Shown here piece after piece: positions 1 to 64,000 of a DNA stretch of 64,000 nt (positions are counted from its first letter, which is position 1; every line of letters begins with the position of its first letter). The notes under the pieces were generated by a model. It was not told the origin of the DNA. It worked only from the letters and a program-made list of their open reading frames with translations, and made no database searches. A program made the translations under genes and the position numbers. The DNA is from Phycisphaerales bacterium (lineage in GTDB: Bacteria; Planctomycetota; Phycisphaerae; Phycisphaerales; UBA1924): contig JANQQZ010000133.1 in the NCBI GenBank assembly GCA_028284805.1, forward strand, positions 1-64,000, written 5' to 3'.

Positions 1-96
1 TCCGTGCTGCGCTCGCGCGTTATGGCACGTCGTCTCCCTCGGGCTGGGACTGGCCGGCGGTGTACGACGCGCCATAACGCGCGAGCGCAGCACGGA
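1..96. repeat. Inverted repeat, 33-bp arms, at the window edge
   Basis: Bases 1-33 are the reverse complement of 64-96 with one mismatch (27 against 70), around a 30-nt spacer. The 26 outermost pairs are perfect. The arms lie inside the hutG reading frame, and the outer arm creates the TAA that ends it. A hairpin this long inside a conserved coding region, reaching base 1, resembles a fold-back at a contig end. A real rearrangement cannot be excluded. Confidence 0.9.
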
Positions 97-274
97 ACGC
101 CTGAGGCCCCATCGCGGCGCCGGGCATGCCCTTGTTGAGCTGCACGCCCGTGTCGTCGGGCAGACCAATCAACGCGACGCGACAGCCTTCGGGGGAGTCA
201 CCCCGGATGAGCGATGCGAAGGAACCCGGCCGGGAACTTACCCACTCAACGGGTCTGACGTGTGCGAGTTTCAT
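20..274 (-). CDS. hutG: Formimidoylglutamase (HutG), N-terminal fragment
   Basis: This is the start of an arginase-fold ureohydrolase. The motif [17 protein letters not shown] followed by [13 protein letters not shown] matches the N-terminal strand and loop of formimidoylglutamases, which make glutamate and formamide in the last hut step. Only 84 codons are present against roughly 300 for the family, so every metal-binding motif (GGDH, DAHxD, SxDxD) is missing. The frame stops inside the 1-96 inverted repeat. The ATG overlaps the hutU stop as ATGA, so it is the third gene of hutH-hutU-hutG. The product cannot be active as written; truncation may be an assembly-edge artefact. Confidence 0.8.
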
Positions 275-2001
275 TGCGTGCCTGGATCGCGCATGGGGAT
301 GTCGACGTGCCGCTCGGTCGCGCAGCGGTCGGCGGTCTCGTACCCTGCGTCGGCATGCCGGAAGACGCCCATCATGGGATCGTTTGTGAGCACGCGTTTC
401 ACTCGCTCCGAGGCTTCGGCCGTGCCGTCGGCGACGACGACCTGACCTGCGTGCTGACTGAACCCGATGCCCACGCCCCCGCCGTGATGGAAGCTGACCC
501 AGCTCGCCCCGCTGGCGACGTTCACCATGGCGTTGAGCAGAGGCCAGTCGGACACAGCATCGGTCCCGTCGAGCATGCCCTCGGTCTCACGGTTCGGGCT
601 GGCGACCGAGCCGCAGTCGAGGTGGTCGCGCCCGATGACGATGGGGGCGCTGAGATCGCCCCGGGCGACCATGTCGTTGAAGAGCAGGCCCGCCTTGTCC
701 CGCTCGCCGAGCCCGAACCAGCAGATGCGAGCGGGAAGCCCTTGCCACCCGAATCGGGGTTCGCAGGCGTTGAAATCTCCCGCGAGCAGGGCATCGGGGT
801 TCTTGTGACAGCCGAGCAGCCAGGCGTGCAAACGCTCGTTGAAGCCGCCCGCATCGCGGGGAAAGGCCTCGAGCAGAGCACGATCGGTCTTGTAGATGTC
901 AGCGGGGTCGCCCGACAGCGCCGCCCAGCGGAAGGGCCCACGCCCGAGGCAGAACTGCTCGCGGATGTACGCGGGCACGAATCCCGGGAACGCGAAGGCA
1001 TCGGCGAAGCCATTGTCCTTCGCACGCTGACGGATGTTGTTGCCGTAATCGAAGGTGACCGCGCCACGCTTCTGGAGCTCGACCATGGCGCGGACGTGAC
1101 GGGTCATCGAGTCGATGCTCAGCCGCTGGTAGGCGTCCGGATCTTCCTGGCGTGCAACGATGGCCTGCTCGAGGGAGTACTCGACCGGCACGTACCCATC
1201 AAGCGGGTCGTGAGCGGAGGTCTGATCGGTCAGGGCATCGGGAGTGATGCCTCGGTCGAGCATCCGTTCGAGCAGATCGACCGCGTTGGCGTGGACACCC
1301 ACGGAGATCGCCTGGCGCTGTTCCGCAAGGGCGAGAGCGCGATCGATCGCTGCGTCGATGTCGTCTAGAACCTCGTCGAGGTATCTGTCGTGCAAGCGAC
1401 GGTCGAGACGCGTGCGATCGACGTCGGCGATGAGGCAGGTGCCCCCGGCGAGCGTAACCGCCAGGGGCTGCGCACCGCCCATCCCGCCGCACCCCGCTGT
1501 CACGCACAGCTTCCCCGCGAGGGTGCCGCCAAAGTGCTTGCGCCCGCACTCGGCGAAGGTCTCGTATGTGCCCTGGAGGATGCCCTGCGTGCCGATGTAG
1601 ATCCACGACCCCGCGGTCATCTGGCCGTACATCAGCAGACCCTTGGCCTCGAGTTCATCGAAGTGCTGCTGTGTCGCCCAGTGGGGGACCAGGTTGCTGT
1701 TGGCGATCAGCACCCGCGGCGCATCGGCGTGCGTGCGCACGACGCCGACGGGTTTGCCCGATTGCACGAGCAGGGTCTCGTCGGGTTCGAGGCGTTCGAG
1801 CGTGCGAACGATCGCGTCGAAAGCCTCCCACGAACGCGCCGCACGCCCCCGCCCGCCGTAGACGACGAGCGTGTCGGGGTTCTCCGCGACCTCGGGATCG
1901 AGGTTGTTCATCAGCATGCGCATCGCCGCTTCCGCGGCCCAGGAACGGCAGGTGCGCTCGGTGCCGCGCGGTGCGCGGATCGTTCGGGCGTGTGTACTCA
2001 T
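271..2001 (-). CDS. hutU: Urocanate hydratase
   Basis: Converts urocanate to imidazolonepropionate, the second step of histidine breakdown; a cytosolic enzyme with tightly bound NAD+. The protein is 576 aa, slightly longer than the usual ~556. The dinucleotide motif [12 protein letters not shown] lies at about residues 168-179, and the C-terminal half has [41 protein letters not shown] and [16 protein letters not shown], all hallmarks of the family. An extra stretch of roughly 20 residues ([14 protein letters not shown]) sits just before QGLPARICW compared with the Pseudomonas enzyme as I recall it. It overlaps hutH upstream by ATGA and hutG downstream by ATGA, implying translational coupling. 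Confidence 0.96.
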
Positions 2002-3554
2002 CGGCTCTCTCCATCGGCTGTGAGCGAGACGAATCGTTCCAGGTCGCCCCGCCGAATCAACGACGCGATCCGTTCAATATCGGGAGCGGGGGGGCGATCG
2101 GTCGTGAATCTCGCGACCTCGGCCCGGATCATGGCATGCACGGCTTCCAGCGCGGACCCGGTCCGGAGCGGGCGATGGAACTCGAGGGCCTCGGCCGCGC
2201 AGAGCAGTTCGATCGCGACTACAGACTCTGCCAGCTCGATCACACGGCGAGCCTTGGCAGCGGCCCGCGGGCCGAAGCTGTTGTAGTCCTCGACACCCGC
2301 ACAGGTCGAGAGGTTCGCTGCAGAAGCGGAATGGCAGAGCCCGACGATCTCGTTGCACGCCGCGGCCGCGGTGTACTGCGCGATCATCAGGCCCGAGGTC
2401 ACGCCTGGCCTGCTCGCCAGATGCGGGCTCAGTCCCGATTCGGTATCGATCGCCGCAAGCATCCAGAAGACGCGCCGCTCGGCCATGCCCGCAATCGGCG
2501 CAAGCGTGGTCGCAGCATGATCGAGCGGGAGCGCGATCGGCATGCCATGGAAGTTCCCGCCGGAGACGAGTTCGGCCTCGCCATTGGCGTCCTCGACGAG
2601 CAGCGGGTTGTCGGTCACGGCACCCAGCTCGCGTTCTACCGCGGTGCGCAGCGATGCAAGCCCGTCGATCACCGCGCCGACCACCTGGGGCTGGCAACGC
2701 AGCGAGTAGGGATCCTGCACCCGGGGGTCGTTGTCGTGGTGCGAGGGGCCGATCTCGCTACCCACGAGCAGCTCGCGGAGCTCTCGCGCCGCGATCCGCG
2801 GGCCTGGGTGGCTGCGCAGCTCCGCGATACGTTCGTCGAACGGGCCCGCCGAGGCGCGGCAGGCATCCACGGAAAGAGCACCCGCCACGATCGCGGCACG
2901 CAGCAGACGCTGGGCGTCGGCCAGGATCACACAGGCTGACGCGGCCATGAGGTGCGTGCCGTTGATCAACGCCAGCCCCTCTTTCGCCTTGAGCGTGATC
3001 GGCCGGAGGCCCGCGTCCTTCAGCGCGCTCTCAGCCGGGCGAACGCGGCCCTCATGCACGCACTCACCGACCCCCGTCATACCGCACGCAATGTGGGCAA
3101 GCGGCGCAAGGTCCCCCGAGGCGCCGACCGATCCGATCGAGGGGACAACGGGCGTGATCCCCGCGTTGAGCATCACCACAAGATGATCGATCACCTCGGG
3201 CCTGACCCCGCTGCGCGCCCGAGCAAGCGACGCCGCCAGGATCACCATGCTGGCCCGGACGATGTCGTCCGCCAAGGGCTCGCCTATGCCCGCCGCATGA
3301 GACCGCACGAGATTGACCTGCAACTCGTCCAGCTCGGCGTCGCTGACACGCTCCCGCGCGAGCGACCCGAAACCGGTGTTCACCCCGTAATGGGGCAGAC
3401 CATCGGTTGCGATGCCCTCGAGCTCGCGTCGTGCCCGCTCGACTTCAACGCGTGCGCGGTCATGGAACTCGACCCTGCGATGGTCTCGAGCAACGCCCAG
3501 CACCTGTTCGGGCAGGAGCGTCGAGCTGTCGAGAGCAAGCGTGCCGTCAGCCAT
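1998..3554 (-). CDS. hutH: Histidine ammonia-lyase
   Basis: Removes ammonia from L-histidine to give urocanate, the committing step of the hut pathway. The 518-aa length fits the family. [16 protein letters not shown] at about 141-156 contains the Ala-Ser-Gly triad (145-147) that cyclises to the MIO electrophile, and HYGVNTGFG near residue 55 supplies the conserved active-site tyrosine loop. [11 protein letters not shown] and [11 protein letters not shown] further on are also family signatures. It is the first gene of the operon; a GGAGG lies about 10 nt before the ATG. Its stop overlaps the hutU start. Confidence 0.97.
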
Positions 3555-3580
3555 CCTGGCGGGCCTCCGAAAGCACGATG

Positions 3581-4786
3581 CTAGCTCTGCCTGGACATCA
3601 CGAGTTGCTCAACACACGACAGGAAGCGGTCGATTTCATCGACTGTCGTGGCCCAGCCCGGGCTGACGCGGAGCGCGCCCCGGTCGCCGTTCCCGAAGAC
3701 ATCGTGAAGCAGGGGGGCGCAGTGCGTCCCGCCCCGAACGCAGATGCCGTGCTGCTGATCGAGGAGCATCGCAGCCTCGCGCGGGTGCCATCCCTCCAGC
3801 GTGAACAGCACAACCGCGGTACGGCCCTCGGTGCCGGGGAGCCCCTGCAGAGTCACGCTCCGGACAGCCCCGAGCCCGTCGAGCAGACGCGCCGTCAGAG
3901 CCGCTTCGTGCGCGTGCCGGTCGGGAAGCTCGTGAAGCATGCCAGCGAGCAGCCCCGCGAAACCGACCGCGTTGATGGTCCCGGCCTCCAACGCATCGGG
4001 CAGCACATCGGGCATCCTCATGCCCTGGCCCGCAGCGCCCGTGCCGCCGCGCCGTTCGCAGAAGAACGTGCGCTGAGCGGGGTCATCGGGCCAGGCCCGC
4101 TCGCCGACGACGAGCGCGCCCGTCCCGGTCGGCCCCAGCAGCCCCTTGTGACCGGCGACGGTGATGAGATCAACGTGATCAGCCTGCATGTCAAGCCCAA
4201 CGTGACCGACGGTCTGTGCCGCGTCGACGAGCAGCAGGGCCCTCGCGGTGCGCTCCCGGATCACCGCGCCGACCTCACGCACGGGCTGGACCGTGCCCGC
4301 GGCATTGGACGCGTGGCTCAGGCAGACCAAAACCGTGTCCTCACGGACCGCATCGGACACCTCGGCGGGGTCGGTCCACCCGGTCGTGTCGCAGGGAACA
4401 ACGGACAGATCGATGTCATCGGACTCGACGTAGCACTGAAGTGTTCGGAGCACAGCGTTGTGCTCCACACTGCTGGTGACGACATGGGGACGCCCGGCCT
4501 GAGGGCAGCGGATCGCTCCACCCAGCACGCCGTGGATCGCAGTGTTCACTGCATCCGTGCACCCGTGCGACAGCACCACACGCTCGACCGCAGGTACCCC
4601 CAGTCTCTCGGCGAGCAACTCTCGGACACGCTCCGCCGGCTCGGCGGCCTCCCTGGCAAGCCTGTGCCCACCCCGACCCGGGTTCCCGGCGTGCAGTTCG
4701 AGGAAATCAGCCATCGAGCCGCCCACGCTGGGCGGCTTCGGCCAGCTGGTCGCCGCGTTGTCGAGGTAGATCACGTCGTTCCGCAT
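3581..4786 (-). CDS. Cysteine desulfurase (SufS/CsdA-like)
   Basis: PLP-dependent class V aminotransferase fold that takes sulfur from cysteine for Fe-S clusters or other thio-transfer. YLDNAATSWPKP opens the protein, SSVEHNAVLR provides the His that stacks on PLP, and TVAGHKGLLGPTGTG contains the Schiff-base lysine (about K214). RGGTHCAPLLHD near residue 356 carries the persulfide cysteine in the short SufS-type loop. The 401-aa length is normal. No SufBCD or IscU gene is adjacent, so which system it serves is open. It ends 26 nt before hutH and is transcribed the same way, but probably has its own promoter. Confidence 0.9.
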   Translation of the reverse strand: MRNDVIYLDNAATSWPKPPSVGGSMADFLELHAGNPGRGGHRLAREAAEPAERVRELLAERLGVPAVERVVLSHGCTDAVNTAIHGVLGGAIRCPQAGRPHVVTSSVEHNAVLRTLQCYVESDDIDLSVVPCDTTGWTDPAEVSDAVREDTVLVCLSHASNAAGTVQPVREVGAVIRERTARALLLVDAAQTVGHVGLDMQADHVDLITVAGHKGLLGPTGTGALVVGERAWPDDPAQRTFFCERRGGTGAAGQGMRMPDVLPDALEAGTINAVGFAGLLAGMLHELPDRHAHEAALTARLLDGLGAVRSVTLQGLPGTEGRTAVVLFTLEGWHPREAAMLLDQQHGICVRGGTHCAPLLHDVFGNGDRGALRVSPGWATTVDEIDRFLSCVEQLVMSRQS

Positions 4787-4942
4787 CGGATGCCTAGCTT
4801 ACCCCGGAACGGACCCCGTCCTCCGTGACAGATCCCCTCAGCGGCCCTGGGAGGGCCGAAACCACCCTGGAGACCGCCGATAATACATGTTATGTAAAAC
4901 TCGCCTCCTGAGGCCGCCAGGCCAGCCATGGGTTGGGGCCGG
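4787..4942. other. Intergenic region with a hairpin and a possible promoter
   Basis: This 156-bp gap lies between GH31 (ending) and the cysteine desulfurase (starting), both minus strand. A perfect 7-bp stem, CGGCCCT/AGGGCCG with a GGG loop, spans 4842-4858; it has no T-run, so it is a weak terminator candidate for GH31. An AT-rich patch at 4880-4898 reads TATTAT on the minus strand (4880-4885), a possible -10 box for the desulfurase gene, with no convincing -35. Confidence 0.4.
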
Positions 4943-7171
4943 TCAGCCGTCCAACGGGATACGGATGACCTCGCCGCCCCGGCCCTCCCCGACGAGTTCG
5001 CCGTCAGCCCCGAGCACACGGACACGCACCGCTCGGTCCGGGCGCGGCATCGAGCCGCCCAGGAACTCGCTCTGCACGGTGACCCCGTCGTCGCCAAGCT
5101 CGGCCGTGAACCGGATCCGGCGGTACTCGCCCTGCTGATAGCCCCAGCCCTCGCCCGCGTCCTCGTAGAGCAGGCCAGACGCCCGGCCCTCGTGGTCGAG
5201 CGCGATGAGGAGGGTGAGTTCGTCGTACTGGTTGGGTGTGTCACCCATGAACTCGATGACGGGGCCGCTCGGGACGATCGCGCCCGGGCGCAGGTAGAGG
5301 ATGGGCTGATTCGGATCTTCGCTGTCGCGGCCCTCGCCGTCGAAGTCGGCGAAGTCCAGTTTCTGCCAGGCGATGCCCTCGGTGTTCTCGGGCAGGTCGT
5401 GGGCGCTGGATCGATCGGGCGTGGTCTGAACGGCCACCAGGATGTCGTCGCCGATCAGGAACGAGTCGTCCTCGTCGCGGAGCCGGGGATCAGCGGGGTC
5501 GGCGAAGAACACGGGCCTGGCGATGGGCATACCCGTCCGGCTCGATTCCTCGAACAGCGTGTAGTAGTACGGGATGAGCCGGTAGCGTCGCTCGAGCGCA
5601 CGCCGGCAGCTCGCCTCGACTTCCGGGCCGAACGCCCAGGGCTCCTTGTCGATGTTGCCCGTCTGCGTGTGCCCACGGGCGAAGGGCAGGAGCGCGCCGA
5701 ATCCCATCCACCGCGCGAACATCTCGGGGGTCCCCGGGTCGATGAAGCCTCCGATGTCGGGCCCCGCGAAGGGCTGGCCCGAGAGGCCCAGGTTCAGAGT
5801 CATCGGGATCGACGTATCGAGGTGGAACCAGTTCGTGGTGTTGTCGCCCGTCCATGTCGCGCCGTAGCGGTGCCCGCCGATGTAGTTCGCGCGGCTGAGC
5901 ACGAAGGGTCGCTTGTCGGGGTTGGCCGCCATCACGCCCTCGCGGGTGGCCTTGATCATCATCATGCCGAAGACGTTGTGATAGCGGGCGTGCGGGCCCT
6001 CGCCCCCGAGCACCTCGTCGGCGCGGTGGATGTTGTCCTCGGGCATGGTCGTCGCACCGACGATCTCGTCCCCCTCGCGGATGAGGATCGCCGGCTCGTT
6101 CATGTCGTTCCAGACGCCGTCGATACCCAGAGCCATGTAGTCTTCGTAGAGCCCCGCCCACCACTCGCGGACGTGCGCCATGGTGTAGTCGGGGAAGACC
6201 ACCTCACCGGGCCAGACCTCGCCCAGATACTCGGTGCCGTCGGAGTTTCGCACCCATGCATCGATGGCGTCGCCCTGATCGTGCACGAAGTAGCCATCCT
6301 CGTTCTTGATGCCTGGGTTGATCATCCATATGTTCGCGAAGCTCTTGCCATCGAGCCATGCGTTGAGTCCGGCAGGGTCGGGGAAGTGCTCGGGGTCGAA
6401 GGTGAACGAGCGGAACCCGTCCATGTAGTCGATGTCCATCCAGATGACATCACACGGCATGTTGCGGTCGCGGAAGCCGTTTGCGATCTCCTTGACGCGC
6501 GACTCCGGGTAGTAGCTGTAGCGGCACTGGTGATAACCGATGGCCCACTTGGGCGGCATCGTGATCGTGCCGGTCAGGTCGCCGAGCTCGCGAACCACAC
6601 CCTGGGGCGAATCGGCATCGATGACGATGACCGGGTGCTCGGGCCCCTCGGACTCGAAGCGGATGCCCTCGGTGAGGTCGATGAACACGCGGTAGGTGGA
6701 GTCGGCAAGGACACCGAACGCGGAGCCGTCAGCACGGACCGCGAGCACCCAAGGGTGCGCGGTGTAGAGCGGAGACTCATCCTGATACCCGTAGGCATCG
6801 GTGTTCCAATGCTCGGTGCGCCTCCCGTTGCGAAGCAGCGGGCCGGCGGCCTGGCCCGTGCCGTAGAGGCTCGTGCCTTCCTCGATCGGAATCTCGCTCA
6901 CGAAGCGTCCGTCTTCCATGCTGAAGGAGACTTCAACGGGGAACTCATCGGGAACATCGGCGATCGCCGGCCTGGGCGACTGCAGGGCGAACGACGGCAC
7001 CATCGCCTCACGCGCAGCCTCGCTGGCATGAAAGCGGGCGGTGCGCGGACCGATCATCTCCCCCACCGGCTCGGCCCAGATTTGAGCCACGGGGATGACC
7101 ATGCAGGCCGCGAGCAAGCACATGAACCGGACGAGATGCCGCGAGACACAGGCCGTAGGTGTGGTGTCCAT
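4943..7171 (-). CDS. Secreted GH31 alpha-glucosidase
   Basis: Retaining alpha-glycosidase of family 31, likely cutting alpha-glucosides outside the cytoplasm. Residues 1-33 form a signal peptide (hydrophobic stretch ending near IWAEP). The catalytic (beta/alpha)8 barrel spans roughly 200-560. The nucleophile is Asp356 in GVWNDMNEP and the acid/base Asp443 in GATWTGDNT. YHQCRYSYYPE and DVIWMDIDYM are also typical of the family. Beta-sandwich domains flank the barrel, giving 742 aa, within the usual range. A GGAG lies about 10 nt before the ATG. The alpha-specific enzyme suggests starch or glycogen-like substrates, distinct from the beta-glucan genes nearby. Exact specificity is not readable from sequence. 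Confidence 0.92.
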   Translation of the reverse strand: MDTTPTACVSRHLVRFMCLLAACMVIPVAQIWAEPVGEMIGPRTARFHASEAAREAMVPSFALQSPRPAIADVPDEFPVEVSFSMEDGRFVSEIPIEEGTSLYGTGQAAGPLLRNGRRTEHWNTDAYGYQDESPLYTAHPWVLAVRADGSAFGVLADSTYRVFIDLTEGIRFESEGPEHPVIVIDADSPQGVVRELGDLTGTITMPPKWAIGYHQCRYSYYPESRVKEIANGFRDRNMPCDVIWMDIDYMDGFRSFTFDPEHFPDPAGLNAWLDGKSFANIWMINPGIKNEDGYFVHDQGDAIDAWVRNSDGTEYLGEVWPGEVVFPDYTMAHVREWWAGLYEDYMALGIDGVWNDMNEPAILIREGDEIVGATTMPEDNIHRADEVLGGEGPHARYHNVFGMMMIKATREGVMAANPDKRPFVLSRANYIGGHRYGATWTGDNTTNWFHLDTSIPMTLNLGLSGQPFAGPDIGGFIDPGTPEMFARWMGFGALLPFARGHTQTGNIDKEPWAFGPEVEASCRRALERRYRLIPYYYTLFEESSRTGMPIARPVFFADPADPRLRDEDDSFLIGDDILVAVQTTPDRSSAHDLPENTEGIAWQKLDFADFDGEGRDSEDPNQPILYLRPGAIVPSGPVIEFMGDTPNQYDELTLLIALDHEGRASGLLYEDAGEGWGYQQGEYRRIRFTAELGDDGVTVQSEFLGGSMPRPDRAVRVRVLGADGELVGEGRGGEVIRIPLDG

Positions 7172-7243
7172 AACGCTTACTCCAGTCTCGGTTCGGGATC
7201 CTGAACGAGTGGGCGGGTCATCGTGGTCGCAAGGCTCGCGTGC

Positions 7244-9055
7244 TCATCCGCCGAGGGCCGCGAGCACACGCTCGCGGAGCTGGTCGAAGGCGACGAGCTC
7301 GCCCTTGCCCTCATCCGTCCTCCGCTTGAATTCCACGCCCCCCTGCTCGAGGGCCTTGTCGCCGATGGTCACGCGGACCGGGACGCCAATCAGATCGGCG
7401 TCCTTGAACTTCACACCGGGACGCTCCTTGCGGTCGTCGAGCAGAACATCCGCGCCGGCTTCGCTGAGATCACGGGCGACGCGGTCGCCAGCCTCGTCGT
7501 GCTCGGGCTTCTTGGGATCCATAACGGTCACGACGGCGTGGTACGGAGCGATGGGCGTGGGCCAGCGGACGCCGCCCTCGTCGTGCGACTGCTCGATCGC
7601 CGCCGCGATCACGCGGCTCACGCCGATGCCGTAGCAGCCCATGATCACGTCGGTCTTCTTCTGGTTCTCGTCGAGCACGACGAAGTCGAAGGCCTTCGAG
7701 TAGATCGTGCCGAGCTTGAAGATGTGCCCAACCTCGATGCCTCGCCGCGCCTCGAGAGCAGCCCCCGCCTGTCGGGGGGAGGGATCCCCCGCCTGCGCAT
7801 TCCGGATCTCGGCAACACGAACGGGGCCGTCGCCGCCGGGCGCATCCGGCAACGCCAGACCGAGGTCGCGGCTCCACACGAAGCCCGTGTCGTGATGGTC
7901 CTTCGTGTCCGATCCGGTTGCCCACACGCCCTGCTGGACGCCCCGGGTCGCATCGTGGTCGATCAGCAGCAGCGTGTTCGGAACCGTCGCGGCCGTGCGC
8001 GGGCTGACATAGCCGATGGCAAAGCCGGCCTCCTTGGCGAGCTTCTCGTCGGCGAGCGCGACAGAACGCCCGGCAGCGTCGCGCACCTTGCCCTCGTTGA
8101 CTTCGTGGTCACCCCGGACCACCGCGACGACCCAGCCGGGCTCGCCGTCGGTCGTCTGGAAGACCACCGACTTCAGCATCCCGCTTGGCTCGACGCCCAG
8201 GTGCCCGGCAACCGCATCGATGCCCGGCATGTTGGGCGTGTGATGCTTCGAGAGCGACGCGTCTGAGCTGGCTTCGAAGGACCACCCCCGCTCACCGATC
8301 TCACACTTCTCGACGTTCGCCGCATAGCTCGATGCCGGGCAGACCAGGATCGTGTCCTCGCCCGTCTCAGCATTGACCATGAACTCGTGCGAGGCCGAGC
8401 CGCCAATCGGCCCTGCCTCGGCCTCGACGACCGTGAAGTCGAGCCCGCAGCGCGTGAAGATGTTGACGTACGCCTGGTAGAGCCGGTCGTAGGTCTCGTT
8501 GAGGCCCCCGTCGCCCTCGATCCGCGTGTGGAACGAGTAGGCATCCTTCATCGTGAACTCACGCCCGCGGAGAAGACCGGCGCGGGGGCGGAACTCGTCG
8601 CGGAACTTCGTCTGGATCTGGTACACGGTCAGCGGCAGCTGCTTGTAGCTCGTGACCGAGCCCTTGACGAGTTCGGTCACCGTCTCCTCATGGGTCGGGC
8701 CCAGCGCGGTGAGGCGGCCGTGCCTGTCGGTGAGTCGGAAGAGCAGGTCGCCGTAGGCCTCGTCGCGTTTCGTCCCGCCGTAGAGCTCGATCGGCACGAG
8801 CGCGGGCAGCAAGAGCTCGCTGGCGCCCGCCGCGTCCATCTCCTCGCGGACGATCTGCGACACCTTCTGGAGCACGCGGAAGCCAAGGGGCAGGAAGTCG
8901 TAGACGCCCGCAGCAACCTGACGGATGCAGCCCGAGCGCAGCATGAGCCGGTGGCTGGGTGTGGTCGCCTCCGCCGGCGCCTCGCGGAGCGTTGGGATGA
9001 GCGTCTGTGTCCAGCGGTGCGTCACGCCCGTGCGGATCGTTGAAATCGGGTTCAT
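7244..9055 (-). CDS. proS: Prolyl-tRNA synthetase (bacterial type)
   Basis: Charges tRNA-Pro with proline in the cytoplasm. Class II motifs are visible: TLREAPAEATTPSHRLMLRSG and LPLGFRVLQKV (motif 1 region), YQIQTKFRDEFRPRAGLLRGREFTMKDAYSFH (motif 2) and GCYGIGVSRV near the C-terminal side (motif 3). The long insertion between motifs 2 and 3 is the editing (INS) domain of bacterial-type enzymes, and the anticodon-binding domain follows. Length 603 aa is close to the usual ~570. There is no Shine-Dalgarno; TAGACT sits 6 nt before the ATG, suggesting a leaderless mRNA. Confidence 0.97.
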   Translation of the reverse strand: MNPISTIRTGVTHRWTQTLIPTLREAPAEATTPSHRLMLRSGCIRQVAAGVYDFLPLGFRVLQKVSQIVREEMDAAGASELLLPALVPIELYGGTKRDEAYGDLLFRLTDRHGRLTALGPTHEETVTELVKGSVTSYKQLPLTVYQIQTKFRDEFRPRAGLLRGREFTMKDAYSFHTRIEGDGGLNETYDRLYQAYVNIFTRCGLDFTVVEAEAGPIGGSASHEFMVNAETGEDTILVCPASSYAANVEKCEIGERGWSFEASSDASLSKHHTPNMPGIDAVAGHLGVEPSGMLKSVVFQTTDGEPGWVVAVVRGDHEVNEGKVRDAAGRSVALADEKLAKEAGFAIGYVSPRTAATVPNTLLLIDHDATRGVQQGVWATGSDTKDHHDTGFVWSRDLGLALPDAPGGDGPVRVAEIRNAQAGDPSPRQAGAALEARRGIEVGHIFKLGTIYSKAFDFVVLDENQKKTDVIMGCYGIGVSRVIAAAIEQSHDEGGVRWPTPIAPYHAVVTVMDPKKPEHDEAGDRVARDLSEAGADVLLDDRKERPGVKFKDADLIGVPVRVTIGDKALEQGGVEFKRRTDEGKGELVAFDQLRERVLAALGG

Positions 9056-9064
9056 GGAGCGAGT

Positions 9065-9682
9065 CTAGCCGGAGCGCCGCGCAGTCTTCGACGCCGGTTC
9101 CCGCAGCGGCACGCCCGAGGCCTCGAACGCCGCCGACCAGCGCTCCGCGGCGCGGAGTTGGTCGTCACCCGCACGCCCCGCCCACCAAACCTCACCGGGC
9201 AGCAGGCCCAGGTCGATCGCGAGATCGGCCATCTGGCGATCGCTCAGGTCCGCGAAGGGTGCCTCGATCATCGCCGCGTCGCCGGACTCGACCTCGAGCA
9301 GACGCTCGACCAGAAGGGCGCTGTTCGCGATCGCCGCGGCGCGGTCGAGGTCGACCGACTCCGGATCGAGCGGGACGCCTGCGTGCGCCGCCCAGACCAC
9401 GCGAGACGCTCCCCTCTCCTCGGCGAGACGACCCGCCGCGAGCAGCCGGTCGGCGCTACGCATCGCATACGGCAATGGATCGAGAATGGAAGCACTGTTT
9501 GCCGCCGCTTGGCGCTGCAGGAGGGCGCCGGGCGGCGACGCACTCTCCACCGACGGAAGCAGAAAGAGATCGGACGGACCGGATGAATCAGACGCGAGGG
9601 ACGACTCGGCAGCATGCACCAGCGCGATCAACGCTCCGAGATCGCCATCGGACAGGATGACCGTGCCGCCGCGGTTGCTCAC
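9065..9682 (-). CDS. QueC-like PP-loop protein lacking catalytic motifs
   Basis: The ORF track starts at 9829, but that part overlaps the GH16 gene in another frame. I place the start at the GTG at 9682, after which the protein reads like a PP-loop ATPase (205 aa). TVILSDGDLGALIALVHA aligns with the QueC N-terminus, where SGGLDS would normally stand. The C-terminal APFADLSDRQMADLAIDLG aligns with the QueC region before its zinc site, but the four zinc cysteines are absent. The fold assignment is by eye and moderately sure; if right, it is a pseudoenzyme relative of 7-cyano-7-deazaguanine synthase. TAGGCT lies 5 nt before the GTG, with no ribosome-binding site, so it may be leaderless. It sits between GH16 and proS. 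Confidence 0.6.
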   Translation of the reverse strand: MSNRGGTVILSDGDLGALIALVHAAESSLASDSSGPSDLFLLPSVESASPPGALLQRQAAANSASILDPLPYAMRSADRLLAAGRLAEERGASRVVWAAHAGVPLDPESVDLDRAAAIANSALLVERLLEVESGDAAMIEAPFADLSDRQMADLAIDLGLLPGEVWWAGRAGDDQLRAAERWSAAFEASGVPLREPASKTARRSG

Positions 9683-9714
9683 GGACAAGCCTAGCCGCAC
9701 CCGGGCGGGGCTTC

Positions 9715-11175
9715 TCACCCGCAGCCGGCGTTGTAGTTCAGGATCCAGGCGTTGAAATCGGCCGGGGTGATCGCGCCGTCCCCGTTCTGATCCGCGATGG
9801 GGTCGGCGTTGTTGAAGGCAAGGATCCACGCGTTGAAGTCGGCTGGTGTCAGCTGACCGTCGCCGTTGGTATCGGCGAGGCAGTCCGCAGTATCCAAGGC
9901 GAAGTCAAGCCAGTCGAGGTTGTACTCCTGACCAGGTGACGCGAAGTTGAAGAACCGCAGGGTCTGCTCGCCCGCCTGGAGCGTGACCGGGAACTGGATC
10001 TCCGTCCAGCTCTGGAAGCCACCCGTCGCGGGGACGAAGGCGATGGGGCCCACCGGGAGCTGATCCACCTGGAGCGAGAAAGCTCCACCGGTCGACTGCG
10101 ATGCGACGCGGGCGGTCACCGTGTACTCGCCGGCCTGCTGCACATCTACGCTGTACTGCATCCACTCGCCGAATTCGATCCACCCAACGTTGAAGCCACC
10201 ACCCGCGGTCGTCTCGATGTCGACATCGTCCCCCGGGCGGTAGGCGCCCCCATTGTTCGTGGCGTCGGTGTCGAAGTAGGTCTGCCCGGGGTAGCCCTCA
10301 TCGTAGTTCTCGGCCTCGATGCGCCCCGGGATCGCGATGGGCGAGCCGGTGAACGGCGCGGGGTCGAGCTGGTAGATCCGCACCCAGTCGACCTGCATCG
10401 ACTGCGGGAACTGCGAGGCGCCGTTTGGGTTTCCCGGGAAGTTGCCCCCCACGGCCACGTTCAGCAGCAGGTGGAACTCGCGATCGAAGGGCGCACGCGG
10501 ATCGCCAGAAGCCGCTGAGGAGAACCAGACGTCGCGGTCGATCACCCTGTAGAGCTGGCCGTCGACGTACCAGCGCATCTGGTTGGGGTCCCATTCGAGC
10601 GAGTAGGTGTGGAAGCCCTGCGAGAAATCGGTGCCCGGCGCGTACTGCCCACCGGCCTGAACGTTGCCCGGGAAGGGCGCACCGTAGTGGATCGTGCCGT
10701 AGATGCGGTCGGCGAAGTTCACCGACTCCATGATGTCGATCTCGCCGCTGGCTGCCCACGTGCCGTAGGGCGACGACGTGGGCAGCATCCAGAACGCGGG
10801 CCAGATGCCGGGTGTGCTGGGCAGCTTGATGCTGGCCTCGATCCGCCCGTACGCGACATCGACCCTGTTGATCGAGCGCAGACGCGTGGAGGTGTACCCG
10901 TACCCGCCGAAGCTCTCCTGACGAGCCGTGATGGTCAGCAAGCCGTCGGCGACCGAGGCGTTCTCCTCGCGGTAGTACTGGAGTTCGTTGTTGCCCCAGC
11001 CGGGCAGGCCGAAGAGCTGCCCGTTGCCGATCATGAATTCCCAGTTGTCGGGATTGACCGAGGTGCCGTCGAACTCGTCGCTCCAGACAAGCCGCTCGAC
11101 GCGTTGGCCTTCAGCGGATGAGACCAGAAGCCCAGCGATCAGGACCGATCCACAGAAGTTCCATTCTCGGCGCAT
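9715..11175 (-). CDS. Secreted GH16 endo-beta-1,3-glucanase with CBM6 and dockerin-like tail
   Basis: Likely a laminarinase that cuts beta-1,3-glucan outside the cell. The start chosen is the ATG at 11175, preceded by AGAGGAG at good spacing and followed by a signal peptide (residues 1-24); the track's longer start has neither. The GH16 domain covers about 25-272, with catalytic GEIDIME at 144-150 (Glu145 nucleophile, Glu150 acid/base). A CBM6 module (IPGRIEAENYDEG, ending DWLDF) spans about 281-425. The last 55 residues hold two Ca-loop repeats, DTNGDGQLTPADFNAWIL and DQNGDGAITPADFNAWIL, ending in NAGCG, as in the GC-type dockerin tails of Phycisphaerae. It is divergent from the pseudopilin/LacI genes. 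Confidence 0.92.
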   Translation of the reverse strand: MRREWNFCGSVLIAGLLVSSAEGQRVERLVWSDEFDGTSVNPDNWEFMIGNGQLFGLPGWGNNELQYYREENASVADGLLTITARQESFGGYGYTSTRLRSINRVDVAYGRIEASIKLPSTPGIWPAFWMLPTSSPYGTWAASGEIDIMESVNFADRIYGTIHYGAPFPGNVQAGGQYAPGTDFSQGFHTYSLEWDPNQMRWYVDGQLYRVIDRDVWFSSAASGDPRAPFDREFHLLLNVAVGGNFPGNPNGASQFPQSMQVDWVRIYQLDPAPFTGSPIAIPGRIEAENYDEGYPGQTYFDTDATNNGGAYRPGDDVDIETTAGGGFNVGWIEFGEWMQYSVDVQQAGEYTVTARVASQSTGGAFSLQVDQLPVGPIAFVPATGGFQSWTEIQFPVTLQAGEQTLRFFNFASPGQEYNLDWLDFALDTADCLADTNGDGQLTPADFNAWILAFNNADPIADQNGDGAITPADFNAWILNYNAGCG

Positions 11176-11679
11176 CGTGATCTCCTCTTTCTGTCGGCCT
11201 ATCGAGTGTAACAGTTTCGTCAGCAGGGTGATACGATTCCTGTGCTTTCGTCCAGAAGCCTTTGTCATGCCCTGTGATACGTCAGAAATGTCCTCCTGGT
11301 AAGCCCAGGAGGGTGTGACGACACCCGTAGCTTCGCAGGAACCCCCTCCTCCGGATCCACAACCGGCCCGAGTGATGGGACGTTCAGAGGCCACAAGCCT
11401 CCATTTGGAGGCCGCATCCCCCCACGGGACGCCTGGATCGCCCGCTTACGCATCGAGGGAGGACACAACTCGATCTCGAAGTCTCTTGAGGCCTGATTCT
11501 GTAGCGGTTTACACGATGATCGAAGCCCCGGGCGTCCGAGAGCCGAATCGTCAGATGTATGCAGTTGTATCACCAATCCCCGCCTTTGGGGGTTGACACG
11601 AGAGCGGCGTTCCATCATCATCACAACAGTTACACGGGGTTGTGAGTCGGCCGACCCACAGTTCAGAGAGGCAGCACCC
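11176..11679. promoter_or_regulatory. 504-bp divergent regulatory region
   Basis: No gene is visible here. The region separates GH16 (minus) from the pseudopilin-lacI pair (plus). It holds GTGATAC three times (plus at 11228-11234 and 11274-11280, minus at 11567-11573), an 8-bp-stem hairpin CCTCCTGG/CCAGGAGG at 11292-11312, and a near-palindrome GCCTCCA-TT-TGGAGGC at 11397-11412. Any could be a binding site for the LacI regulator encoded at 12666. Assignment to that regulator is a guess from position. Confidence 0.5.
11593..11621 (+). promoter_or_regulatory. Candidate sigma-70 promoter for pseudopilin-lacI
   Basis: A perfect TTGACA at 11593-11598 is followed, after 17 nt, by CATCAT (11616-11621; four of six matches to TATAAT). 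Transcription would begin near 11628, about 52 nt before the ATG at 11680. The ORF track read this TTG as a start codon, but the Shine-Dalgarno belongs to the later ATG. Confidence 0.45.
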
Positions 11680-12669
11680 ATGGATCGAGGACGGATCAGG
11701 CGAAGCCGGGACGGCTTTACCCTCATCGAACTGCTGGTGGTCATCGCGATCATCGCCCTGCTCATCGGGATCCTGCTCCCGGCACTGGGCAAGGCGCGCG
11801 ATTCGGCCAAGAGGGCTGTGTCCCTGACGAACAAGCGTCAGATTGTTCTCGCCCTGACAACATACGCAACAGACTTCGGCGGGAAGTACCCGATCAACGT
11901 CCGCCAGGGAAGCGGGAACACCGCGCTGCCTGACGGGACCGACCGTTGGGCATGGTTCGATGTCGAGGTCATCGGGCAGTACCTGCCCAACACCGATTCC
12001 GGCGACCTCGGAGGCTTCACGCAGAACAACGTCCGCGCGACCGTTGGCGGCGGTGTGATGCAGGATCCGAATCACCCGCAGGCAGGCCGGTCCTACTCCA
12101 TGAACTACTGGGCATCCTCGGCCACGCACTACCGCCGTCCAGCGAATGCCCCGTCGTTCACGACTCCGTCGAGATTCAGCCCTCCCGGTAGCTTCAGCAC
12201 CGACGAGGCTCTCGGCAGAGGCTTCAACGCGAACGCCGACTTCGGCTCCCAGATGATGCTGATCGGTCCCGCGTACGGGTCGTTCATGAAGGACGACGAC
12301 GACCGAGGCGAGCTCAGGGGCTTCACGCAGGAGACGATCGGAGGCGCACTGCTCCCAGGCCAGCGGTTCGGACTGAACGACAACCCAGTGACGCCCCCGG
12401 ACCTGTTCTGGAACGATCCCGGTGCTTCTCCTGAGCTTGATTCGACCCCCGATCTTGTGAAGTCCTATCTCCCCTACTACCGCCATCCGCGTCGGACCTC
12501 CGATCTCCAGTCCTTGGAAGGGAGCGTTTTCTTTGGGTTCGTCGATGGCAGCGTGCGGGGCTTCTCCAACGCGGAACTCGTCGACGAAGAGAACCAGCGC
12601 AGCCAGTACGAAGTGTTGTGGTCGCCGTTCGATCAACGCAGAGAGCGTGAGGCCGGATCGAACCCATGA
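11680..12669 (+). CDS. Prepilin-type N-terminal methylation domain protein
   Basis: A type II secretion/type IV pilin-like protein. The start at 11680 has GAGAGG about 9 nt upstream. A short basic leader ([10 protein letters not shown]) precedes the prepilin peptidase site G^[16 protein letters not shown], followed by the hydrophobic helix to about residue 35. The remaining 329-aa chain is a soluble periplasmic or surface domain ending with [13 protein letters not shown], reminiscent of the H-X9-DG tails of planctomycete pseudopilins. The family is hugely expanded in planctomycetes and usually of unknown function. Its stop overlaps the lacI ATG (ATGA), so the two are co-translated. A role in surface capture of glucan is inference only. 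Confidence 0.85.
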
Positions 12670-13787
12670 GCCCGCGCTCCGGCACCATCTCGGTCCGCGA
12701 GCTCGCCAGCCGGCTCGGTGTGTCCACCGCAACGGTGTCGCGCGCCCTCAACAACCACCCGTCGGTTGCCCCCGAGACCCGCGCCCGCGTGCTGGAACTC
12801 GCCGACGCGACCGGGTACATGCCTCGGGTCGGCCAGCGCCACTCGACCAACATCGGGCTCGTCTACCCGTCGCACCCCGTGACGCCCGAGTTCGGGTCGT
12901 TCGAGAGCGCCCTGCTCTCGGGCATCATGCGGGGCATGGCCGAGCAGCGATACGACCTATCGCTGATCGAGGTCGACCGTGACCGCGCCCAGGACGAGAG
13001 CTACACGCAGTTCTTCCGGCGCAAGGGTGTCCGGGGTGTGATCGTCCGGACGATCGGCCCCGACGCACGCCTCGCGGAGGCGATCGCGGCCGAGGGGTTC
13101 CCCAGCATCGTCGTCGCCGCTCGCAGCGACCGCCCGGAGGTGAACTTCATCTGCAGCGACTCGATGCGTGACAGCCAGCGCGCGGTCGATCACCTCATCC
13201 AGCTGGGCCACCACAGGGTCGCGCTGGTCGTCCACACCGTCCTCGACTCGGACCACCGCGATCGGATCGAGGGCTACGAGCGTGCGCTCGCGGCCCACGG
13301 CATCCCGATCGACGAGGAGCTAATCATCCGCCAGCCTGCGGGCATGGAGGGCGGGCGTCGTGCGCTCTCGACCATGCTCTCGCTGGACACCCCCCCTACC
13401 GCCGTCTTCTGCACCAACCCGCTGACGACCGTGGGCCTGCTGCACCGCTGCCTCGAGCTCCGCATCTCGGTACCCGAATCGCTGTCGGTGATCGGGTTCG
13501 ACGATTCGGATACGCGCAATCACACGTTCCCCCACTACACAGCGGTCTGCCAAGAGGCCAGCCAGTTCGGCTACGAGGCGTCTCGCTGGCTCACCCGAAC
13601 GCTCGAGGGGGTGGAGTCGCTGCCCATGCGGGTCCACCGCCCGACCACGCTGAGCTTCAACCAGTCGACCGGGCCGGCCCCAGCCCAGCCCGTGCGTCTG
13701 GATGCCACGACCGAGGAGCAGGTTCGAGATCAAATCCGTGAGCCGCGCCCGGCGAAGGCCGCGCGCGAGCCCTTGACCGGTGTGTAG
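12666..13787 (+). CDS. LacI-family transcriptional regulator
   Basis: DNA-binding repressor or activator that responds to a sugar ligand. The N-terminal helix-turn-helix reads [27 protein letters not shown] (about 7-33), followed by the hinge helix. A type 1 periplasmic-binding fold covers about 60-340, with [15 protein letters not shown] typical of the family. Length is 373 aa; the last ~35 residues are a low-complexity extension. It is cotranscribed with the pseudopilin and lies between GH16 and the secreted-protein/ABC genes, so it is the natural candidate regulator of the beta-glucan locus. Its operator is unknown; palindromes in 11176-11679 are candidates. Confidence 0.93.
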
Positions 13788-13842
13788 CCGGTTCCCATGG
13801 GAGGGGGTCGCAGCCCCCGCAGAGAGAGGTAGGAGACAAGAG

Positions 13843-14478
13843 ATGCAGAAGATCATGATCGCAGCAGTGATCGCAGCCGCCGGTGGCGTGCAGGGCCAGA
13901 ACCTGCTCGCCAACGCGGGCTTCGAGACACAGGTCAACTTCGACGGGAACGATTCCGGCAACTGGAACTCGTTCTTCGGCGGGGCCGACTTCCAGATGTC
14001 CGAGGCGATCGTTCCCGGCGCCACCGACGGCCCCCCCGCCGAGGGCGCCCAGGTGCTCCAGATCGGCACCTTCAACACGGCCAACACCTTCGTCGGCGTG
14101 ACGCAGACCGTCCCGGTCAGCGGCGGCGACGAGTACACCTTCGCCTTCCAGGCTCGCGAGATCATCCAGAACGGCATCTTCGCCGAGTACCGCATCGAGT
14201 GGAAGGACGCCGGCGGCTCCTTCATCGGCGGGCAGTTCGACCTGAACACCAACCTGGACTCGGGCCTGAGCTCGAGCTTCCAGCCCTTCTCGCTGACCGC
14301 GACCGCCCCGGCCAACGCCGTGACGGGCACGGTCGTGATCGCTGTCCAGACCTTCGGCAGCGCCGCTCCCTTCGAGGGCTTCATCCAGATCGATGACGCC
14401 TCGTTCGTTCCCGCGCCGGGCACGGCCGCGCTGCTCGGCCTGGGCGGCCTCGCCGCCGCGCGCCGCCGTCGCGCGTAA
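13843..14478 (+). CDS. Secreted protein with PEP-CTERM-like sorting signal
   Basis: The start at 13843 has AGGAG 7 nt upstream. A signal peptide (IMIAAVIAAAGGVQG) is followed by a beta-rich domain beginning NLLANAGFE, a phrase typical of galactose-binding-like (CBM4/9-type) beta-sandwiches. The C-terminus is VPAPG, then a hydrophobic stretch, then RRRR, which is the layout of PEP-CTERM signals recognised by exosortase. Length 211 aa. I cannot assign a ligand. The position between lacI and the ABC importer suggests a surface glycan-binding role, by inference. The track's start at 13780 overlaps lacI and has no ribosome-binding site. Confidence 0.75.
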   Translation: MQKIMIAAVIAAAGGVQGQNLLANAGFETQVNFDGNDSGNWNSFFGGADFQMSEAIVPGATDGPPAEGAQVLQIGTFNTANTFVGVTQTVPVSGGDEYTFAFQAREIIQNGIFAEYRIEWKDAGGSFIGGQFDLNTNLDSGLSSSFQPFSLTATAPANAVTGTVVIAVQTFGSAAPFEGFIQIDDASFVPAPGTAALLGLGGLAAARRRRA

Positions 14479-14491
14479 TCAGAGACTCCTG

Positions 14492-14566
14492 AATGGGTCC
14501 GGGTCCGCCACGACGCGGGCTCGGGCCATTGGTTCGAGAATCACTCACCCGCGGCAGGGATGCCGC
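14492..14566. repeat. Two intergenic stem-loops
   Basis: 14492-14530 folds into an imperfect stem of about 16 pairs (arms start AATGG and end CCATT; one bulge, some G-U pairs) around the loop CACGAC. 14551-14566 is a perfect 6-bp stem GCGGCA/TGCCGC with a GGGA tetraloop, ending 8 nt before the Shine-Dalgarno of the next gene. Neither has a clear T-run. They may trim or stabilise the mRNA between the two secreted-protein genes, or act as a partial terminator. Confidence 0.5.
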
Positions 14567-14587
14567 ACCTCATCTGGAGACGTAGAG

Positions 14588-15886
14588 ATGCTTACCCGCA
14601 CCGCCCTGTTCGCGATCGCCGCCGGCGCCGCCTGCGGCACCAACGCCCAGCTCCTGAACCCGGACTTCGAGACCCCTGGCGTCACGACCACGTTCGCCAA
14701 CTGGGATCAGTATGGTGACCCGGCCATCATCCAGCCCGGCTTCGAGCTGTTCAACGGCATCAACGGCCTGAAGATGTTCGGCAACTTCTTTGAGCCCTTC
14801 AACACCCAGGGTGTCTTCCAGACGCTCACCGGTGCCGTCACCCCGGGCGAGGAGTGGGAAGCCGCAGCACTCGTCGGCGATCTCACAGGCGACGAGATTG
14901 TCGGCAGCAACATCGGGTTCGTGGCGGTCGTCTTCCGCGATAGCTCGGGCACGAACCTCGTGGATCGCGCGGCCGAGATCAACGTCAGCAACGTCGTCAC
15001 CGACCAGCTGACCCGGTTCGCCGAGACGCTTGTCGCCCCGCTTGGCGCGGTCGATGTCCAGGTCAACATCGGTTTCCAGCAGCCCGTCATCACCGACGGC
15101 GGCGCGCTGCACTACGACGACGCCGAGCTGAACAACCTGAGCTCGGGCAACGACATCCCGTTCTACAACGGCAGCTTCGAGGAGATCATCTTCGGGCGCG
15201 CCGTCGAGGGCTGGTTCGACTTCGGCAACTCCATCCCCAACATCTTCACCGCCGAGGACTTCACCTCCCCGCCCGCGAGCGACGGTGATCAGTCCGTGCT
15301 GATGTTCGGGCAGTTCAACGGCGACCCCGCCGGCAATGACACCGGCATCTTCCAGGCTCTCCCGGCCGCGCCCGGCGAGTCGTGGACCGCGTCCGTCGAT
15401 GTCTACAACGACTCGACCGACCCGATCGGTGTCGGGAACGTCGCGACCCTGTCGCTCGTCTTCCGTGACGCGGGCGGGAACCTGCTGGGCGACAACCCGG
15501 TCCAGGCCGCCGACTCCAGCACAGGCTTCGATGCCTGGATGCCGGTCAGCACCTCGGGCACCGCGCCGGCTGGAACCGCGACCGCTGAGATCGTCCTGGT
15601 CTACTCGCAGGCCCCCGCTCCGGACGGGATCGCCGGCAACGAGCCCGCCGGTATCGTCCGGTGGGACAACGCCATGCTCATGCAGGGCTCGGCCGGACGC
15701 TTCTGCGCCGACCAGAACGGCGACGATCTGGTCACCCCGGCCGACTTCAACGCCTGGATCCTCAACTTCAACATGGGCGACCTCCGCGCCGACACCAACC
15801 AGAACGGTCTCGTCGAGCCGGGCGACTTCAACGCCTGGATCCTCGCGTTCAACCAGGGCACGAACGGCCCGACCTGCACCCCGTAA
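14588..15886 (+). CDS. Secreted two-domain protein with dockerin-like tail
   Basis: The start at 14588 has GGAG about 10 nt upstream; the signal peptide ends around AACGTNAQ. Two related beta-sandwich units follow, one opening QLLNPDFETPG and one NGSFEEIIFGRAVEGW, each with a matching VFRD(S/A)G strand, so the protein arose by internal duplication. The C-terminal ~65 residues contain two Ca-loop repeats, DQNGDDLVTPADFNAWIL and DTNQNGLVEPGDFNAWIL, as in the GH16 enzyme, ending NGPTCTP. Length 432 aa. It resembles the previous gene in its NxxFE opening, suggesting both are glycan-binding surface proteins held by different anchors. Ligand unknown. A strong terminator follows. Confidence 0.75.
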   Translation: MLTRTALFAIAAGAACGTNAQLLNPDFETPGVTTTFANWDQYGDPAIIQPGFELFNGINGLKMFGNFFEPFNTQGVFQTLTGAVTPGEEWEAAALVGDLTGDEIVGSNIGFVAVVFRDSSGTNLVDRAAEINVSNVVTDQLTRFAETLVAPLGAVDVQVNIGFQQPVITDGGALHYDDAELNNLSSGNDIPFYNGSFEEIIFGRAVEGWFDFGNSIPNIFTAEDFTSPPASDGDQSVLMFGQFNGDPAGNDTGIFQALPAAPGESWTASVDVYNDSTDPIGVGNVATLSLVFRDAGGNLLGDNPVQAADSSTGFDAWMPVSTSGTAPAGTATAEIVLVYSQAPAPDGIAGNEPAGIVRWDNAMLMQGSAGRFCADQNGDDLVTPADFNAWILNFNMGDLRADTNQNGLVEPGDFNAWILAFNQGTNGPTCTP

Positions 15887-15916
15887 GGCGATCCCACGGG
15901 ATCCTGTAGACTCCTG

Positions 15917-15953
15917 CCGGCGCGGCGCTCCTGGCGCCGCGCCGGTCTTTCTT
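15917..15953 (+). terminator. Intrinsic terminator
   Basis: A perfect 11-bp GC-rich stem (CCGGCGCGGCG with CGCCGCGCCGG), extendable by one pair, has a short loop and is followed at once by TCTTTCTT. It lies 31 nt after the stop of the dockerin-tailed protein and ends the upstream unit before the ABC transporter operon. Confidence 0.85.
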
Positions 15954-15974
15954 CCTGGGCCGACGGCGGAGGCA

Positions 15975-17393
15975 ATGGCAGACCCGAAACGCCAACGAGA
16001 CGTGCCGCAATGGGTGCACGCGTTCTCACCCGGCGCCTGGTGCATCGCGCTGCTCGCGGTGCTGTCCTCCGCTCTGCTCGCGGTCTTGCCCGAAAGCCGC
16101 GGCGATGTCGATGCCACGATGTGGGCCTCAGCGAAGCCTCACTACGACATCTACTTCCCGATCGTTGAGCAATGGAACGACGAGCCCGACGCCTTCCGCG
16201 TCGACGTTCAGCTGCTCAGCCGTCAGGTCATGGACCGAAGGATGATCGGCGGATTCCTCGGCGGGGTCCCGGTCGCAGACCTGATCGAGTCGGAACGCTC
16301 GACCGTGAGCCTCGCGTTCGCCGGGCCCCTCGAGGCCGTCGGATTCCTCGATCTCACCGACCGCATGAAGGCCGACGGGCTGCTCGACAGGATCAACCCG
16401 CCCTCGCTGTCGCCCTGGACCTACGAGGGTCGTATCTTCGGCATCCCACACGACGTCCACCCGGTCCTGCTGGGCTACCGCGCCGACCTCATCGAAGCGG
16501 CGGGCATCAGCCTCGAGGGCGTCGAGACCTGGGACGATCTGTTCGAGGCTCTCCGCCCCTTGCAGGCCGACCAGGACGGCAACGGCGTGCCCGACCGTCA
16601 CGTCCTCAGCCTCTGGGATTCGAGCAGCGACATCATCAACACTCTTCTGCTGCAGGCCGGGGGCGGGCCCTTTCTGCCCGACGGCACCCTCGCCATCGAC
16701 CGACCGCTGAACGCGCGCCTGATCGCCGAGATGACCAGTTGGATGGTCGGCCCGGACCGGGTTGCCGCGGACGTGCCCGACTTCAGCCCGGGCGGCAACA
16801 AGCTGAAAGCACAGGGCGCCGCGCTGTGCTTCCTCATGCCCGACTGGATGTGCGATATCTGGGAAGAGCAGATCCCGCAGCTCTCGGGGAAGATGCGTCT
16901 CATGCCCCTGCCCGCATGGGAACCCGGCGGGCGACGCACCAGCGTCTGGGGCGGGTCCATGCTGGGCATCAGCCGTGAAGCGGAGAACCAGGAGGAGCTC
17001 TGGGCGTTCGCCAAGCGGCTGTACACGTCCGACGACCTCTCGCGCGAGATCTACCGCGAGGGGGCCATCATCACCCCCATCGTTGAGCTGTGGGACGACC
17101 CGATCTTCGACGAGCCGGACCCGTACTTCGGCGGGCAGGCAAAGGGGCGCCTCTACATCGACCTCGCGCGTGAAGTGCCAGCCCGGCCCGCGACCCCGTA
17201 CTTCACGCACGGGCGAACGGCGCTGCAGCAGGCGGTCTCGCGGCTCAAGTCCTGGGCAGAGAGCCGCGAGGTCTACGACGCCGAATCGCTGCTCCCGAAG
17301 GCAGAGGAACTGCTTGCTGACGCGCACGAGGAAGTCGCCCGCATCATGCGGCGGAACGCGTTCCATCGCCCCGACCCGGTGCCCGGCTCGTGA
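15975..17393 (+). CDS. Sugar ABC transporter substrate-binding protein
   Basis: Extracytoplasmic solute-binding protein of the MalE/family 1 type, which hands oligosaccharides to the membrane permeases. Residues 15-40 form a hydrophobic N-terminal segment (GAWCIALLAVLSSALLAVL) with no convincing lipobox, so it may be a signal anchor or a cleaved signal. Mature-domain features are HVLSLWDSSSDI, GAALCFLMPDW and SVWGGSMLGISREAE, where such proteins shape the sugar site and hinge. Length 472 aa. GGAGG lies very close (about 4 nt) to the ATG. Its stop overlaps the GTG of the first permease, and it heads an operon reaching the sirtuin. Confidence 0.88.
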   Translation: MADPKRQRDVPQWVHAFSPGAWCIALLAVLSSALLAVLPESRGDVDATMWASAKPHYDIYFPIVEQWNDEPDAFRVDVQLLSRQVMDRRMIGGFLGGVPVADLIESERSTVSLAFAGPLEAVGFLDLTDRMKADGLLDRINPPSLSPWTYEGRIFGIPHDVHPVLLGYRADLIEAAGISLEGVETWDDLFEALRPLQADQDGNGVPDRHVLSLWDSSSDIINTLLLQAGGGPFLPDGTLAIDRPLNARLIAEMTSWMVGPDRVAADVPDFSPGGNKLKAQGAALCFLMPDWMCDIWEEQIPQLSGKMRLMPLPAWEPGGRRTSVWGGSMLGISREAENQEELWAFAKRLYTSDDLSREIYREGAIITPIVELWDDPIFDEPDPYFGGQAKGRLYIDLAREVPARPATPYFTHGRTALQQAVSRLKSWAESREVYDAESLLPKAEELLADAHEEVARIMRRNAFHRPDPVPGS

Positions 17394-18331
17394 GCGTCAG
17401 GCGCGCCAGTGTCGGCCTTGCGCCGTGGTGCTTCGTCGCACCGTTCGCGGTGCTGTTCGTGCTCTTCACGCTCATCCCTCTGGTGCAATCGGTGCCGCTC
17501 TCGCTGAGCCACACGTTTGGCCCGAGCGCATCGCTTCCGGTTGGGCTGGAGAAGTTCGCCTCGGCTCTCGACGACCCGCGCTTCTGGGTCGCGCTGCGGA
17601 ACACGTTTCTGTTCGCGGCGGGCTCGGTTTTCATTCAGCTGCCCGTCTCGCTGGCGCTCGCGCTTCTGCTCAACAGACGTCGGCTCGTCGGCCGGGGCGT
17701 CTTCCGTCTGCTGTTCTTCTCGCCGCAGCTCGTCGGGCTCGTCTTCGCGGGCGTGCTGGCGTCGGTCATCTTTCAGAAGCAGCGCGGGCTCGTGAACATG
17801 GCCCTGGCGGCATTCGTCGAACCCTGGCACGATCTCGTCGCGGGCGGTCGCCTCGAGGCATGGATCCCGTCCCCCACCGAGATGCTCGCGCTGCCCTGGC
17901 TCGAGACGCTCGCGCTGCCCGCGTTGATCCTGACGGCGCTCTGGATGTACGCGGGCTTCAACATGATTTACTTCCTCGCAGCGCTCCAGAACGTGAGCCG
18001 GGATCAGCTCGAGTCGGCGATGCTCGATGGCGCCGGGCCCATACGTCGGTTCTGGCACGTGACGCTTCCCGCGATCCAACCCGTTGCGGTGTTTGTTGTG
18101 CTGCTCTCGATCATCGGCAGCTTCCAGCTGTTCGAGCTCCCCTATGTGATGCTGCCCGAAGGCGTGGGCCTACAAGACCGCGGCCTGACGATCGTGACCT
18201 ATCTGTTCAAGAGCGGGTTCGAGGCAGGCGACCTGGGATACGCCGCGGCAATCGGGTGGATGCTGGCCATCATCCTCGCGGGTTTCGCGATTGCGCAGCG
18301 CCTCGTCTCGCGCGAGGGGGCCCTGCGATGA
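17390..18331 (+). CDS. Sugar ABC transporter permease (MalF/UgpA-like)
   Basis: Inner-membrane permease subunit of a CUT1-type sugar importer. Six transmembrane segments are apparent, starting with CFVAPFAVLFVLFTLIPLV. The EAA loop that docks on the ATPase reads ESAMLDGAGPIRRFWHVTLP at about residues 205-224. Length 313 aa is normal. It begins with GTG in a GTGA overlap with the binding-protein stop and itself overlaps the second permease, indicating equal co-translation. Confidence 0.92.
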   Translation: MSVRRASVGLAPWCFVAPFAVLFVLFTLIPLVQSVPLSLSHTFGPSASLPVGLEKFASALDDPRFWVALRNTFLFAAGSVFIQLPVSLALALLLNRRRLVGRGVFRLLFFSPQLVGLVFAGVLASVIFQKQRGLVNMALAAFVEPWHDLVAGGRLEAWIPSPTEMLALPWLETLALPALILTALWMYAGFNMIYFLAALQNVSRDQLESAMLDGAGPIRRFWHVTLPAIQPVAVFVVLLSIIGSFQLFELPYVMLPEGVGLQDRGLTIVTYLFKSGFEAGDLGYAAAIGWMLAIILAGFAIAQRLVSREGALR

Positions 18332-19200
18332 TGCCCCGCCTCACAGCCCGTGTTTCGGTCGGAGCTCTCGCGGTGTACGCCGTGCTGCTCATCGCCTCGG
18401 TCGTGGTCGCCGTCCCGCTCTTCTACCTGGTCGTATCGTCGTTCAAATCAGAGGCGGACTTCCTCGACAGTGTGTTCCTGCCCAAGGGTGACGGCCTCTT
18501 CGGGGTCGGCTGGGAGCGTCTGACGACCGAACAGTTCCGCGAGCTGTTCTCGCCCCCGATCGGGATCGGGCGGGCGATGCTGAACTCGATCTTTCTCGCG
18601 TCCGTAACGAGCGTGCTGGGAACGCTGATCTGTGCTTCAGCGGGCTACGCGCTCGCGGTCTATCGGTTCAGGGGCCGTGCCGCGGCAGAGTGGATCGTGA
18701 TCGCTGCCCTGGTCATCCCCCCGCCTCTGCTCATCGCGCCGAGCTACCGGTGGCTGTACCAGCTCGGGCTGCTCGACAGCTACTGGGGAGTGATCCTGCC
18801 AGCGGTTGCGCCGGTCTTCGGTGTCTACCTGTTCAAGCAGGCGACCGTGCAGAGTCTGCCTCGTTCGATCCTCGAGGCCGCGCGACTCGACGGCGCGAAC
18901 GAGCTGTCGCTTTTCCTGAGCATCGGGCTGCCGATGCTCCGTCCGATGGTCGGGGCGTTCCTGATCATCACGTTCCTCGCGATGTGGAACAACTTCATCG
19001 GGCCGCAGATCGTGCTGCAGTCGGCGTCGAAACAGCCGCTCTCGGTGGTCATCTACCTGACGCAGACGTCGTACTACGCGGACTACGGTCTGCTGATGGC
19101 CGGCACGCTCGTCTCGGTGCTTCCCGTGATGGTTCTGTTCCTGTTGCTCCAGCGTGAGTTCATCACCGGCCTGACCGCGGGTGCGGTCAAGGGCGAATAG
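18328..19200 (+). CDS. Sugar ABC transporter permease (MalG/UgpE-like)
   Basis: Second permease of the CUT1 importer, pairing with the previous gene. Typical features are VVSSFKSEADF after the first membrane segment and the EAA loop EAARLDGANELSLFLSIGLP at about residues 190-209. Length 290 aa. It overlaps the preceding gene by ATGA. No ATP-binding subunit is encoded next to it; the following gene is GH1, so a shared MsmK/UgpC-like ATPase elsewhere is implied. Confidence 0.93.
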   Translation: MMPRLTARVSVGALAVYAVLLIASVVVAVPLFYLVVSSFKSEADFLDSVFLPKGDGLFGVGWERLTTEQFRELFSPPIGIGRAMLNSIFLASVTSVLGTLICASAGYALAVYRFRGRAAAEWIVIAALVIPPPLLIAPSYRWLYQLGLLDSYWGVILPAVAPVFGVYLFKQATVQSLPRSILEAARLDGANELSLFLSIGLPMLRPMVGAFLIITFLAMWNNFIGPQIVLQSASKQPLSVVIYLTQTSYYADYGLLMAGTLVSVLPVMVLFLLLQREFITGLTAGAVKGE

Positions 19201-19212
19201 AAGGGTTCTGGC

Positions 19213-20639
<1,427 letters not shown>

Positions 20640-20643
<4 letters not shown>

Positions 20644-21941
20644 GAGCATTCTGTGTCGTTCTGTGTGCGCTCGCGCTGTCTGCAACGACGTCCGGGCAGC
20701 CGATCCCCGTTGAGGTGGTGCAGACCGACCGGGGCTACCAGTTGCTGCGCGGGGGCGAGCCGTACTTCGTCCGCGGCGCGGGGGGGAGCAGCCACATCGA
20801 GCTGCTCGCGGAGTCGGGCGGCAACTCGTTCCGAACATGGGGCGCCGAGGAACTCGATCCCCGAGAATGGCCCGACGGGCGGACGATGAGCGTGATGGAC
20901 CGTGCCCACGAGCTCGGTCTCACCGTCAGCGCCGGGTTCTGGGTGCCGCATTTCGAGGGCGGGTACCAGGGCGGGGGCTTCGACTACGACGACCCCGAAG
21001 CCGTCGAGCGGCTGATCGAAGAAGCACGCGGGTTCGCCCGCCAGTGGAAGGACCACCCCGCGCTGCTCATGTGGGGCGTGGGCAACGAGCCGCTGGGCTC
21101 GGATCGCGTGCGAGGGCTCAAGCTGCTGAATCGGATGGCGGTCGCGATCAAGGAGATCGACCCGAATCACCCGACGATGGCAGTGCTCGCCGGGGTGTGG
21201 CCCGACAAGGCCGCCCTGTTCGCCCAGCACTGCCCGGATATCGATCTCCTGGGGATCAACGTCTACGGCGGAATCTCGGCGGTCCCGTCTGAGCTCCTGA
21301 CGCAGGGCTACGACGGACCGTACCTCGTCACCGAGTACGGCCCGCTCGGGCACTGGGAGGGCGGTTCGACCGAGTGGGGCGCAGAGATCGAGCAGCCCTC
21401 GAGCGAGAAGGCCGAGTTCTACCGCACCTCACATCACGCGGGGATCACCGACGTCCCCGACCGGTGCCTGGGGGGCTACGTCTTCCTCTGGGGGCACAAG
21501 CAGGAACGCACGGATACTTGGTACAGCATGATCCTGCCAGGCGGCGAGCGCACGCCCGCGGCGGACGTGATGACCGAGATCTGGACGGGCGAGCCACCCG
21601 CGAACCGCGCCCCCATCGTTGAAGGCATCGAGTCGGCGCTGAGCAAGGCTCGGGTCGAAGCCGGAGCGGTGTTCGATGCCGCGGTGATCGCGTCGGACCC
21701 AGAAGACGATCCGCTCGAAGTAACCTGGGCCGTCAAGCGAGAGGGCACCGACAAGGGAGCCGGCGGCGCGTTCGAACGCACGCCGGAATCCGTCAGCGAC
21801 GCGATCGTGTCCAGCGAGGGGCTCTCAGCAGTGGTGCGGACCCCGTCCGAGCCCGGCGCGTACAGGCTCCAGGTGTACGCACGTGACGGGCAGGGGGGCG
21901 TTGGGTATTGGAACGTGCCCTTCTTCGTGAACGAGCGGTAG
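20640..21941 (+). CDS. Secreted clan GH-A glycoside hydrolase (TIM barrel)
   Basis: A signal peptide (residues 1-19, ending TSGQ) precedes a (beta/alpha)8 barrel. The order GNSFRTWG, WGVGNEPLG (Glu150, acid/base) and YLVTEYGPLG (Glu232, nucleophile) is that of clan GH-A, close to the TIM barrel of GH2/GH5-like enzymes. After about residue 335 a beta-sandwich of the cadherin-like or Ig type follows (IASDPEDDPLEVTW and YRLQVYARDGQGGVGYW). Length 433 aa. I cannot assign the family; endo- or exo-beta-glucanase action fits the locus. It overlaps GH1 by ATGA and precedes the sirtuin by 1 nt. Confidence 0.8.
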
Positions 21942-21942
21942 C

Positions 21943-22698
21943 GTGACCGCGTCGGAGTCGATCGAGCGGGCGGCAGAGATACTCCGGTCTGCGGAACGTG
22001 TCACGGTACTGACCGGCGCGGGCATCAGCGCCGAGAGCGGTCTCGCCACGTTCCGCGACAAGGAAGAGGGCCTGTGGTCGAAGTACGACCCGATGGAGCT
22101 GGCCCACATCGACGCGTTCCATCGCGATCCCGAGCTCGTAACGCGGTGGTACCACTGGCGGTTCACGAAGGCGAGGGACTGCGAGCCAAACGCCGGGCAC
22201 GACGCGCTGGCGCAGCTCCAGGCATGGCTCCGCGAGCAGAAGGGCGAGCTCACCCTGATCACCCAGAACGTCGACGGGCTGCACCAGCGGGCCGGCGCGA
22301 AGGGTGTCATCGAGATCCACGGCACGATTCTCACCTGGCGGTGCCTGGACACCGGCGCCCACTACGAGCTCGATGACATCGACTTCTCGTCGTTTCCGCC
22401 CAGGTCGGAAGCCGGCGGGTTGCTGCGCCCGAACGTGGTCTGGTTCGGCGAGATGCTGCCGCCCGATGCGCTCTTCGCTGCTGAACAAGCCGTCTCGGCG
22501 TGCGACGTGTTCATGTCGATCGGCACCAGCGCAGCGGTCTGGCCCGCGGCCGGGTTCATCGACGTCGCCCGGGCAAACGGAGCCGCGACGATGGAGGTGA
22601 ACCTGGACCCAACGCCGATCACCGCGTCGGTTGACGTCTCGCTGCTGGGCAAGTGCGGCGACGTGCTCCCCTTGTTGCTCGAAGCAGCGAAGGGCTGA
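21943..22698 (+). CDS. Sirtuin-type NAD-dependent protein deacylase
   Basis: Removes acyl groups from lysines using NAD+. VTVLTGAGISAESGLATFRD and ITQNVDGLHQRAG bind NAD, EIHGT carries the catalytic His, and LLRPNVVWFGE follows. The YHWR sequence near residue 70 matches the Y-x-x-R motif that lets class III sirtuins accept succinyl or malonyl lysine. Of the usual four zinc cysteines only one (WRCLD) remains; the second pair is replaced by PPRSEAGG. Length 251 aa. GTG start 1 nt after the preceding stop makes it the last gene of the sugar operon, an odd place for a sirtuin. Convergent with the acetyltransferase gene 1 nt away. Confidence 0.9.
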   Translation: MTASESIERAAEILRSAERVTVLTGAGISAESGLATFRDKEEGLWSKYDPMELAHIDAFHRDPELVTRWYHWRFTKARDCEPNAGHDALAQLQAWLREQKGELTLITQNVDGLHQRAGAKGVIEIHGTILTWRCLDTGAHYELDDIDFSSFPPRSEAGGLLRPNVVWFGEMLPPDALFAAEQAVSACDVFMSIGTSAAVWPAAGFIDVARANGAATMEVNLDPTPITASVDVSLLGKCGDVLPLLLEAAKG

Positions 22699-22699
22699 A

Positions 22700-23170
22700 T
22701 CAACCGCCGATGCTCTTCCGGAAGCAGCGGATCACCCCCGCGTCCTCGAACCCGAGCGCAAGATGAGCCGCGAGAGACAGGTCGTTGTCGGTGCGCGTGT
22801 CGGAGGCCATCTCACGGCAGCCCCGGGCGGTCCCCCACTCCTCGACGGCGTCGAGGAGCTCACGGCCGACGCCCGAGCCCCGGGCTTGCGGCGCAACGTA
22901 CCAAGCCTCGAGGTAGACCACAGGACTCGTGAGGCATTCCTCCGCGGACGACCGGACCGTCGCCTCGGCAAAGCCCACCGGAGCGGTGTCGATCAGGGCG
23001 ATGAAGCAGGCGAACGGCTGGCCCTTCAGGGTGCCGAGCTCGGTGATCTGCTTCGCCTCGGCGTCAAGCAAATCCCGACGCTCGCCCTCGAAGAGAGCCT
23101 CGCGCATCGTGCACCACGCCTCGTAGTGCTGCGCTCCGAGGGGAACGACCTGGACCTCGCCAGCGGCCAT
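22700..23170 (-). CDS. GNAT acetyltransferase, AAC(6')-I-like
   Basis: A 156-aa acetyl-CoA-dependent N-acetyltransferase. The start at 23170 gives MAAGEVQVVPL; the track's earlier start lies inside the upstream gene. The family order is visible: SPVVYLEAWYVAPQARGSGVGRELL (motif A, acetyl-CoA loop), then WGTARGCREMASDT and HLALGFEDAGVIRCFRK. This last block is strikingly like chromosomal aminoglycoside 6'-N-acetyltransferases such as AAC(6')-Iaa/Iy. True substrate unknown; such chromosomal enzymes may act on cell metabolites. It is the last gene of the ten-gene run and begins 2 nt after the UDP-glucuronate decarboxylase stop. Confidence 0.85.
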   Translation of the reverse strand: MAAGEVQVVPLGAQHYEAWCTMREALFEGERRDLLDAEAKQITELGTLKGQPFACFIALIDTAPVGFAEATVRSSAEECLTSPVVYLEAWYVAPQARGSGVGRELLDAVEEWGTARGCREMASDTRTDNDLSLAAHLALGFEDAGVIRCFRKSIGG

Positions 23171-23172
23171 GC

Positions 23173-24147
23173 TCAGTAGTTGGGGGTCGGGGCGCGGAAG
23201 TTCGAGAAATCGACGGACTGGAACCACTCGATCGTCCGCTGGAGCCCCTCGCGCAGCTGGATCTGAGGCTCCCAGCCCAGCTTCTCCTTCGCCAGTGTGA
23301 TGTCGGGCTGACGCTGCTTGGGATCGTCGGCGGGCAGAGGCTTCTCGATGATGCGGCTCTTCGTGCCGGTCAGCTCGATGACCTGCTCGGCAAGCTCGCG
23401 GATCGTGAACTCGTTCGGATTGCCGATGTTGACCGGTCCGACGAACTCATCGGGTCCGTTCATCATGCGGATGATCGCCTCGACCAGATCATCGCGGTAG
23501 CAGAAGGAGCGGGTCTGCGAGCCGTCGCCGAAGACGGTGATGTCTTCACCGGCGATGGCCTGACGGATGAAGTTGCTCACGACGCGCCCGTCGAACGGGT
23601 GCATGCGCGGGCCGTAGGTGTTGAAGATCCGGACGACGCGGATGTTCACACCGTTCTGCCTCATGTAGTCAAAGAAGAGCGTTTCGGCGGCTCGCTTGCC
23701 CTCGTCGTAGCACGCGCGGAGACCGATGGGATTGACGTTGCCGCGGTACGACTCGGGCTGCGGGTGGACGTCGGGATCGCCGTACACCTCACTGGTCGAT
23801 GCCTGCAGCACCTTGGCGTTGCACCGCTTGGCCATGCCGAGCACGTTGATGGCGCCCATGACGGAAGTTTTCATGGTCTTGATGGGGTTGTACTGGTAAT
23901 GCCCGGGTGCGGCAGGGCAGGCCATGTTGTAGATCTCGTCGACCTCGAGCCAGAGCGGGTGGGTGACATCGTGCCGCACGAGCTCGAAGTTCTGATGGTC
24001 GAGCAGGTGGGCAACGTTGGATTTCTGGCTCGTGAAGAAATTGTCGAGGCAGACAACGTCGTGCCCGTCGTTGACGAGACGCTCGCACATGTGCGAACCG
24101 AGGAACCCGGCGCCGCCGGTGACGAGGATCCGCTTGATCTGCGACAT
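23173..24147 (-). CDS. UDP-glucuronate decarboxylase (UDP-xylose synthase)
   Basis: Short-chain dehydrogenase of the extended NAD-sugar epimerase group, making UDP-xylose from UDP-glucuronate. [18 protein letters not shown] binds [22 protein letters not shown] and [11 protein letters not shown] are signatures of the UXS subgroup, and the Tyr-x3-Lys pair lies in [25 protein letters not shown] and [16 protein letters not shown] also fit. Length 324 aa. It starts directly after the hldD stop with no spacer. The product could feed cell-surface polysaccharide or glycoprotein synthesis. Confidence 0.92.
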
Positions 24148-25194
24148 TCAGGACTCCGTGGTCGGTCGGTCGTCGGCGAGCAGGGCAGCGTAGGAGGCGA
24201 TGGCCTCCTGCGGGTCATGTATCGGCTCGAAACCGAGGCCGCGTTTGGCCTTGGCCATGTCCGCGAGCGTGAAGGACTGATAAAACCGCGCGATATGCTC
24301 GGGCATGTCGAAGAACTCGGTCGGACGGTCGGCGTCCGCCAGTCCCAACCCACGCCGGACCGCGGACGCGACCTGCTCGAAAGTCGTCGGCTTCCCCGAA
24401 CCGGCGTTGTAGACACCCGGCTCCGGGTCGGCCCGCTCCCCAAGACCGGCTCCCGCGAGCGTGATGCCCACGATGTCCTCGACCGCAACCTGATCGCGGG
24501 TCTGGGTGCCGTCTGAGAACAGACGTGGACGCCCCCCAGCGAGCACCTGCTGTGTGAGCTGGTAGGCCATCGAAGCCATCTTGCCCTTGCCCGACTCGCC
24601 CGGGCCGAAGACGTTGAAGTAGCGCAGCCCGACGATCCAGGGCTCGGGCTCACCGTCCGCGACACGCTCGCACGCCAGCCGGCGGTGCGCCGTCTCCATC
24701 AGCCACTTGCTGAACCCATAGACGTTGTTGGGCTTGCCCGCGGAGTCCTCTTTGAATGGGACGCGCTGGGCGACTTCTGGAGGCGTGCCGTAGGTCGCGG
24801 CGCTCGACGCATAGACCAGCGGCACACCGGCGTCGGCGGAGGTCTCAAGCAGCAGCCTCCACGAGTCGCCCGCGTTCTGACGGATCATGTCGCGCTCGTC
24901 ATCGACGGTCGTATCGGTGATCGCTCCGAGATGAAAGACCGCCGCGGGGCGCCGCTCGACGAACAGGGAGGTCCAATCAAGGTCCTCGACGCTCTCGGGG
25001 AGCAGCTCGCCCGTGAACGGCCCGCCCACGATGCGCTCGCACGTTTCCACGAGCAGCGAGTACGTGCCGGAGCGGAAGGAATCGATGACCAGCACATGGC
25101 AGGTCGGATCACGCTGCTGGAGCGTCGCGACCAGATTGGATCCGATGAAGCCGCACCCGCCCGTCACGATGTAGCAGGGCCCCTGGGTTGTCAT
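24148..25194 (-). CDS. hldD: ADP-L-glycero-D-manno-heptose 6-epimerase-like
   Basis: Extended SDR enzyme converting ADP-D-glycero- to ADP-L-glycero-heptose for LPS inner core. YIVTGGCGFIGSNLVATL binds the nucleotide; LVYASSAATYGTPP and NVYGFSKWLME provide the Ser and Tyr-x3-Lys residues; YFNVFGPGES with MASMAYQL is the HldD-specific stretch. Length 348 aa, slightly longer than the E. coli enzyme (about 310). Overlaps the 47-aa membrane protein gene by ATGA. Together with kdsB at 43886 it supports a Kdo/heptose LPS. Confidence 0.88.
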   Translation of the reverse strand: MTTQGPCYIVTGGCGFIGSNLVATLQQRDPTCHVLVIDSFRSGTYSLLVETCERIVGGPFTGELLPESVEDLDWTSLFVERRPAAVFHLGAITDTTVDDERDMIRQNAGDSWRLLLETSADAGVPLVYASSAATYGTPPEVAQRVPFKEDSAGKPNNVYGFSKWLMETAHRRLACERVADGEPEPWIVGLRYFNVFGPGESGKGKMASMAYQLTQQVLAGGRPRLFSDGTQTRDQVAVEDIVGITLAGAGLGERADPEPGVYNAGSGKPTTFEQVASAVRRGLGLADADRPTEFFDMPEHIARFYQSFTLADMAKAKRGLGFEPIHDPQEAIASYAALLADDRPTTES

Positions 25195-25334
25195 GGGGCG
25201 CCCTCCGTCGTTGCCTCGTGCGAGTCGGGAGCGAGCGTGACCGGCGGTGAAGCGGTCCCAATCCAGTAGACGACCGACGCGCCGACGATCAGCACTGCGG
25301 CAGCGAACTCACGAGCTCCGAATCGCTTGCGCAT
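25191..25334 (-). CDS. Small single-span membrane protein
   Basis: A 47-aa protein too short to be noticed without context. The start at 25334 (MRKRFGAREF) comes 16 nt after the secDF stop, with GGAGCGGGG upstream; the track's 90-aa version begins inside secDF. A basic N-terminus is followed by one hydrophobic helix (AAAVLIVGASVVYWI) and a short acidic tail, giving an N-in orientation. It overlaps hldD by ATGA, which supports real translation. I do not recognise it; its place directly after secDF hints at an accessory role at the translocon, or just as a spacer gene. Confidence 0.6.
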   Translation of the reverse strand: MRKRFGAREFAAAVLIVGASVVYWIGTASPPVTLAPDSHEATTEGAP

Positions 25335-25350
25335 CGGGCACCCCGCTCCG

Positions 25351-28300
25351 TCAGGCCGTGCTGGGCGAAGGGTCGCCCGCGTCCGCGGCATCCCGGTGCT
25401 CGCGATCGGTCCGCCCCGACCAGACGAGCGGAGCCGCGACCGCGACCGAGGAGTACGTTCCAACGAGCACGCCGATCAGCAGTGTGTAGGAGAACGCCCG
25501 GACACCCTCGCCGCCCGACGTGAACAGGATCAGTACCGCGAGGAGTGTCGTCCCCGAGGTGATCACGGTACGGCTGACGGTCTGGTTGATCGACAGATTC
25601 ACGGTGCGGCGCGATGCGTAATCAAGCTTGCCCCGGTTCTCCCGGATGCGGTCCATGATGATGATGGTGTCGTTGAGCGAGTAGCCGATGATCGTGAGCA
25701 GCGCTGCCACCAGGCTCAGATCGATCTTGAACGGAAGGATGTTGAGGCTTCGGGCCAGGTTGGCGGTGGTCTCGTGCTCGTACAGAATCTCGGCGACCGC
25801 GATGAGACCGATCGCGATCATCACGTCGTGAACGAGCGCGACCAGGGCGGCCGCCGAGTATCGCACCGAACCGAAGCGAACCCAGATGTAGATCGTGATG
25901 AGCATGAAGCTGATCGCGACCGCCGCGATGGCGCGAGCACGGAAGGAGCCAGCGACCGATGCGTCGAAGCTGTCCACCCCCGCCAGTGACTCGGACCGCT
26001 TCAGGGCCTTGGTCACCAGATCCCATTCCGTTGAAGCTACCTCGTCGAACCAGCGATCGCGGCTGTCGTAGACAAGCAGCCCATCGTCGCGGACGACCAT
26101 CACAGCGGAACGCACCGCAGACTCGTCGCCTTCGATGATGAGCAGTTCCCACTCGCGGTTGAGGTAGTCGCTGAACTCGCGGTCGCGTCGCATGTACTCG
26201 AGCCGCTCGGTCAGGTCCTCCAGCGTTGGTGTTGGCTCGAGTTCCTCAACGACGATCGCCGCGCCGCCATCGAACTCGCTGACATCGGCAACTACATCAG
26301 ACCTCCCGATGACCGACGCGAGGCTGGGCTCGGTGACCTCGTAGACAGGCGCACTCCTCGCATCGGTCGTGGTATCCGCCTGGAACGAGAGCGGCGGCTT
26401 GGTCGGCAGCACGTCCTCGAACGCCTCCTGAAGCGCCGCCGAGAGAGCCGCCTGGGCCTCCGCCCCAGCTAGCAGCGACTTGATCCGGAAGATGTGAGAC
26501 GTCACCCCGTCGTCCTGGGGGTTGACGGGCAGCACCTCGGCCGTCGTGAGCAGCTTCAGGGGCGACTCATCCGGCGCAGCTTCCGCAATCGCCGACACCC
26601 GGTCCATGACCTGGGCACGCTCCATCGTTCTGGGGCTGCCCGTGTCGTCGTCGGCGAGGACCATCGTGACCGCGGTGCCGCCTCGGAACTCGTTGTCGAG
26701 CATCGTCGCCCCCTGGCGGACGATCATGAGCACGCCGAGACCGATGAGCGCTGCGGACACGACGAGGCAGAGCCGGCGGATGCGGAGCCAATCGAGATTG
26801 GGCTCGAGGGCCCGCTCGAGGGCAGGGATCGTGCGCGGCAGCGAACCCAGCCCCTTGATCCCGACACGTTCAACGAGAAGCGCAAAGATCAACCTCGACA
26901 CGACGAGCGCGCTGAAGAGCGTGCCCACGACGCCGATGCCCAGCGTGATCGCGAAGCCCTTGATCTCCTGGGTACCGATGTTGGCGAGCACGAGGCAGAC
27001 GATGAGGTTGGTCACGTTGCCGTCGACGATGGAGGAGAGGGCCTTGTCGAACCCAAGGCGAACCGCCGGCTTGAGGGCAATCCCCCTGCGGATCTCCTCG
27101 CGGATGCGCTCGAAGATCAGCACGTTGGCGTCGACCGCCATGCCGAAGGTCAGGATGATGCCCGCGATTCCAGGCAGCGTGAGCGCGGCGCGGCTCAGCG
27201 ACAGCATGGCCAGAATAATCAGCGCGTTGCACGCGAGCGCCGTCACCGCAATCAACCCACTGGTGTAGTAGTAGAACACCATGAAGACGCTCACGACGAT
27301 TAAGGCGATCAGGCCGGCCCGGAGGCCCGCGTCCAGGTTGTCCTGGCCGAGCTCGGGCCCCAGGATCGACTGGCTGATCGGTTGCGGCGTCAGGCTAGCC
27401 GAGAGCGTGCCGGCGTTGAGCGTGCGGATGATGTTGCGACGCTCGTCGGGCGCGTCGATCCCCTGGATGATGCCGTTGCTCGAGATCTTGGAGTTCAGAA
27501 CCGGTGCGGTGATCGTCTTGTTGTCAAGCAGGACGGCCATCCGCTGACCGACGTTCTGCTCGGTCAGGTTGCCGAGCAGAACCGCCCCGTTCGCGTCCAT
27601 GCGGAACCCGACGGCGGGACGCCCGCTGTCGTCGACGGTCTCGGAGGCCTGATCGACACGCCACGCGCCGAGGCTCTGGTCTTGCAGCAGCGCCTTGTCG
27701 CGGCTGCTGTAGAGCAGGATGTAGTACGCACCCTCGTAGGGCTCGACTACGAAGTCACGCGCCTGCGCGAAGTACCCTGCCGGATCGGCGAGCATCCGCT
27801 CGGCCTGCTGAATCGTGTTGACGCCCAGCGCAATCGGATCGGCGATCTCGAACCACTCGGCGTCCGGGGCGCTGGTCGCCCGCGGCCCCTGCTCGCGCAG
27901 CTCCTCGCGGAGCGTCTGCTCGTCGGGGTGCTCGTTCACTGTCGGCGCGATCCGGAACTCGAGCACGCCCGATCCCTGCAGAAGCCGGATGAGGTCGTTC
28001 GGGTCGTCGAGAGTGGTGCGTTCGTCCTCGTAGGTCTTCAGGGCCGCGATCACCTCGTCGATGAGGGCGACCTTGTCGGAGTGCGCGGTCTTGAGCTCCT
28101 CGATCGCGTTGGCGCGAGGGCTCGGGATCTCGAAGGCCTCATCCGCGCTGTCATCCAGAACGAAGCGAGGCTCGTTCGACAGCTGCAGCGCGTTGCGGAG
28201 TTGCTCCGCGCGGAGCACACTGCCGACCACGCCCTGCTTGGCCTGGTCGCGCCGGATCTCGGCCGCCGCGAGCTCCTGCACGATCTGGCGAATCCCGTCC

Positions 28301-28830
28301 GGGGGCGCGCCAGATTCTTCGGCCATCTCGAGGCGCTCCCGCGTCTCCTCGGCCTCTTCGGTGGTACGGATGACCTCGTCCAGCAGGGCACGACGCGACT
28401 GATCGTCGCCGGCCATCTCATCTGCCGCGGACCGGCGCTCGGCGCGCGGAAGCGACATCAGGCGTTCCACGTCACGCCCCGTGAGCTCGCGCTGCGCGAT
28501 CGTCTCCAGCTTGGCGAGGTACGCGGCACGGAGCGCCTTCACCTCGTCGCTGGGCAGGGGCATCGTGATCTCGATCCGGTCACGCCCCTGGGGCACGATC
28601 GAGATCTCGAGCAGGCCCTGCGGGTCAACACGATCCTTCAGGACCGTGATCGTGCGGCTCATGACGGCCGACGCGTCTTCGCTGCTGTCGATCTGGAGCT
28701 GATAGACCAGGCTGAAGCCGCCGCGGAGGTCCTTGCCCTGGCGAAGCTTCTCGCTCGGGGGCATGATCGACCAGACGGCGAGCACGAGCAGGCCGGCAAC
28801 GAGACAGAGGTTTCGGACGACGTTTCGCAT
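25351..28830 (-). CDS. secDF: Protein translocase subunit SecDF (fused)
   Basis: A single 1159-aa chain joining SecD and SecF, the membrane motor that uses the proton gradient to pull exported proteins through SecYEG. SecD signatures are DLRGGFSLVYQL after the first TM helix and TFGMAVDANVLIFERIREEI; SecF signatures are NEFRGGTAVTMV and LTIIGYSLNDTIIIMDRIRENRG. Fused bacterial SecDF proteins are often 740-1000 aa; the extra length here is a long charged, probably coiled-coil insertion (about residues 85-210) in the first periplasmic domain and an enlarged SecF periplasmic domain. yajC lies just upstream (36 nt), as in many genomes. Confidence 0.96.
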   Translation of the reverse strand: MRNVVRNLCLVAGLLVLAVWSIMPPSEKLRQGKDLRGGFSLVYQLQIDSSEDASAVMSRTITVLKDRVDPQGLLEISIVPQGRDRIEITMPLPSDEVKALRAAYLAKLETIAQRELTGRDVERLMSLPRAERRSAADEMAGDDQSRRALLDEVIRTTEEAEETRERLEMAEESGAPPDGIRQIVQELAAAEIRRDQAKQGVVGSVLRAEQLRNALQLSNEPRFVLDDSADEAFEIPSPRANAIEELKTAHSDKVALIDEVIAALKTYEDERTTLDDPNDLIRLLQGSGVLEFRIAPTVNEHPDEQTLREELREQGPRATSAPDAEWFEIADPIALGVNTIQQAERMLADPAGYFAQARDFVVEPYEGAYYILLYSSRDKALLQDQSLGAWRVDQASETVDDSGRPAVGFRMDANGAVLLGNLTEQNVGQRMAVLLDNKTITAPVLNSKISSNGIIQGIDAPDERRNIIRTLNAGTLSASLTPQPISQSILGPELGQDNLDAGLRAGLIALIVVSVFMVFYYYTSGLIAVTALACNALIILAMLSLSRAALTLPGIAGIILTFGMAVDANVLIFERIREEIRRGIALKPAVRLGFDKALSSIVDGNVTNLIVCLVLANIGTQEIKGFAITLGIGVVGTLFSALVVSRLIFALLVERVGIKGLGSLPRTIPALERALEPNLDWLRIRRLCLVVSAALIGLGVLMIVRQGATMLDNEFRGGTAVTMVLADDDTGSPRTMERAQVMDRVSAIAEAAPDESPLKLLTTAEVLPVNPQDDGVTSHIFRIKSLLAGAEAQAALSAALQEAFEDVLPTKPPLSFQADTTTDARSAPVYEVTEPSLASVIGRSDVVADVSEFDGGAAIVVEELEPTPTLEDLTERLEYMRRDREFSDYLNREWELLIIEGDESAVRSAVMVVRDDGLLVYDSRDRWFDEVASTEWDLVTKALKRSESLAGVDSFDASVAGSFRARAIAAVAISFMLITIYIWVRFGSVRYSAAALVALVHDVMIAIGLIAVAEILYEHETTANLARSLNILPFKIDLSLVAALLTIIGYSLNDTIIIMDRIRENRGKLDYASRRTVNLSINQTVSRTVITSGTTLLAVLILFTSGGEGVRAFSYTLLIGVLVGTYSSVAVAAPLVWSGRTDREHRDAADAGDPSPSTA

Positions 28831-28866
28831 CGGGGCAGGTGTCCTGGGGGAGTCGGAGGACCGGGC

Positions 28867-29337
28867 TTAGCTCGGCTGGGTCGCGAGCTGCGGCTCGGCG
28901 GGGTGTTCTTCGATCTCGTCGGTCGAGCCCGGCGCCTCGCGGAGCACCTGCTGGACGGCGGCCTTCGAGTAGCGGGCCTTGGTCTTGGTCTGCTCGTCGA
29001 TGATGAGCACGACCTCATCATCTCGGACCTCGCTGATGGTCGCGATCAAGCCCCCGATCATCTGCACGCGGTCGTGCTTCTTGATCGACGCGAGCAGCGC
29101 GGCCTTGCGCTTCTTCTCCTTGCGCTGGGCGCCGCCCGAGAGGAAGATCATCAGGATCATCATGGCGATCAGGATGAAGAAGAAACCGCCGCCCAGGAAA
29201 CCGCCCGGGGCCGGCTGCTGGGGTTGCCCGCCCGCGGGGTCACCCGTGGTCGCACCGCCTTCGGCCGCCGGCACGGTCTGCGTCCCATCGGGCATGCCTG
29301 GGATCGTGGGCTGAGCATCTTGAAGCAGGATCATCAT
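28867..29337 (-). CDS. yajC: Preprotein translocase accessory subunit YajC
   Basis: Small partner of SecDF. A Gln/Pro/Gly-rich N-terminal region leads to one TM helix (FFFILIAMMILMIFLSGGAQRK), followed by the conserved cytoplasmic domain with KKHDRVQMIGGLIATISEVRDDEVVLIIDE. Length 156 aa, longer than E. coli YajC (110) because of the N-terminal linker and an acidic C-terminal tail. The start overlaps the tgt stop region by ATGA, giving the classic tgt-yajC-secDF order, although here tgt is interleaved: yajC is transcribed after tgt. Confidence 0.93.
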   Translation of the reverse strand: MMILLQDAQPTIPGMPDGTQTVPAAEGGATTGDPAGGQPQQPAPGGFLGGGFFFILIAMMILMIFLSGGAQRKEKKRKAALLASIKKHDRVQMIGGLIATISEVRDDEVVLIIDEQTKTKARYSKAAVQQVLREAPGSTDEIEEHPAEPQLATQPS

Positions 29338-30656
29338 GCGTCGGTCGTTTCCGTGTCGTCGGCGGGCTCGGGAGGAGCCTCGGACGCGAGTTCAGTGAGA
29401 CCAAGCCGGCCGAACAGGGCCGGATCGATGCCAGCGATCGCCACCGGCCACCGCCGGGCGAACGCGAGCCAATCATCTTCGCGGAGTGCCCGTCGGATGT
29501 CCAACATGAGCCGCTGAAAGTGACGCACATTGTGCAGGCTCACCAGGATGGGCCCGAGCATCTCCTCGGCTCGGAACAGGTGCCGAATCGTGCCCCTAGC
29601 GAAGCCGCGGCCGTCGGGCGTCGCGAGCCCATGACGCCCGGGATCACAGGCCGGGCAGTCGCAACCGGGTTCGATGACCTCTCGGTCACGCTCGTGGGCC
29701 TGGTTCTTGAGCCGCAGCGGGCCGGTCCGGGTGAAGGCGGTCGCCGATCGCCCGTTCCGGGTCGGCAGCACGCAGTCGAACATGTCCACCCCGGAGAGGA
29801 CCGCGGCGAGGATGTCCCGCTCGTAACCGACGCCCATCAGGTATCGGGGCTTGCTTGATGGCAGCATGGGGGCCGTGAACTCGACAACGCGGTGGATGTC
29901 CGCGGGCGATTCCCCCACAGCCACACCGCCGATTGCGTAACCAGGAAGATCGATCGCCCCGATCCGTTCGGCCGACCAGGCGCGTTCGCCCTCGTCCGTT
30001 CCTCCCTGCACGATGCCGAACAGCGCCTGCTCCTCGCTGCGCGCGTGAGCCTTCTTGCAACGCTCGAGCCAGCGGACGGTTCGCTCGTTCGAGGCGCGCA
30101 CACGAGCGGCATGGTCGTACTCCCCCCCGCGTGCGTCGCGAGCCGCGGCAAGCTTGAGACGCGTCTGGTTCACGGGGCCTGCGCTTGGATCGACCGAGGG
30201 TGGGCAGTCATCGAACGCCATGATGATGTCAGCCCCGAGCGCGTTCTGGATGCGCATCGATTCCTCGGGCGTCATCCGGATTGTCGAGCCGTCAACGATG
30301 GACTTGAACGAGACACCGTCCTCGTCGACCGCGTTCTTGTCCGCCATCGAGTAGGCCTGATACCCGCCCGAGTCGGTGAGGATCGGGCCCTGCCAGCCCA
30401 TCATCGCGTGCAGCCCGCCCAGTTCGGCGACCACGTCAGGGCCGGGGCGCAGCAGCAGGTGGTAGGTGTTGGCGAGCAGCACCTCACAGGCGCAGCCCCG
30501 GAGCAGCGATGGATAGAGCCCCTTGACGGTCGCCTTGGTGCCCACGGTCATGAACGCGGGCGTCTCGAAGGATCCGTTGGGTGTCTCGACCCGACCGATC
30601 CGTCCCCGGGTTCTGGCAGGGCTTTGCAGGATCTCGAAGCGGAGCGGGGCGTTCAC
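29334..30656 (-). CDS. tgt: tRNA-guanine transglycosylase (queuosine)
   Basis: Exchanges guanine-34 of Asp/Asn/His/Tyr tRNAs for preQ1 on the route to queuosine. LANTYHLLLRPG, ILTDSGGYQAYS (nucleophile Asp), GIVQGG, GYAIGGVAVGE and FDCVLPTRNGRSA are all conserved. The zinc site starts CDCPAC and ends at the His of IRHLF, but the segment between is about a dozen residues longer (DPGRHGLATPDGRGFARG) than in the Zymomonas/E. coli enzymes. Length 440 aa against ~375 is also explained by a C-terminal tail. It overlaps both rhomboid and yajC by 4 nt. Confidence 0.96.
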   Translation of the reverse strand: MNAPLRFEILQSPARTRGRIGRVETPNGSFETPAFMTVGTKATVKGLYPSLLRGCACEVLLANTYHLLLRPGPDVVAELGGLHAMMGWQGPILTDSGGYQAYSMADKNAVDEDGVSFKSIVDGSTIRMTPEESMRIQNALGADIIMAFDDCPPSVDPSAGPVNQTRLKLAAARDARGGEYDHAARVRASNERTVRWLERCKKAHARSEEQALFGIVQGGTDEGERAWSAERIGAIDLPGYAIGGVAVGESPADIHRVVEFTAPMLPSSKPRYLMGVGYERDILAAVLSGVDMFDCVLPTRNGRSATAFTRTGPLRLKNQAHERDREVIEPGCDCPACDPGRHGLATPDGRGFARGTIRHLFRAEEMLGPILVSLHNVRHFQRLMLDIRRALREDDWLAFARRWPVAIAGIDPALFGRLGLTELASEAPPEPADDTETTDA

Positions 30657-31759
30657 GCGCTGTCTCGCGCGTCGCGTGACGCGCGCTCGAGCGTCTTCTT
30701 CTCACGGCTCGTGAGGCTGTGGAGGCCCTTCTCGTTGACCTTGGCGAGGATGCGGTCGACGTCCTGCTGCGAGGGCGCCTTGCCGCGTGGGCCGCGGGGC
30801 TGACGGCTGTTCTTGGGTGACGGCCCGATGCCGAAGTCAAGGAAGCCTCGGAGCAGATGCTGATTCCGGATGAAGTAGAAACCGGCAATGGCACCGCCCA
30901 GGTGTGCCGCGTCGCCCCCCGCGTTGCTCCCGCCCCTCAGGAGGTTGAAGGTAGCGAGCGCGACGTACCCGTAGGCGAGCCAGGACATCTTGAGCGGGAT
31001 CGGCGGGAAGAGCAGCATCACCCGCATGTCCGGAGCGATGCGCGCGCACGCCACGATCACGCCAAAGACCCCGGCCGAGGCACCGATCAGAGGCGTCCCC
31101 ATCGTCGTCATCCCGAGGGTGCCCGGGAGCGGAACGTTGAGCGCGCTCAGCCCAGCGAAGAGCAGATAGAGCAGCCCGCCGCCGATACCACAGATCAAGT
31201 AGTACGACAGATACTTCTTCCGCCCAAGGTACTGCTCGACCATGCCCCCGAAGATGAAGAGGCCGAACATGTTGAAGAACAGGTGCGTGATGTCGGCGTG
31301 CAGGAACTGAAACGTCACGACGCGCCAGACCTCCAGCGCCCGGAAGCCCTTCAGCAAAGAGAAATGCCCCCAGCCGTTCAGCGGGTGCCAGCTTCGGTAG
31401 TACTGCACCGCCGGATACACGGTCCCGTCGGCACCGACCGCGGCGATGGCCTGATTCGTTTCCGGATCGACCAGCGGGCGCGGCCAGGACGCACCAATCG
31501 GAACGTTGGGCGGTCTGGGCGTGTCAGCCGGCACCGCGCGGGCCGCGACATCGGCTGAGATCGTCTCCGGAATCACGCTGAGATCCGCGATATCCACCAC
31601 GGGCAGCCGCGCATCGACGACAAAGACCAACACGTTGATGATGATCAGCCAGCTCGTAACCGAGAGCTGTTTCGGTCGGAAGCTGACCCGTCCGAGACCG
31701 ATCCCACCGCCTCCGCCCCCGCGTCGGTCGTCGTAGTAATCGCGGTCGTGGATGCCCAT
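30653..31759 (-). CDS. Rhomboid intramembrane serine protease
   Basis: Cleaves membrane proteins within the bilayer. The start at 31759 (MGIHDRDYYDD) excludes the track's N-terminal extension, which is unlike the rest. The catalytic dyad is Ser228 in IGASAGVFG and His286 in AAHLGGAIAGF; FLHADITHLFFNMFGLFIFG provides the conserved membrane motif, and six TM helices are likely. A roughly 90-residue loop follows the first helix. The last ~38 residues, DVDRILAKVNEKGLHSLT, form a soluble tail that is repeated at the end of the neighbouring M50 protease. Length 368 aa. Overlaps tgt by 4 nt. Confidence 0.93.
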   Translation of the reverse strand: MGIHDRDYYDDRRGGGGGGIGLGRVSFRPKQLSVTSWLIIINVLVFVVDARLPVVDIADLSVIPETISADVAARAVPADTPRPPNVPIGASWPRPLVDPETNQAIAAVGADGTVYPAVQYYRSWHPLNGWGHFSLLKGFRALEVWRVVTFQFLHADITHLFFNMFGLFIFGGMVEQYLGRKKYLSYYLICGIGGGLLYLLFAGLSALNVPLPGTLGMTTMGTPLIGASAGVFGVIVACARIAPDMRVMLLFPPIPLKMSWLAYGYVALATFNLLRGGSNAGGDAAHLGGAIAGFYFIRNQHLLRGFLDFGIGPSPKNSRQPRGPRGKAPSQQDVDRILAKVNEKGLHSLTSREKKTLERASRDARDSA

Positions 31760-31805
31760 GCGGCGTGTTGCTCCGTCGGTGGTGCGAGCCCGGTCCCCTG
31801 GGACT

Positions 31806-32771
31806 CTAGTGGTCGGTGCCCGCGGCCGAGGCCCGGTCGAGCACGCGGCGCTCTTCTTCCGAAAGGCTCTCCAGCCCTTGCTCACTGATCTTGCTCAGGA
31901 TCCGATCTACCTCCTGCCCGTCCGGCGGGCCCTCGGTGTCTGTGATCTCGGCAGGATCGGGCACGGGAGTCCATTCTGTGTCGCCAACGCCCAGGAACCG
32001 GGCCCGGGCGACTTCTTGCCAGCTGACGAACGCGCCGATGATCGCGATGCCGAGCAGCGCGGTCTCGTTGGCGACCAGCCCCACGGCAGCGAGGACCGCC
32101 GCAGCAATCAGCCCCACCACGCCGGAGAGCCGCGCGCCCTGGGTTTCGCCTCGGAGCCTCCACGCGGCGGCCTGCACGAGCCGACCCGCGTCGAGCGGGG
32201 GCATGGGCACGAGTAGGTTGAACGCCAGAAGCATGAGGTTGTTGGCGTGCAGCGACCAGACGAGCCATGCGCCGAGCCCCTCGGTCAGGGCCGCACGCGC
32301 GGCGTCCTGGTACCCGAACGGCGCGAAGAAGACCAGCTCCCACGAGCCCGTCATCCATAGCACCAGGGCAGCGAGCGGAGCGAGCAGCAGCAGGTTCACA
32401 AAGGGCCCCGCGGCGGCGATGCGCACGAGCTGACCGGCGCGCTCCGGCTGGTCGCCGTGGTCCAGCCCACCAAGCGGCCAGAGCACCAGACGGTCGTGCA
32501 AGACTCCGGCGCGCCGCGCCGCCAGAGCATGACCGAGCTCGTGCATGAACACCAGCAGCACCAACCCGACCAGCCCGGCGATCTGGAACACGAGCCCAGC
32601 CTGCTCGGTTTGGATCGACTGAATGAGGCGCACCGCGACGAAGACCAAGAGCACAAGGTGCACACGCACCACTAGCCCGGGCAGACGCGCGACCGGCAGG
32701 GACCATGTCAGCGGGTTCTCGCCGTCCCCGAAGACTCGTCCGAGCCAGGATGTACGCCGCGGCTCATTCAC
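31806..32771 (-). CDS. Site-2-type membrane zinc metalloprotease (M50)
   Basis: Intramembrane protease of the S2P/SpoIVFB group. The metal ligands are in FMHELGHAL (His77, Glu78, His81) and NLLVPMPPLDAGR (Asp near 199), both inside predicted TM helices. There is no PDZ domain, so it belongs to the short SpoIVFB/CBS-type branch rather than RseP. Length 321 aa. The C-terminal EVDRILSKISEQGLESLSEEE matches the tail of the adjacent rhomboid almost position by position. Overlaps the NUDIX gene by ATGA. Substrates cannot be read from the sequence. Confidence 0.92.
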   Translation of the reverse strand: MNEPRRTSWLGRVFGDGENPLTWSLPVARLPGLVVRVHLVLLVFVAVRLIQSIQTEQAGLVFQIAGLVGLVLLVFMHELGHALAARRAGVLHDRLVLWPLGGLDHGDQPERAGQLVRIAAAGPFVNLLLLAPLAALVLWMTGSWELVFFAPFGYQDAARAALTEGLGAWLVWSLHANNLMLLAFNLLVPMPPLDAGRLVQAAAWRLRGETQGARLSGVVGLIAAAVLAAVGLVANETALLGIAIIGAFVSWQEVARARFLGVGDTEWTPVPDPAEITDTEGPPDGQEVDRILSKISEQGLESLSEEERRVLDRASAAGTDH

Positions 32772-33349
32772 GTTCCGGGCCCGGGATCAGTCAGAACGTC
32801 GGGCGGGAGCACGCCCCGGATGACCGCGAGCGCGAGCGCGGTGAGCGACTTGCCGTCCATGATCTCGCCGCGATCGATCATGCCCCGGATCTCGCCGATG
32901 CTCACCCTCACAACCTCGATGTCCTCATCGTCCTCGGGCGAGGGCTCGGTGTACCCGAGATCGGTCGCGACGAACGCGTGCATCAGCTCGTTGCTCATGC
33001 CCGGCGACGTGTAGAACCGCCCGAGGGCCGTGACCGTTGCGGCCTGGTAGCCGGTTTCCTCTTCCAACTCGCGCGCAGCGCACCCGAAGGGGTTCTCGTG
33101 AGGCTCGAGCGTGCCGGCGGGCAGCTCGAGCACGCGTTCCCCCGGGGCGTGCCTGAGCTGCCTGACGAAGAGCAGCGCGTCCCCGGTGTCCTCACGGAGA
33201 ATCGGCACGAGGATGACCGCGCCGGGGTGACGCACGATCTCTCGCTCGATCGGGCGACCCGATCGTCCGGTGGTCGTCATCACGGCGAAGTCGAACTTTC
33301 GCCCGCGGTGGATCAATCGTTCCGGAGGGGTGGACTGCTGCTCGCCCAT
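32768..33349 (-). CDS. NUDIX hydrolase (ADP-ribose pyrophosphatase-like)
   Basis: Hydrolyses nucleoside diphosphates linked to another group; the sequence resembles ADP-sugar pyrophosphatases. The Nudix box is complete: GTLEPHENPFGCAARELEEETG (fits G-x5-E-x7-REUxEExGU). It is followed by YTSPGMSNELMHAFVATDL, typical of the ADPRase group. Starts are uncertain: ATG at 33349 (193 aa) is preferred because TACGAT sits 7 nt upstream; 33385 would overlap the divergent ABC gene. It heads the ten-gene minus-strand run and is divergent from the MlaF-like gene. Confidence 0.88.
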   Translation of the reverse strand: MGEQQSTPPERLIHRGRKFDFAVMTTTGRSGRPIEREIVRHPGAVILVPILREDTGDALLFVRQLRHAPGERVLELPAGTLEPHENPFGCAARELEEETGYQAATVTALGRFYTSPGMSNELMHAFVATDLGYTEPSPEDDEDIEVVRVSIGEIRGMIDRGEIMDGKSLTALALAVIRGVLPPDVLTDPGPGT

Positions 33350-33364
33350 GGTCAGAATCGTACC

Positions 33365-34138
33365 GTGCCGGATCCGCAAGCCCATTCTGACGCCGTGATT
33401 CGCCTGCGGGGGCTTCGGAAGTCATTCGATGGGACGCCCGTGCTGCAGGGCGTCGATCTGGATCTGCCCAGCGGCAAGACCACCGTCGTCGTCGGCCCCT
33501 CCGGCTGCGGAAAGTCGGTCATGCTCAAGCACATCGTCGGGCTGCTCCGCCCCGATTCGGGTGAGGTCTGGTTCCACGACACCCGGATCGACACCCTGCC
33601 CGAACGCCGGCTCGGCCCGATCCGAACACGGATCGGCTTTCTGTTCCAGCTCTCGGCACTGTTCGACTCGCTCACCGTGGGCGAGAACCTCGCGTTCCCG
33701 CTTCGCGAGAACCGTACCCATTCGGGCGCGGGCTTCGAAGACCGGGTCCGCGAGGCGCTGGAGATGGTCGACATGGCCGGCAGCGAACACAAGCTCCCCG
33801 CCGAGCTCTCGGGCGGGCAGAAGAAGCGGGTCGCGCTCGCCCGCGCGATCATGCTCGAGCCCGAGGTGGTGCTCTACGACGAGCCGACCACCGGGCTCGA
33901 CCCCGAGCGGGCCAAGGGGATCGACGATCTCGTGATCCGTCTCAAGGACAGGCTCGGGGTCACCGGGTTGGTTGTGACACACGACATCGTGAGCGCACGA
34001 CGCGTCGCCGATCGGATCGTGATGCTGGACCGAGGGCGTGTCATCGCGCAGGGGAGCTTCGAGGATTTGGTACGATCGGACGAGCCGCGGGTGCGGTCAT
34101 TCTTCGAGGCCGCCGGGCACGCGGCCTCCATCTCCTAG
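33365..34138 (+). CDS. MlaF-like ABC transporter ATPase
   Basis: ATPase of a lipid-transport (Mla/Mkl) ABC system. Walker A GPSGCGKS, Q-loop FLFQLSALFDSLTVGEN, signature LSGGQKKRVALARA and Walker B VVLYDEPTTGLDP are all intact; the FQLSALFDSLTV phrase is characteristic of MlaF. Start is ambiguous between GTG 33365 (257 aa) and GTG 33395; CAGAAT lies 6 nt before the former. The MCE-domain protein follows after 21 nt. The expected permease MlaE is not in the window. Confidence 0.9.
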   Translation: MPDPQAHSDAVIRLRGLRKSFDGTPVLQGVDLDLPSGKTTVVVGPSGCGKSVMLKHIVGLLRPDSGEVWFHDTRIDTLPERRLGPIRTRIGFLFQLSALFDSLTVGENLAFPLRENRTHSGAGFEDRVREALEMVDMAGSEHKLPAELSGGQKKRVALARAIMLEPEVVLYDEPTTGLDPERAKGIDDLVIRLKDRLGVTGLVVTHDIVSARRVADRIVMLDRGRVIAQGSFEDLVRSDEPRVRSFFEAAGHAASIS

Positions 34139-34159
34139 GTGGCGGTTCAAGGAGGACGC

Positions 34160-35113
34160 ATGAAATCCACGGGACGCGACGTCTTGATCGGGCTGACCGC
34201 GGTCGGGGGGCTCCTGGTGCTGGCGTGGATGCTCATGCGCTTCGGCGAGCTCGCGGGCGTGGGCGTCCAGCACAGCCGCGTTGAGCTGCGCCTCGAGTCG
34301 GCACGAGGGATCTCCCCCGTCGCGCCGGTGACGTACCGCGGCGTGCGCATCGGCGACGTCACGGGCATCCGGCTCGCCGACGATGCCAGCGGCGATGCGC
34401 TCGTGAGCGTGCGCTACCGGGCAGACGCCTCGCTCCCGACCGAGTTCGATATCTTCCTGGACGCGAGCTTCGTGGGCGAGGCCAAGCTCGACATCGAGCC
34501 CCGCGAGACCTGGGACGGGTCGTTCGCTCCGGGCGAGGGCGAGGAGTACGCGGTCGCGGTCCGCTCGCTCACCTCCGTGCTCCAGAGCGAGGTCGTCGGA
34601 CGTCTCGACCAGCTCAGCCAGACCGCCGACCGCATCGACACGCTTGCCGAGACGTACACGGATGTCGGCGAGCGGCTGGCCGGCGTGCTCGACAGCGACG
34701 AGCCGGGCGAGCGCGACCTAAGGGCGACACTGGAGCGCATCGAGGGTGTGCTGACGCAGGCCGAGGCCTGGCTCGACGAGGGGGCCCTGCTCTCCGACAC
34801 ACGCGACGCGATCGGACGATTCGAAGAAGCAGCGCAGGTCATCAGCGACGAGACGCGGGCGATCCGCGAGCGGACCGAGACCACGCTCGATGCCGCCGAC
34901 CGGGCCCTGCTCACGATCGACGAGGCCGGCGGTGAGGTCAACGAGCTCGTCGCCCGGATGAACCGGGGCGAGGGCACCCTCGGACAGCTCGCGACCAACC
35001 CCGATCTGTTCAACTCGCTCAACGCCGTCGTCGAAGAGCTGCGCACGCTGCTCCAGGACGCACGGCTCCTTATCGAGAAGTACCGTGATGAAGGCGTCCC
35101 GATCAACCTCTAA
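34160..35113 (+). CDS. MlaD-like MCE-domain lipid-binding protein
   Basis: Membrane-anchored periplasmic subunit that carries phospholipid between membranes. One N-terminal TM helix (VLIGLTAVGGLLVLAWML), then an MCE domain (about 40-115) with GISPVAPVTYRGVRIGDVTGI. A long, charged, probably helical region with coiled-coil character runs to the end (VVGRLDQLSQTADRIDTLAE and on). Length 317 aa. A perfect AGGAGG is 5 nt before the ATG, so the track's earlier start is rejected. Paired with the MlaF-like ATPase. Confidence 0.9.
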   Translation: MKSTGRDVLIGLTAVGGLLVLAWMLMRFGELAGVGVQHSRVELRLESARGISPVAPVTYRGVRIGDVTGIRLADDASGDALVSVRYRADASLPTEFDIFLDASFVGEAKLDIEPRETWDGSFAPGEGEEYAVAVRSLTSVLQSEVVGRLDQLSQTADRIDTLAETYTDVGERLAGVLDSDEPGERDLRATLERIEGVLTQAEAWLDEGALLSDTRDAIGRFEEAAQVISDETRAIRERTETTLDAADRALLTIDEAGGEVNELVARMNRGEGTLGQLATNPDLFNSLNAVVEELRTLLQDARLLIEKYRDEGVPINL

Positions 35114-35151
35114 ACAAACTGCTTGACCCCAGGCATTTTGTTTGGTAAATT
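35112..35151 (+). promoter_or_regulatory. Promoter with inverted repeat for the Y-family polymerase
   Basis: TTGACC (35123-35128), a 17-nt spacer and TAAATT (35146-35151) resemble a sigma-70 promoter whose start point would coincide with the ATG at 35158, a leaderless mRNA. The arms AAACAAA (35112-35118) and TTTGTTT (35137-35143) form an inverted repeat enclosing the -35 box, a likely operator. It is not a recognised LexA box. Confidence 0.6.
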
Positions 35152-35157
35152 ATCGGA

Positions 35158-36384
35158 ATGGTGCTGTTCATTGACATGAACGCGTTCTTCGCGTCGGTGG
35201 AGCAGCAGGACGCTCCGAGCCTGCGAGCCCGCCCCGTCGGCGTCACCCCGCTCAAGACCGACAAGACGTGCTGCATCGCCGTCAGCTACGAGGCTCGGGC
35301 CCACGGCGTGCGGACGGGGACGCCTGTATGGGAAGCCAAGCGGCTCTGCCCCGAGATCGCGCTGCGACCGGCGCGGGTCTCGCGATACATCGAGTGCCAC
35401 GAGCAGATCAAGGCGGCGATCGATCGTCACGTTCCCATCGAGGCAGTGTGCTCGGTCGATGAGTTCCGCTGCCGGCTCACGGGCTGGCAGGCCGATCTCG
35501 GCACCGCGATCCGGATCGCGGGTGATGTCCGCCACTCGATCCGTGCCGATGTGGGCGAGTCGCTCCGCTGCTCGATCGGTATCGCCCCGAACGCCATGCT
35601 CGGCAAGCTCGCCAGCGGCATGCAGAAGCCCGACGGGCTCACCGTCATCCGCACGCGCGACCTGCCCGGGATCCTGCTCGACCTCGAACTGACCGACTTC
35701 CCGGGCATCTCCGACCGGATGGCGCTGCGCCTGCGATCTCAGGGCATCACCACGACCCAGGGGCTGTGCAGCGCGTCACGCAAGCAGCTCCGGGCCGTCT
35801 GGGGAGGCGTGATCGGCGAGGACTGGTGGCACTGGCTGCGGGGCGAGGAGGCCGGGCGCGCGCACGGCCCGCGCCGATCGTTCGGCAACCAGCACGTGCT
35901 CGCCCCCGAGCTGCGCACGCCCGAGGGCAGCCGGGCCGTCGCGGTCAGGCTGCTGCACAAGGCCGCCGCCCGCCTGCGTTTCGAGAACGCCATGGCCCGG
36001 CAGCTGTCGCTCCAGGTCAGCGGCGAGCCCCGCCCCGATGGGCACCGCGACAGCGTCGCTCTCTCCTGCCGATTCACCCCCACCGCCGAGACGGGCGACC
36101 TGATGCACTGGCTTACCAAGCTCTGGGACAGCCGCCCGGGCATCGTCGCCAAGCGGATCACGGTCGTCCTGAGCGACCTCGTGCCGGTTGACGACGCGGG
36201 CGAATCGCTGTTCGACTCGGAGAACGCCCGCGGGCGCCTGGGCAAGGCGATGGATGCGATCAACCAGAAGATGGGGCACGCCTCGGTCTACTACGGCGCG
36301 ATGCACCACGCCAAGGACGCCGCGCCGAGGCGGATCGCGTTCCACAGCATCCCGGAGATGGCGTTGGCAGATACCGAAGTCTGA
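35158..36384 (+). CDS. Y-family DNA polymerase (DinB-like)
   Basis: Error-prone translesion polymerase. The metal-binding residues are Asp6 in FIDMNAFFASVEQ and Asp101-Glu102 in CSVDEF; most DinB proteins have SIDEA there, so the second motif is slightly divergent. CCIAVSYEARAHGVRTG and SIGIAPNAMLGKLAS are typical of palm and thumb. The little finger follows (about 250-400). Length 408 aa, slightly above E. coli Pol IV (351). No Shine-Dalgarno; ATG is the probable first base of the mRNA. Its stop directly abuts the convergent eno stop. SOS control would be expected from family knowledge. Confidence 0.9.
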   Translation: MVLFIDMNAFFASVEQQDAPSLRARPVGVTPLKTDKTCCIAVSYEARAHGVRTGTPVWEAKRLCPEIALRPARVSRYIECHEQIKAAIDRHVPIEAVCSVDEFRCRLTGWQADLGTAIRIAGDVRHSIRADVGESLRCSIGIAPNAMLGKLASGMQKPDGLTVIRTRDLPGILLDLELTDFPGISDRMALRLRSQGITTTQGLCSASRKQLRAVWGGVIGEDWWHWLRGEEAGRAHGPRRSFGNQHVLAPELRTPEGSRAVAVRLLHKAAARLRFENAMARQLSLQVSGEPRPDGHRDSVALSCRFTPTAETGDLMHWLTKLWDSRPGIVAKRITVVLSDLVPVDDAGESLFDSENARGRLGKAMDAINQKMGHASVYYGAMHHAKDAAPRRIAFHSIPEMALADTEV

Positions 36385-37803
<1,419 letters not shown>

Positions 37804-37838
37804 CTAGGCTCTGCGCGGTTTCCCGACCGGAGGACGCC

Positions 37839-38540
37839 ATGGCGGGCGAGTCGTCGCAGTCGAGCGGGTTCACAACGAAGCTGGAACTGATCCGGGGCGA
37901 GCTGAACGCCCAGGGCCGTCGCGTAGTCGCGATCTGTGACGCGGCGTTCGAGGCCTTCTTCGACGACGACGGCGAGGCCGCGGGACGCGCGGCGGCTCTC
38001 GACGACGAGATCGATCGTGTCGACGTAGCGCTCGAACAGCAAGCGGTCATGCTGCTCTGCGACGCGGCCGGCGAGGCGAACGAACTCCCACCGAACCAGA
38101 TCCGTGAGGTCCTCGTTGTGGTCAAGGCCAACAACGAGCTCGAGCGGATCGCCGACTGCGCCGTGCACATCAGCGAACACGTGGCAAAGCGTTCCGGTGC
38201 CGAGATCCCCGAGACGTTCCGGGTGCTGTGCAACAGCGTGATCGGCATCGTCCGGGATGTCTGCCGATCGATTGAGCAGCGTGACCCAGACACGGCGAAG
38301 CTGGTCCTGCGCGCCGAAGACACCGTCCGCGGGTTCAAGAACGCGGTGCTCCGAGATGCCGAGCAGCGGATCGCGGCCGGCGAGATGGGGGTCGACACCG
38401 CCTTCCTGCTGCACGAGCTCGCCTCGTGCTGCGAGCACATCGCGGACCACTCGACGAACATCGCCGAGCAGGTGCTCTACGCGGTCACAGGCACGATCGT
38501 CCGCCACTGCGAGGCGGGCTGGATCGAGGTCAACCTGTAG
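37839..38540 (+). CDS. PhoU-domain protein
   Basis: All-helical protein of the PhoU fold (two three-helix bundles), usually a regulator of phosphate uptake and PhoR signalling. The core reads FFDDDGEAAGRAAALDDEIDRVDVALEQQAV, matching the first PhoU repeat, and VKANNELERIADCAVHISEHV and HELASCCEHIADHSTNIAE are the paired metal-binding (E-x-x-AD-x-x-x-x-I) segments. Length 233 aa. A GGAGG lies 6 nt before the ATG at 37839; the track start is longer and unsupported. No pst genes are adjacent. Confidence 0.9.
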   Translation: MAGESSQSSGFTTKLELIRGELNAQGRRVVAICDAAFEAFFDDDGEAAGRAAALDDEIDRVDVALEQQAVMLLCDAAGEANELPPNQIREVLVVVKANNELERIADCAVHISEHVAKRSGAEIPETFRVLCNSVIGIVRDVCRSIEQRDPDTAKLVLRAEDTVRGFKNAVLRDAEQRIAAGEMGVDTAFLLHELASCCEHIADHSTNIAEQVLYAVTGTIVRHCEAGWIEVNL

Positions 38541-38592
38541 AGCAGTCCTTCGAGAAAGGCAGCTCAACGAAACCGGAGTGCGAGCGAGAGAA

Positions 38593-39732
38593 TCAGCTCG
38601 GCTTCGGTGCCTTGTAGAAGGGCAGCGGCACAACCTCGGCGTCGAGCATGGCCTTGCCCGTGTCGATCTGGAACTTGGTACCGATCTCGGTATGGGCGGT
38701 GCTGACCAACGCCATCGCGATCGAGCGGTCGAGGGTCGGGCTCTTGCACCCGCTCGTCACGACGCCCACGTGCTGCCCGTCGATCTTCACTGCCATCCCG
38801 TGCCGCGCGGTGCGCGGCCCGTCGATGGTGAGCCCGACGATGCGCTGCGCGGGCCCGCCGTTGTCGCGGGTCTCCAGCAGAGCCCGCTGCCCGACGAACG
38901 CCTCGCCGTCGCCCTCGGGGGCTTTGTCGAGGCTGATGGCAAAGTCAACGCCGCACGAGAGCGCGTTGATATCCTCACCGAGTTCGTTGCCGTAGAGCGG
39001 CATGCCGGCCTCGAGGCGGAGCGTGTCGCGAGCGCCGAGCCCGGCGGGCTTCATGAGCGCGTCGGCCTGCGCGGGGTCGACGTCCTTCATCAGCAGCTTG
39101 AGCGCCATACCCGTCGCGCCCGCGGGGAGGATGACCTCAACACCGTCCTCACCCGTGTAGCCCGTCCGGCTCACGATCAGCTTGATCACCAGCAGGTTCT
39201 TGACCACGAAACGGTACTTCTTGAGCGTGGGAACCTCCTTGGAGACCTGCGAGACCATCTCCATGACCCGCGGACCCTGGAGCGCGACCATCGCGGTCGA
39301 TTCGGTCTGATCGTCAAACTTGAGCGTGAACTCGTTGGCATCGATCAGCTGCTGGAGGTGGGCCTTGATCTTGTCTCGGTTGGCGGCGTTGACCACGACC
39401 ATGAACTCGTCGTCGTCGAGGCGGTAGACGATCACGTCGTCCTTGACGCCACCCGTCTCGTTGAGCATCAGCGAGTACCGGCACTGACCGTTCTGCATGT
39501 CGCTGATCTTCCGGCTGCACGCGAGTTCGAGAAGCTTGCGAGCGTGACGCCCCTGGAGCTTGAGGCGTCCCATGTGGGAGACATCGAAGACCCCGCCCGA
39601 GTTGCGGACCTGATTGTGCTCCTCGATGATGCCCGTGTAGGTCATTGGCATCGACCAGCCGGCGAAGTCGACCAACTTGGCGCCGTGCTCGTCGTGGAAC
39701 TTGTGGAGCGGCGTGTGCTTCAGATCGCCCAA
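38593..39732 (-). CDS. gcvT: Glycine cleavage system T protein
   Basis: Aminomethyltransferase of the glycine cleavage complex; moves the methylene group to tetrahydrofolate. The start is a TTG at 39732, with GGAG 8 nt upstream, giving GDLKHTPLHKFHDEHGAKLVDF at the N-terminus; the track's upstream part lies in panC. Family motifs are FAGWSMPMTYTGI, GVFDVSHMGRL, SRTGYTGEDGVEV and LGARDTLRLEAGMPLYGNEL. Length 379 aa. The other gcv genes (H, P, lpd) are not in the window. The region is followed by a PhoU-like gene in convergent orientation. Confidence 0.95.
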   Translation of the reverse strand: MGDLKHTPLHKFHDEHGAKLVDFAGWSMPMTYTGIIEEHNQVRNSGGVFDVSHMGRLKLQGRHARKLLELACSRKISDMQNGQCRYSLMLNETGGVKDDVIVYRLDDDEFMVVVNAANRDKIKAHLQQLIDANEFTLKFDDQTESTAMVALQGPRVMEMVSQVSKEVPTLKKYRFVVKNLLVIKLIVSRTGYTGEDGVEVILPAGATGMALKLLMKDVDPAQADALMKPAGLGARDTLRLEAGMPLYGNELGEDINALSCGVDFAISLDKAPEGDGEAFVGQRALLETRDNGGPAQRIVGLTIDGPRTARHGMAVKIDGQHVGVVTSGCKSPTLDRSIAMALVSTAHTEIGTKFQIDTGKAMLDAEVVPLPFYKAPKPS

Positions 39733-39761
39733 GGCGTTTCTCCAGAAGGGGTTCTGGGAAG

Positions 39762-40604
39762 TTACGCCGGCCAAGGAGCGTTGTCGAGGAGGCGGACGCC
39801 ATCGAGCACCCCCGCGGCGAGCACACGCAGCGGGCGGTCCGCCTCTCCGGCGGGCGGCATCAGAGATTCGGCGTCGCGGATCGTCGCGTACTCGATCTCG
39901 AACCCCGCCGAGCCCATCGTCGCGACCAAGACGCGTTCGGCCGCCTCCGGAGTGTTCTCTCGGCATGCCGCTTGGAACCCCTGCCAGATCGCGGCTGCCT
40001 TCGGGCGGGACTCAGGCGACAGGTGGGTGTTCCGGCTCGACATGGCCAAGCCGTCGGCCTCACGAACGGTCGCGCCGAGGAGGATCTCCGTATCGCGGCC
40101 CTGCTGGCGGCACATCGAGGCAACCACGCAGGCCTGCTGCCAGTCCTTCTCCCCGAAGACCGCGGCCGCGGGACGGCAGAGGTCGAACAGTCGGGACACC
40201 ACCCGACAGACGCCCGGGAAGTGCCCCGGGCGGAAGCGGTCCTCCAGCCCTGGCAATCGCCCGACTGGCGGGACCTCAGGCTCCGGGGCCGCGTCGGGGT
40301 CGTCGGGGGGGTAGACCTCCTCCGGGTCGGGGACGAAGGCGATATCGACGCCGTGCTCGCGAAGCGCACCGAGATCGGCATCCAGGGTCCGCGGGTAGTC
40401 CCGAAGGTCTGCGGGGTCGTTGAACTGCGCCGGGTTCACGAAAATCGAGACGGCAAGCGGCAGCCCGCGCGCACGCGCGTCGTCTCGCCCCCGGGCGACA
40501 AGCGAGAGGTGCCCTTCATGCAACGCACCCATCGTGGGCACGAGGACGCACCGGGCAGTGCCGAGTCGGTCTCGGAGGCCAGCAGTCTCGGTCAGCACGT
40601 CCAT
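39762..40604 (-). CDS. panC: Pantoate-beta-alanine ligase
   Basis: Last step of pantothenate synthesis: pantoate, beta-alanine and ATP give pantothenate and AMP. PTMGALHEGHLSL is the HIGH-type nucleotide motif, VSIFVNPAQFN the pantoate pocket, and ADGLAMSSRN the KMSKS-like loop. Length 280 aa. Start chosen at 40604 (MDVLTETAGLRD), where the family begins. No panB or panD is adjacent. gcvT follows 29 nt downstream; both make use of folate or CoA-related one-carbon chemistry, but a functional link is only positional. Confidence 0.94.
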   Translation of the reverse strand: MDVLTETAGLRDRLGTARCVLVPTMGALHEGHLSLVARGRDDARARGLPLAVSIFVNPAQFNDPADLRDYPRTLDADLGALREHGVDIAFVPDPEEVYPPDDPDAAPEPEVPPVGRLPGLEDRFRPGHFPGVCRVVSRLFDLCRPAAAVFGEKDWQQACVVASMCRQQGRDTEILLGATVREADGLAMSSRNTHLSPESRPKAAAIWQGFQAACRENTPEAAERVLVATMGSAGFEIEYATIRDAESLMPPAGEADRPLRVLAAGVLDGVRLLDNAPWPA

Positions 40605-40635
40605 CCGTACAGGGTGGCCGGCGGGAGATCCGGAA

Positions 40636-40977
40636 TCAAGCGGCCAGGCCCGTGCTGATCCGGTGCCTGATCTCATCCAGAACGAACTGCCCTGGAGAGG
40701 GCTCGAAGCTCAACTCGAGATCGTACATGCTGTTGGTGTCGTACTCGCACCTCGACACGATGCCGACGATGACAACCGGTTCGGAGTCGATGCGATGCAA
40801 GACGGTCGCGACGCGCGTGCCGACGTAGCACATCCGTCGGGAGCGCAGCCAGAGACGTGACCGGCTGATCGATACCGACCGCGCTGACCATACAGGCCCT
40901 GGGCGGAGCTGCTCATCGAGGTCACACATCTCGAAATTGGCCGAGAAACGCCGGCCGCAGCTCGCGGGCTCGATCAT
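40636..40977 (-). CDS. PilZ-like domain protein
   Basis: A 113-aa protein started at the ATG at 40977, which has GGAGGG about 11 nt upstream. The core VSISRSRLWLRSRRMCYVGTRVATVL and IVGIVSRCEYDTNSMYDLELSF resembles the beta-barrel of PilZ domains (the D/N-x-S-x-x-G strand and VRxCR pair), but the RxxxR c-di-GMP motif at the N-terminal side is not evident and the Gly after NxSxxG is replaced. So it is a PilZ-like fold assigned by eye. It follows the zinc-ribbon gene by 93 nt in the same direction. Confidence 0.5.
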   Translation of the reverse strand: MIEPASCGRRFSANFEMCDLDEQLRPGPVWSARSVSISRSRLWLRSRRMCYVGTRVATVLHRIDSEPVVIVGIVSRCEYDTNSMYDLELSFEPSPGQFVLDEIRHRISTGLAA

Positions 40978-41070
40978 GCACCAGATCCCTCCGTGGGGCA
41001 GCGTCGGATTCGTTGAGGGCTGGAGCAAGGCGCGGCGGTGCGGCGGCAGCATCACGCCGCCGCGGAGGTG

Positions 41071-41349
41071 CTACCGAATCCCCAGCTTGACGCGCAGTCG
41101 GGTGAGCCCTGCCCGGGCGTAAGCGAAGAGTCCCTTCCGTCCTGAGCGGTCCGCGTGCTCTGGTTCGGTCTCGACGATCAGACCTTCCATTGCTGCGTAG
41201 CTTCTCGGACGATCGGTGTAGAGATCGTGCCCGCAGCGTCTGCAGCGGATTCGGGGGTTGCCATCGTCGCGGCTCACACGTGTGTCGCCGCAGCGTGGGC
41301 ACATCGGAACCAGCAGCCGCGCCGGGATCTCTCGCTCCAGTCCGACCAT
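41071..41349 (-). CDS. Small zinc-ribbon protein
   Basis: 92 aa (or 77 from the Met at 41304). Cys pairs MCPRCGDTRVS and RCRRCGHDLYT form a Cys-x2-Cys...Cys-x2-Cys ribbon, which probably binds zinc; the chain then has TDRPRSYAAMEGLIVE and a basic tail. TAGGCT sits 6 nt before the ATG at 41349, consistent with a leaderless mRNA, so I keep the longer start. Function unknown; zinc ribbons of this size often help RNA or protein binding. Divergent from the orphan gene at 41380, 30 nt away. Confidence 0.6.
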   Translation of the reverse strand: MVGLEREIPARLLVPMCPRCGDTRVSRDDGNPRIRCRRCGHDLYTDRPRSYAAMEGLIVETEPEHADRSGRKGLFAYARAGLTRLRVKLGIR

Positions 41350-41379
41350 GTGCGCAGCCTAGCAGGCTCGGGCATTGAC

Positions 41380-41985
41380 ATGGCCCTAACCTCGTGTGTG
41401 GATGACTGGCAAACCTGGACAGAGCGGATCGAGGCGGCGGCTCGGCTGACGCTTCCGGACCAAGACGCGGTACTGGCCGCGGGTCAGCCCTCGCACGGTC
41501 GACGATTGACCGCAGGTCTGCTGCTCAGCAGCGTGTCCGGACACCAGTTTGAGGGGGGCGACCTGACGACGCTCAGCGTTGACGAACACCTGCTCGCGGC
41601 CTCGGCGGGCGTAGTCGGTTGTCCGGAACCAAGCGGTGCAGGACCGGCGCTCCAGGGACGTTCGCCCGACGACGTCATCGAACTCTGGACCGAACGCGAG
41701 CTCTCGATGGTGCACGCGGCGTGGCTCCTGCCCGGCTGGACCGAACTCGCCGAGCGCTCCGCCCGGTGGCTGATCGACGAAATCCAGCCCGACAACGCGA
41801 CCAATCTGCCCTGGGCGGTGCAGGTCTTCGCGCACCTGTCGGTCACGGAAGGCACCGACGAGGCCCGCATGTACGCCGAGACGCTGCTGCACAACTGCAT
41901 GGTGTCGACCGGGCGGCCCGACCCTCTGTCCGGTCTGATCCTTCTGGATGCGGCCCGCCAGCTGCGCGTGCGCTACGCCGGCTGA
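41380..41985 (+). CDS. Conserved-looking protein of unknown function
   Basis: A 201-aa soluble, helix-rich protein starting MALTSCVDDWQTWTERI. I do not recognise it. The stretch DEHLLAASAGVVGCPEP, then ELSMVHAAWLLPGWTELAERSARWL, then PWAVQVFAHLSVTEGTDEARMYAETLLHN has the look of repeated helical hairpins (TPR- or ankyrin-like size), with no catalytic motif. No good ribosome-binding site or TANNNT box is visible, so the start is uncertain. Its last 13 nt overlap the convergent pyrG. Confidence 0.6.
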   Translation: MALTSCVDDWQTWTERIEAAARLTLPDQDAVLAAGQPSHGRRLTAGLLLSSVSGHQFEGGDLTTLSVDEHLLAASAGVVGCPEPSGAGPALQGRSPDDVIELWTERELSMVHAAWLLPGWTELAERSARWLIDEIQPDNATNLPWAVQVFAHLSVTEGTDEARMYAETLLHNCMVSTGRPDPLSGLILLDAARQLRVRYAG

Positions 41986-43874
41986 TTCGAGTTGGTCCGG
42001 CGCAGCCAGCGATCCGGATCGCGCACGTGCTTCTCGCCGTGTCGGCGCGCAAGCGCCGCGGCGATGAGGCCCATGAATGCCGGCTGCGGTCGCAGCGGAC
42101 GGCCCGTGAGTTCGGGGTGGAACTGAGCCCCGAAGAAGAACGGGTGCACGGGTCGATCGTCGCCTGTCTCGCGCGCGTTCGGCAGCTCGAGCACCTGCAT
42201 GATCGGGTGGACCGGGTGACGCCCGCTGAACACGAGCCCGCCCTGCGTCAACGCCTCGATGGCGTCGGGCTCGACCTCGTAGCGGTGCCGGAACCGCTCG
42301 CGGGCGGACTCTCCCTGGTAGAGCAATGACGCGAGCGTGCCAGCGGTGAGATCGATGTCTTGGGCGCCGAGGCGCATGGTGCCCCCGAGGCCCTCGATCT
42401 CCTTCTGCTCGGGCAGCTCGCTGATGACGAAGGGTCCCGAACCGCCGAACTCGGTGCTGCTCGCCTCGGACTGCCCGAGGACGTTACGCGCGAACTCGAT
42501 CACCGCGACCTGGAAACCCAGGCAGATGCCGAGGTACGGGGTGCCGGTCTCGCGGCAGTGACGCACCGCCTCGATCTTGCCCTCGACGCCGCGCGTGCCA
42601 AACCCGCCCGGGACGATGACGGCATCGAGCCCTTCGAGCAGGCGTGCCGCGTCCTCGGGTCCGACGATGTCGGTCGTATCGAGCCAGTGCTGCTCAATCC
42701 GCACGGGCTGATGGGCCGAGCAGTGCTCCAGTGCCTTGTCGATCGAGGCGTACGCGTCGCGGAGCTCGGTGTACTTGCCCAGGATGCCCACGTTGAGGTC
42801 GTTGCGTTTGGTCGAGGTCAACCCGATGATGAAGGAACGCCAGCGGTCGCGCGCGGCGTCCTCGTGCACCGCGTCGACCTTGTCGTGCAGCTCGAGAATG
42901 GACAGGATCTCGCGGTCGAGACCCTCAGCCCGGAGCTCGTCGGGGATGGTGTAGATGCTGGGGCGGTCGTGCATGCTGAACACACGGTTCAGCGGCACGT
43001 TCGAGAACATCGCGATCTTCTGCCGCGCCGAGTCCTCGACCGGGTTGCCGGCGCGGCAGGCGATGATGTGGGGCTGGATGCCCGCCTCCATCAGTCGCTT
43101 GATGCCCAACTGAGCCGCCTTGGACTTCTGCTCGCCCAGGGCCTTGGGCTCGATGACATACGTCAGCGCAACGAAGCAGGTCGAACCCTCACCCTCTTCG
43201 AACGCGAGCTCGCGGAGGGCCTCGATGTAGAAGCCGTTCTCGTAATCGCCCGCGGTGCCGCCGACTTCGACGAAGACGACATCGGCAGGCTGGCCGTTCT
43301 CGCCGCCGGTAACAGCGAGTTCGCGGAGCTTCCGCTTCACCTCGCCCGTCACGTGCGGGATCATCTGCACATCGCGCCCGAGGTAGCTGCCACGGCGCTC
43401 GCGGGTGAGGACGTCAGAGAAGATCTGCCCGCTGGTGATGTAGTTGCGCCCGGTCATGTTCTGGTCGAGCACGCGCTCGTAGGTGCCCAGGTCCATGTCG
43501 CACTCGGTGCCGTCGTCCAGCACGAAGACTTCCCCGTGCCGGTAGGGGTTGAGCGTGCCGGCGTCGACGTTGAGGTATCCCTCGAGCTTGATGGGCGCGA
43601 CTGCCAGCCCCTTGTCCTTCATGACCTTGGCGACGCTCGACGCAAAGATCCCCTTGCCGAGACCCGACATCACCGTGCCGATGACGACGACGTACTTCGT
43701 GCGTCCCTTGACGTAGCCATCGGGGATCGGGGAGTAGAACTCGGTCTCGACGCTGGTCTGCGCGGTGGACGCGAGCGAGGGCGAGCCGGTGCGTCGCCCC
43801 CCGGACGCCGGGGCCGGCGGCGTCGACGCCAGCACACGGATGTCGGGCGTGTTCGTTCGCCGGAGCTGGGGCAT
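41973..43874 (-). CDS. pyrG: CTP synthase (divergent, N-terminally extended)
   Basis: Makes CTP from UTP, ATP and glutamine. The ammonia-ligase domain starts TKYVVVIGTVMSGLGKGI, where most CTP synthases have GGVVSSLGKGI, followed by KLEGYLNVDAGTLNPYRHGEVFV and GGTAGDYEN (usually GTVGDIES). The glutaminase domain has LGICLGFQ (catalytic Cys) and FHPEL. About 55 residues precede the usual start; the extension is Pro/Ser/Thr-rich and disordered in look, but no later in-frame start is evident. Length 633 aa against ~545. TACACT lies 5 nt before the ATG. kdsB is immediately upstream (12 nt), a common pairing since CTP feeds CMP-Kdo. Confidence 0.93.
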   Translation of the reverse strand: MPQLRRTNTPDIRVLASTPPAPASGGRRTGSPSLASTAQTSVETEFYSPIPDGYVKGRTKYVVVIGTVMSGLGKGIFASSVAKVMKDKGLAVAPIKLEGYLNVDAGTLNPYRHGEVFVLDDGTECDMDLGTYERVLDQNMTGRNYITSGQIFSDVLTRERRGSYLGRDVQMIPHVTGEVKRKLRELAVTGGENGQPADVVFVEVGGTAGDYENGFYIEALRELAFEEGEGSTCFVALTYVIEPKALGEQKSKAAQLGIKRLMEAGIQPHIIACRAGNPVEDSARQKIAMFSNVPLNRVFSMHDRPSIYTIPDELRAEGLDREILSILELHDKVDAVHEDAARDRWRSFIIGLTSTKRNDLNVGILGKYTELRDAYASIDKALEHCSAHQPVRIEQHWLDTTDIVGPEDAARLLEGLDAVIVPGGFGTRGVEGKIEAVRHCRETGTPYLGICLGFQVAVIEFARNVLGQSEASSTEFGGSGPFVISELPEQKEIEGLGGTMRLGAQDIDLTAGTLASLLYQGESARERFRHRYEVEPDAIEALTQGGLVFSGRHPVHPIMQVLELPNARETGDDRPVHPFFFGAQFHPELTGRPLRPQPAFMGLIAAALARRHGEKHVRDPDRWLRRTNSNQPA

Positions 43875-43885
43875 GTCCGAGTGTA

Positions 43886-44653
43886 TCACAACGTGCGCCC
43901 TCCGTGCGCTGCGTGCCATCGGTCCACGAACGCGCGGTACTGCTCGCGCGTGTCAATGCCGGGGAGACCGGCGGGCTGCACGGCGACGGCAATCCGGTAG
44001 CCGTGCTCAAGGAACCGGAGCTGCTCGAGCCGCTCGGCCTGCTCGAGCGGGGTTGGGTCGAGCGCAGCGGCGCGGCCCAGGAACCAGCGACGGTAGACGT
44101 AGAGCCCGACGTGCCGGTAGTGCCCGACGCCTCCTGTCGCGTCGCGGTCGTGCGGCACGAGCGCTCGCGTGAACAGCAGCGCGTGCCCCGTCTGGTCCAG
44201 CACCGCCTTCACGAGGTTCGGGTTGGCCGGGTCCTCCCCCGCGCCGAACGGGCAGGCGATCGTCGCGACCGGGGCATCGGAGGCGGCGAGGGCTCGCACT
44301 CCGGCGTCGATGACCCCAGCCTCGATCTCGGGCTCGTCGCCCTGAACGTTGACGACGATGGCGTCGTCCGCGAGGTCGAGCTGCGAGGCAACCTCGGTGA
44401 CCCGGCTCGTGCCGTTCGGGTGATCCGACCGCGTGAGCCTGGCTTCGACCCCCCCCGCTTCGACCGCTTCGACGATCTCGGGCTCACCAGCGGCGACGAT
44501 CACGCGCGAGATGAGCGAGGCCCTTGCTGCGGCCTGGCAGACGTGCACGATCAGGGGCGTGCCCGTCTCGTCGGCGAGTACCTTTCGGGGGAAGCGTTCC
44601 GACCCGAGCCTGGCGGGGATGATCGCCGTCGCGCTCGGGTCGGAGCCGGTCAT
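43886..44653 (-). CDS. kdsB: 3-deoxy-manno-octulosonate cytidylyltransferase
   Basis: Activates Kdo as CMP-Kdo for LPS synthesis. ATAIIPARLGSERFPRKVL is the nucleotide motif, VVNVQGDEPEIEAGVID and YRHVGLYVYRRWFL are family-specific, and LEQLRFLEHGYRIAV closes the core. Length 255 aa is standard. Overlaps the TPR gene by ATGA and precedes pyrG, so CTP supply and use are co-encoded. Evidence, with hldD, for a Gram-negative outer membrane with Kdo. Confidence 0.95.
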   Translation of the reverse strand: MTGSDPSATAIIPARLGSERFPRKVLADETGTPLIVHVCQAAARASLISRVIVAAGEPEIVEAVEAGGVEARLTRSDHPNGTSRVTEVASQLDLADDAIVVNVQGDEPEIEAGVIDAGVRALAASDAPVATIACPFGAGEDPANPNLVKAVLDQTGHALLFTRALVPHDRDATGGVGHYRHVGLYVYRRWFLGRAAALDPTPLEQAERLEQLRFLEHGYRIAVAVQPAGLPGIDTREQYRAFVDRWHAAHGGRTL

Positions 44654-46131
44654 TGGCCTCGGAGCCTCTTGACCAGCTGCTTGGCGGCCTCGTACCGGGC
44701 CTGAATATCCCGGTAGTCGAACTGCTGCATCGCGATGCCGCTGGCGATCTTCTCGGCCTCGGCGGCCGCATCGCCATCCTCTTCGGCTTCGGCCTTCCGT
44801 GAGAGCGCGTCCATCAGGGCGTACCGGAGCTGCATCCCGGTCTCGTCGCGGTCATCGCTGTGGCTCGTGATCGCCTGGCGAAGGGTATCGATCGCGGGAT
44901 CGATCATGCCGATCTTCCCGAAGCTCTCCCCAAGCATCGCGAGCGAGCGGGCCTTGTACTTGCCGTCCGACTGGCTCTTCTGGAGCAGCGGGATCGCCTT
45001 CTGGTACTCGCCTGCGTCGTAGTATCGCCGCCCGAGCTCGTACTTCGGGCCGGCATCGGTCGGGAACGCCTCCACGCGGGCGGCGAACTCCTGGATCTCG
45101 AGCTGGCGGAACTTGGGCTCGAACTCGGCAAGCTCGTCGGTGTACTTCTGCTCGCCGCTCTCGGCCTTCGTCCGCAGCGCAACGAGCTTGCGACGCGCAA
45201 CACGCATCTGGATATCGCCCGCCTGCTGGCGAAACGAGAACTGGCCGTGCTTCTTGAATGCCTTCATCGCGATGCTGTAGGCCAGTTTCTCATCGTCCTT
45301 GGTGCCCCGCTCGAGGAGGCGTTTGATGTAGGTCTTAGCGGCGGGAATGTCGTCGGGGCGCGACTCCAGGTCGGCCTTCGCGCGTTCCAGCAGGCGCTCG
45401 ATCGTGTCGGCCGATTTCGAGATGCTGTCCTCGTCGGCGAGCTCTCGCTGCTTGTCGGCGTCGCGGATGTTTTTGCGGAACCCACCCTGCCCGCGGTCTT
45501 CGAATCCGCCCTGGCTCAGCGTCGCTTCTGCGGACATGTTGCGGACGTCCTGGGCCAGTTTGCCGTCCGCGGGGTCGATGCGGACCGCCGCCTCGCCGGC
45601 CTTGGTCGCCAGATCGAATGCGCCCAGGCTCTGCATCGCACGCATGAGCTTGACCGCGGCATCCTTCTTTGGCTTGGCGTCCGCCTGCAACGCCCGCAGG
45701 GCACGCTCACCCAACCAGTAGGCGGGCTCGGGGAGATCAGCGCTGGAGGCCGCCTCGGCGACCTTCACGGCATGCCCCGTATCCGCGGGCTTCAGGGCCC
45801 ACACGAGCAAGGCAGCGAGGTACTTCGCGATCGGGCCCTTCGCCCCGGAAGCCGCCTTCACGGTTTCCTTGCTGGGCCCCTTCTTCCCGTTCTGGTTGGA
45901 GAACGAGAGGGCGGCGCCGCAGAACGCCTCGAGCGCGTTCATGTCGTGCGGGCTGAAGGCCATGCCGCGGAGCCAGAGCTGCATTGCGTAGTCGTAGTTC
46001 CCGGTGTCCTGGGTGGTGCGGGCGTGCTCGAAGAACTTGGACGCCTTCTCGGGCGAGTTCTCGGCGGGCTTGTCGTCGCCGTTGGCGTCTCCGCCGTCGT
46101 TTCCTTTTTTGCCCTTGCCGATGAATGCCAC
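44650..46131 (-). CDS. Tetratricopeptide-repeat protein
   Basis: 493 aa from a GTG at 46131 with GGAGG 5 nt upstream, beginning AFIGKGKKGNDGG. TPR-like helical pairs are seen at about 35-75 (FFEHARTTQDTGNYDYAMQ), and at about 365-440 (YELGRRYYDAGEYQKAIPL and ALYMLGESFGKIGMID-like repeats). Long charged helices with Lys/Asp/Glu lie between. No signal peptide, so a cytoplasmic scaffold is likely. It is first in the minus-strand unit with kdsB and pyrG. Partners are unknown. Confidence 0.8.
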   Translation of the reverse strand: MAFIGKGKKGNDGGDANGDDKPAENSPEKASKFFEHARTTQDTGNYDYAMQLWLRGMAFSPHDMNALEAFCGAALSFSNQNGKKGPSKETVKAASGAKGPIAKYLAALLVWALKPADTGHAVKVAEAASSADLPEPAYWLGERALRALQADAKPKKDAAVKLMRAMQSLGAFDLATKAGEAAVRIDPADGKLAQDVRNMSAEATLSQGGFEDRGQGGFRKNIRDADKQRELADEDSISKSADTIERLLERAKADLESRPDDIPAAKTYIKRLLERGTKDDEKLAYSIAMKAFKKHGQFSFRQQAGDIQMRVARRKLVALRTKAESGEQKYTDELAEFEPKFRQLEIQEFAARVEAFPTDAGPKYELGRRYYDAGEYQKAIPLLQKSQSDGKYKARSLAMLGESFGKIGMIDPAIDTLRQAITSHSDDRDETGMQLRYALMDALSRKAEAEEDGDAAAEAEKIASGIAMQQFDYRDIQARYEAAKQLVKRLRGQ

Positions 46132-46240
46132 GCCGACCTCCACTCGGGCGGGCCAGGTGCCCCGCGCACGACGCCGATTCTAGCGCCGCACCCGAGCCGC
46201 CGCCGCGATCGAGGTTCTCGGGCTCAGCTACACTCTGCGA

Positions 46241-46786
46241 GTGACCGACCCGAGCGACCTCAGGCTGCGCCAGTACCCCGATCCGATCCTGCGTGAACGC
46301 GCCGAGCCGGTCGATGAAGTCGATGACCGCGTCCGCGGGCTGGCCCGGCGCATGATCGAGATCATGCGGGAAGCCGACGGCATCGGCCTGGCTGCCCAGC
46401 AGGTGGGGCTCACGATCCGCGTGTTCGTCTGCGATGTCCCGGCTGATCCCGACGCGAGCGAGACGGACGGCGTCGTGACGGGCACGGATGGCCCGATGGT
46501 GTGCATCAATCCCGAGTTCGTCGACGCGTCGGACGAGCGATCCCCTTTCGACGAGGGATGCCTGAGCCTGCCCGGGCTCCGGGGCGACGTGATCCGCCCG
46601 GAGGTGGTCACGCTCAAGGCGTTGGACGCGGAAGGCAGGCCATTCGAGGTTCGGGGCGGCGGCCTGCTGGCCCGCTGCTGGCAGCACGAGACCGACCACC
46701 TGGACGGTGTGCTGATCATCGACCGCATGACGCAGATGTCGCGGCTCAAGAACCGCCGGAAGCTGCGTGAGTTGGAGCGCGCCTGA
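46241..46786 (+). CDS. def: Peptide deformylase
   Basis: Removes the formyl group from the N-terminal Met of new proteins. Motif 1 GIGLAAQQVG, motif 2 EGCLSLPG and motif 3 QHETDHLDG (metal ligands Cys, His, His; catalytic Glu) are intact. Length 181 aa. GTG start with TACACT 6 nt upstream and no Shine-Dalgarno, so probably leaderless. The fmt ATG overlaps its stop by one base (TGATG), the common def-fmt pair. Confidence 0.96.
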   Translation: MTDPSDLRLRQYPDPILRERAEPVDEVDDRVRGLARRMIEIMREADGIGLAAQQVGLTIRVFVCDVPADPDASETDGVVTGTDGPMVCINPEFVDASDERSPFDEGCLSLPGLRGDVIRPEVVTLKALDAEGRPFEVRGGGLLARCWQHETDHLDGVLIIDRMTQMSRLKNRRKLRELERA

Positions 46787-47709
46787 TGCGTCTGGTGTTC
46801 CTGGGCTCTGGGGCCTTCGGCGTGCCCACGCTGCGCAGGCTGCTCGCCGAACACGACGTCGCCCTGGTGGTGACCCAACCCGATCGCCCCGCTGGTCGAG
46901 GGGGCACGCTCCGCCCAACGCCGATCGCGGCTGTTGCGGCCGAAGCGGGCGCCCGAACACTTCGCCCGGATCGGATCAACACACCCGAGATCATCGAGCA
47001 GGTACGGGGCGTCGATGCCGATGCCTGGGTCGTCATCGCATACGGGCAGAAGCTGGGGCCGAGCCTGCTCGACGGGGTGTTCGCGGTGAACCTGCATGCA
47101 AGCCTGCTGCCAAGGTGGCGCGGGGCGGCGCCGATCCACCATGCGGTCATGTCGGGTGACACCGAAACGGGGAACAGCGTGATCACGCTCGCCCAGGAGA
47201 TGGACGCGGGCGACGTGCTCGCGACGACGACTCGCCCGATCGAGCCGACCCAGACCACGGGCGAGCTGCACGATCTGCTGGCCGAAGACGGCCCGGACGC
47301 CGTGCTGGGGGTGCTCGCGGCGCACGCCCAGGCGTGTGTGGAGCGTCGTGTCCAGGATCGTGCGCGGGTCACACTCGCGTCGAAGCTGTCGCGAGCGGAT
47401 GCGGTCATCGACTTCGAGCGGACGGGCGAACAGTGCCGTGCGCACATCAACGGGCTGAGCCCCTGGCCCGGGTGCGCCGTCGAGATCGCGGGCACGACAG
47501 TGAAACTGCTCCGTGCGGGCCCGGCGGACGGCACGGGCGAACCGGGTGAGCTGATCGATGCCGAACAGGGGGTCGTCGCATGCGGCGAGGGAGCAGTCCG
47601 GTTGCTCGAGGTCCAGCCCTCGGGCAAGAAGCCAATGGCGTTTGCGGACTTCGCACGCGGACGGAGCCCTGAAAGCGGCGCCCTCGTCACAGCCAAGAAA
47701 GACGCATGA
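46786..47709 (+). CDS. fmt: Methionyl-tRNA formyltransferase
   Basis: Formylates initiator Met-tRNA using 10-formyltetrahydrofolate. FLGSGAFGVPTLRRL opens the domain, VNLHASLLPRWRGAAPIHHAV contains the catalytic Asn-His and the SLLPxxxG folate loop, and EMDAGDVLA is conserved; the C-terminal OB-like domain follows with RAHINGLSPWPG. Length 307 aa is normal. Overlaps def by one base and the next gene by 4 nt, so def-fmt-zincin form an operon. Confidence 0.96.
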   Translation: MRLVFLGSGAFGVPTLRRLLAEHDVALVVTQPDRPAGRGGTLRPTPIAAVAAEAGARTLRPDRINTPEIIEQVRGVDADAWVVIAYGQKLGPSLLDGVFAVNLHASLLPRWRGAAPIHHAVMSGDTETGNSVITLAQEMDAGDVLATTTRPIEPTQTTGELHDLLAEDGPDAVLGVLAAHAQACVERRVQDRARVTLASKLSRADAVIDFERTGEQCRAHINGLSPWPGCAVEIAGTTVKLLRAGPADGTGEPGELIDAEQGVVACGEGAVRLLEVQPSGKKPMAFADFARGRSPESGALVTAKKDA

Positions 47710-48320
47710 AGCGCGAGTCTGCCCAGACCGGGATGCGTCTGCTGTGGGATCTGATCCCGGGCTGGCGATCCTCGTCGGCTTCCGCGCCATCGCCCAGGAC
47801 ACCCCCGCGGGCGGAAGCCAAGCCGGAGCGGGCGAGACGCGAGCGTTCGGCCTCAGAGGATCGGTACGAGCGAATGGCAAGGCACATGCTCCGCGAACAC
47901 GGCGTGCGGGTCCGAAAGTGGCGGTCTTCCTCCAGCGGCGTGGCCTGGCAGGTGCGCTACGCCGACGGCAGCATCAGCCGCCTGATCGAATCGCCCAGGC
48001 CGCGCGGCCCGGTGTCTGCCGCGATCTTCCTCCACGAGATCGGACACCACGCGATCGGCTTCGACCGCTACAAGCCCCGCTGTCTCGAGGAGTACCACGC
48101 CTGGATGTACTCGCTCGGCCAAATGGAACGGTGGGACATCACGATCACGGAGCGTGTGCGAGACCGCGTGCACGACTCGCTGCACTACGCGGTGCTCAAG
48201 GCAAGGCGGCGAGGCCTGAAGCGTCTGCCGCACGAACTCGAGCCCTATCTGCGCCCACGTCAGCGGGCGTCGGCAGAGAAGCACCCCGGGTGCGACTCGA
48301 ACGCACAACCTGCGGATTAG
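47706..48320 (+). CDS. Putative zinc-dependent protease (HEIGHH)
   Basis: 204 aa. The sequence AAIFLHEIGHHAIGF has the HExxH zinc motif, and LEEYHAWMYSLGQ downstream supplies a third ligand candidate, a layout seen in ImmA/IrrE-like and related gluzincins. The N-terminal ~50 residues are basic and low-complexity, ending SASEDRYERMA. Overlaps fmt by 4 nt. Its last 13 codons lie antisense to tRNA-Arg and read HPGCDSNAQPAD, a well-known translation of a tRNA's complement, so the true C-terminus is dictated by the tRNA gene. Substrate unknown. Confidence 0.65.
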   Translation: MKRESAQTGMRLLWDLIPGWRSSSASAPSPRTPPRAEAKPERARRERSASEDRYERMARHMLREHGVRVRKWRSSSSGVAWQVRYADGSISRLIESPRPRGPVSAAIFLHEIGHHAIGFDRYKPRCLEEYHAWMYSLGQMERWDITITERVRDRVHDSLHYAVLKARRRGLKRLPHELEPYLRPRQRASAEKHPGCDSNAQPAD

Positions 48321-48355
48321 AAGTCCGCTGCTCTATCCAGTTGAGCTACCGGGGC
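48282..48355 (-). tRNA. tRNA-Arg (anticodon TCT)
   Basis: On the minus strand the sequence begins GCCCCGGTAGCTC and folds into the normal cloverleaf: acceptor GCCCCGG with CCGGGGT (first pair G-U), D arm GCTC...GAGC, anticodon stem GCGGA/TCCGC with loop CTTCTAA (anticodon TCT), and T arm GTGCG-TTCGAGT-CGCAC. Discriminator G; CCA is not encoded. Reads AGA codons. It overlaps the 3' end of the zincin gene on the other strand by 39 nt. Confidence 0.95.
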
Positions 48356-48405
48356 GTCCGAGAATCGTACGCCGAGGCAGACAGCACGGCGTCTAGAATC
48401 GGCTC

Positions 48406-49374
48406 ATGTCACGGACGGAGACCATGTCGGCTCAGGGGGACCCTCTCGCGATGGGATCCGCGTCCACCGAGCGGGCGCAGGCGGCGCGTGACTTCCTCGA
48501 GCTGAGCAAGCCGGGCATCACCCGGATGGTAACGATCGCGTCGGGGGTAGGCTTCGCGGTGTCCGCCGCGTGGCACGGCCGTCTCGACAGCGGCGTGCTC
48601 GTTCCCGCGATCGGGTGCCTCGTAGGCACCGCGATCGCGTCCGCGGGGGCCAACGCGCTCAACCAAGTAATCGAGGCCCGGCGCGACGCGATGATGGACC
48701 GAACCATGGGCAGGCCCCTGCCGTCCGGTCGGCTCGATTCCCCGCAGGCGTGGTACTTCGCGGCGCTGTGTTCGGTGCTCGGACCGGCCGTGCTGCTGGG
48801 CACGAACTGGGTCGCCGCCGCCCTCGCGGCATTGACGATCGTGCTCTACGCGGCGTTCTACACCCCGCTCAAGCCCGTCTCCCCGATCTCGACGTATGTC
48901 GGAGCGGTTCCGGGTGCCCTGCCCTGCTTGATTGGCTGGGCGGCAGCGTCTCCGGAGCCCGTCGTGGACCTGACGCTCGCGCCCGCGTGGTCGGTGTTCT
49001 CGATCCTGTTGGTCTGGCAGATCCCCCACTTCCTTTCGATCGCGCTGGTGTACCGCGATCAGTACGAGCGGGCCGGGTTCAGGCCGGTGCCACGCCGGTC
49101 CCATGCGTCGGCTGTCGCGTGGTGGATCCTTGTGCTGACGGCGGGCACCGTGCTGGTCTCTGCGGCGCCGCTGGCCGCGATGCCCGAGCTGATCGGGCTG
49201 GTGTATGCGTCGGTCGCGGCGATCGGCGGAGCGTTCTTCGTTCACGCCGCGGTGCGGCTCGTCCAGCAACCCGGGATCGCCGGCGCAAGGCGCGTGTTCT
49301 TTACGTCGATCGCGTACCTGCCAGTCGTCTATACGGCTCTAGTCGCGGACGCGTTGGTCTGGAACGCGCGGTGA
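48406..49374 (+). CDS. Heme O synthase (protoheme IX farnesyltransferase)
   Basis: UbiA-family membrane prenyltransferase that adds farnesyl to heme B for terminal oxidases. ELSKPGITRMV starts the domain; the prenyl-diphosphate motif reads NQVIEARRDAMMDRTMGRPLPSG, and TPLKPVSPISTYVGAVPGALP with HFLSIALVYRDQYERAG are family-specific. About nine TM helices. Length 322 aa. TAGAAT lies 6 nt before the ATG with no Shine-Dalgarno, suggesting leaderless expression. Overlaps the ABC ATPase by 4 nt, together with SCO1 downstream pointing to heme-copper oxidase assembly. Equivalent names are CtaB and CyoE. Confidence 0.95.
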   Translation: MSRTETMSAQGDPLAMGSASTERAQAARDFLELSKPGITRMVTIASGVGFAVSAAWHGRLDSGVLVPAIGCLVGTAIASAGANALNQVIEARRDAMMDRTMGRPLPSGRLDSPQAWYFAALCSVLGPAVLLGTNWVAAALAALTIVLYAAFYTPLKPVSPISTYVGAVPGALPCLIGWAAASPEPVVDLTLAPAWSVFSILLVWQIPHFLSIALVYRDQYERAGFRPVPRRSHASAVAWWILVLTAGTVLVSAAPLAAMPELIGLVYASVAAIGGAFFVHAAVRLVQQPGIAGARRVFFTSIAYLPVVYTALVADALVWNAR

Positions 49375-50132
49375 CCGTCTCGGTCGAGGGCGTCTCGGTC
49401 CGACTTGGCGAGCGCGAGGTTCTGCTTGATGTTTCGGCGGAGTTCTCCGCGGGCGAGGTAGCCGCGATCGTCGGGGCGAATGGGTCGGGCAAGTCGACGC
49501 TCCTGGACGTGATCGCGGGCCTTCGCCGACCCGATGTCGGGCGTGTCGGTGTCTCGGGACAGATCGGTTTCGTCCGCCAGCAGCCGGCGATCGATCGCCT
49601 GCTGACGGTGCGTGAAAACCTCGGCTTCTTCGTGGACGTACACGGCGCCGATCGCTCGCGCATCGGGCCGCTGCTCGATCGTTCCGGGCTCGCCGATCGA
49701 TCCAACGACCGTGCTGGGACGCTTTCGGGCGGCATGCTGCGCAGGCTTGATCTTCTGCGGGCGCTCTCGGTCGGGCCTCGCGTGCTGCTGCTCGACGAGC
49801 CGACGAGCGGGCTCGACACCGCGTCGCGATCGGCCTTCGTGACGGTCGTGCGCGAGCTCACCACGCGAGACGAGATCACCACGCTCTGGGTCACGCACAC
49901 CTCCGAAGAGACGGACGCCGCAGATCGGGTCTTCATGATGAACGGCGGACGCCTGACCGAGCTCTACCCGCACCAACGTGAGAGCCTGTGGGAAATCACG
50001 CGGGGCGGCGAGCCCCCCATCCGCGTGCCGCGCGCCGAGGCGCAGGCTGTCGTTGCGTCGGCGATCGAGACGGGACACGGGGTCGAATGCCGCCCCGTCC
50101 TCATCGCGGGACAGAGGGGTGCTGCTCGGTGA
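49371..50132 (+). CDS. ABC exporter ATPase (CcmA/NosF-like)
   Basis: 253 aa ATPase from a GTG that overlaps the heme O synthase stop (GTGA). Walker A GANGSGKS, Q-loop FVRQQPAID, signature TLSGGMLRRLDLLRA (slightly variant LSGGM) and Walker B RVLLLDEPTSGLD are present. The C-terminal ~50 residues extend beyond the usual nucleotide domain. With the following ABC-2 permease it forms an exporter like those near cytochrome oxidase or nos clusters; the cargo is unknown. Confidence 0.9.
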   Translation: MTVSVEGVSVRLGEREVLLDVSAEFSAGEVAAIVGANGSGKSTLLDVIAGLRRPDVGRVGVSGQIGFVRQQPAIDRLLTVRENLGFFVDVHGADRSRIGPLLDRSGLADRSNDRAGTLSGGMLRRLDLLRALSVGPRVLLLDEPTSGLDTASRSAFVTVVRELTTRDEITTLWVTHTSEETDAADRVFMMNGGRLTELYPHQRESLWEITRGGEPPIRVPRAEAQAVVASAIETGHGVECRPVLIAGQRGAAR

Positions 50133-50872
50133 GCGTTGTCGTCGCGATGCTCAGACGTGAAGTCACTCGCTTCGTGAGGCAGCCAATCCGCGCCGCGGCG
50201 ACCGTGGGGACGCCCGCGCTCCTGCTACTCGGGCTCGGCGCTGGCCTCGCGGGCGAACTCGGCGGTCTCTCCGACGCGGGCTACGCGGGCTTCCTGCTGC
50301 CCGGAATGATCGCGATGGCGTCGCTCTTCGCGGGCGTGTTCGGGGCGATCTCGCTGATCGACGACCGGGACAATGGGCCGATGCTCGCTATCCTGGCTGG
50401 CCCGGCGCCTGTCCGGCGGATCGGGTTCGGCAAGGTGCTGGCCCTCGCACTGCTCGCGATCGCACAGTCGGCGCCGCTTCTCGCGGGTGCGTGGCTTGTT
50501 GGGCTGCGCCCGACGGCCGGCGGCGTGCTGCTGGCTCTGGCCGGGATCGCCGCCCTGGCATTCGGGACCGCGGGCGTCGCGCTCGCGATCGCGTGGCGCT
50601 CGCCCGACACCGGGGCGTTCCACGGGGCCATGAATCTCGTGCTGCTCCCGAGCTGGATGCTCGCCGGCGCGTTTTATCCACCGGACACGGCCCACCCGGT
50701 CATGCGGTGGATCACCCTCGCCGATCCGCTGTCGTGGCCCGTCGCAACGATCCGGCTCGGGCTGCTCGGCGAATCAAGAATGCCAGGACCCGACTGGGTG
50801 TTCGTCACACTCACCATTGCGTTCGCTCTGGTTGGCGGCGCGTGCGGGACCCTGATGGCCCGAAGGAGGTAG
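50129..50872 (+). CDS. ABC-2 type permease
   Basis: Six-helix membrane subunit that pairs with the ATPase encoded just before it. GTG start in GTGA overlap (50129). Typical ABC-2 features: a basic cytoplasmic start MLRREVTRFVRQPIR, then GYAGFLLPGMIAMASLFAG, and SWMLAGAFYPPDTAHPVMRWITLADPL (the conserved F-P-L region). Length 247 aa. The track's longer start runs into the ATPase gene. Its 3' end carries the AAGGAGGT Shine-Dalgarno of the SCO1 gene. Confidence 0.9.
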   Translation: MSVVVAMLRREVTRFVRQPIRAAATVGTPALLLLGLGAGLAGELGGLSDAGYAGFLLPGMIAMASLFAGVFGAISLIDDRDNGPMLAILAGPAPVRRIGFGKVLALALLAIAQSAPLLAGAWLVGLRPTAGGVLLALAGIAALAFGTAGVALAIAWRSPDTGAFHGAMNLVLLPSWMLAGAFYPPDTAHPVMRWITLADPLSWPVATIRLGLLGESRMPGPDWVFVTLTIAFALVGGACGTLMARRR

Positions 50873-50875
50873 CAG

Positions 50876-51511
50876 ATGCGGATCCCGACAGCGGCGTTGT
50901 TCTCGGCTTTCGTGGGCATCGCGGTGTGCGGCTTCGGGGCCGCGTGGATGTGGAACGCTCGAATGGGCGAGCGGACGACCGCCGCGCCGGACCTCGGGCT
51001 GCGGATCTCCGATTTCGAGCTCATCGATCAGAACGGCGATCCGATCGACGCGGGTGTTCTCGACGGGAACTACACCGTCGCGGGGTTCATCTTCACGAAC
51101 TGCCCGAGCCTCTGCCCGCTCATGACGCGCACGATGGCCGACGCGCAGGACCGGCTGGCGGGAACGGACATCCGGCTGCTCTCGTTCAGTCTCGACGCCG
51201 AACGCGACACACCCGAGGTGATGCGGGCCTTTGGCGAGGCCCACGGCGCCGACTTCTCGAACTGGGCCTTCGCAACCGGCAGCACAGCAGAAACGCGCCG
51301 GATCGTCCGCGAAGATCTGATGCTCGTGGTCGATGACGAGCAGAACAACCAGGTTCCTACCACCGATGGCGGGACCATGGCCAACATCCTGCACCCCACA
51401 CGGATGATCCTGATCGGCCCCGACCGCTCGGTGCTTGGGCTCTACTCCGTCATGGACGGTTCAGGGCTCGACGGGCTCGTCGCGGACGTCGAGCGCCTCG
51501 TCGATCGGTAG
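50876..51511 (+). CDS. SCO1/SenC-type copper chaperone
   Basis: Thioredoxin-fold protein that delivers copper to, or reduces cysteines of, the CuA site of cytochrome oxidase. Copper ligands: Cys pair in FIFTNCPSLCPLM and His in NILHPTRMILIGPD. An N-terminal TM anchor precedes the domain (ALFSAFVGIAVCGFG). Length 211 aa. Perfect Shine-Dalgarno AAGGAGGT inside the upstream gene. Its last 51 nt overlap the convergent tilS. Confidence 0.93.
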   Translation: MRIPTAALFSAFVGIAVCGFGAAWMWNARMGERTTAAPDLGLRISDFELIDQNGDPIDAGVLDGNYTVAGFIFTNCPSLCPLMTRTMADAQDRLAGTDIRLLSFSLDAERDTPEVMRAFGEAHGADFSNWAFATGSTAETRRIVREDLMLVVDDEQNNQVPTTDGGTMANILHPTRMILIGPDRSVLGLYSVMDGSGLDGLVADVERLVDR

Positions 51512-52288
51512 CTTCCTGAGCCGGGCGGCAAGACGCTGGGTTGCCGAGGTGACCTGATCGCCGACGGCCGGGAAGCACTCCTGCAACGCCGGCACGACAA
51601 GACGTCGAACCCGGGCCCGCATACGAGCGGGATCCGCGTTCGTCGCGTCGACTCGCGGTTCGTAGCCGAACGCCTCGCAGACGGCACGCACCGGCGCCGG
51701 GTCGATCGCCAGCATCGGACGGATGATCTCGACGCCTGACCCTGGCAGTGTGCGGCGGGATCGGACGCCCACGAGCGCTTCGGGAGCACCTCCGCGGCAC
51801 AGAGCCATGACGACTGTTTCGATCTGGTCTCGGGCATGGTGCGCGGTCGCGATGAACCGGCACCCGGTCGCGGTCGCGGCGCGCTCGAGCGCGCGGTAGC
51901 GGGCTCGTCGGGCTTCGTGCTCGACGTTTCCAGTGCCGACCGAGACATGCTCGGTCACAAGGCGTGCCCCGAGCGTCGCCGCGAGGCTCCGGACCGCCTC
52001 GCGGTCGTCGTGGACGAGCTCTGCGGGGCGCAGGTCGTGCTGGACGCACGCGAGCACGACGCGTGCTTCGCTGAGCGTGGCGAGCGCGATCGCCAGGGCG
52101 GCCGAATCCGCACCGCCCGAGACCGCGACCAGGGTCGGCCGGGTCGCGTCCGGGACATCCGGCCCTCCGGTCAGATCGCGCCATGCCGCGCGCACGGCAC
52201 GGATCCACCGGCTGACCTCGGGGGGCGGGCTGTCGTGCGTCGCGGACACGGACGATCCTACCGCGATGGTCGTGGTATCCTGCGGCAT
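51461..52288 (-). CDS. tilS: tRNA(Ile)-lysidine synthase
   Basis: Converts C34 of tRNA-Ile(CAU) to lysidine, so it reads AUA. The intact PP-loop VAVSGGADSAALAIAL lies near residue 45-60; CVQHDLRPAE, EHEARRARYRAL and FIATAHHARDQIETVVMALCRG are standard TilS blocks. Length 275 aa from ATG 52288; a GTG at 52249 (262 aa) is also possible. It lacks the long C-terminal domains of E. coli TilS, as do many shorter enzymes. Its start codon overlaps that of the divergent HTH gene in CATG. Confidence 0.93.
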   Translation of the reverse strand: MPQDTTTIAVGSSVSATHDSPPPEVSRWIRAVRAAWRDLTGGPDVPDATRPTLVAVSGGADSAALAIALATLSEARVVLACVQHDLRPAELVHDDREAVRSLAATLGARLVTEHVSVGTGNVEHEARRARYRALERAATATGCRFIATAHHARDQIETVVMALCRGGAPEALVGVRSRRTLPGSGVEIIRPMLAIDPAPVRAVCEAFGYEPRVDATNADPARMRARVRRLVVPALQECFPAVGDQVTSATQRLAARLRKLPIDEALDVRDEPVEP

Positions 52289-52826
52289 GGTCAGGACGGC
52301 CCAGCTCGACCCCGCCGACACCGCGCCCGGTGAAACGGAACCCCGAAGCGATTGGCTGCCCAGCGTGCTGCTCGCGGCAGCAGTGGTTCTGCTCGTCATG
52401 GTCGTGCTGGGCAAGTCGAGGCGGAAGGCCATCGCCCGGTCGCGCGAGATCGTGGCGACGCCCCAGGAGCGGCTCGCCGAGCTCAGGCACCGGGCCGAGC
52501 ACGACGCCGGGATCGAGGCCAGAGTCGCAGAGGCCGCCGATCAGATCCGCGAGCTGACCGCACTCCTCGATACCCGGATCCAGACACTGGACGTGCTCAT
52601 CCAGCAGGCAGACGAACGCATTGAACGGATGCAGCCCTCAGCGGCCCAGCAGCCCGCGGCGCCCGCCAATGGCGCGGCTCGTGCGCATGAAACGACGACC
52701 GCCGACGGTCAGAAGCGGGCCATCTACGAGCTGGCCGATCAGGGACTGACGCCCGCAGAGATCGCATCACGCCTGGATCAGCACGCTGGCAAGGTCGAGC
52801 TCATCCTGGCGCTGCGTCGCGTCTGA
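52287..52826 (+). CDS. Membrane-anchored protein with C-terminal HTH-like helix pair
   Basis: 179 aa. One TM helix (LPSVLLAAAVVLLVMVVLG) near residues 24-42 follows a short acidic N-terminus; then an amphipathic coiled-coil region (RLAELRHRAEHDAGIEARVAEAADQIRELTALLDT, long helix), and a C-terminal YELADQGLTPAEIASRLDQHAGKVELIL that looks like a helix-turn-helix of the sigma-4/DUF-type. TATCCT lies 5 nt before the ATG, with no Shine-Dalgarno. Function unknown. Its start overlaps tilS and its end overlaps the ureohydrolase by 26 nt. Confidence 0.7.
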   Translation: MVRTAQLDPADTAPGETEPRSDWLPSVLLAAAVVLLVMVVLGKSRRKAIARSREIVATPQERLAELRHRAEHDAGIEARVAEAADQIRELTALLDTRIQTLDVLIQQADERIERMQPSAAQQPAAPANGAARAHETTTADGQKRAIYELADQGLTPAEIASRLDQHAGKVELILALRRV

Positions 52827-53769
52827 CGGCATCGAGAGCAAGGATCTCAAAGGCGACATGGGCAGCGAGCAGCGCCGTGTTGCCGGCGACGTCACGGTCA
52901 GGCAGCACCTCGACGATGTCGGCGCCCACCAGGTTGATCCCGACGAGCGACCGGAGCAGATCGAGCACCTCGGCAGAGCTGAACCCGCCCACGCTCGGTG
53001 TGCCCGTGCCCGGAGCGAAGACCGGGTCGACGCAGTCGATGTCGAAGCTCAGATAGGCCGGTGCATCACCCAGCTCGGCGATGAACGAGCGGAGCGCGTC
53101 GTCGCCCGACCGCTTCCAGTCGGTGTAGGTGATGAGCCGGATGCCCTGCTCGCGGGCGTAGTCGAGGTCGTCGGCGGTGTTGAGCGGGCCCTTGATACCG
53201 ACGGAGATGGTCCGCTTCGGGTCGAGCACGCCCGCTTCGATCAGCCTGCGGAAGGGCGTGGCATGGTTCCACTTCTCGCCCCAGACCGTGTCGAGTGTGT
53301 CCATGTGGCTGTCGAAGTGCACGCAAGCAAGGCCGCCCGCGGGCTTGCCGGCGCGCTCCCAGGCTGCGGTCATGCCCGCGTACACGATCGAGTGATCCCC
53401 TCCGAGCATGAGCAGGCGATCCGCATCGACGCTCCGCGCGTGCTCGATCACACCATCGAGGGTCTGCTTCACGCTGTACGGCAGCACCGGGGCGTCTCCC
53501 GCGTCGGCGAGAGCGAGCAGGCCTGGCACGTCGATGCCGTGCTCGATCGAATAGTTCTTGAGGTACTGCGACTGCTCGCGAATGGAGCGCGGTCCGAAGC
53601 GGGCACCGGGGCGGTAGGTCACGCCCCCGTCGAAGGGCACCCCGAGCACGCCCCAGTCCGCGCGGGAGCCGAGGTCCTCGATCCGGGGCCAACGCCCGAA
53701 GGTCGCGATGCCGCCGAAACGCGGGTTTCGGCGTGCGTCGGGCAGCGGGGTCTTGCGGTCGGTGCTCAT
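52801..53769 (-). CDS. Agmatinase/arginase-family ureohydrolase (SpeB-like)
   Basis: Mn-dependent hydrolase that releases urea (or formamide) from a guanidino group. Metal motifs are MLGGDHSIVYA, HFDSHMDT and SFDIDCVDP; the downstream FAPGTGTPSVGG matches agmatinase and guanidinobutyrase types rather than classic arginase. Length 322 aa. It is the last gene of the AST-like minus-strand operon (4 nt after the AstD stop), where AstB would otherwise be expected. By context the substrate could be succinylarginine or arginine, not only agmatine; inference. Confidence 0.85.
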   Translation of the reverse strand: MSTDRKTPLPDARRNPRFGGIATFGRWPRIEDLGSRADWGVLGVPFDGGVTYRPGARFGPRSIREQSQYLKNYSIEHGIDVPGLLALADAGDAPVLPYSVKQTLDGVIEHARSVDADRLLMLGGDHSIVYAGMTAAWERAGKPAGGLACVHFDSHMDTLDTVWGEKWNHATPFRRLIEAGVLDPKRTISVGIKGPLNTADDLDYAREQGIRLITYTDWKRSGDDALRSFIAELGDAPAYLSFDIDCVDPVFAPGTGTPSVGGFSSAEVLDLLRSLVGINLVGADIVEVLPDRDVAGNTALLAAHVAFEILALDAVRRDAAPG

Positions 53770-53773
53770 CGGT

Positions 53774-55336
53774 TCATCCCTCGGCGAGCCACTCGTCGTT
53801 CATCGTCATGCCCTGCGGGAGCGCAGCGCCGTCGCCCGTCTCGATCATGCTGGCGACGGGCATGGCGGTGTAGTCGAGGCTGAACGAGCCGGCCGGCCTG
53901 TGGTTGCCCGAGAGCCCGAGGCCCCCGAAGGGCAGCTTGCTGCTGGCGCCGGCGGTGCCGGTGTTCACGTTGACGCACCCCGCGCGGGCCTCGGCGAGGA
54001 AGCGTTGCTGGCACTCGGGATCGGTCGTGAAGACGGACGACGCCAACCCGAACCGGGTCGCGTTGGCCTGCTCGATCGCCTCGTCGAGCGAAGCGACGCG
54101 TGCGACGCGGAGCAGGGGGCCGAACACCTCGATGTCGCACCCGGCGTCGTTCGACTCTTCGGCAACGAAGCGATCGACTTCGAGCACGGACGGGGTCACA
54201 TAGAACCCGTCGCTCTCGTCGAGATCCAGCGCACGCGTGGTTCCGGAAAGGAGGCTGGTCGCGCCGTCGCCAACGAGGCGCTCCTGGAAGGCTAGCACGG
54301 CATCGCGTGCCTGCTCCGAAACGATCGGGCCCATGAAGACCGGGTGCTCTGATCGGGGGTGCGCGACGACAAGGCTCGACGCGATCTTGCACACAGCCGC
54401 CACGAAACGATCCGCGATCGACTCATGCACGATCAGGCGTCGGGTACACGTGCACCGCTGACCAGTGGTGATGAACGCTGCGCGCGCGACCTCGATCGCG
54501 GCCTGACGCATGTTGGCGTCGGGCATGACGACCGCCGGGTTGTTCCCGCCCATCTCGAGTGCGACGATCCGACCGGGGTGGTCGAGGTTGTTCTCGAGGA
54601 TCTTGCGCCCAACGGGCCAGGAGCCGGTGAACAGGATGCCATCGATCCCGGAGTGGGTCGTGAGCTTGACGGCCGTCTCGGGTCCGCCCTGGACCATGTT
54701 TACCACACCCTTGGGCGCCCCCTCGGCCTCGAGCGCTTCGTGGAGCATCTCGACGAGCGCCTGGCCCACCGCGGGCGTCTTCTCGCTCGGCTTGAAGACA
54801 ACCGTGTTGCCGGTCGCGAGCGCGGGCACGATGTGCCCGTTGGGCAGGTGGGCGGGGAAGTTGTAGGGACCGATGACCGCCATCACACCGTGCGGGCGGA
54901 ACGAGCACCGCCCGGTGCGGGACTCGGTGAGCGGCAGGTCGTAACCCGTCACACGCCGCAGCCCCCCGTGCTCGGAGTCATCGAGCGTGATGTCAACCTT
55001 CCCGCCCAGGATGCCCGCTTCAGCCAGCGAGTCCCAGAGCGCCTTGCCGGTCTCGTCGCAGATCAGACCGCCGATGGAATCCTTGCGATCGGCGCAGAGC
55101 TGCTGGAACCTGCGGAGCACCGCGATGCGGCGCTCCATGGACCACCGCGACCAGGTCTTGAGGGCCTCGCCCGCCGCGGCGACCGCTTCGTCCACGTGCT
55201 CGACCACCGGATCGAAGCTGTAAACGACCTCGGTCGGGTTGGCGGGGTTGATCGAGCGGATGCCGTCGCCCTGGATGGGACGCAGTTCACCTGCGATGAG
55301 ATCACTCGGGGCGTGCGCGAGTGCTGGGTGGGTCAT
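53774..55336 (-). CDS. astD: N-succinylglutamate 5-semialdehyde dehydrogenase
   Basis: NAD(P)-dependent oxidation of succinylglutamate semialdehyde to succinylglutamate, AST step 4. Rossmann-fold elements and active residues: VIGPYNFPAHLPNGHIVPAL, LEMGGNNPAVV (general-base Glu), TGQRCTCTRRL (Cys nucleophile) and GPLLRVARV; LPFGGLGLSGNHRPAGSFSLDY closes it. The ALDH subgroup with NAxTxGQRC and FGGLGxSGNxRP is AstD-like. Length 520 aa. It follows astA by 27 nt. Confidence 0.92.
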   Translation of the reverse strand: MTHPALAHAPSDLIAGELRPIQGDGIRSINPANPTEVVYSFDPVVEHVDEAVAAAGEALKTWSRWSMERRIAVLRRFQQLCADRKDSIGGLICDETGKALWDSLAEAGILGGKVDITLDDSEHGGLRRVTGYDLPLTESRTGRCSFRPHGVMAVIGPYNFPAHLPNGHIVPALATGNTVVFKPSEKTPAVGQALVEMLHEALEAEGAPKGVVNMVQGGPETAVKLTTHSGIDGILFTGSWPVGRKILENNLDHPGRIVALEMGGNNPAVVMPDANMRQAAIEVARAAFITTGQRCTCTRRLIVHESIADRFVAAVCKIASSLVVAHPRSEHPVFMGPIVSEQARDAVLAFQERLVGDGATSLLSGTTRALDLDESDGFYVTPSVLEVDRFVAEESNDAGCDIEVFGPLLRVARVASLDEAIEQANATRFGLASSVFTTDPECQQRFLAEARAGCVNVNTGTAGASSKLPFGGLGLSGNHRPAGSFSLDYTAMPVASMIETGDGAALPQGMTMNDEWLAEG

Positions 55337-55363
55337 TCCTGTCTCCTGGCTGTGTTGACGGAG

Positions 55364-56548
55364 TTAGTTCGAGCGGCTGGAGTTCTTGCGGGTGGTTGGC
55401 TTCTTCGATCGCTTCTTGCCTGCGGCTGGCTTTGGCGTCGCGAGCGGAGTGACCCCCACCTTCGTGCCCGGGTCGGCTTGGAGGAGCTGCGTGTGCGTCT
55501 TAGAGAACGAGATACTCGCACCAGACACATAAGCCATCTCATCGATCGCGCGGAACTCGCCATCGCTGTCGAGCACGCTGACGATGCAGCGGGTCTTGCA
55601 CCGGCTCGCTGCGACCGGGGCACCGAGGGTCATTCGCCTGGTGTTGCGCACAGGCTCGATGTTACTGGTCGCGCAATCCAGGTAGGGCCCAGCGTCGAAC
55701 GGGTCGACGAACCCGCGGAACTCGAAGCCCAGACGCTCGAGCATGCGCCGGGCTGGTTTGGTGTCCTCGCCGACCTCGCCGATCCCCGCACGAACCGTTG
55801 GCGGCAGCAGGCTGAGATAGATCGGCTCGCGCGGGAGCAGGCTCGTGATGAACTCGCGGCTGTACTGGCAGAAGCGGTCGGCCTCCTCGTAGCTCAGCGG
55901 GATGAACCGACGCCCGAGGTAGTCCCAGACGAGGTTCTGCCCGTCGCTTGTGATCGGCGCCATCATCTCGGCAAGCACCCGGCTCGCAAACCGCTTTGGG
56001 TGCAGACCCATCATGTGGAATCGCACCAGACTCAGGAACCGCCCGAGTTTCTTCGGGTGCCCGCGGTAGCTGGGCTGGAGGATCAGCCCGCCGATCTCGG
56101 TCGGGCCCGACTCGTCGAGGTGCAGTTCAGCGACGGTGTGCTTCGTGCCCGTCTGGAGGCTCGTCGAGAAGAACTCTCGCTCGCTGAGCTTGAGCGATAC
56201 CTGCGGGTTGCCAGGCCCGCCCATACGCGTGATCACCTGGCTGGTCCCGAGCACTGCTTCACTCTCGGTGTCCTCAAGGACATACATGAACAGGTCGCTC
56301 TCGTGCGTTGTCGCGCCGAAGCCGGCCAGGGCGGCGTTCTTCGCGTGCGCCTCCTCGATGCCAGAGGGTATCGGATCGGGCTCGAGCTTCTTGCGGTTGC
56401 CGCAGACTTTCAGGAATGCGTTGCGCGAGTGCACGATCTTGGACTGGACGATGTCCTTGTCCGGGGGCAGATTGATGAAGTGGACCATCTTGGCCAGCTT
56501 CAGCAGCGTGGGCACGTCGTCGAGCTTGGCGCGTCGGATGCGGAACAC
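55364..56548 (-). CDS. astA: Arginine N-succinyltransferase (AstA)
   Basis: Transfers succinyl from succinyl-CoA to the alpha-amine of arginine (or ornithine), the first AST step. GNAT-related duplicated fold: IRRAKLDDVPTLLKLAK start, SRNAFLKVCGNRKK, AELHLDESGPTEIGGLILQPSYRG, GRFLSLVRFHMMG, RRFIPLSYEEADRFC and ARRMLERLGFEFRGFVDPFDAGPYLDC are the AstA blocks. Length 394 aa; the last ~35 residues are a Lys/Ser-rich tail (KKRSKKPTTRKN) outside the fold. Gap to the aminotransferase 92 nt. Confidence 0.94.
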   Translation of the reverse strand: MFRIRRAKLDDVPTLLKLAKMVHFINLPPDKDIVQSKIVHSRNAFLKVCGNRKKLEPDPIPSGIEEAHAKNAALAGFGATTHESDLFMYVLEDTESEAVLGTSQVITRMGGPGNPQVSLKLSEREFFSTSLQTGTKHTVAELHLDESGPTEIGGLILQPSYRGHPKKLGRFLSLVRFHMMGLHPKRFASRVLAEMMAPITSDGQNLVWDYLGRRFIPLSYEEADRFCQYSREFITSLLPREPIYLSLLPPTVRAGIGEVGEDTKPARRMLERLGFEFRGFVDPFDAGPYLDCATSNIEPVRNTRRMTLGAPVAASRCKTRCIVSVLDSDGEFRAIDEMAYVSGASISFSKTHTQLLQADPGTKVGVTPLATPKPAAGKKRSKKPTTRKNSSRSN

Positions 56549-56640
56549 GGGTCACCTCCGGTGAGGTCGTTCTCGGCGCGTCGTTCGTGACTCCCGTGAA
56601 GAAGCCGCGGGGACTCCGCCAGACCCGCGAAACACGTCTG

Positions 56641-58086
56641 TCAGCCGGCGGCCTTCGCCAGCCCCCTCTCGATGCACTCGAACACGCGGGGCCAGTCCTC
56701 GAGCTTCATCGCCCCCAGCGGGGGCAGCATGCGCACGTGGTACGGGCCGTGCCCGCACCAGAACAGGATGACGCCCTCGTCGAAGCAGGCCTTGCACGCC
56801 GCCGCGACCTTGGCCTTATCGCCTCCGAAGGGCGTGAACCGCATCATGCCGCCAACGCCCGCGCCGGCGACGTCGCCCCCGGCGAACGGCGCGTCGGGGA
56901 ACCAGTCCGGGTGACGGCTCTTGAGCCCCTGAACCTGCTCGCGGAACGCGGCGTGGTGCTTGGCGATCGAGCCCGACTCGCCGTAGTAATCTCCGTCTCG
57001 GAGCAGCTCCAAGATGCGGGTACCGACAGCGAAGTCCTGGCCAGAACCGGTGAAGGTGCCCGAGAGCAGGCCGCCGCGGGGGTTGTACTCCTCGGTGTAG
57101 AGCGTGGCGCAGGCCTGGGTCATCTTGCCGACGCAGAAGACATCGACGTAGTCACCCACGTCGTAGGTCTCGTAGGCGAACATCTCGCCGGTGCGTCCGA
57201 AGCTCTGGATCTCGTCGTCCCACACAGCGATGCCGTTGGCCTTGCAGATGTCCATGAGCGACGTGAAGAACTCGCGGGGCGCGGTGTTGAATCCGCCCTC
57301 ACCCTGCACCAGCTCGAAGATGAAGCAGGCGTGCATCTTCGGGTAGCGGTCGATGTACTGCTGGAGACGCCAGCAGGCGTGATCGATGAACTTGGTCTTG
57401 CCGCCCACAAGCTCGGCAGCCTCATCGTTCCAGAAGGGCATGTAGTCGACCTGGGTGGTCAGCGGGATGCCGTCACGCCCGGCAGCCGAGTCGCCGATCT
57501 GGCACATGGTCACACTGCGCCCCATGAAGCAGTGCTTGAACGCGAGCACTCGGCTCGCGGGCTCGTTCTTCTGGTAGCAGACCTTGATCGCGCTCTCGTT
57601 GGCCATCGCGCCCGAGGTCGTGATAAAGGCATGCTTCAGGCGGCTGTTGCGCTGGGCAAGCTCGAGCAGCACCTCGCCGAAGCGGTAGGCCTCGAAGCCG
57701 GTCTGCAGGTTGCCGTGCTTGGCGACGTCTTCCATCGAGCCGGCGACGGACGCGCGAACGAGCTCGGGATGCGAGTGCCCGAAGAAGTGAACCCCGATGC
57801 CGCAGATCATGTCCCACTTCACGCTCCCGTCGGCAAGTTCGACGAGAGCGCCGTTGCCGAGCCCCGAGCCGATGTAGGGGTAGAGCAGGCCCCGTCCCTT
57901 CACCTCGGCGGCGCGAGCCATGAGGGCGTCGTAGTCCGCCGAGGCGCCGTCGGTCGGACCTCGAACGTCCGTGATCTCGCCCGAGAGCTCCTCCACGCGG
58001 TCCGTGATCGAACTGACCGCGTCGCGGATGGTCTCATCGCTCGCGAGCCTTGCCCCGACACTGTGTCCGGCGGTGATCTGTGACAT
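56641..58086 (-). CDS. Class III aminotransferase (AstC/AruC-like)
   Basis: PLP-dependent transaminase, by context succinylornithine transaminase (AST step 3). GSGLGNGALVELADG, FFGHSHPELV, TTSGAMANESAIKVCYQ and DEIQSFGRTGEMFAYE (PLP-Asp and neighbours), then FCVGKMTQACATLYTEEYN with the Schiff-base Lys. The protein is 481 aa, longer than the typical 405-aa AstC/ArgD, and its flow of motifs is closer to a separate class III branch, so the substrate is an inference from its neighbours. GGAAGG precedes the ATG at 58086; the track start is rejected. Confidence 0.85.
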   Translation of the reverse strand: MSQITAGHSVGARLASDETIRDAVSSITDRVEELSGEITDVRGPTDGASADYDALMARAAEVKGRGLLYPYIGSGLGNGALVELADGSVKWDMICGIGVHFFGHSHPELVRASVAGSMEDVAKHGNLQTGFEAYRFGEVLLELAQRNSRLKHAFITTSGAMANESAIKVCYQKNEPASRVLAFKHCFMGRSVTMCQIGDSAAGRDGIPLTTQVDYMPFWNDEAAELVGGKTKFIDHACWRLQQYIDRYPKMHACFIFELVQGEGGFNTAPREFFTSLMDICKANGIAVWDDEIQSFGRTGEMFAYETYDVGDYVDVFCVGKMTQACATLYTEEYNPRGGLLSGTFTGSGQDFAVGTRILELLRDGDYYGESGSIAKHHAAFREQVQGLKSRHPDWFPDAPFAGGDVAGAGVGGMMRFTPFGGDKAKVAAACKACFDEGVILFWCGHGPYHVRMLPPLGAMKLEDWPRVFECIERGLAKAAG

Positions 58087-58183
58087 GGCGGCATCCCTTC
58101 CGAGCGTCGTTGCTCCCGAGACGCCCATATCGGCCCGAAATCGGGGGTTGTTCAGCCCGAGATGCCCTCTCGGGCTCGGGTGG

Positions 58184-59356
58184 TCATTGTTGGCTCAGGC
58201 GGAGCAGAAGGACAGCCAGGAGCTGACAGCGTTCCACCAGGCTGGCGAGCTCGATCCACTCGTCAGGGGTGTGGAGGCCCCCGCCGCGGACGCCAAGCGT
58301 GTCGATCGTGGGCAGACCAGCGTCCTGCATGATGTTGCCGTCGCACACGCCTCCGGTCTTGGCAAAGGGCAGCGACTGCCCGAGCGATTCGGCGACTGCG
58401 CGGGCCGTGTTCGCGAGCTTGTCCGTGCTCGGGAGCCGCGGCTTCGCGGGCCGGTTGAAGCTGCGGTACACCCGCACCCGGGGCAGGGCATCGCCCGCGG
58501 TCGCAAGGACATCGAGCTCGCGCCCGAGTTCCTCTCCGACACCGGGTTCCGGGAACCGCACGTTCCCCCATGCCTGCGCGTGGTCGGGCACGGCGTTGGT
58601 CGCATTCCCCCCCGAGATCGGCCCGACGTTGACGATCTTGCCTCGCTCGGGCTCGGGCATGCTCCCGCACGCGACGAGCAACTCGCCGAGCCTGGTGACC
58701 GCCGAGACACCCTCGGTAAACGCCCGTCCGACGTGCGCGCTCTTGCCGTCGATCTCGATCATGAACTGCCCCGAGCCGGCCCGCTCGATCGCGAGTTCGC
58801 CCCCCGCCAGCGCGGGCTCGAGCGCGATGCCGAGATCGTGCTCGGCACTTGCCTTCCGCAACGCTGCATCGGAGTGGTAGGTGCCCGTCTCCTCGTCGGC
58901 GTTGAGGAAGAACGACCAGTTGACGCTCGCGCCGACCTCGTGCAGCGCTTCGAGTGCGTGCGACGCGATGACCAACCCGCCCTTCATGTCGACGCAGCCA
59001 GGCCCTGTCGCGGTCCCGTCGTCTCGGATCTCGAGCTTCTGGAAGGGGCCCTCGGGGTCGTGGACCGTGTCGAGGTGCCCCGCGACCAGGACACGAGGCC
59101 CCCTCACGCCCGCCCTGGTTGTCAGGGACGACACTGGGATGGTGTCGTTGCCGCCCATCCAGTCGGGCCGAGGATCACCCGGCATGGTCGAGGTGGCTGC
59201 TCCGAGCGCATCCAGCCGGTCGGTGATCGCGGCGCGTGATCGCTCGATGGCTTCGGTGTTGCCACCCCCTGTCGGGGTTTCCACGTGCCAGCGGAGGTCG
59301 TCGAGCAGCCGGTCGCGCCTCGCGGCGATGGCCTCGATGAGCGGTTGCTCGCTCAT
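58184..59356 (-). CDS. M20-family deacylase/carboxypeptidase
   Basis: Zinc amidohydrolase of the CPG2/ArgE/DapE group. Metal and catalytic motifs: VLVAGHLDTVHDPEG, GPGCVDMKGGLVIA, NADEETGTYHSD, and GVRGGGLHTPDEWIE (third His). Dimerisation domain from about 190 to 300. Length 390 aa. Overlaps the lipoprotein gene by ATGA and is followed by the aminotransferase, where AstE (an M14-like succinylglutamate desuccinylase) would be expected. It could remove succinate from succinylglutamate; inference from position. Confidence 0.88.
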   Translation of the reverse strand: MSEQPLIEAIAARRDRLLDDLRWHVETPTGGGNTEAIERSRAAITDRLDALGAATSTMPGDPRPDWMGGNDTIPVSSLTTRAGVRGPRVLVAGHLDTVHDPEGPFQKLEIRDDGTATGPGCVDMKGGLVIASHALEALHEVGASVNWSFFLNADEETGTYHSDAALRKASAEHDLGIALEPALAGGELAIERAGSGQFMIEIDGKSAHVGRAFTEGVSAVTRLGELLVACGSMPEPERGKIVNVGPISGGNATNAVPDHAQAWGNVRFPEPGVGEELGRELDVLATAGDALPRVRVYRSFNRPAKPRLPSTDKLANTARAVAESLGQSLPFAKTGGVCDGNIMQDAGLPTIDTLGVRGGGLHTPDEWIELASLVERCQLLAVLLLRLSQQ

Positions 59357-60852
59357 CGGGCGTCGGCCCGGTTGATGACGCCGAGGTCGATCACCGCACC
59401 GCTCGGAAGATAGGCGTCGACGTTCATCACGCCCTCTGCAACGAGGGTCAGGACAAGGCAGGTCCGACCGTAGAGCGCGGCATAGTTCAGATCGCCCTCG
59501 CTGGGACCCGCAAACTGTGTGTTGCGCACACGCTGGGCGTGGAAGTGGTAGTGCGCGAGCGCGGTCGCCGATTCCTCGATCAGCTCCCGCGATGCGACGA
59601 ACGCGGTGTCCCCCTCCCGGATGCTCGGGCGGGGTGGGTAGGACACGGCTGTGAACATGCCCCGGCTCGTCCGCGTCGTTGCGAGGCGGAGCACACCGCC
59701 GTACTCGGTCGAGGTGTCGGCCATGTCCTCCGAGGCCTGCTCGAAGAATGCCTCGATGACACGCGTCTCACGCACCGCATCGAAGACGGTCATGAGCGCG
59801 ACTGCATCGCCGTACGACAGTCGATCCTCCCACGCGGCAAGCGCCTCTTTGACACCTGGAGACGATTTGCGGTTGTAGGTTTCCTGGCTCGCGATCTGCT
59901 CGGCGAGCACCTCAAGGAGTGCGCTCTTGCTCGCGCGCGTCCAGTCGCGCCGGTACTCGGCGGCCCAACGCAGAGGCTCGATGTGACGGATCCGCAGGCC
60001 GCGCAGCTGGTCCGGGTCGAGGGTCCGGATGATCGACCGCGCCTCTTCCCACCAGCCGGCGTTGTCGCGTCCGCTGAGCTGGACGAGCCACTCCAGTTCC
60101 TCGCCGGTGAGCGGGATCGTACGGAGATCGAGCAGCGCTCTCCGGAGCCCCGCGAGGGTCGGGTCGCGCTGCTCGTCAGCACCGGAGGCCGCCAGACCAC
60201 CCAGAAGGCGGACGCGGATGTCGCCGCTCTCGTCCAGGCGGGAGAGCAGGTTCCACGCATCGCGCCGGAGCCTGCCCGAGGTGTCCGCGTCGGTGCTTTG
60301 GATGAAGACCTCGAAGACAGTTTCCTCGACGGAGCGGTCCGGGTGGAGCGCCGACAGGGCCGCTCGCTCGGGGCGTCGCTCGTCGGACAGCCTGCTCGAG
60401 GGGACGGCATAGCGACGCACGATCGCGGTGGTCAGCTCATCCCAGCCACGCAGTGCCGCCTGGCCTACGACGTACCTTGTGATTCTCGGATCGTTCTCCG
60501 TCGGGAGCAGCTCTCGCAGGAACGCGACCGACCCGGACTCGTCGAGGAGCCCCGCGTCGCCGATCAATGCGATCATCGCGTTCTCGCGGAGCACGCTGGG
60601 CATCTCGCGGGCCCACGCGATGGTCTTGAGACGCTCGATCGCCAAGCCCTGCTCGACCCGGCCCGAGGCGATCAGCTCGGGCATCTGGCTCATGATGGAT
60701 GTCTTCTGACGAGCCGTGCGCTGGGGGTTGACGAGGTCGTTCAGCGGGTCGTCACTCTCGTACACCGCTGTCGACGTCGCACAGCCCGTAAGAAGCCCTG
60801 CCGCGAACCACGCACCGATACCCAACAGGCCTACACTCTTGAGAATTCTCAT
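59353..60852 (-). CDS. Lipoprotein of unknown function
   Basis: 499 aa from the ATG at 60852; the signal peptide ILKSVGLLGIGAWFAAGLLTGCATS ends in the lipobox LTGC, so the mature N-terminus is a lipid-modified Cys in the periplasm. The rest is mainly alpha-helical and may hold HEAT-like repeats (LRENAMIALIGDAGLLDESG; RLRRDAWNLLSRLDESGDIRVRLLGGL). No enzyme motif is visible. TAGAGT lies 7 nt before the ATG. It is the first gene of the AST-like operon, overlapping the M20 gene; its start shares CATG with the NifU gene. Role in amino acid use is not evident. Confidence 0.75.
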   Translation of the reverse strand: MRILKSVGLLGIGAWFAAGLLTGCATSTAVYESDDPLNDLVNPQRTARQKTSIMSQMPELIASGRVEQGLAIERLKTIAWAREMPSVLRENAMIALIGDAGLLDESGSVAFLRELLPTENDPRITRYVVGQAALRGWDELTTAIVRRYAVPSSRLSDERRPERAALSALHPDRSVEETVFEVFIQSTDADTSGRLRRDAWNLLSRLDESGDIRVRLLGGLAASGADEQRDPTLAGLRRALLDLRTIPLTGEELEWLVQLSGRDNAGWWEEARSIIRTLDPDQLRGLRIRHIEPLRWAAEYRRDWTRASKSALLEVLAEQIASQETYNRKSSPGVKEALAAWEDRLSYGDAVALMTVFDAVRETRVIEAFFEQASEDMADTSTEYGGVLRLATTRTSRGMFTAVSYPPRPSIREGDTAFVASRELIEESATALAHYHFHAQRVRNTQFAGPSEGDLNYAALYGRTCLVLTLVAEGVMNVDAYLPSGAVIDLGVINRADAR

Positions 60853-61096
60853 GGGCGACACTCTACCACTCCATGACCGTGTAGTACGCATCCTGAACCT
60901 CATCCGTCCGACCGTGCAGGATGACGGGGGCGACATCGAGTTGGTCGAGGTAACCGACTCAGGCCTGGTGCGCATCCGCCTCCACGGTGCGTGTGTCGGA
61001 TGCCCGTCGAGCAGCATGACTCTCCGGATCGGGATCGAGCAGAACCTCCGTGAGCACGTGCCGGAGGTGAGCGGGGTCGTCGCCGTCGAGTCCTAG
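60851..61096 (+). CDS. NifU-like Fe-S scaffold domain protein
   Basis: 81 aa consisting of only the C-terminal NifU (Nfu) domain, which binds and passes on Fe-S clusters. LIRPTVQDDGGDIELVEV and VRIRLHGACVGCPSSSMTLRIGIEQNL (Cys-x2-Cys) are the family marks. ATG at 60851 overlaps the ATG of the minus-strand lipoprotein (CATG). No Shine-Dalgarno and only a weak GAGAAT 4 nt upstream, so the promoter must lie within the lipoprotein's coding sequence. Confidence 0.9.
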   Translation: MGDTLPLHDRVVRILNLIRPTVQDDGGDIELVEVTDSGLVRIRLHGACVGCPSSSMTLRIGIEQNLREHVPEVSGVVAVES

Positions 61097-61198
61097 CCGT
61101 TTTTGAACGGTTTATGATCGGTATCGCATGCGCTTGTCGTTTGTGCTATGCTCTTGCCTGCTAAGGGGGAAGGCTACGCGGAGCGTAAAGGACTGCCG
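61097..61198 (+). promoter_or_regulatory. csrA upstream region with an extended -10 box
   Basis: Between nifU and csrA. TGCTATGCT at 61144-61152 fits an extended -10 (TGn-TATGCT), and the csrA ATG is 47 nt downstream with AAAGGA close by. A 5-bp stem CCGTT-TTTG-AACGG lies just after nifU and could terminate it weakly. No protein-coding sequence. Confidence 0.4.
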
Positions 61199-61489
61199 AT
61201 GCTCGTCATCACGCGCCGGGAAGGCGAAGAAGTTGTCATAGGAAGCCCCGAGTCTCCGATCGGGGTGGTTCGCATCGCCTCGATCAAGGGCGACCGCGTT
61301 CGTGTCGCGTTCGAGTTTCCGCGTGATGTCGCCGTGCACCGTCGCGAGGTTGCTGAGCAGATCGTGGCCGACGCGGCACCAGGGCGCAACGGGGATGCCG
61401 CACCCGGGCGTGACAGCGACGATCGGCGTCCCCAGTCAGCCGCGGGTCGCAACGCCGAGACCAAGCCCGCGCGTGCCGGAACGAGCTGA
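61199..61489 (+). CDS. csrA: CsrA-family RNA-binding regulator, C-terminally extended
   Basis: Post-transcriptional regulator that binds GGA motifs in mRNA leaders. The fold is complete: MLVITRREGEEVVIGS (strand 1 and 2), IGVVRIASIKGDRVRVAFEFP and VAVHRREVAEQIV (the basic C-terminal helix with the RNA-binding Arg). The usual 61-aa unit ends near residue 55; about 40 more residues (GRNGDAAPGRDSDDRRPQSAAGRNAETKPA) are low-complexity and charged. Start at 61199 with AAAGGA 8 nt upstream; the track start is longer. Confidence 0.9.
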   Translation: MLVITRREGEEVVIGSPESPIGVVRIASIKGDRVRVAFEFPRDVAVHRREVAEQIVADAAPGRNGDAAPGRDSDDRRPQSAAGRNAETKPARAGTS

Positions 61490-61522
61490 TCAGCCCGATC
61501 CCCGGTTCGACTCCCCGAGGCC

Positions 61523-61993
61523 TTACTCCGCGGTCCCGCTCGACAGGTCGTACACCCAGCCGCCGATGGCACGGTCGTAATCGAGCACCTCGCCCGCTCC
61601 AAAGAAGATGCCCAGCTCGCGCTCTGCGGCCTCCGGGCTGTCCGACCCGTGGATCAGGTTGAAGCTGTTCGAGACGCCGAAGTCGCCCCGGATCGTGCCG
61701 GGCTCGGCGTTGCTGCCGAAGGTCGCGCCCATCATCTTGCGGCTGACGGCGATGGCATTGTTGCCACGCAGGGCCATGATCAGCACCGGGCTGCTGGTCA
61801 TGAACCGAACGAGCCCGTCGTAGAAGGGCTTGCCCTTGTGATCCTGGTAGTGCGTCGCGGCGGTCTCCTGGCTGATCATGCTCAGCTTCGCGCCGACGAT
61901 CTGGAGCCCCTTGGCCTCGAAGCGGCTGAGGATCTGGCCCATGAGTCCCCGCTGGACGGCATCGGGCTTGAGGATGATGAGCGTGGTTTCCAT
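61523..61993 (-). CDS. ndk: Nucleoside diphosphate kinase
   Basis: Balances NTP pools by phosphate transfer through a His. TLIILKPDAVQRGLMGQIL, GLVRFMTSSPVLIMALRG, TFGSNAEPGTIRGDF and NSFNLIHGSDSPEAAERE (active His in HGSD) are the family blocks. Length 156 aa. The start at 61993 has AGGAGCTC; the track's longer start adds an unrelated stretch. It is convergent with csrA. Confidence 0.96.
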   Translation of the reverse strand: METTLIILKPDAVQRGLMGQILSRFEAKGLQIVGAKLSMISQETAATHYQDHKGKPFYDGLVRFMTSSPVLIMALRGNNAIAVSRKMMGATFGSNAEPGTIRGDFGVSNSFNLIHGSDSPEAAERELGIFFGAGEVLDYDRAIGGWVYDLSSGTAE

Positions 61994-62120
61994 CGTTGAG
62001 CTCCTGCTGGCGTGTGTCGTTTCGTCGTGGAATGCCCGCAAATATAGGCCGATCGGCCGGCTCGCCGATCACCCCGCTATGCTGCGGATTGCAGTGAACT
62101 GACCCACCACGGAGGGTGGC

Positions 62121-64000
62121 ATGGCCAAGAAGTCTTCGTCCAAAGCCCGCGCGACCGCCGAAACCATGGCGGCCAAGCAGCGCGACATCTCCGTCAGCGA
62201 GTTCTTCGCCAAGAACCGCCACCTGCTCGGGTTCGACAACCCCCGCAAGGCGCTGCTGACGACGATCAAGGAAGCCGTCGACAACGCGCTGGACGCGTGC
62301 GAAGAGGCGGGCATCCTCCCCGATATCGAGGTGAAGATCGAGGAGATCACGCCGCCTCCGTCACCCCAGAAGGCCGGGCGGTACAGGGTCACCGTCACTG
62401 ACAACGGGCCTGGCATCGTGCGGCGCCAGGTCGAGAACATCTTCGGCAAGCTGCTCTACGGCTCGAAGTTCCACCGCCTGAAGATGTCCCGCGGCCAGCA
62501 GGGCATCGGCATCTCCGCTGCGGGCATGTACGGGCTCATGACCACCGGCAAGCCGATGGTCATCCACACACGCCCCAAGAAGAACAAGCCGGCACACCAC
62601 ATCGAACTGGCCATGGACACGACCAAGAACGTGCCTGAGGTCACGATCGACGTCGAGACCGACGACTTCCCCCAGACCAGCTCCGGCACCGGCACGCGCG
62701 TCTCGCTGGTGCTTGAAGCCCGGTACGCCCGCGGCAAGACATCCGTCGAGGCCTACCTCGAGCAGACGGCGATCGCAAACCCGCACACGCAGATTACTTT
62801 CATTCCGCCCGACAAGGCCGACGAAGATCCGGAGCTTGAGGGCGAACCAACCGACGAAGACACGGAGCCCGAGCAGGCCGAATCGGGCGACATCGTTCGC
62901 ACAGAGGAACACGCCGACCGGATCGTCTATCCACGCACGATCGGCGAGCTGCCGCCCGAGACCGAGGAGATCAAGCCCCACCCGTATGGCGTCGAGCTCG
63001 GCAACTTCCTCCGCATGCTCAAGGCGACCGATGAGAAGCAACTCGGGGGCTTCTTCAAGCGCGAGTTCTGCAGGGTCACGCCCGCGGTCGTGTCCGACAT
63101 TACCAAAGCGGCCAGCAGCAAGGGCAAGAGCTTCACGGGCCAGAGCTGGATCAAGAACATCGACCACGCCGCGGCCGAGAAGATTTATGCGGCCTTGCAA
63201 GACGCCAAGCTCCGCAGCCCCCCTACCGACTGCCTCGCCCCCATCGGCGTCCGCCAGATGCTCGCGGGCATGCTCAAGGGTGTGCAGGCCGAGTTCTACA
63301 CCGCGAGCACGCGCAGCCCGGCGGTGTACCGGGGCAACCCCTTCCAGATCGAGGCGGCGGTCGCCTACGGCGGGGACCTGCCGGGCGATCAGCAGGCACG
63401 CATCATCCGCTTCGCCAACCGCGTGCCGCTGCTGTATCAGCAGTCGGCGTGCTGCGCGTTCAAGAGCGTGGTCGAGACGGGCTGGAAGAACTACGGCCTC
63501 TCACAGCCCCGTGGTGGCGCCCCCGTCGGCCCGCTCGTCGTCATGATCCACATGGCCAGCGTGTGGGTGCCCTTCACCAGCGAGAGCAAGGAAGCCATCG
63601 CCGACTACGACGAGATCCGCAAGGAGATGACGCTCGCGCTCAAGGAATGCGGTCGAAAGCTCGGGGCCTACATCCGCCGCCGCCAGCGCATGAAGCGCGA
63701 GGGCGAACGCCGGGACGTCTTCGAGCGCTACATCGGCGAGATCGCCAAGAGCTGCACCGCGCTCACGGGCGTCGACACGGCCGAGCTGTACGACAACCTG
63801 ATGAAGCAGGCGAAACGCCGGACAGAGATCGCCGACGCCAAGCTTGATGAGGAAGGCAAGTTCATCAAGGACGACGACGGCCGACTCGCCAAGGACGACG
63901 ACGTGATCATCGTGCGGGACGGCCAGATCGCGAACCCGAAGGACGAGCCGAAGGCAGAGACCGAAGCGAAGCCCGCGAAGCGCTCAACGCCGGCGTCGGG
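62121..64000 (+). CDS. top6B: DNA topoisomerase VI subunit B, 3' end beyond the window
   Basis: GHKL ATPase subunit of type IIB topoisomerase. ATG at 62121 with GGAGGG upstream. The Bergerat fold: TIKEAVDNALDACEE (N box), VTVTDNGPGI (G1), MSRGQQGIGISAAGMYG (G2), GTGTRVSLVLE. A H2TH domain follows near PPTDCLAPIGVRQM, then the transducer with VYRGNPFQIEAAVAYGG and the switch-Lys region VPFTSESKEAIADYDE. An acidic insertion (about 235-270) and a charged C-terminal tail are extra. 626 codons are open at 64000 with no stop, so length is a minimum (archaeal Top6B about 530). Subunit A is not in the window. Confidence 0.95.
   Translation, partial: MAKKSSSKARATAETMAAKQRDISVSEFFAKNRHLLGFDNPRKALLTTIKEAVDNALDACEEAGILPDIEVKIEEITPPPSPQKAGRYRVTVTDNGPGIVRRQVENIFGKLLYGSKFHRLKMSRGQQGIGISAAGMYGLMTTGKPMVIHTRPKKNKPAHHIELAMDTTKNVPEVTIDVETDDFPQTSSGTGTRVSLVLEARYARGKTSVEAYLEQTAIANPHTQITFIPPDKADEDPELEGEPTDEDTEPEQAESGDIVRTEEHADRIVYPRTIGELPPETEEIKPHPYGVELGNFLRMLKATDEKQLGGFFKREFCRVTPAVVSDITKAASSKGKSFTGQSWIKNIDHAAAEKIYAALQDAKLRSPPTDCLAPIGVRQMLAGMLKGVQAEFYTASTRSPAVYRGNPFQIEAAVAYGGDLPGDQQARIIRFANRVPLLYQQSACCAFKSVVETGWKNYGLSQPRGGAPVGPLVVMIHMASVWVPFTSESKEAIADYDEIRKEMTLALKECGRKLGAYIRRRQRMKREGERRDVFERYIGEIAKSCTALTGVDTAELYDNLMKQAKRRTEIADAKLDEEGKFIKDDDGRLAKDDDVIIVRDGQIANPKDEPKAETEAKPAKRSTPAS

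Follow-up and report, generated by a model that had tools for sequence, protein, structure and literature searches.

QueC is an enzyme that makes a precursor of a tRNA modification. One small gene in the stretch of 64,000 nucleotides analyzed here (the window) encodes a protein with the outline of QueC in which residues diagnostic of that enzyme are replaced, raising the question of whether the protein descends from QueC at all and, if so, what it has been retained to do. The initial annotation described it as a degenerate QueC-like protein that had lost its PP-loop and zinc cysteines and was kept in a non-catalytic role. The gene is a real and intact reading frame, with the strand corrected to minus (Table 1). 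The best explanation is that it encodes a QueC-derived pseudoenzyme, which probably has a non-catalytic binding role outside preQ0 synthesis.

Table 1. Positions in the window of the degenerate gene, the remnants of its QueC motifs, and the adjoining synthetase gene
Feature	Positions	Strand	Remarks
Degenerate QueC-fold protein, 205 aa	9065..9682	-	GTG start; stop codon 9065-9067; basis: orthologues, AlphaFold2, Foldseek
Former PP-loop DGDLGA, residues 12-17	9632..9649	-	QueC: SGGLDS; family consensus DGGLAS; basis: alignments
Kept framework APFADLSDRQMADLAIDLG, residues 141-159	9206..9262	-	Pro142 as in QueC
Former zinc site VWWAGRAGDDQLRAAERW, residues 165-182	9137..9190	-	Four QueC Cys missing
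Prolyl-tRNA synthetase (proS)	7244..9055	-	Same strand; starts 9 nt past the degenerate-QueC stop codon

Ancestry of the protein and its missing motifs

Taken alone, the window protein has no QueC match in Pfam or NCBIfam and no sequence match in the PDB, so the resemblance first noticed could have been due to chance, and relatives were needed to judge it. A single-sequence search finds orthologues in 69 of 101 related genomes, nearly always in one copy and at 26-45% identity; the closest relative is about 44% identical, and identities within the window's own family range from 30 to 44%. PF06508 is matched by all 18 sampled members of families f2-f6, several of them above its cut-off, and relatives that keep the zinc site match TIGR00364, below its cut-off. 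Profile-profile comparison, which the initial annotation had proposed as a check, leads to QueC. By hhalign, the window's zinc-less family aligns with QueC at E 9e-8 and with the intermediate family at E 9e-33, and the intermediate family aligns with QueC at E 7e-22, all three being pairwise values against a single template, not values from a database search. Through these relatives, the window protein is well supported as a QueC homologue.

The AlphaFold2 model of the window protein (pLDDT 87.3, pTM 0.83), built from an alignment of the window's own degenerate family with no intact QueC in it, has a predicted QueC-like PP-loop (HUP/Rossmann) fold. Its best PDB matches by Foldseek are Bacillus subtilis QueC (3bl5; E 4e-6, TM 0.62-0.69), Erwinia QueC (2pg3), and Cap9, followed by other PP-loop enzymes. 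An intermediate member gives a stronger QueC match (pLDDT 90, E 6e-10). The PP-loop ATPase fold on which the QueC reading depended is therefore the one obtained by prediction.

Alignment also settles which QueC motifs are gone. SGGLDS is replaced, as had been claimed, but the replacement is DGDLGA and not SDGDLG, a register one residue off, because the family motif D-G-G-L-A-S aligns with S-G-G-L-D-S. No cysteine stands at any of the four QueC zinc positions. YxQxHxxE, VPxRN, YPDC, a conserved Lys, and the essential Tyr189 (PMC13329287) are missing as well. The framework APFADLSDRQMADLAIDLG reported as kept is real, with Asp148 in place of a QueC-invariant Lys and with Gln150 and Asp157 newly fixed in the family alignment. 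In the former zinc site VWWAGRAGDDQLRAAERW, a Trp pair and an Arg-Trp are conserved across the family.

Distribution, origin, and order of residue loss

A profile search of 298 Phycisphaerae genomes, checked on fetched loci, finds the degenerate protein in every genome of the window's family (28 of 28); the named records of that family are all metagenome-assembled Phycisphaerales or Planctomycetota. It is also present in f4, f6, f8, f11, f17, f19, f21, and f25 and in parts of f2, f5, and f9. The search shows it to be missing from most f2 genomes and apparently from f13, f18, and f20, where canonical QueC is the only form found. The degenerate protein is a single-copy family across many lineages of one planctomycete class, Phycisphaerae. 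Some additional QueC relatives occur in the sample: one f9 genome has, beside its canonical and degenerate copies, a third QueC-type protein (L189, G187:C15:15575-16189; SGGMDSTAAAAHAR...), and a second QueC-like match in G054 (C31:27555-28535) is split within one 365-aa frame, which suggests a QueC with a large internal insertion.

In a tree of 66 rows, 37 degenerate proteins lie on one side of a branch and 29 intact QueC on the other (bootstrap 97, SH-aLRT 95). The sole QueC of f7 and f16 is intact (SGGMDS, VPFRN, YPDC) and shares a murI-HEAT-adh-pgeF neighborhood with the degenerate copies of f8, f9, f11, and f25, not all four genes being present at every locus. Because intact and degenerate copies share this neighborhood, the most economical explanation is in-place degeneration of the QueC resident there, which appears to have occurred. 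The canonical QueC of f1-f6, f9, and f11 groups in the tree with QueC of other Planctomycetota and would have been acquired later.

The losses can be placed in order among 87 degenerate proteins and 65 intact QueC, with the motifs as defined in PMC13329287. The Asp of SGGxDS occurs in 0/87 and 65/65 respectively, the zero being in part a matter of definition, as any protein whose loop was intact counted as QueC. Arg99 and Asn100 are never found together in the degenerate set and always are in the intact one. The first Ser of the loop has become Asp in 36 of the 87. Tyr-Pro-Asp, which reads the 7-deazaguanine base in QueC and Cap9 (PMC13279940), persists in the majority of f8 copies and in every sampled copy from f17, f21, and f25; it has been lost elsewhere, wholly so in members from Phycisphaerales, the window's included. 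These four families are early-branching and keep S-G-G-x-N-S together with Tyr-Pro-Asp; to judge from these motifs, their members could still bind nucleotide or base. The set of four zinc cysteines is complete in every one of the 59 members that fall outside the zinc-less subclade of the window but in none of the 28 inside it, and the pattern C...CGxCxxCxRW is seen in six members of the window's family and in all 18 sampled members of neighboring families. The alignments thus place zinc loss late, in the window's subclade, and indicate that loss of the catalytic Asp is common to the class-wide clade. In E. coli QueC, R99A, Y131A, and Y189A each abolish activity (PMC13329287). Since a single mutation at any of these residues kills QueC function, preQ0 synthesis by the degenerate proteins is very unlikely.

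Put together, the ancestor would be a QueC that once sat at the murI-HEAT-adh-pgeF locus in Phycisphaerae. The PP-loop Asp and the ATP-site Arg-Asn were lost first, the 7-deazaguanine-binding Tyr-Pro-Asp next, and the zinc site last, in the window's subclade, with the fold kept according to sequence comparison and prediction. Each stage of loss, from the ATP site through the base site to zinc, is still represented among living lineages, and the ancestral locus is known with an intact QueC; together they offer an unusually complete enzyme-to-pseudoenzyme series for study.

Selection, gene content, and the retained role

The degenerate gene is present in 7/7 genomes of one genus in the window's family. 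Pairwise dN/dS within that genus is 0.09-0.30, rising to 0.40-0.54 against one divergent species, compared with 0.11-0.37 for the canonical QueC of the same genus and 0.10-0.46 for the degenerate gene in other clades; these ratios are approximate, as synonymous divergence is high, and are taken from related lineages, the window gene having no close relative. Such low values (mostly 0.09-0.30), like those of the genus's own QueC, indicate that the gene has been retained under purifying selection in related lineages. Moreover, Asp12, Trp97, Asp145, Asp148, Gln150, Asp157, Trp166, Trp167, Arg181, and Trp182 are newly fixed relative to QueC.

The source genome also holds a separate full QueC, the possibility of which the initial annotation had raised. 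It is the one QueC above the Pfam cut-off (C18:798-1442), has SGGLDS, VPARN, YPDC, and all the cysteines, and is adjoined by QueD (C18:1531-1809); QueA and Tgt are encoded as well. The degenerate gene lies apart from it, on C40, and shows no queD/queE linkage: its neighbors are proS, thpR, and others, and queD stands beside the other QueC. The tgt gene that had been pointed out elsewhere in the window does exist, 20 kb off (29448-30605, minus strand), but is uninformative on function because the degenerate protein is kept in genomes that have neither QueC nor a recognized QueD. The Tgt match itself is interrupted near profile position 140, where what looks like a short insertion divides it into two stretches within a single frame, and the same break is found in relatives G023 and G098.

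Gene content across the class bears more directly on the role. In 11 f8, 5 f19, and 2 f17 genomes, and in an incomplete one from f25, no other QueC accompanies the degenerate copy; most genomes are draft assemblies, and one of those from f8 has a further partial match of 37 bits. QueD above its curated cut-off is found in 1 of these 19 genomes and in 12 of 17 with intact QueC (Fisher p 6e-5), absence being defined by that cut-off, which leaves five genomes with intact QueC also lacking it. QueA is encoded in all 19 except the f25 genome, and Tgt in all 18 tested. The presence of tgt and queA without recognized QueD or intact QueC suggests salvage, and f8, f19, and f17 (e.g., G102, G231, and G319) are probable queuosine-precursor salvage lineages in Phycisphaerae. 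By gene content there is INDEPENDENCE FROM preQ0: because the degenerate copy persists without QueC or recognized QueD, its retained role is neither preQ0 synthesis nor that of an obligate QueC subunit.

Gene neighborhoods are specific to each family. In the window's family the gene recurrently lies near proS and thpR; f6 genomes have a class I glutamine amidotransferase nearby, f4 and f5 genomes a CysQ-like phosphatase, and further families murI, HEAT, adh, and pgeF. None of these neighbors is common to all families, and no partner or ligand emerged from the comparison of recurrent neighbors; a shared neighbor as a clue to function was accordingly rejected. The proS gene recurs as a neighbor of the degenerate gene at 10 loci of the window's family and not in other families. 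The arrangement in the window suggests co-transcription there only, and proS is context for the degenerate gene, not a proven partner.

Other features of these loci may be recorded. In most f6 genomes, a stand-alone class I glutamine amidotransferase gene adjoins the degenerate QueC in divergent orientation (L082, L085, L088, L090, L091, L094); GMP synthase is one of the other PP-loop enzymes that receive ammonia from amidotransferases. In the window, 9715-11394 (minus strand) and 14393-15886 (plus strand) encode two predicted secreted proteins that finish with a repeated motif of the DTNGDGQLTPADFNAWILAFN type, and the first of them resembles a glycoside hydrolase family 16 enzyme.

The retained non-catalytic role proposed in the initial annotation is supported: profile-profile comparison, structure prediction, the presence of a separate full QueC, and dN/dS in relatives, the checks it had put forward, all speak for it. 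The closed-off cleft, with its newly fixed residues (WP following the fourth strand, DxxDxQ, WW, and RW), may now serve to bind a partner protein or a small ligand; the protein would then be a scaffold or a regulator that performs no ATP chemistry. The preQ0 work, judging from gene content, usually falls to a separate intact QueC elsewhere in the genome.

A non-catalytic role in sensing or carrying a 7-deazaguanine such as preQ0 or preQ1, for salvage or the regulation of salvage, is a somewhat unlikely alternative. It would suit the f8, f17, f21, and f25 copies, which keep Tyr/Phe-Pro-Asp, the base-reading motif of QueC and Cap9 (PMC13279940), and the f8 and f19 genomes, where tgt and queA without recognized QueD and QueC are what salvage would predict. 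However, the members from Phycisphaerales, including the window's, have their own preQ0 synthesis and no Tyr-Pro-Asp, and Trp-Pro sits at the strand end beside the former base site. It is unlikely, too, that the protein is still an enzyme whose remodeled cleft catalyzes some new reaction, either independent of ATP or with a different coordination. The strict conservation of the newly fixed residues would fit such an activity, but the phosphate loop is broken, the frequent Asp at its first Ser (36/87) disfavors phosphate binding, and the 87 members show no evident conserved set of metal ligands or nucleophiles.

Heterodimerization as a non-catalytic subunit with the working QueC has a precedent among PP-loop enzymes in Ctu2, which pairs with Ctu1 in tRNA thiolation (PMC10067955), and both genes occur in 28/28 class-sample genomes of the window's family. 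Yet the degenerate copy stands alone in 18 genomes (11 f8, 5 f19, and 2 f17, one with the 37-bit partial match), most f2 genomes have QueC without it, and the two genes are not adjacent in the source genome, making an arrangement of this kind quite improbable.

A decaying relic heading for loss could account for the fast divergence (30-44% identity within the family) and the progressive loss of motifs along the tree, but reading frames are intact almost without exception, retention extends across the class, dN/dS values are low, the fold is predicted with high confidence, and decay would not fix new residues as has happened here; this outcome is very doubtful. An anti-phage function in the manner of QatC or Cap9 was set aside as scarcely credible: the PADLOC QueC model (Cap9 type) matches 18/18 intermediate members and Cap9 ranks with the top structural hits, but the PADLOC match falls in the shared C-terminal region, the SGGxDS that QatC and Cap9 require is missing, no CD-NTase, QatA, QatB, or QatD is among the recurrent neighbors, and vertical inheritance in single copy sets the gene apart from defense islands.

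Relation to known QueC-fold systems

The degenerate proteins form a QueC-derived pseudoenzyme clade and are not functional QueC. The 2026 survey of PF06508 reports SGGxDS, or a variant close to it, throughout clusters 1-6 and 9, does not analyze the archaeal clusters 7, 8, and 10, and mentions no Planctomycetes in its main text (PMC13329287); nor is the clade described in the open-licence literature searched. Because the clade lacks SGGxDS, unlike every branch analyzed in that survey, PF06508 includes non-catalytic members. Annotation as 'QueC' from a PF06508 match alone can therefore mislead, and preQ0 synthesis would wrongly be credited to genomes whose sole copy is the dead one. We lean towards the view that this clade of catalytically dead proteins, derived in place from the resident QueC, took on a new role in the cell, unconnected with 7-deazaguanine synthesis, after its enzymatic role was lost or handed over. 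If so, it would be the first QueC-family branch to be described that functions without the ATP loop and, within the subclade of the window, without zinc as well.

Canonical QueC (7-cyano-7-deazaguanine synthase; PF06508 cluster 1, PMC13329287; 3bl5, 2pg3), which makes preQ0 from CDG using ATP, shares with the window protein its fold, order of secondary structure, ancestry, approximate length (205 aa in the window, about 220 in QueC), and the framework of I-E-(T/A)-P and D-L-x-x-x-Q/E. In contrast to QueC, the window protein has no SGGxDS, YxQxHxxE, VPxRN, YPDC, Lys165, or Tyr189. The C(x)8CxxCxxC zinc site, missing in the window's subclade, is kept in 59 of 87 relatives, and the degenerate protein is not required alongside QueD.

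Other systems have also turned the QueC scaffold to new ends. Cap9 of type IV CBASS (9nto) is likewise a small QueC-fold protein repurposed away from preQ0, but it has an active site (SGGxDS) and an adjacent CD-NTase, whereas the window gene has neither. QatC of the Qat anti-phage system combines the QueC scaffold with a remodeled substrate site. Unlike the 205-aa window protein, it retains SGGxDS and zinc, carries N- and C-terminal extensions (about 400 aa in all), and is encoded in an operon with QatA, QatB, and QatD, none of which neighbors the window gene; the NCBIfam QatC model matches only 2 of 18 members, at best with E 0.002. Ctu2 (Ncs2) of eukaryotic U34 thiolation is similar in being a PP-loop paralogue that has lost its cofactor Cys and is retained without a catalytic function. 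It belongs to another PP-loop subfamily, however, and its active partner is always present, whereas the dead QueC persists in genomes without QueC.
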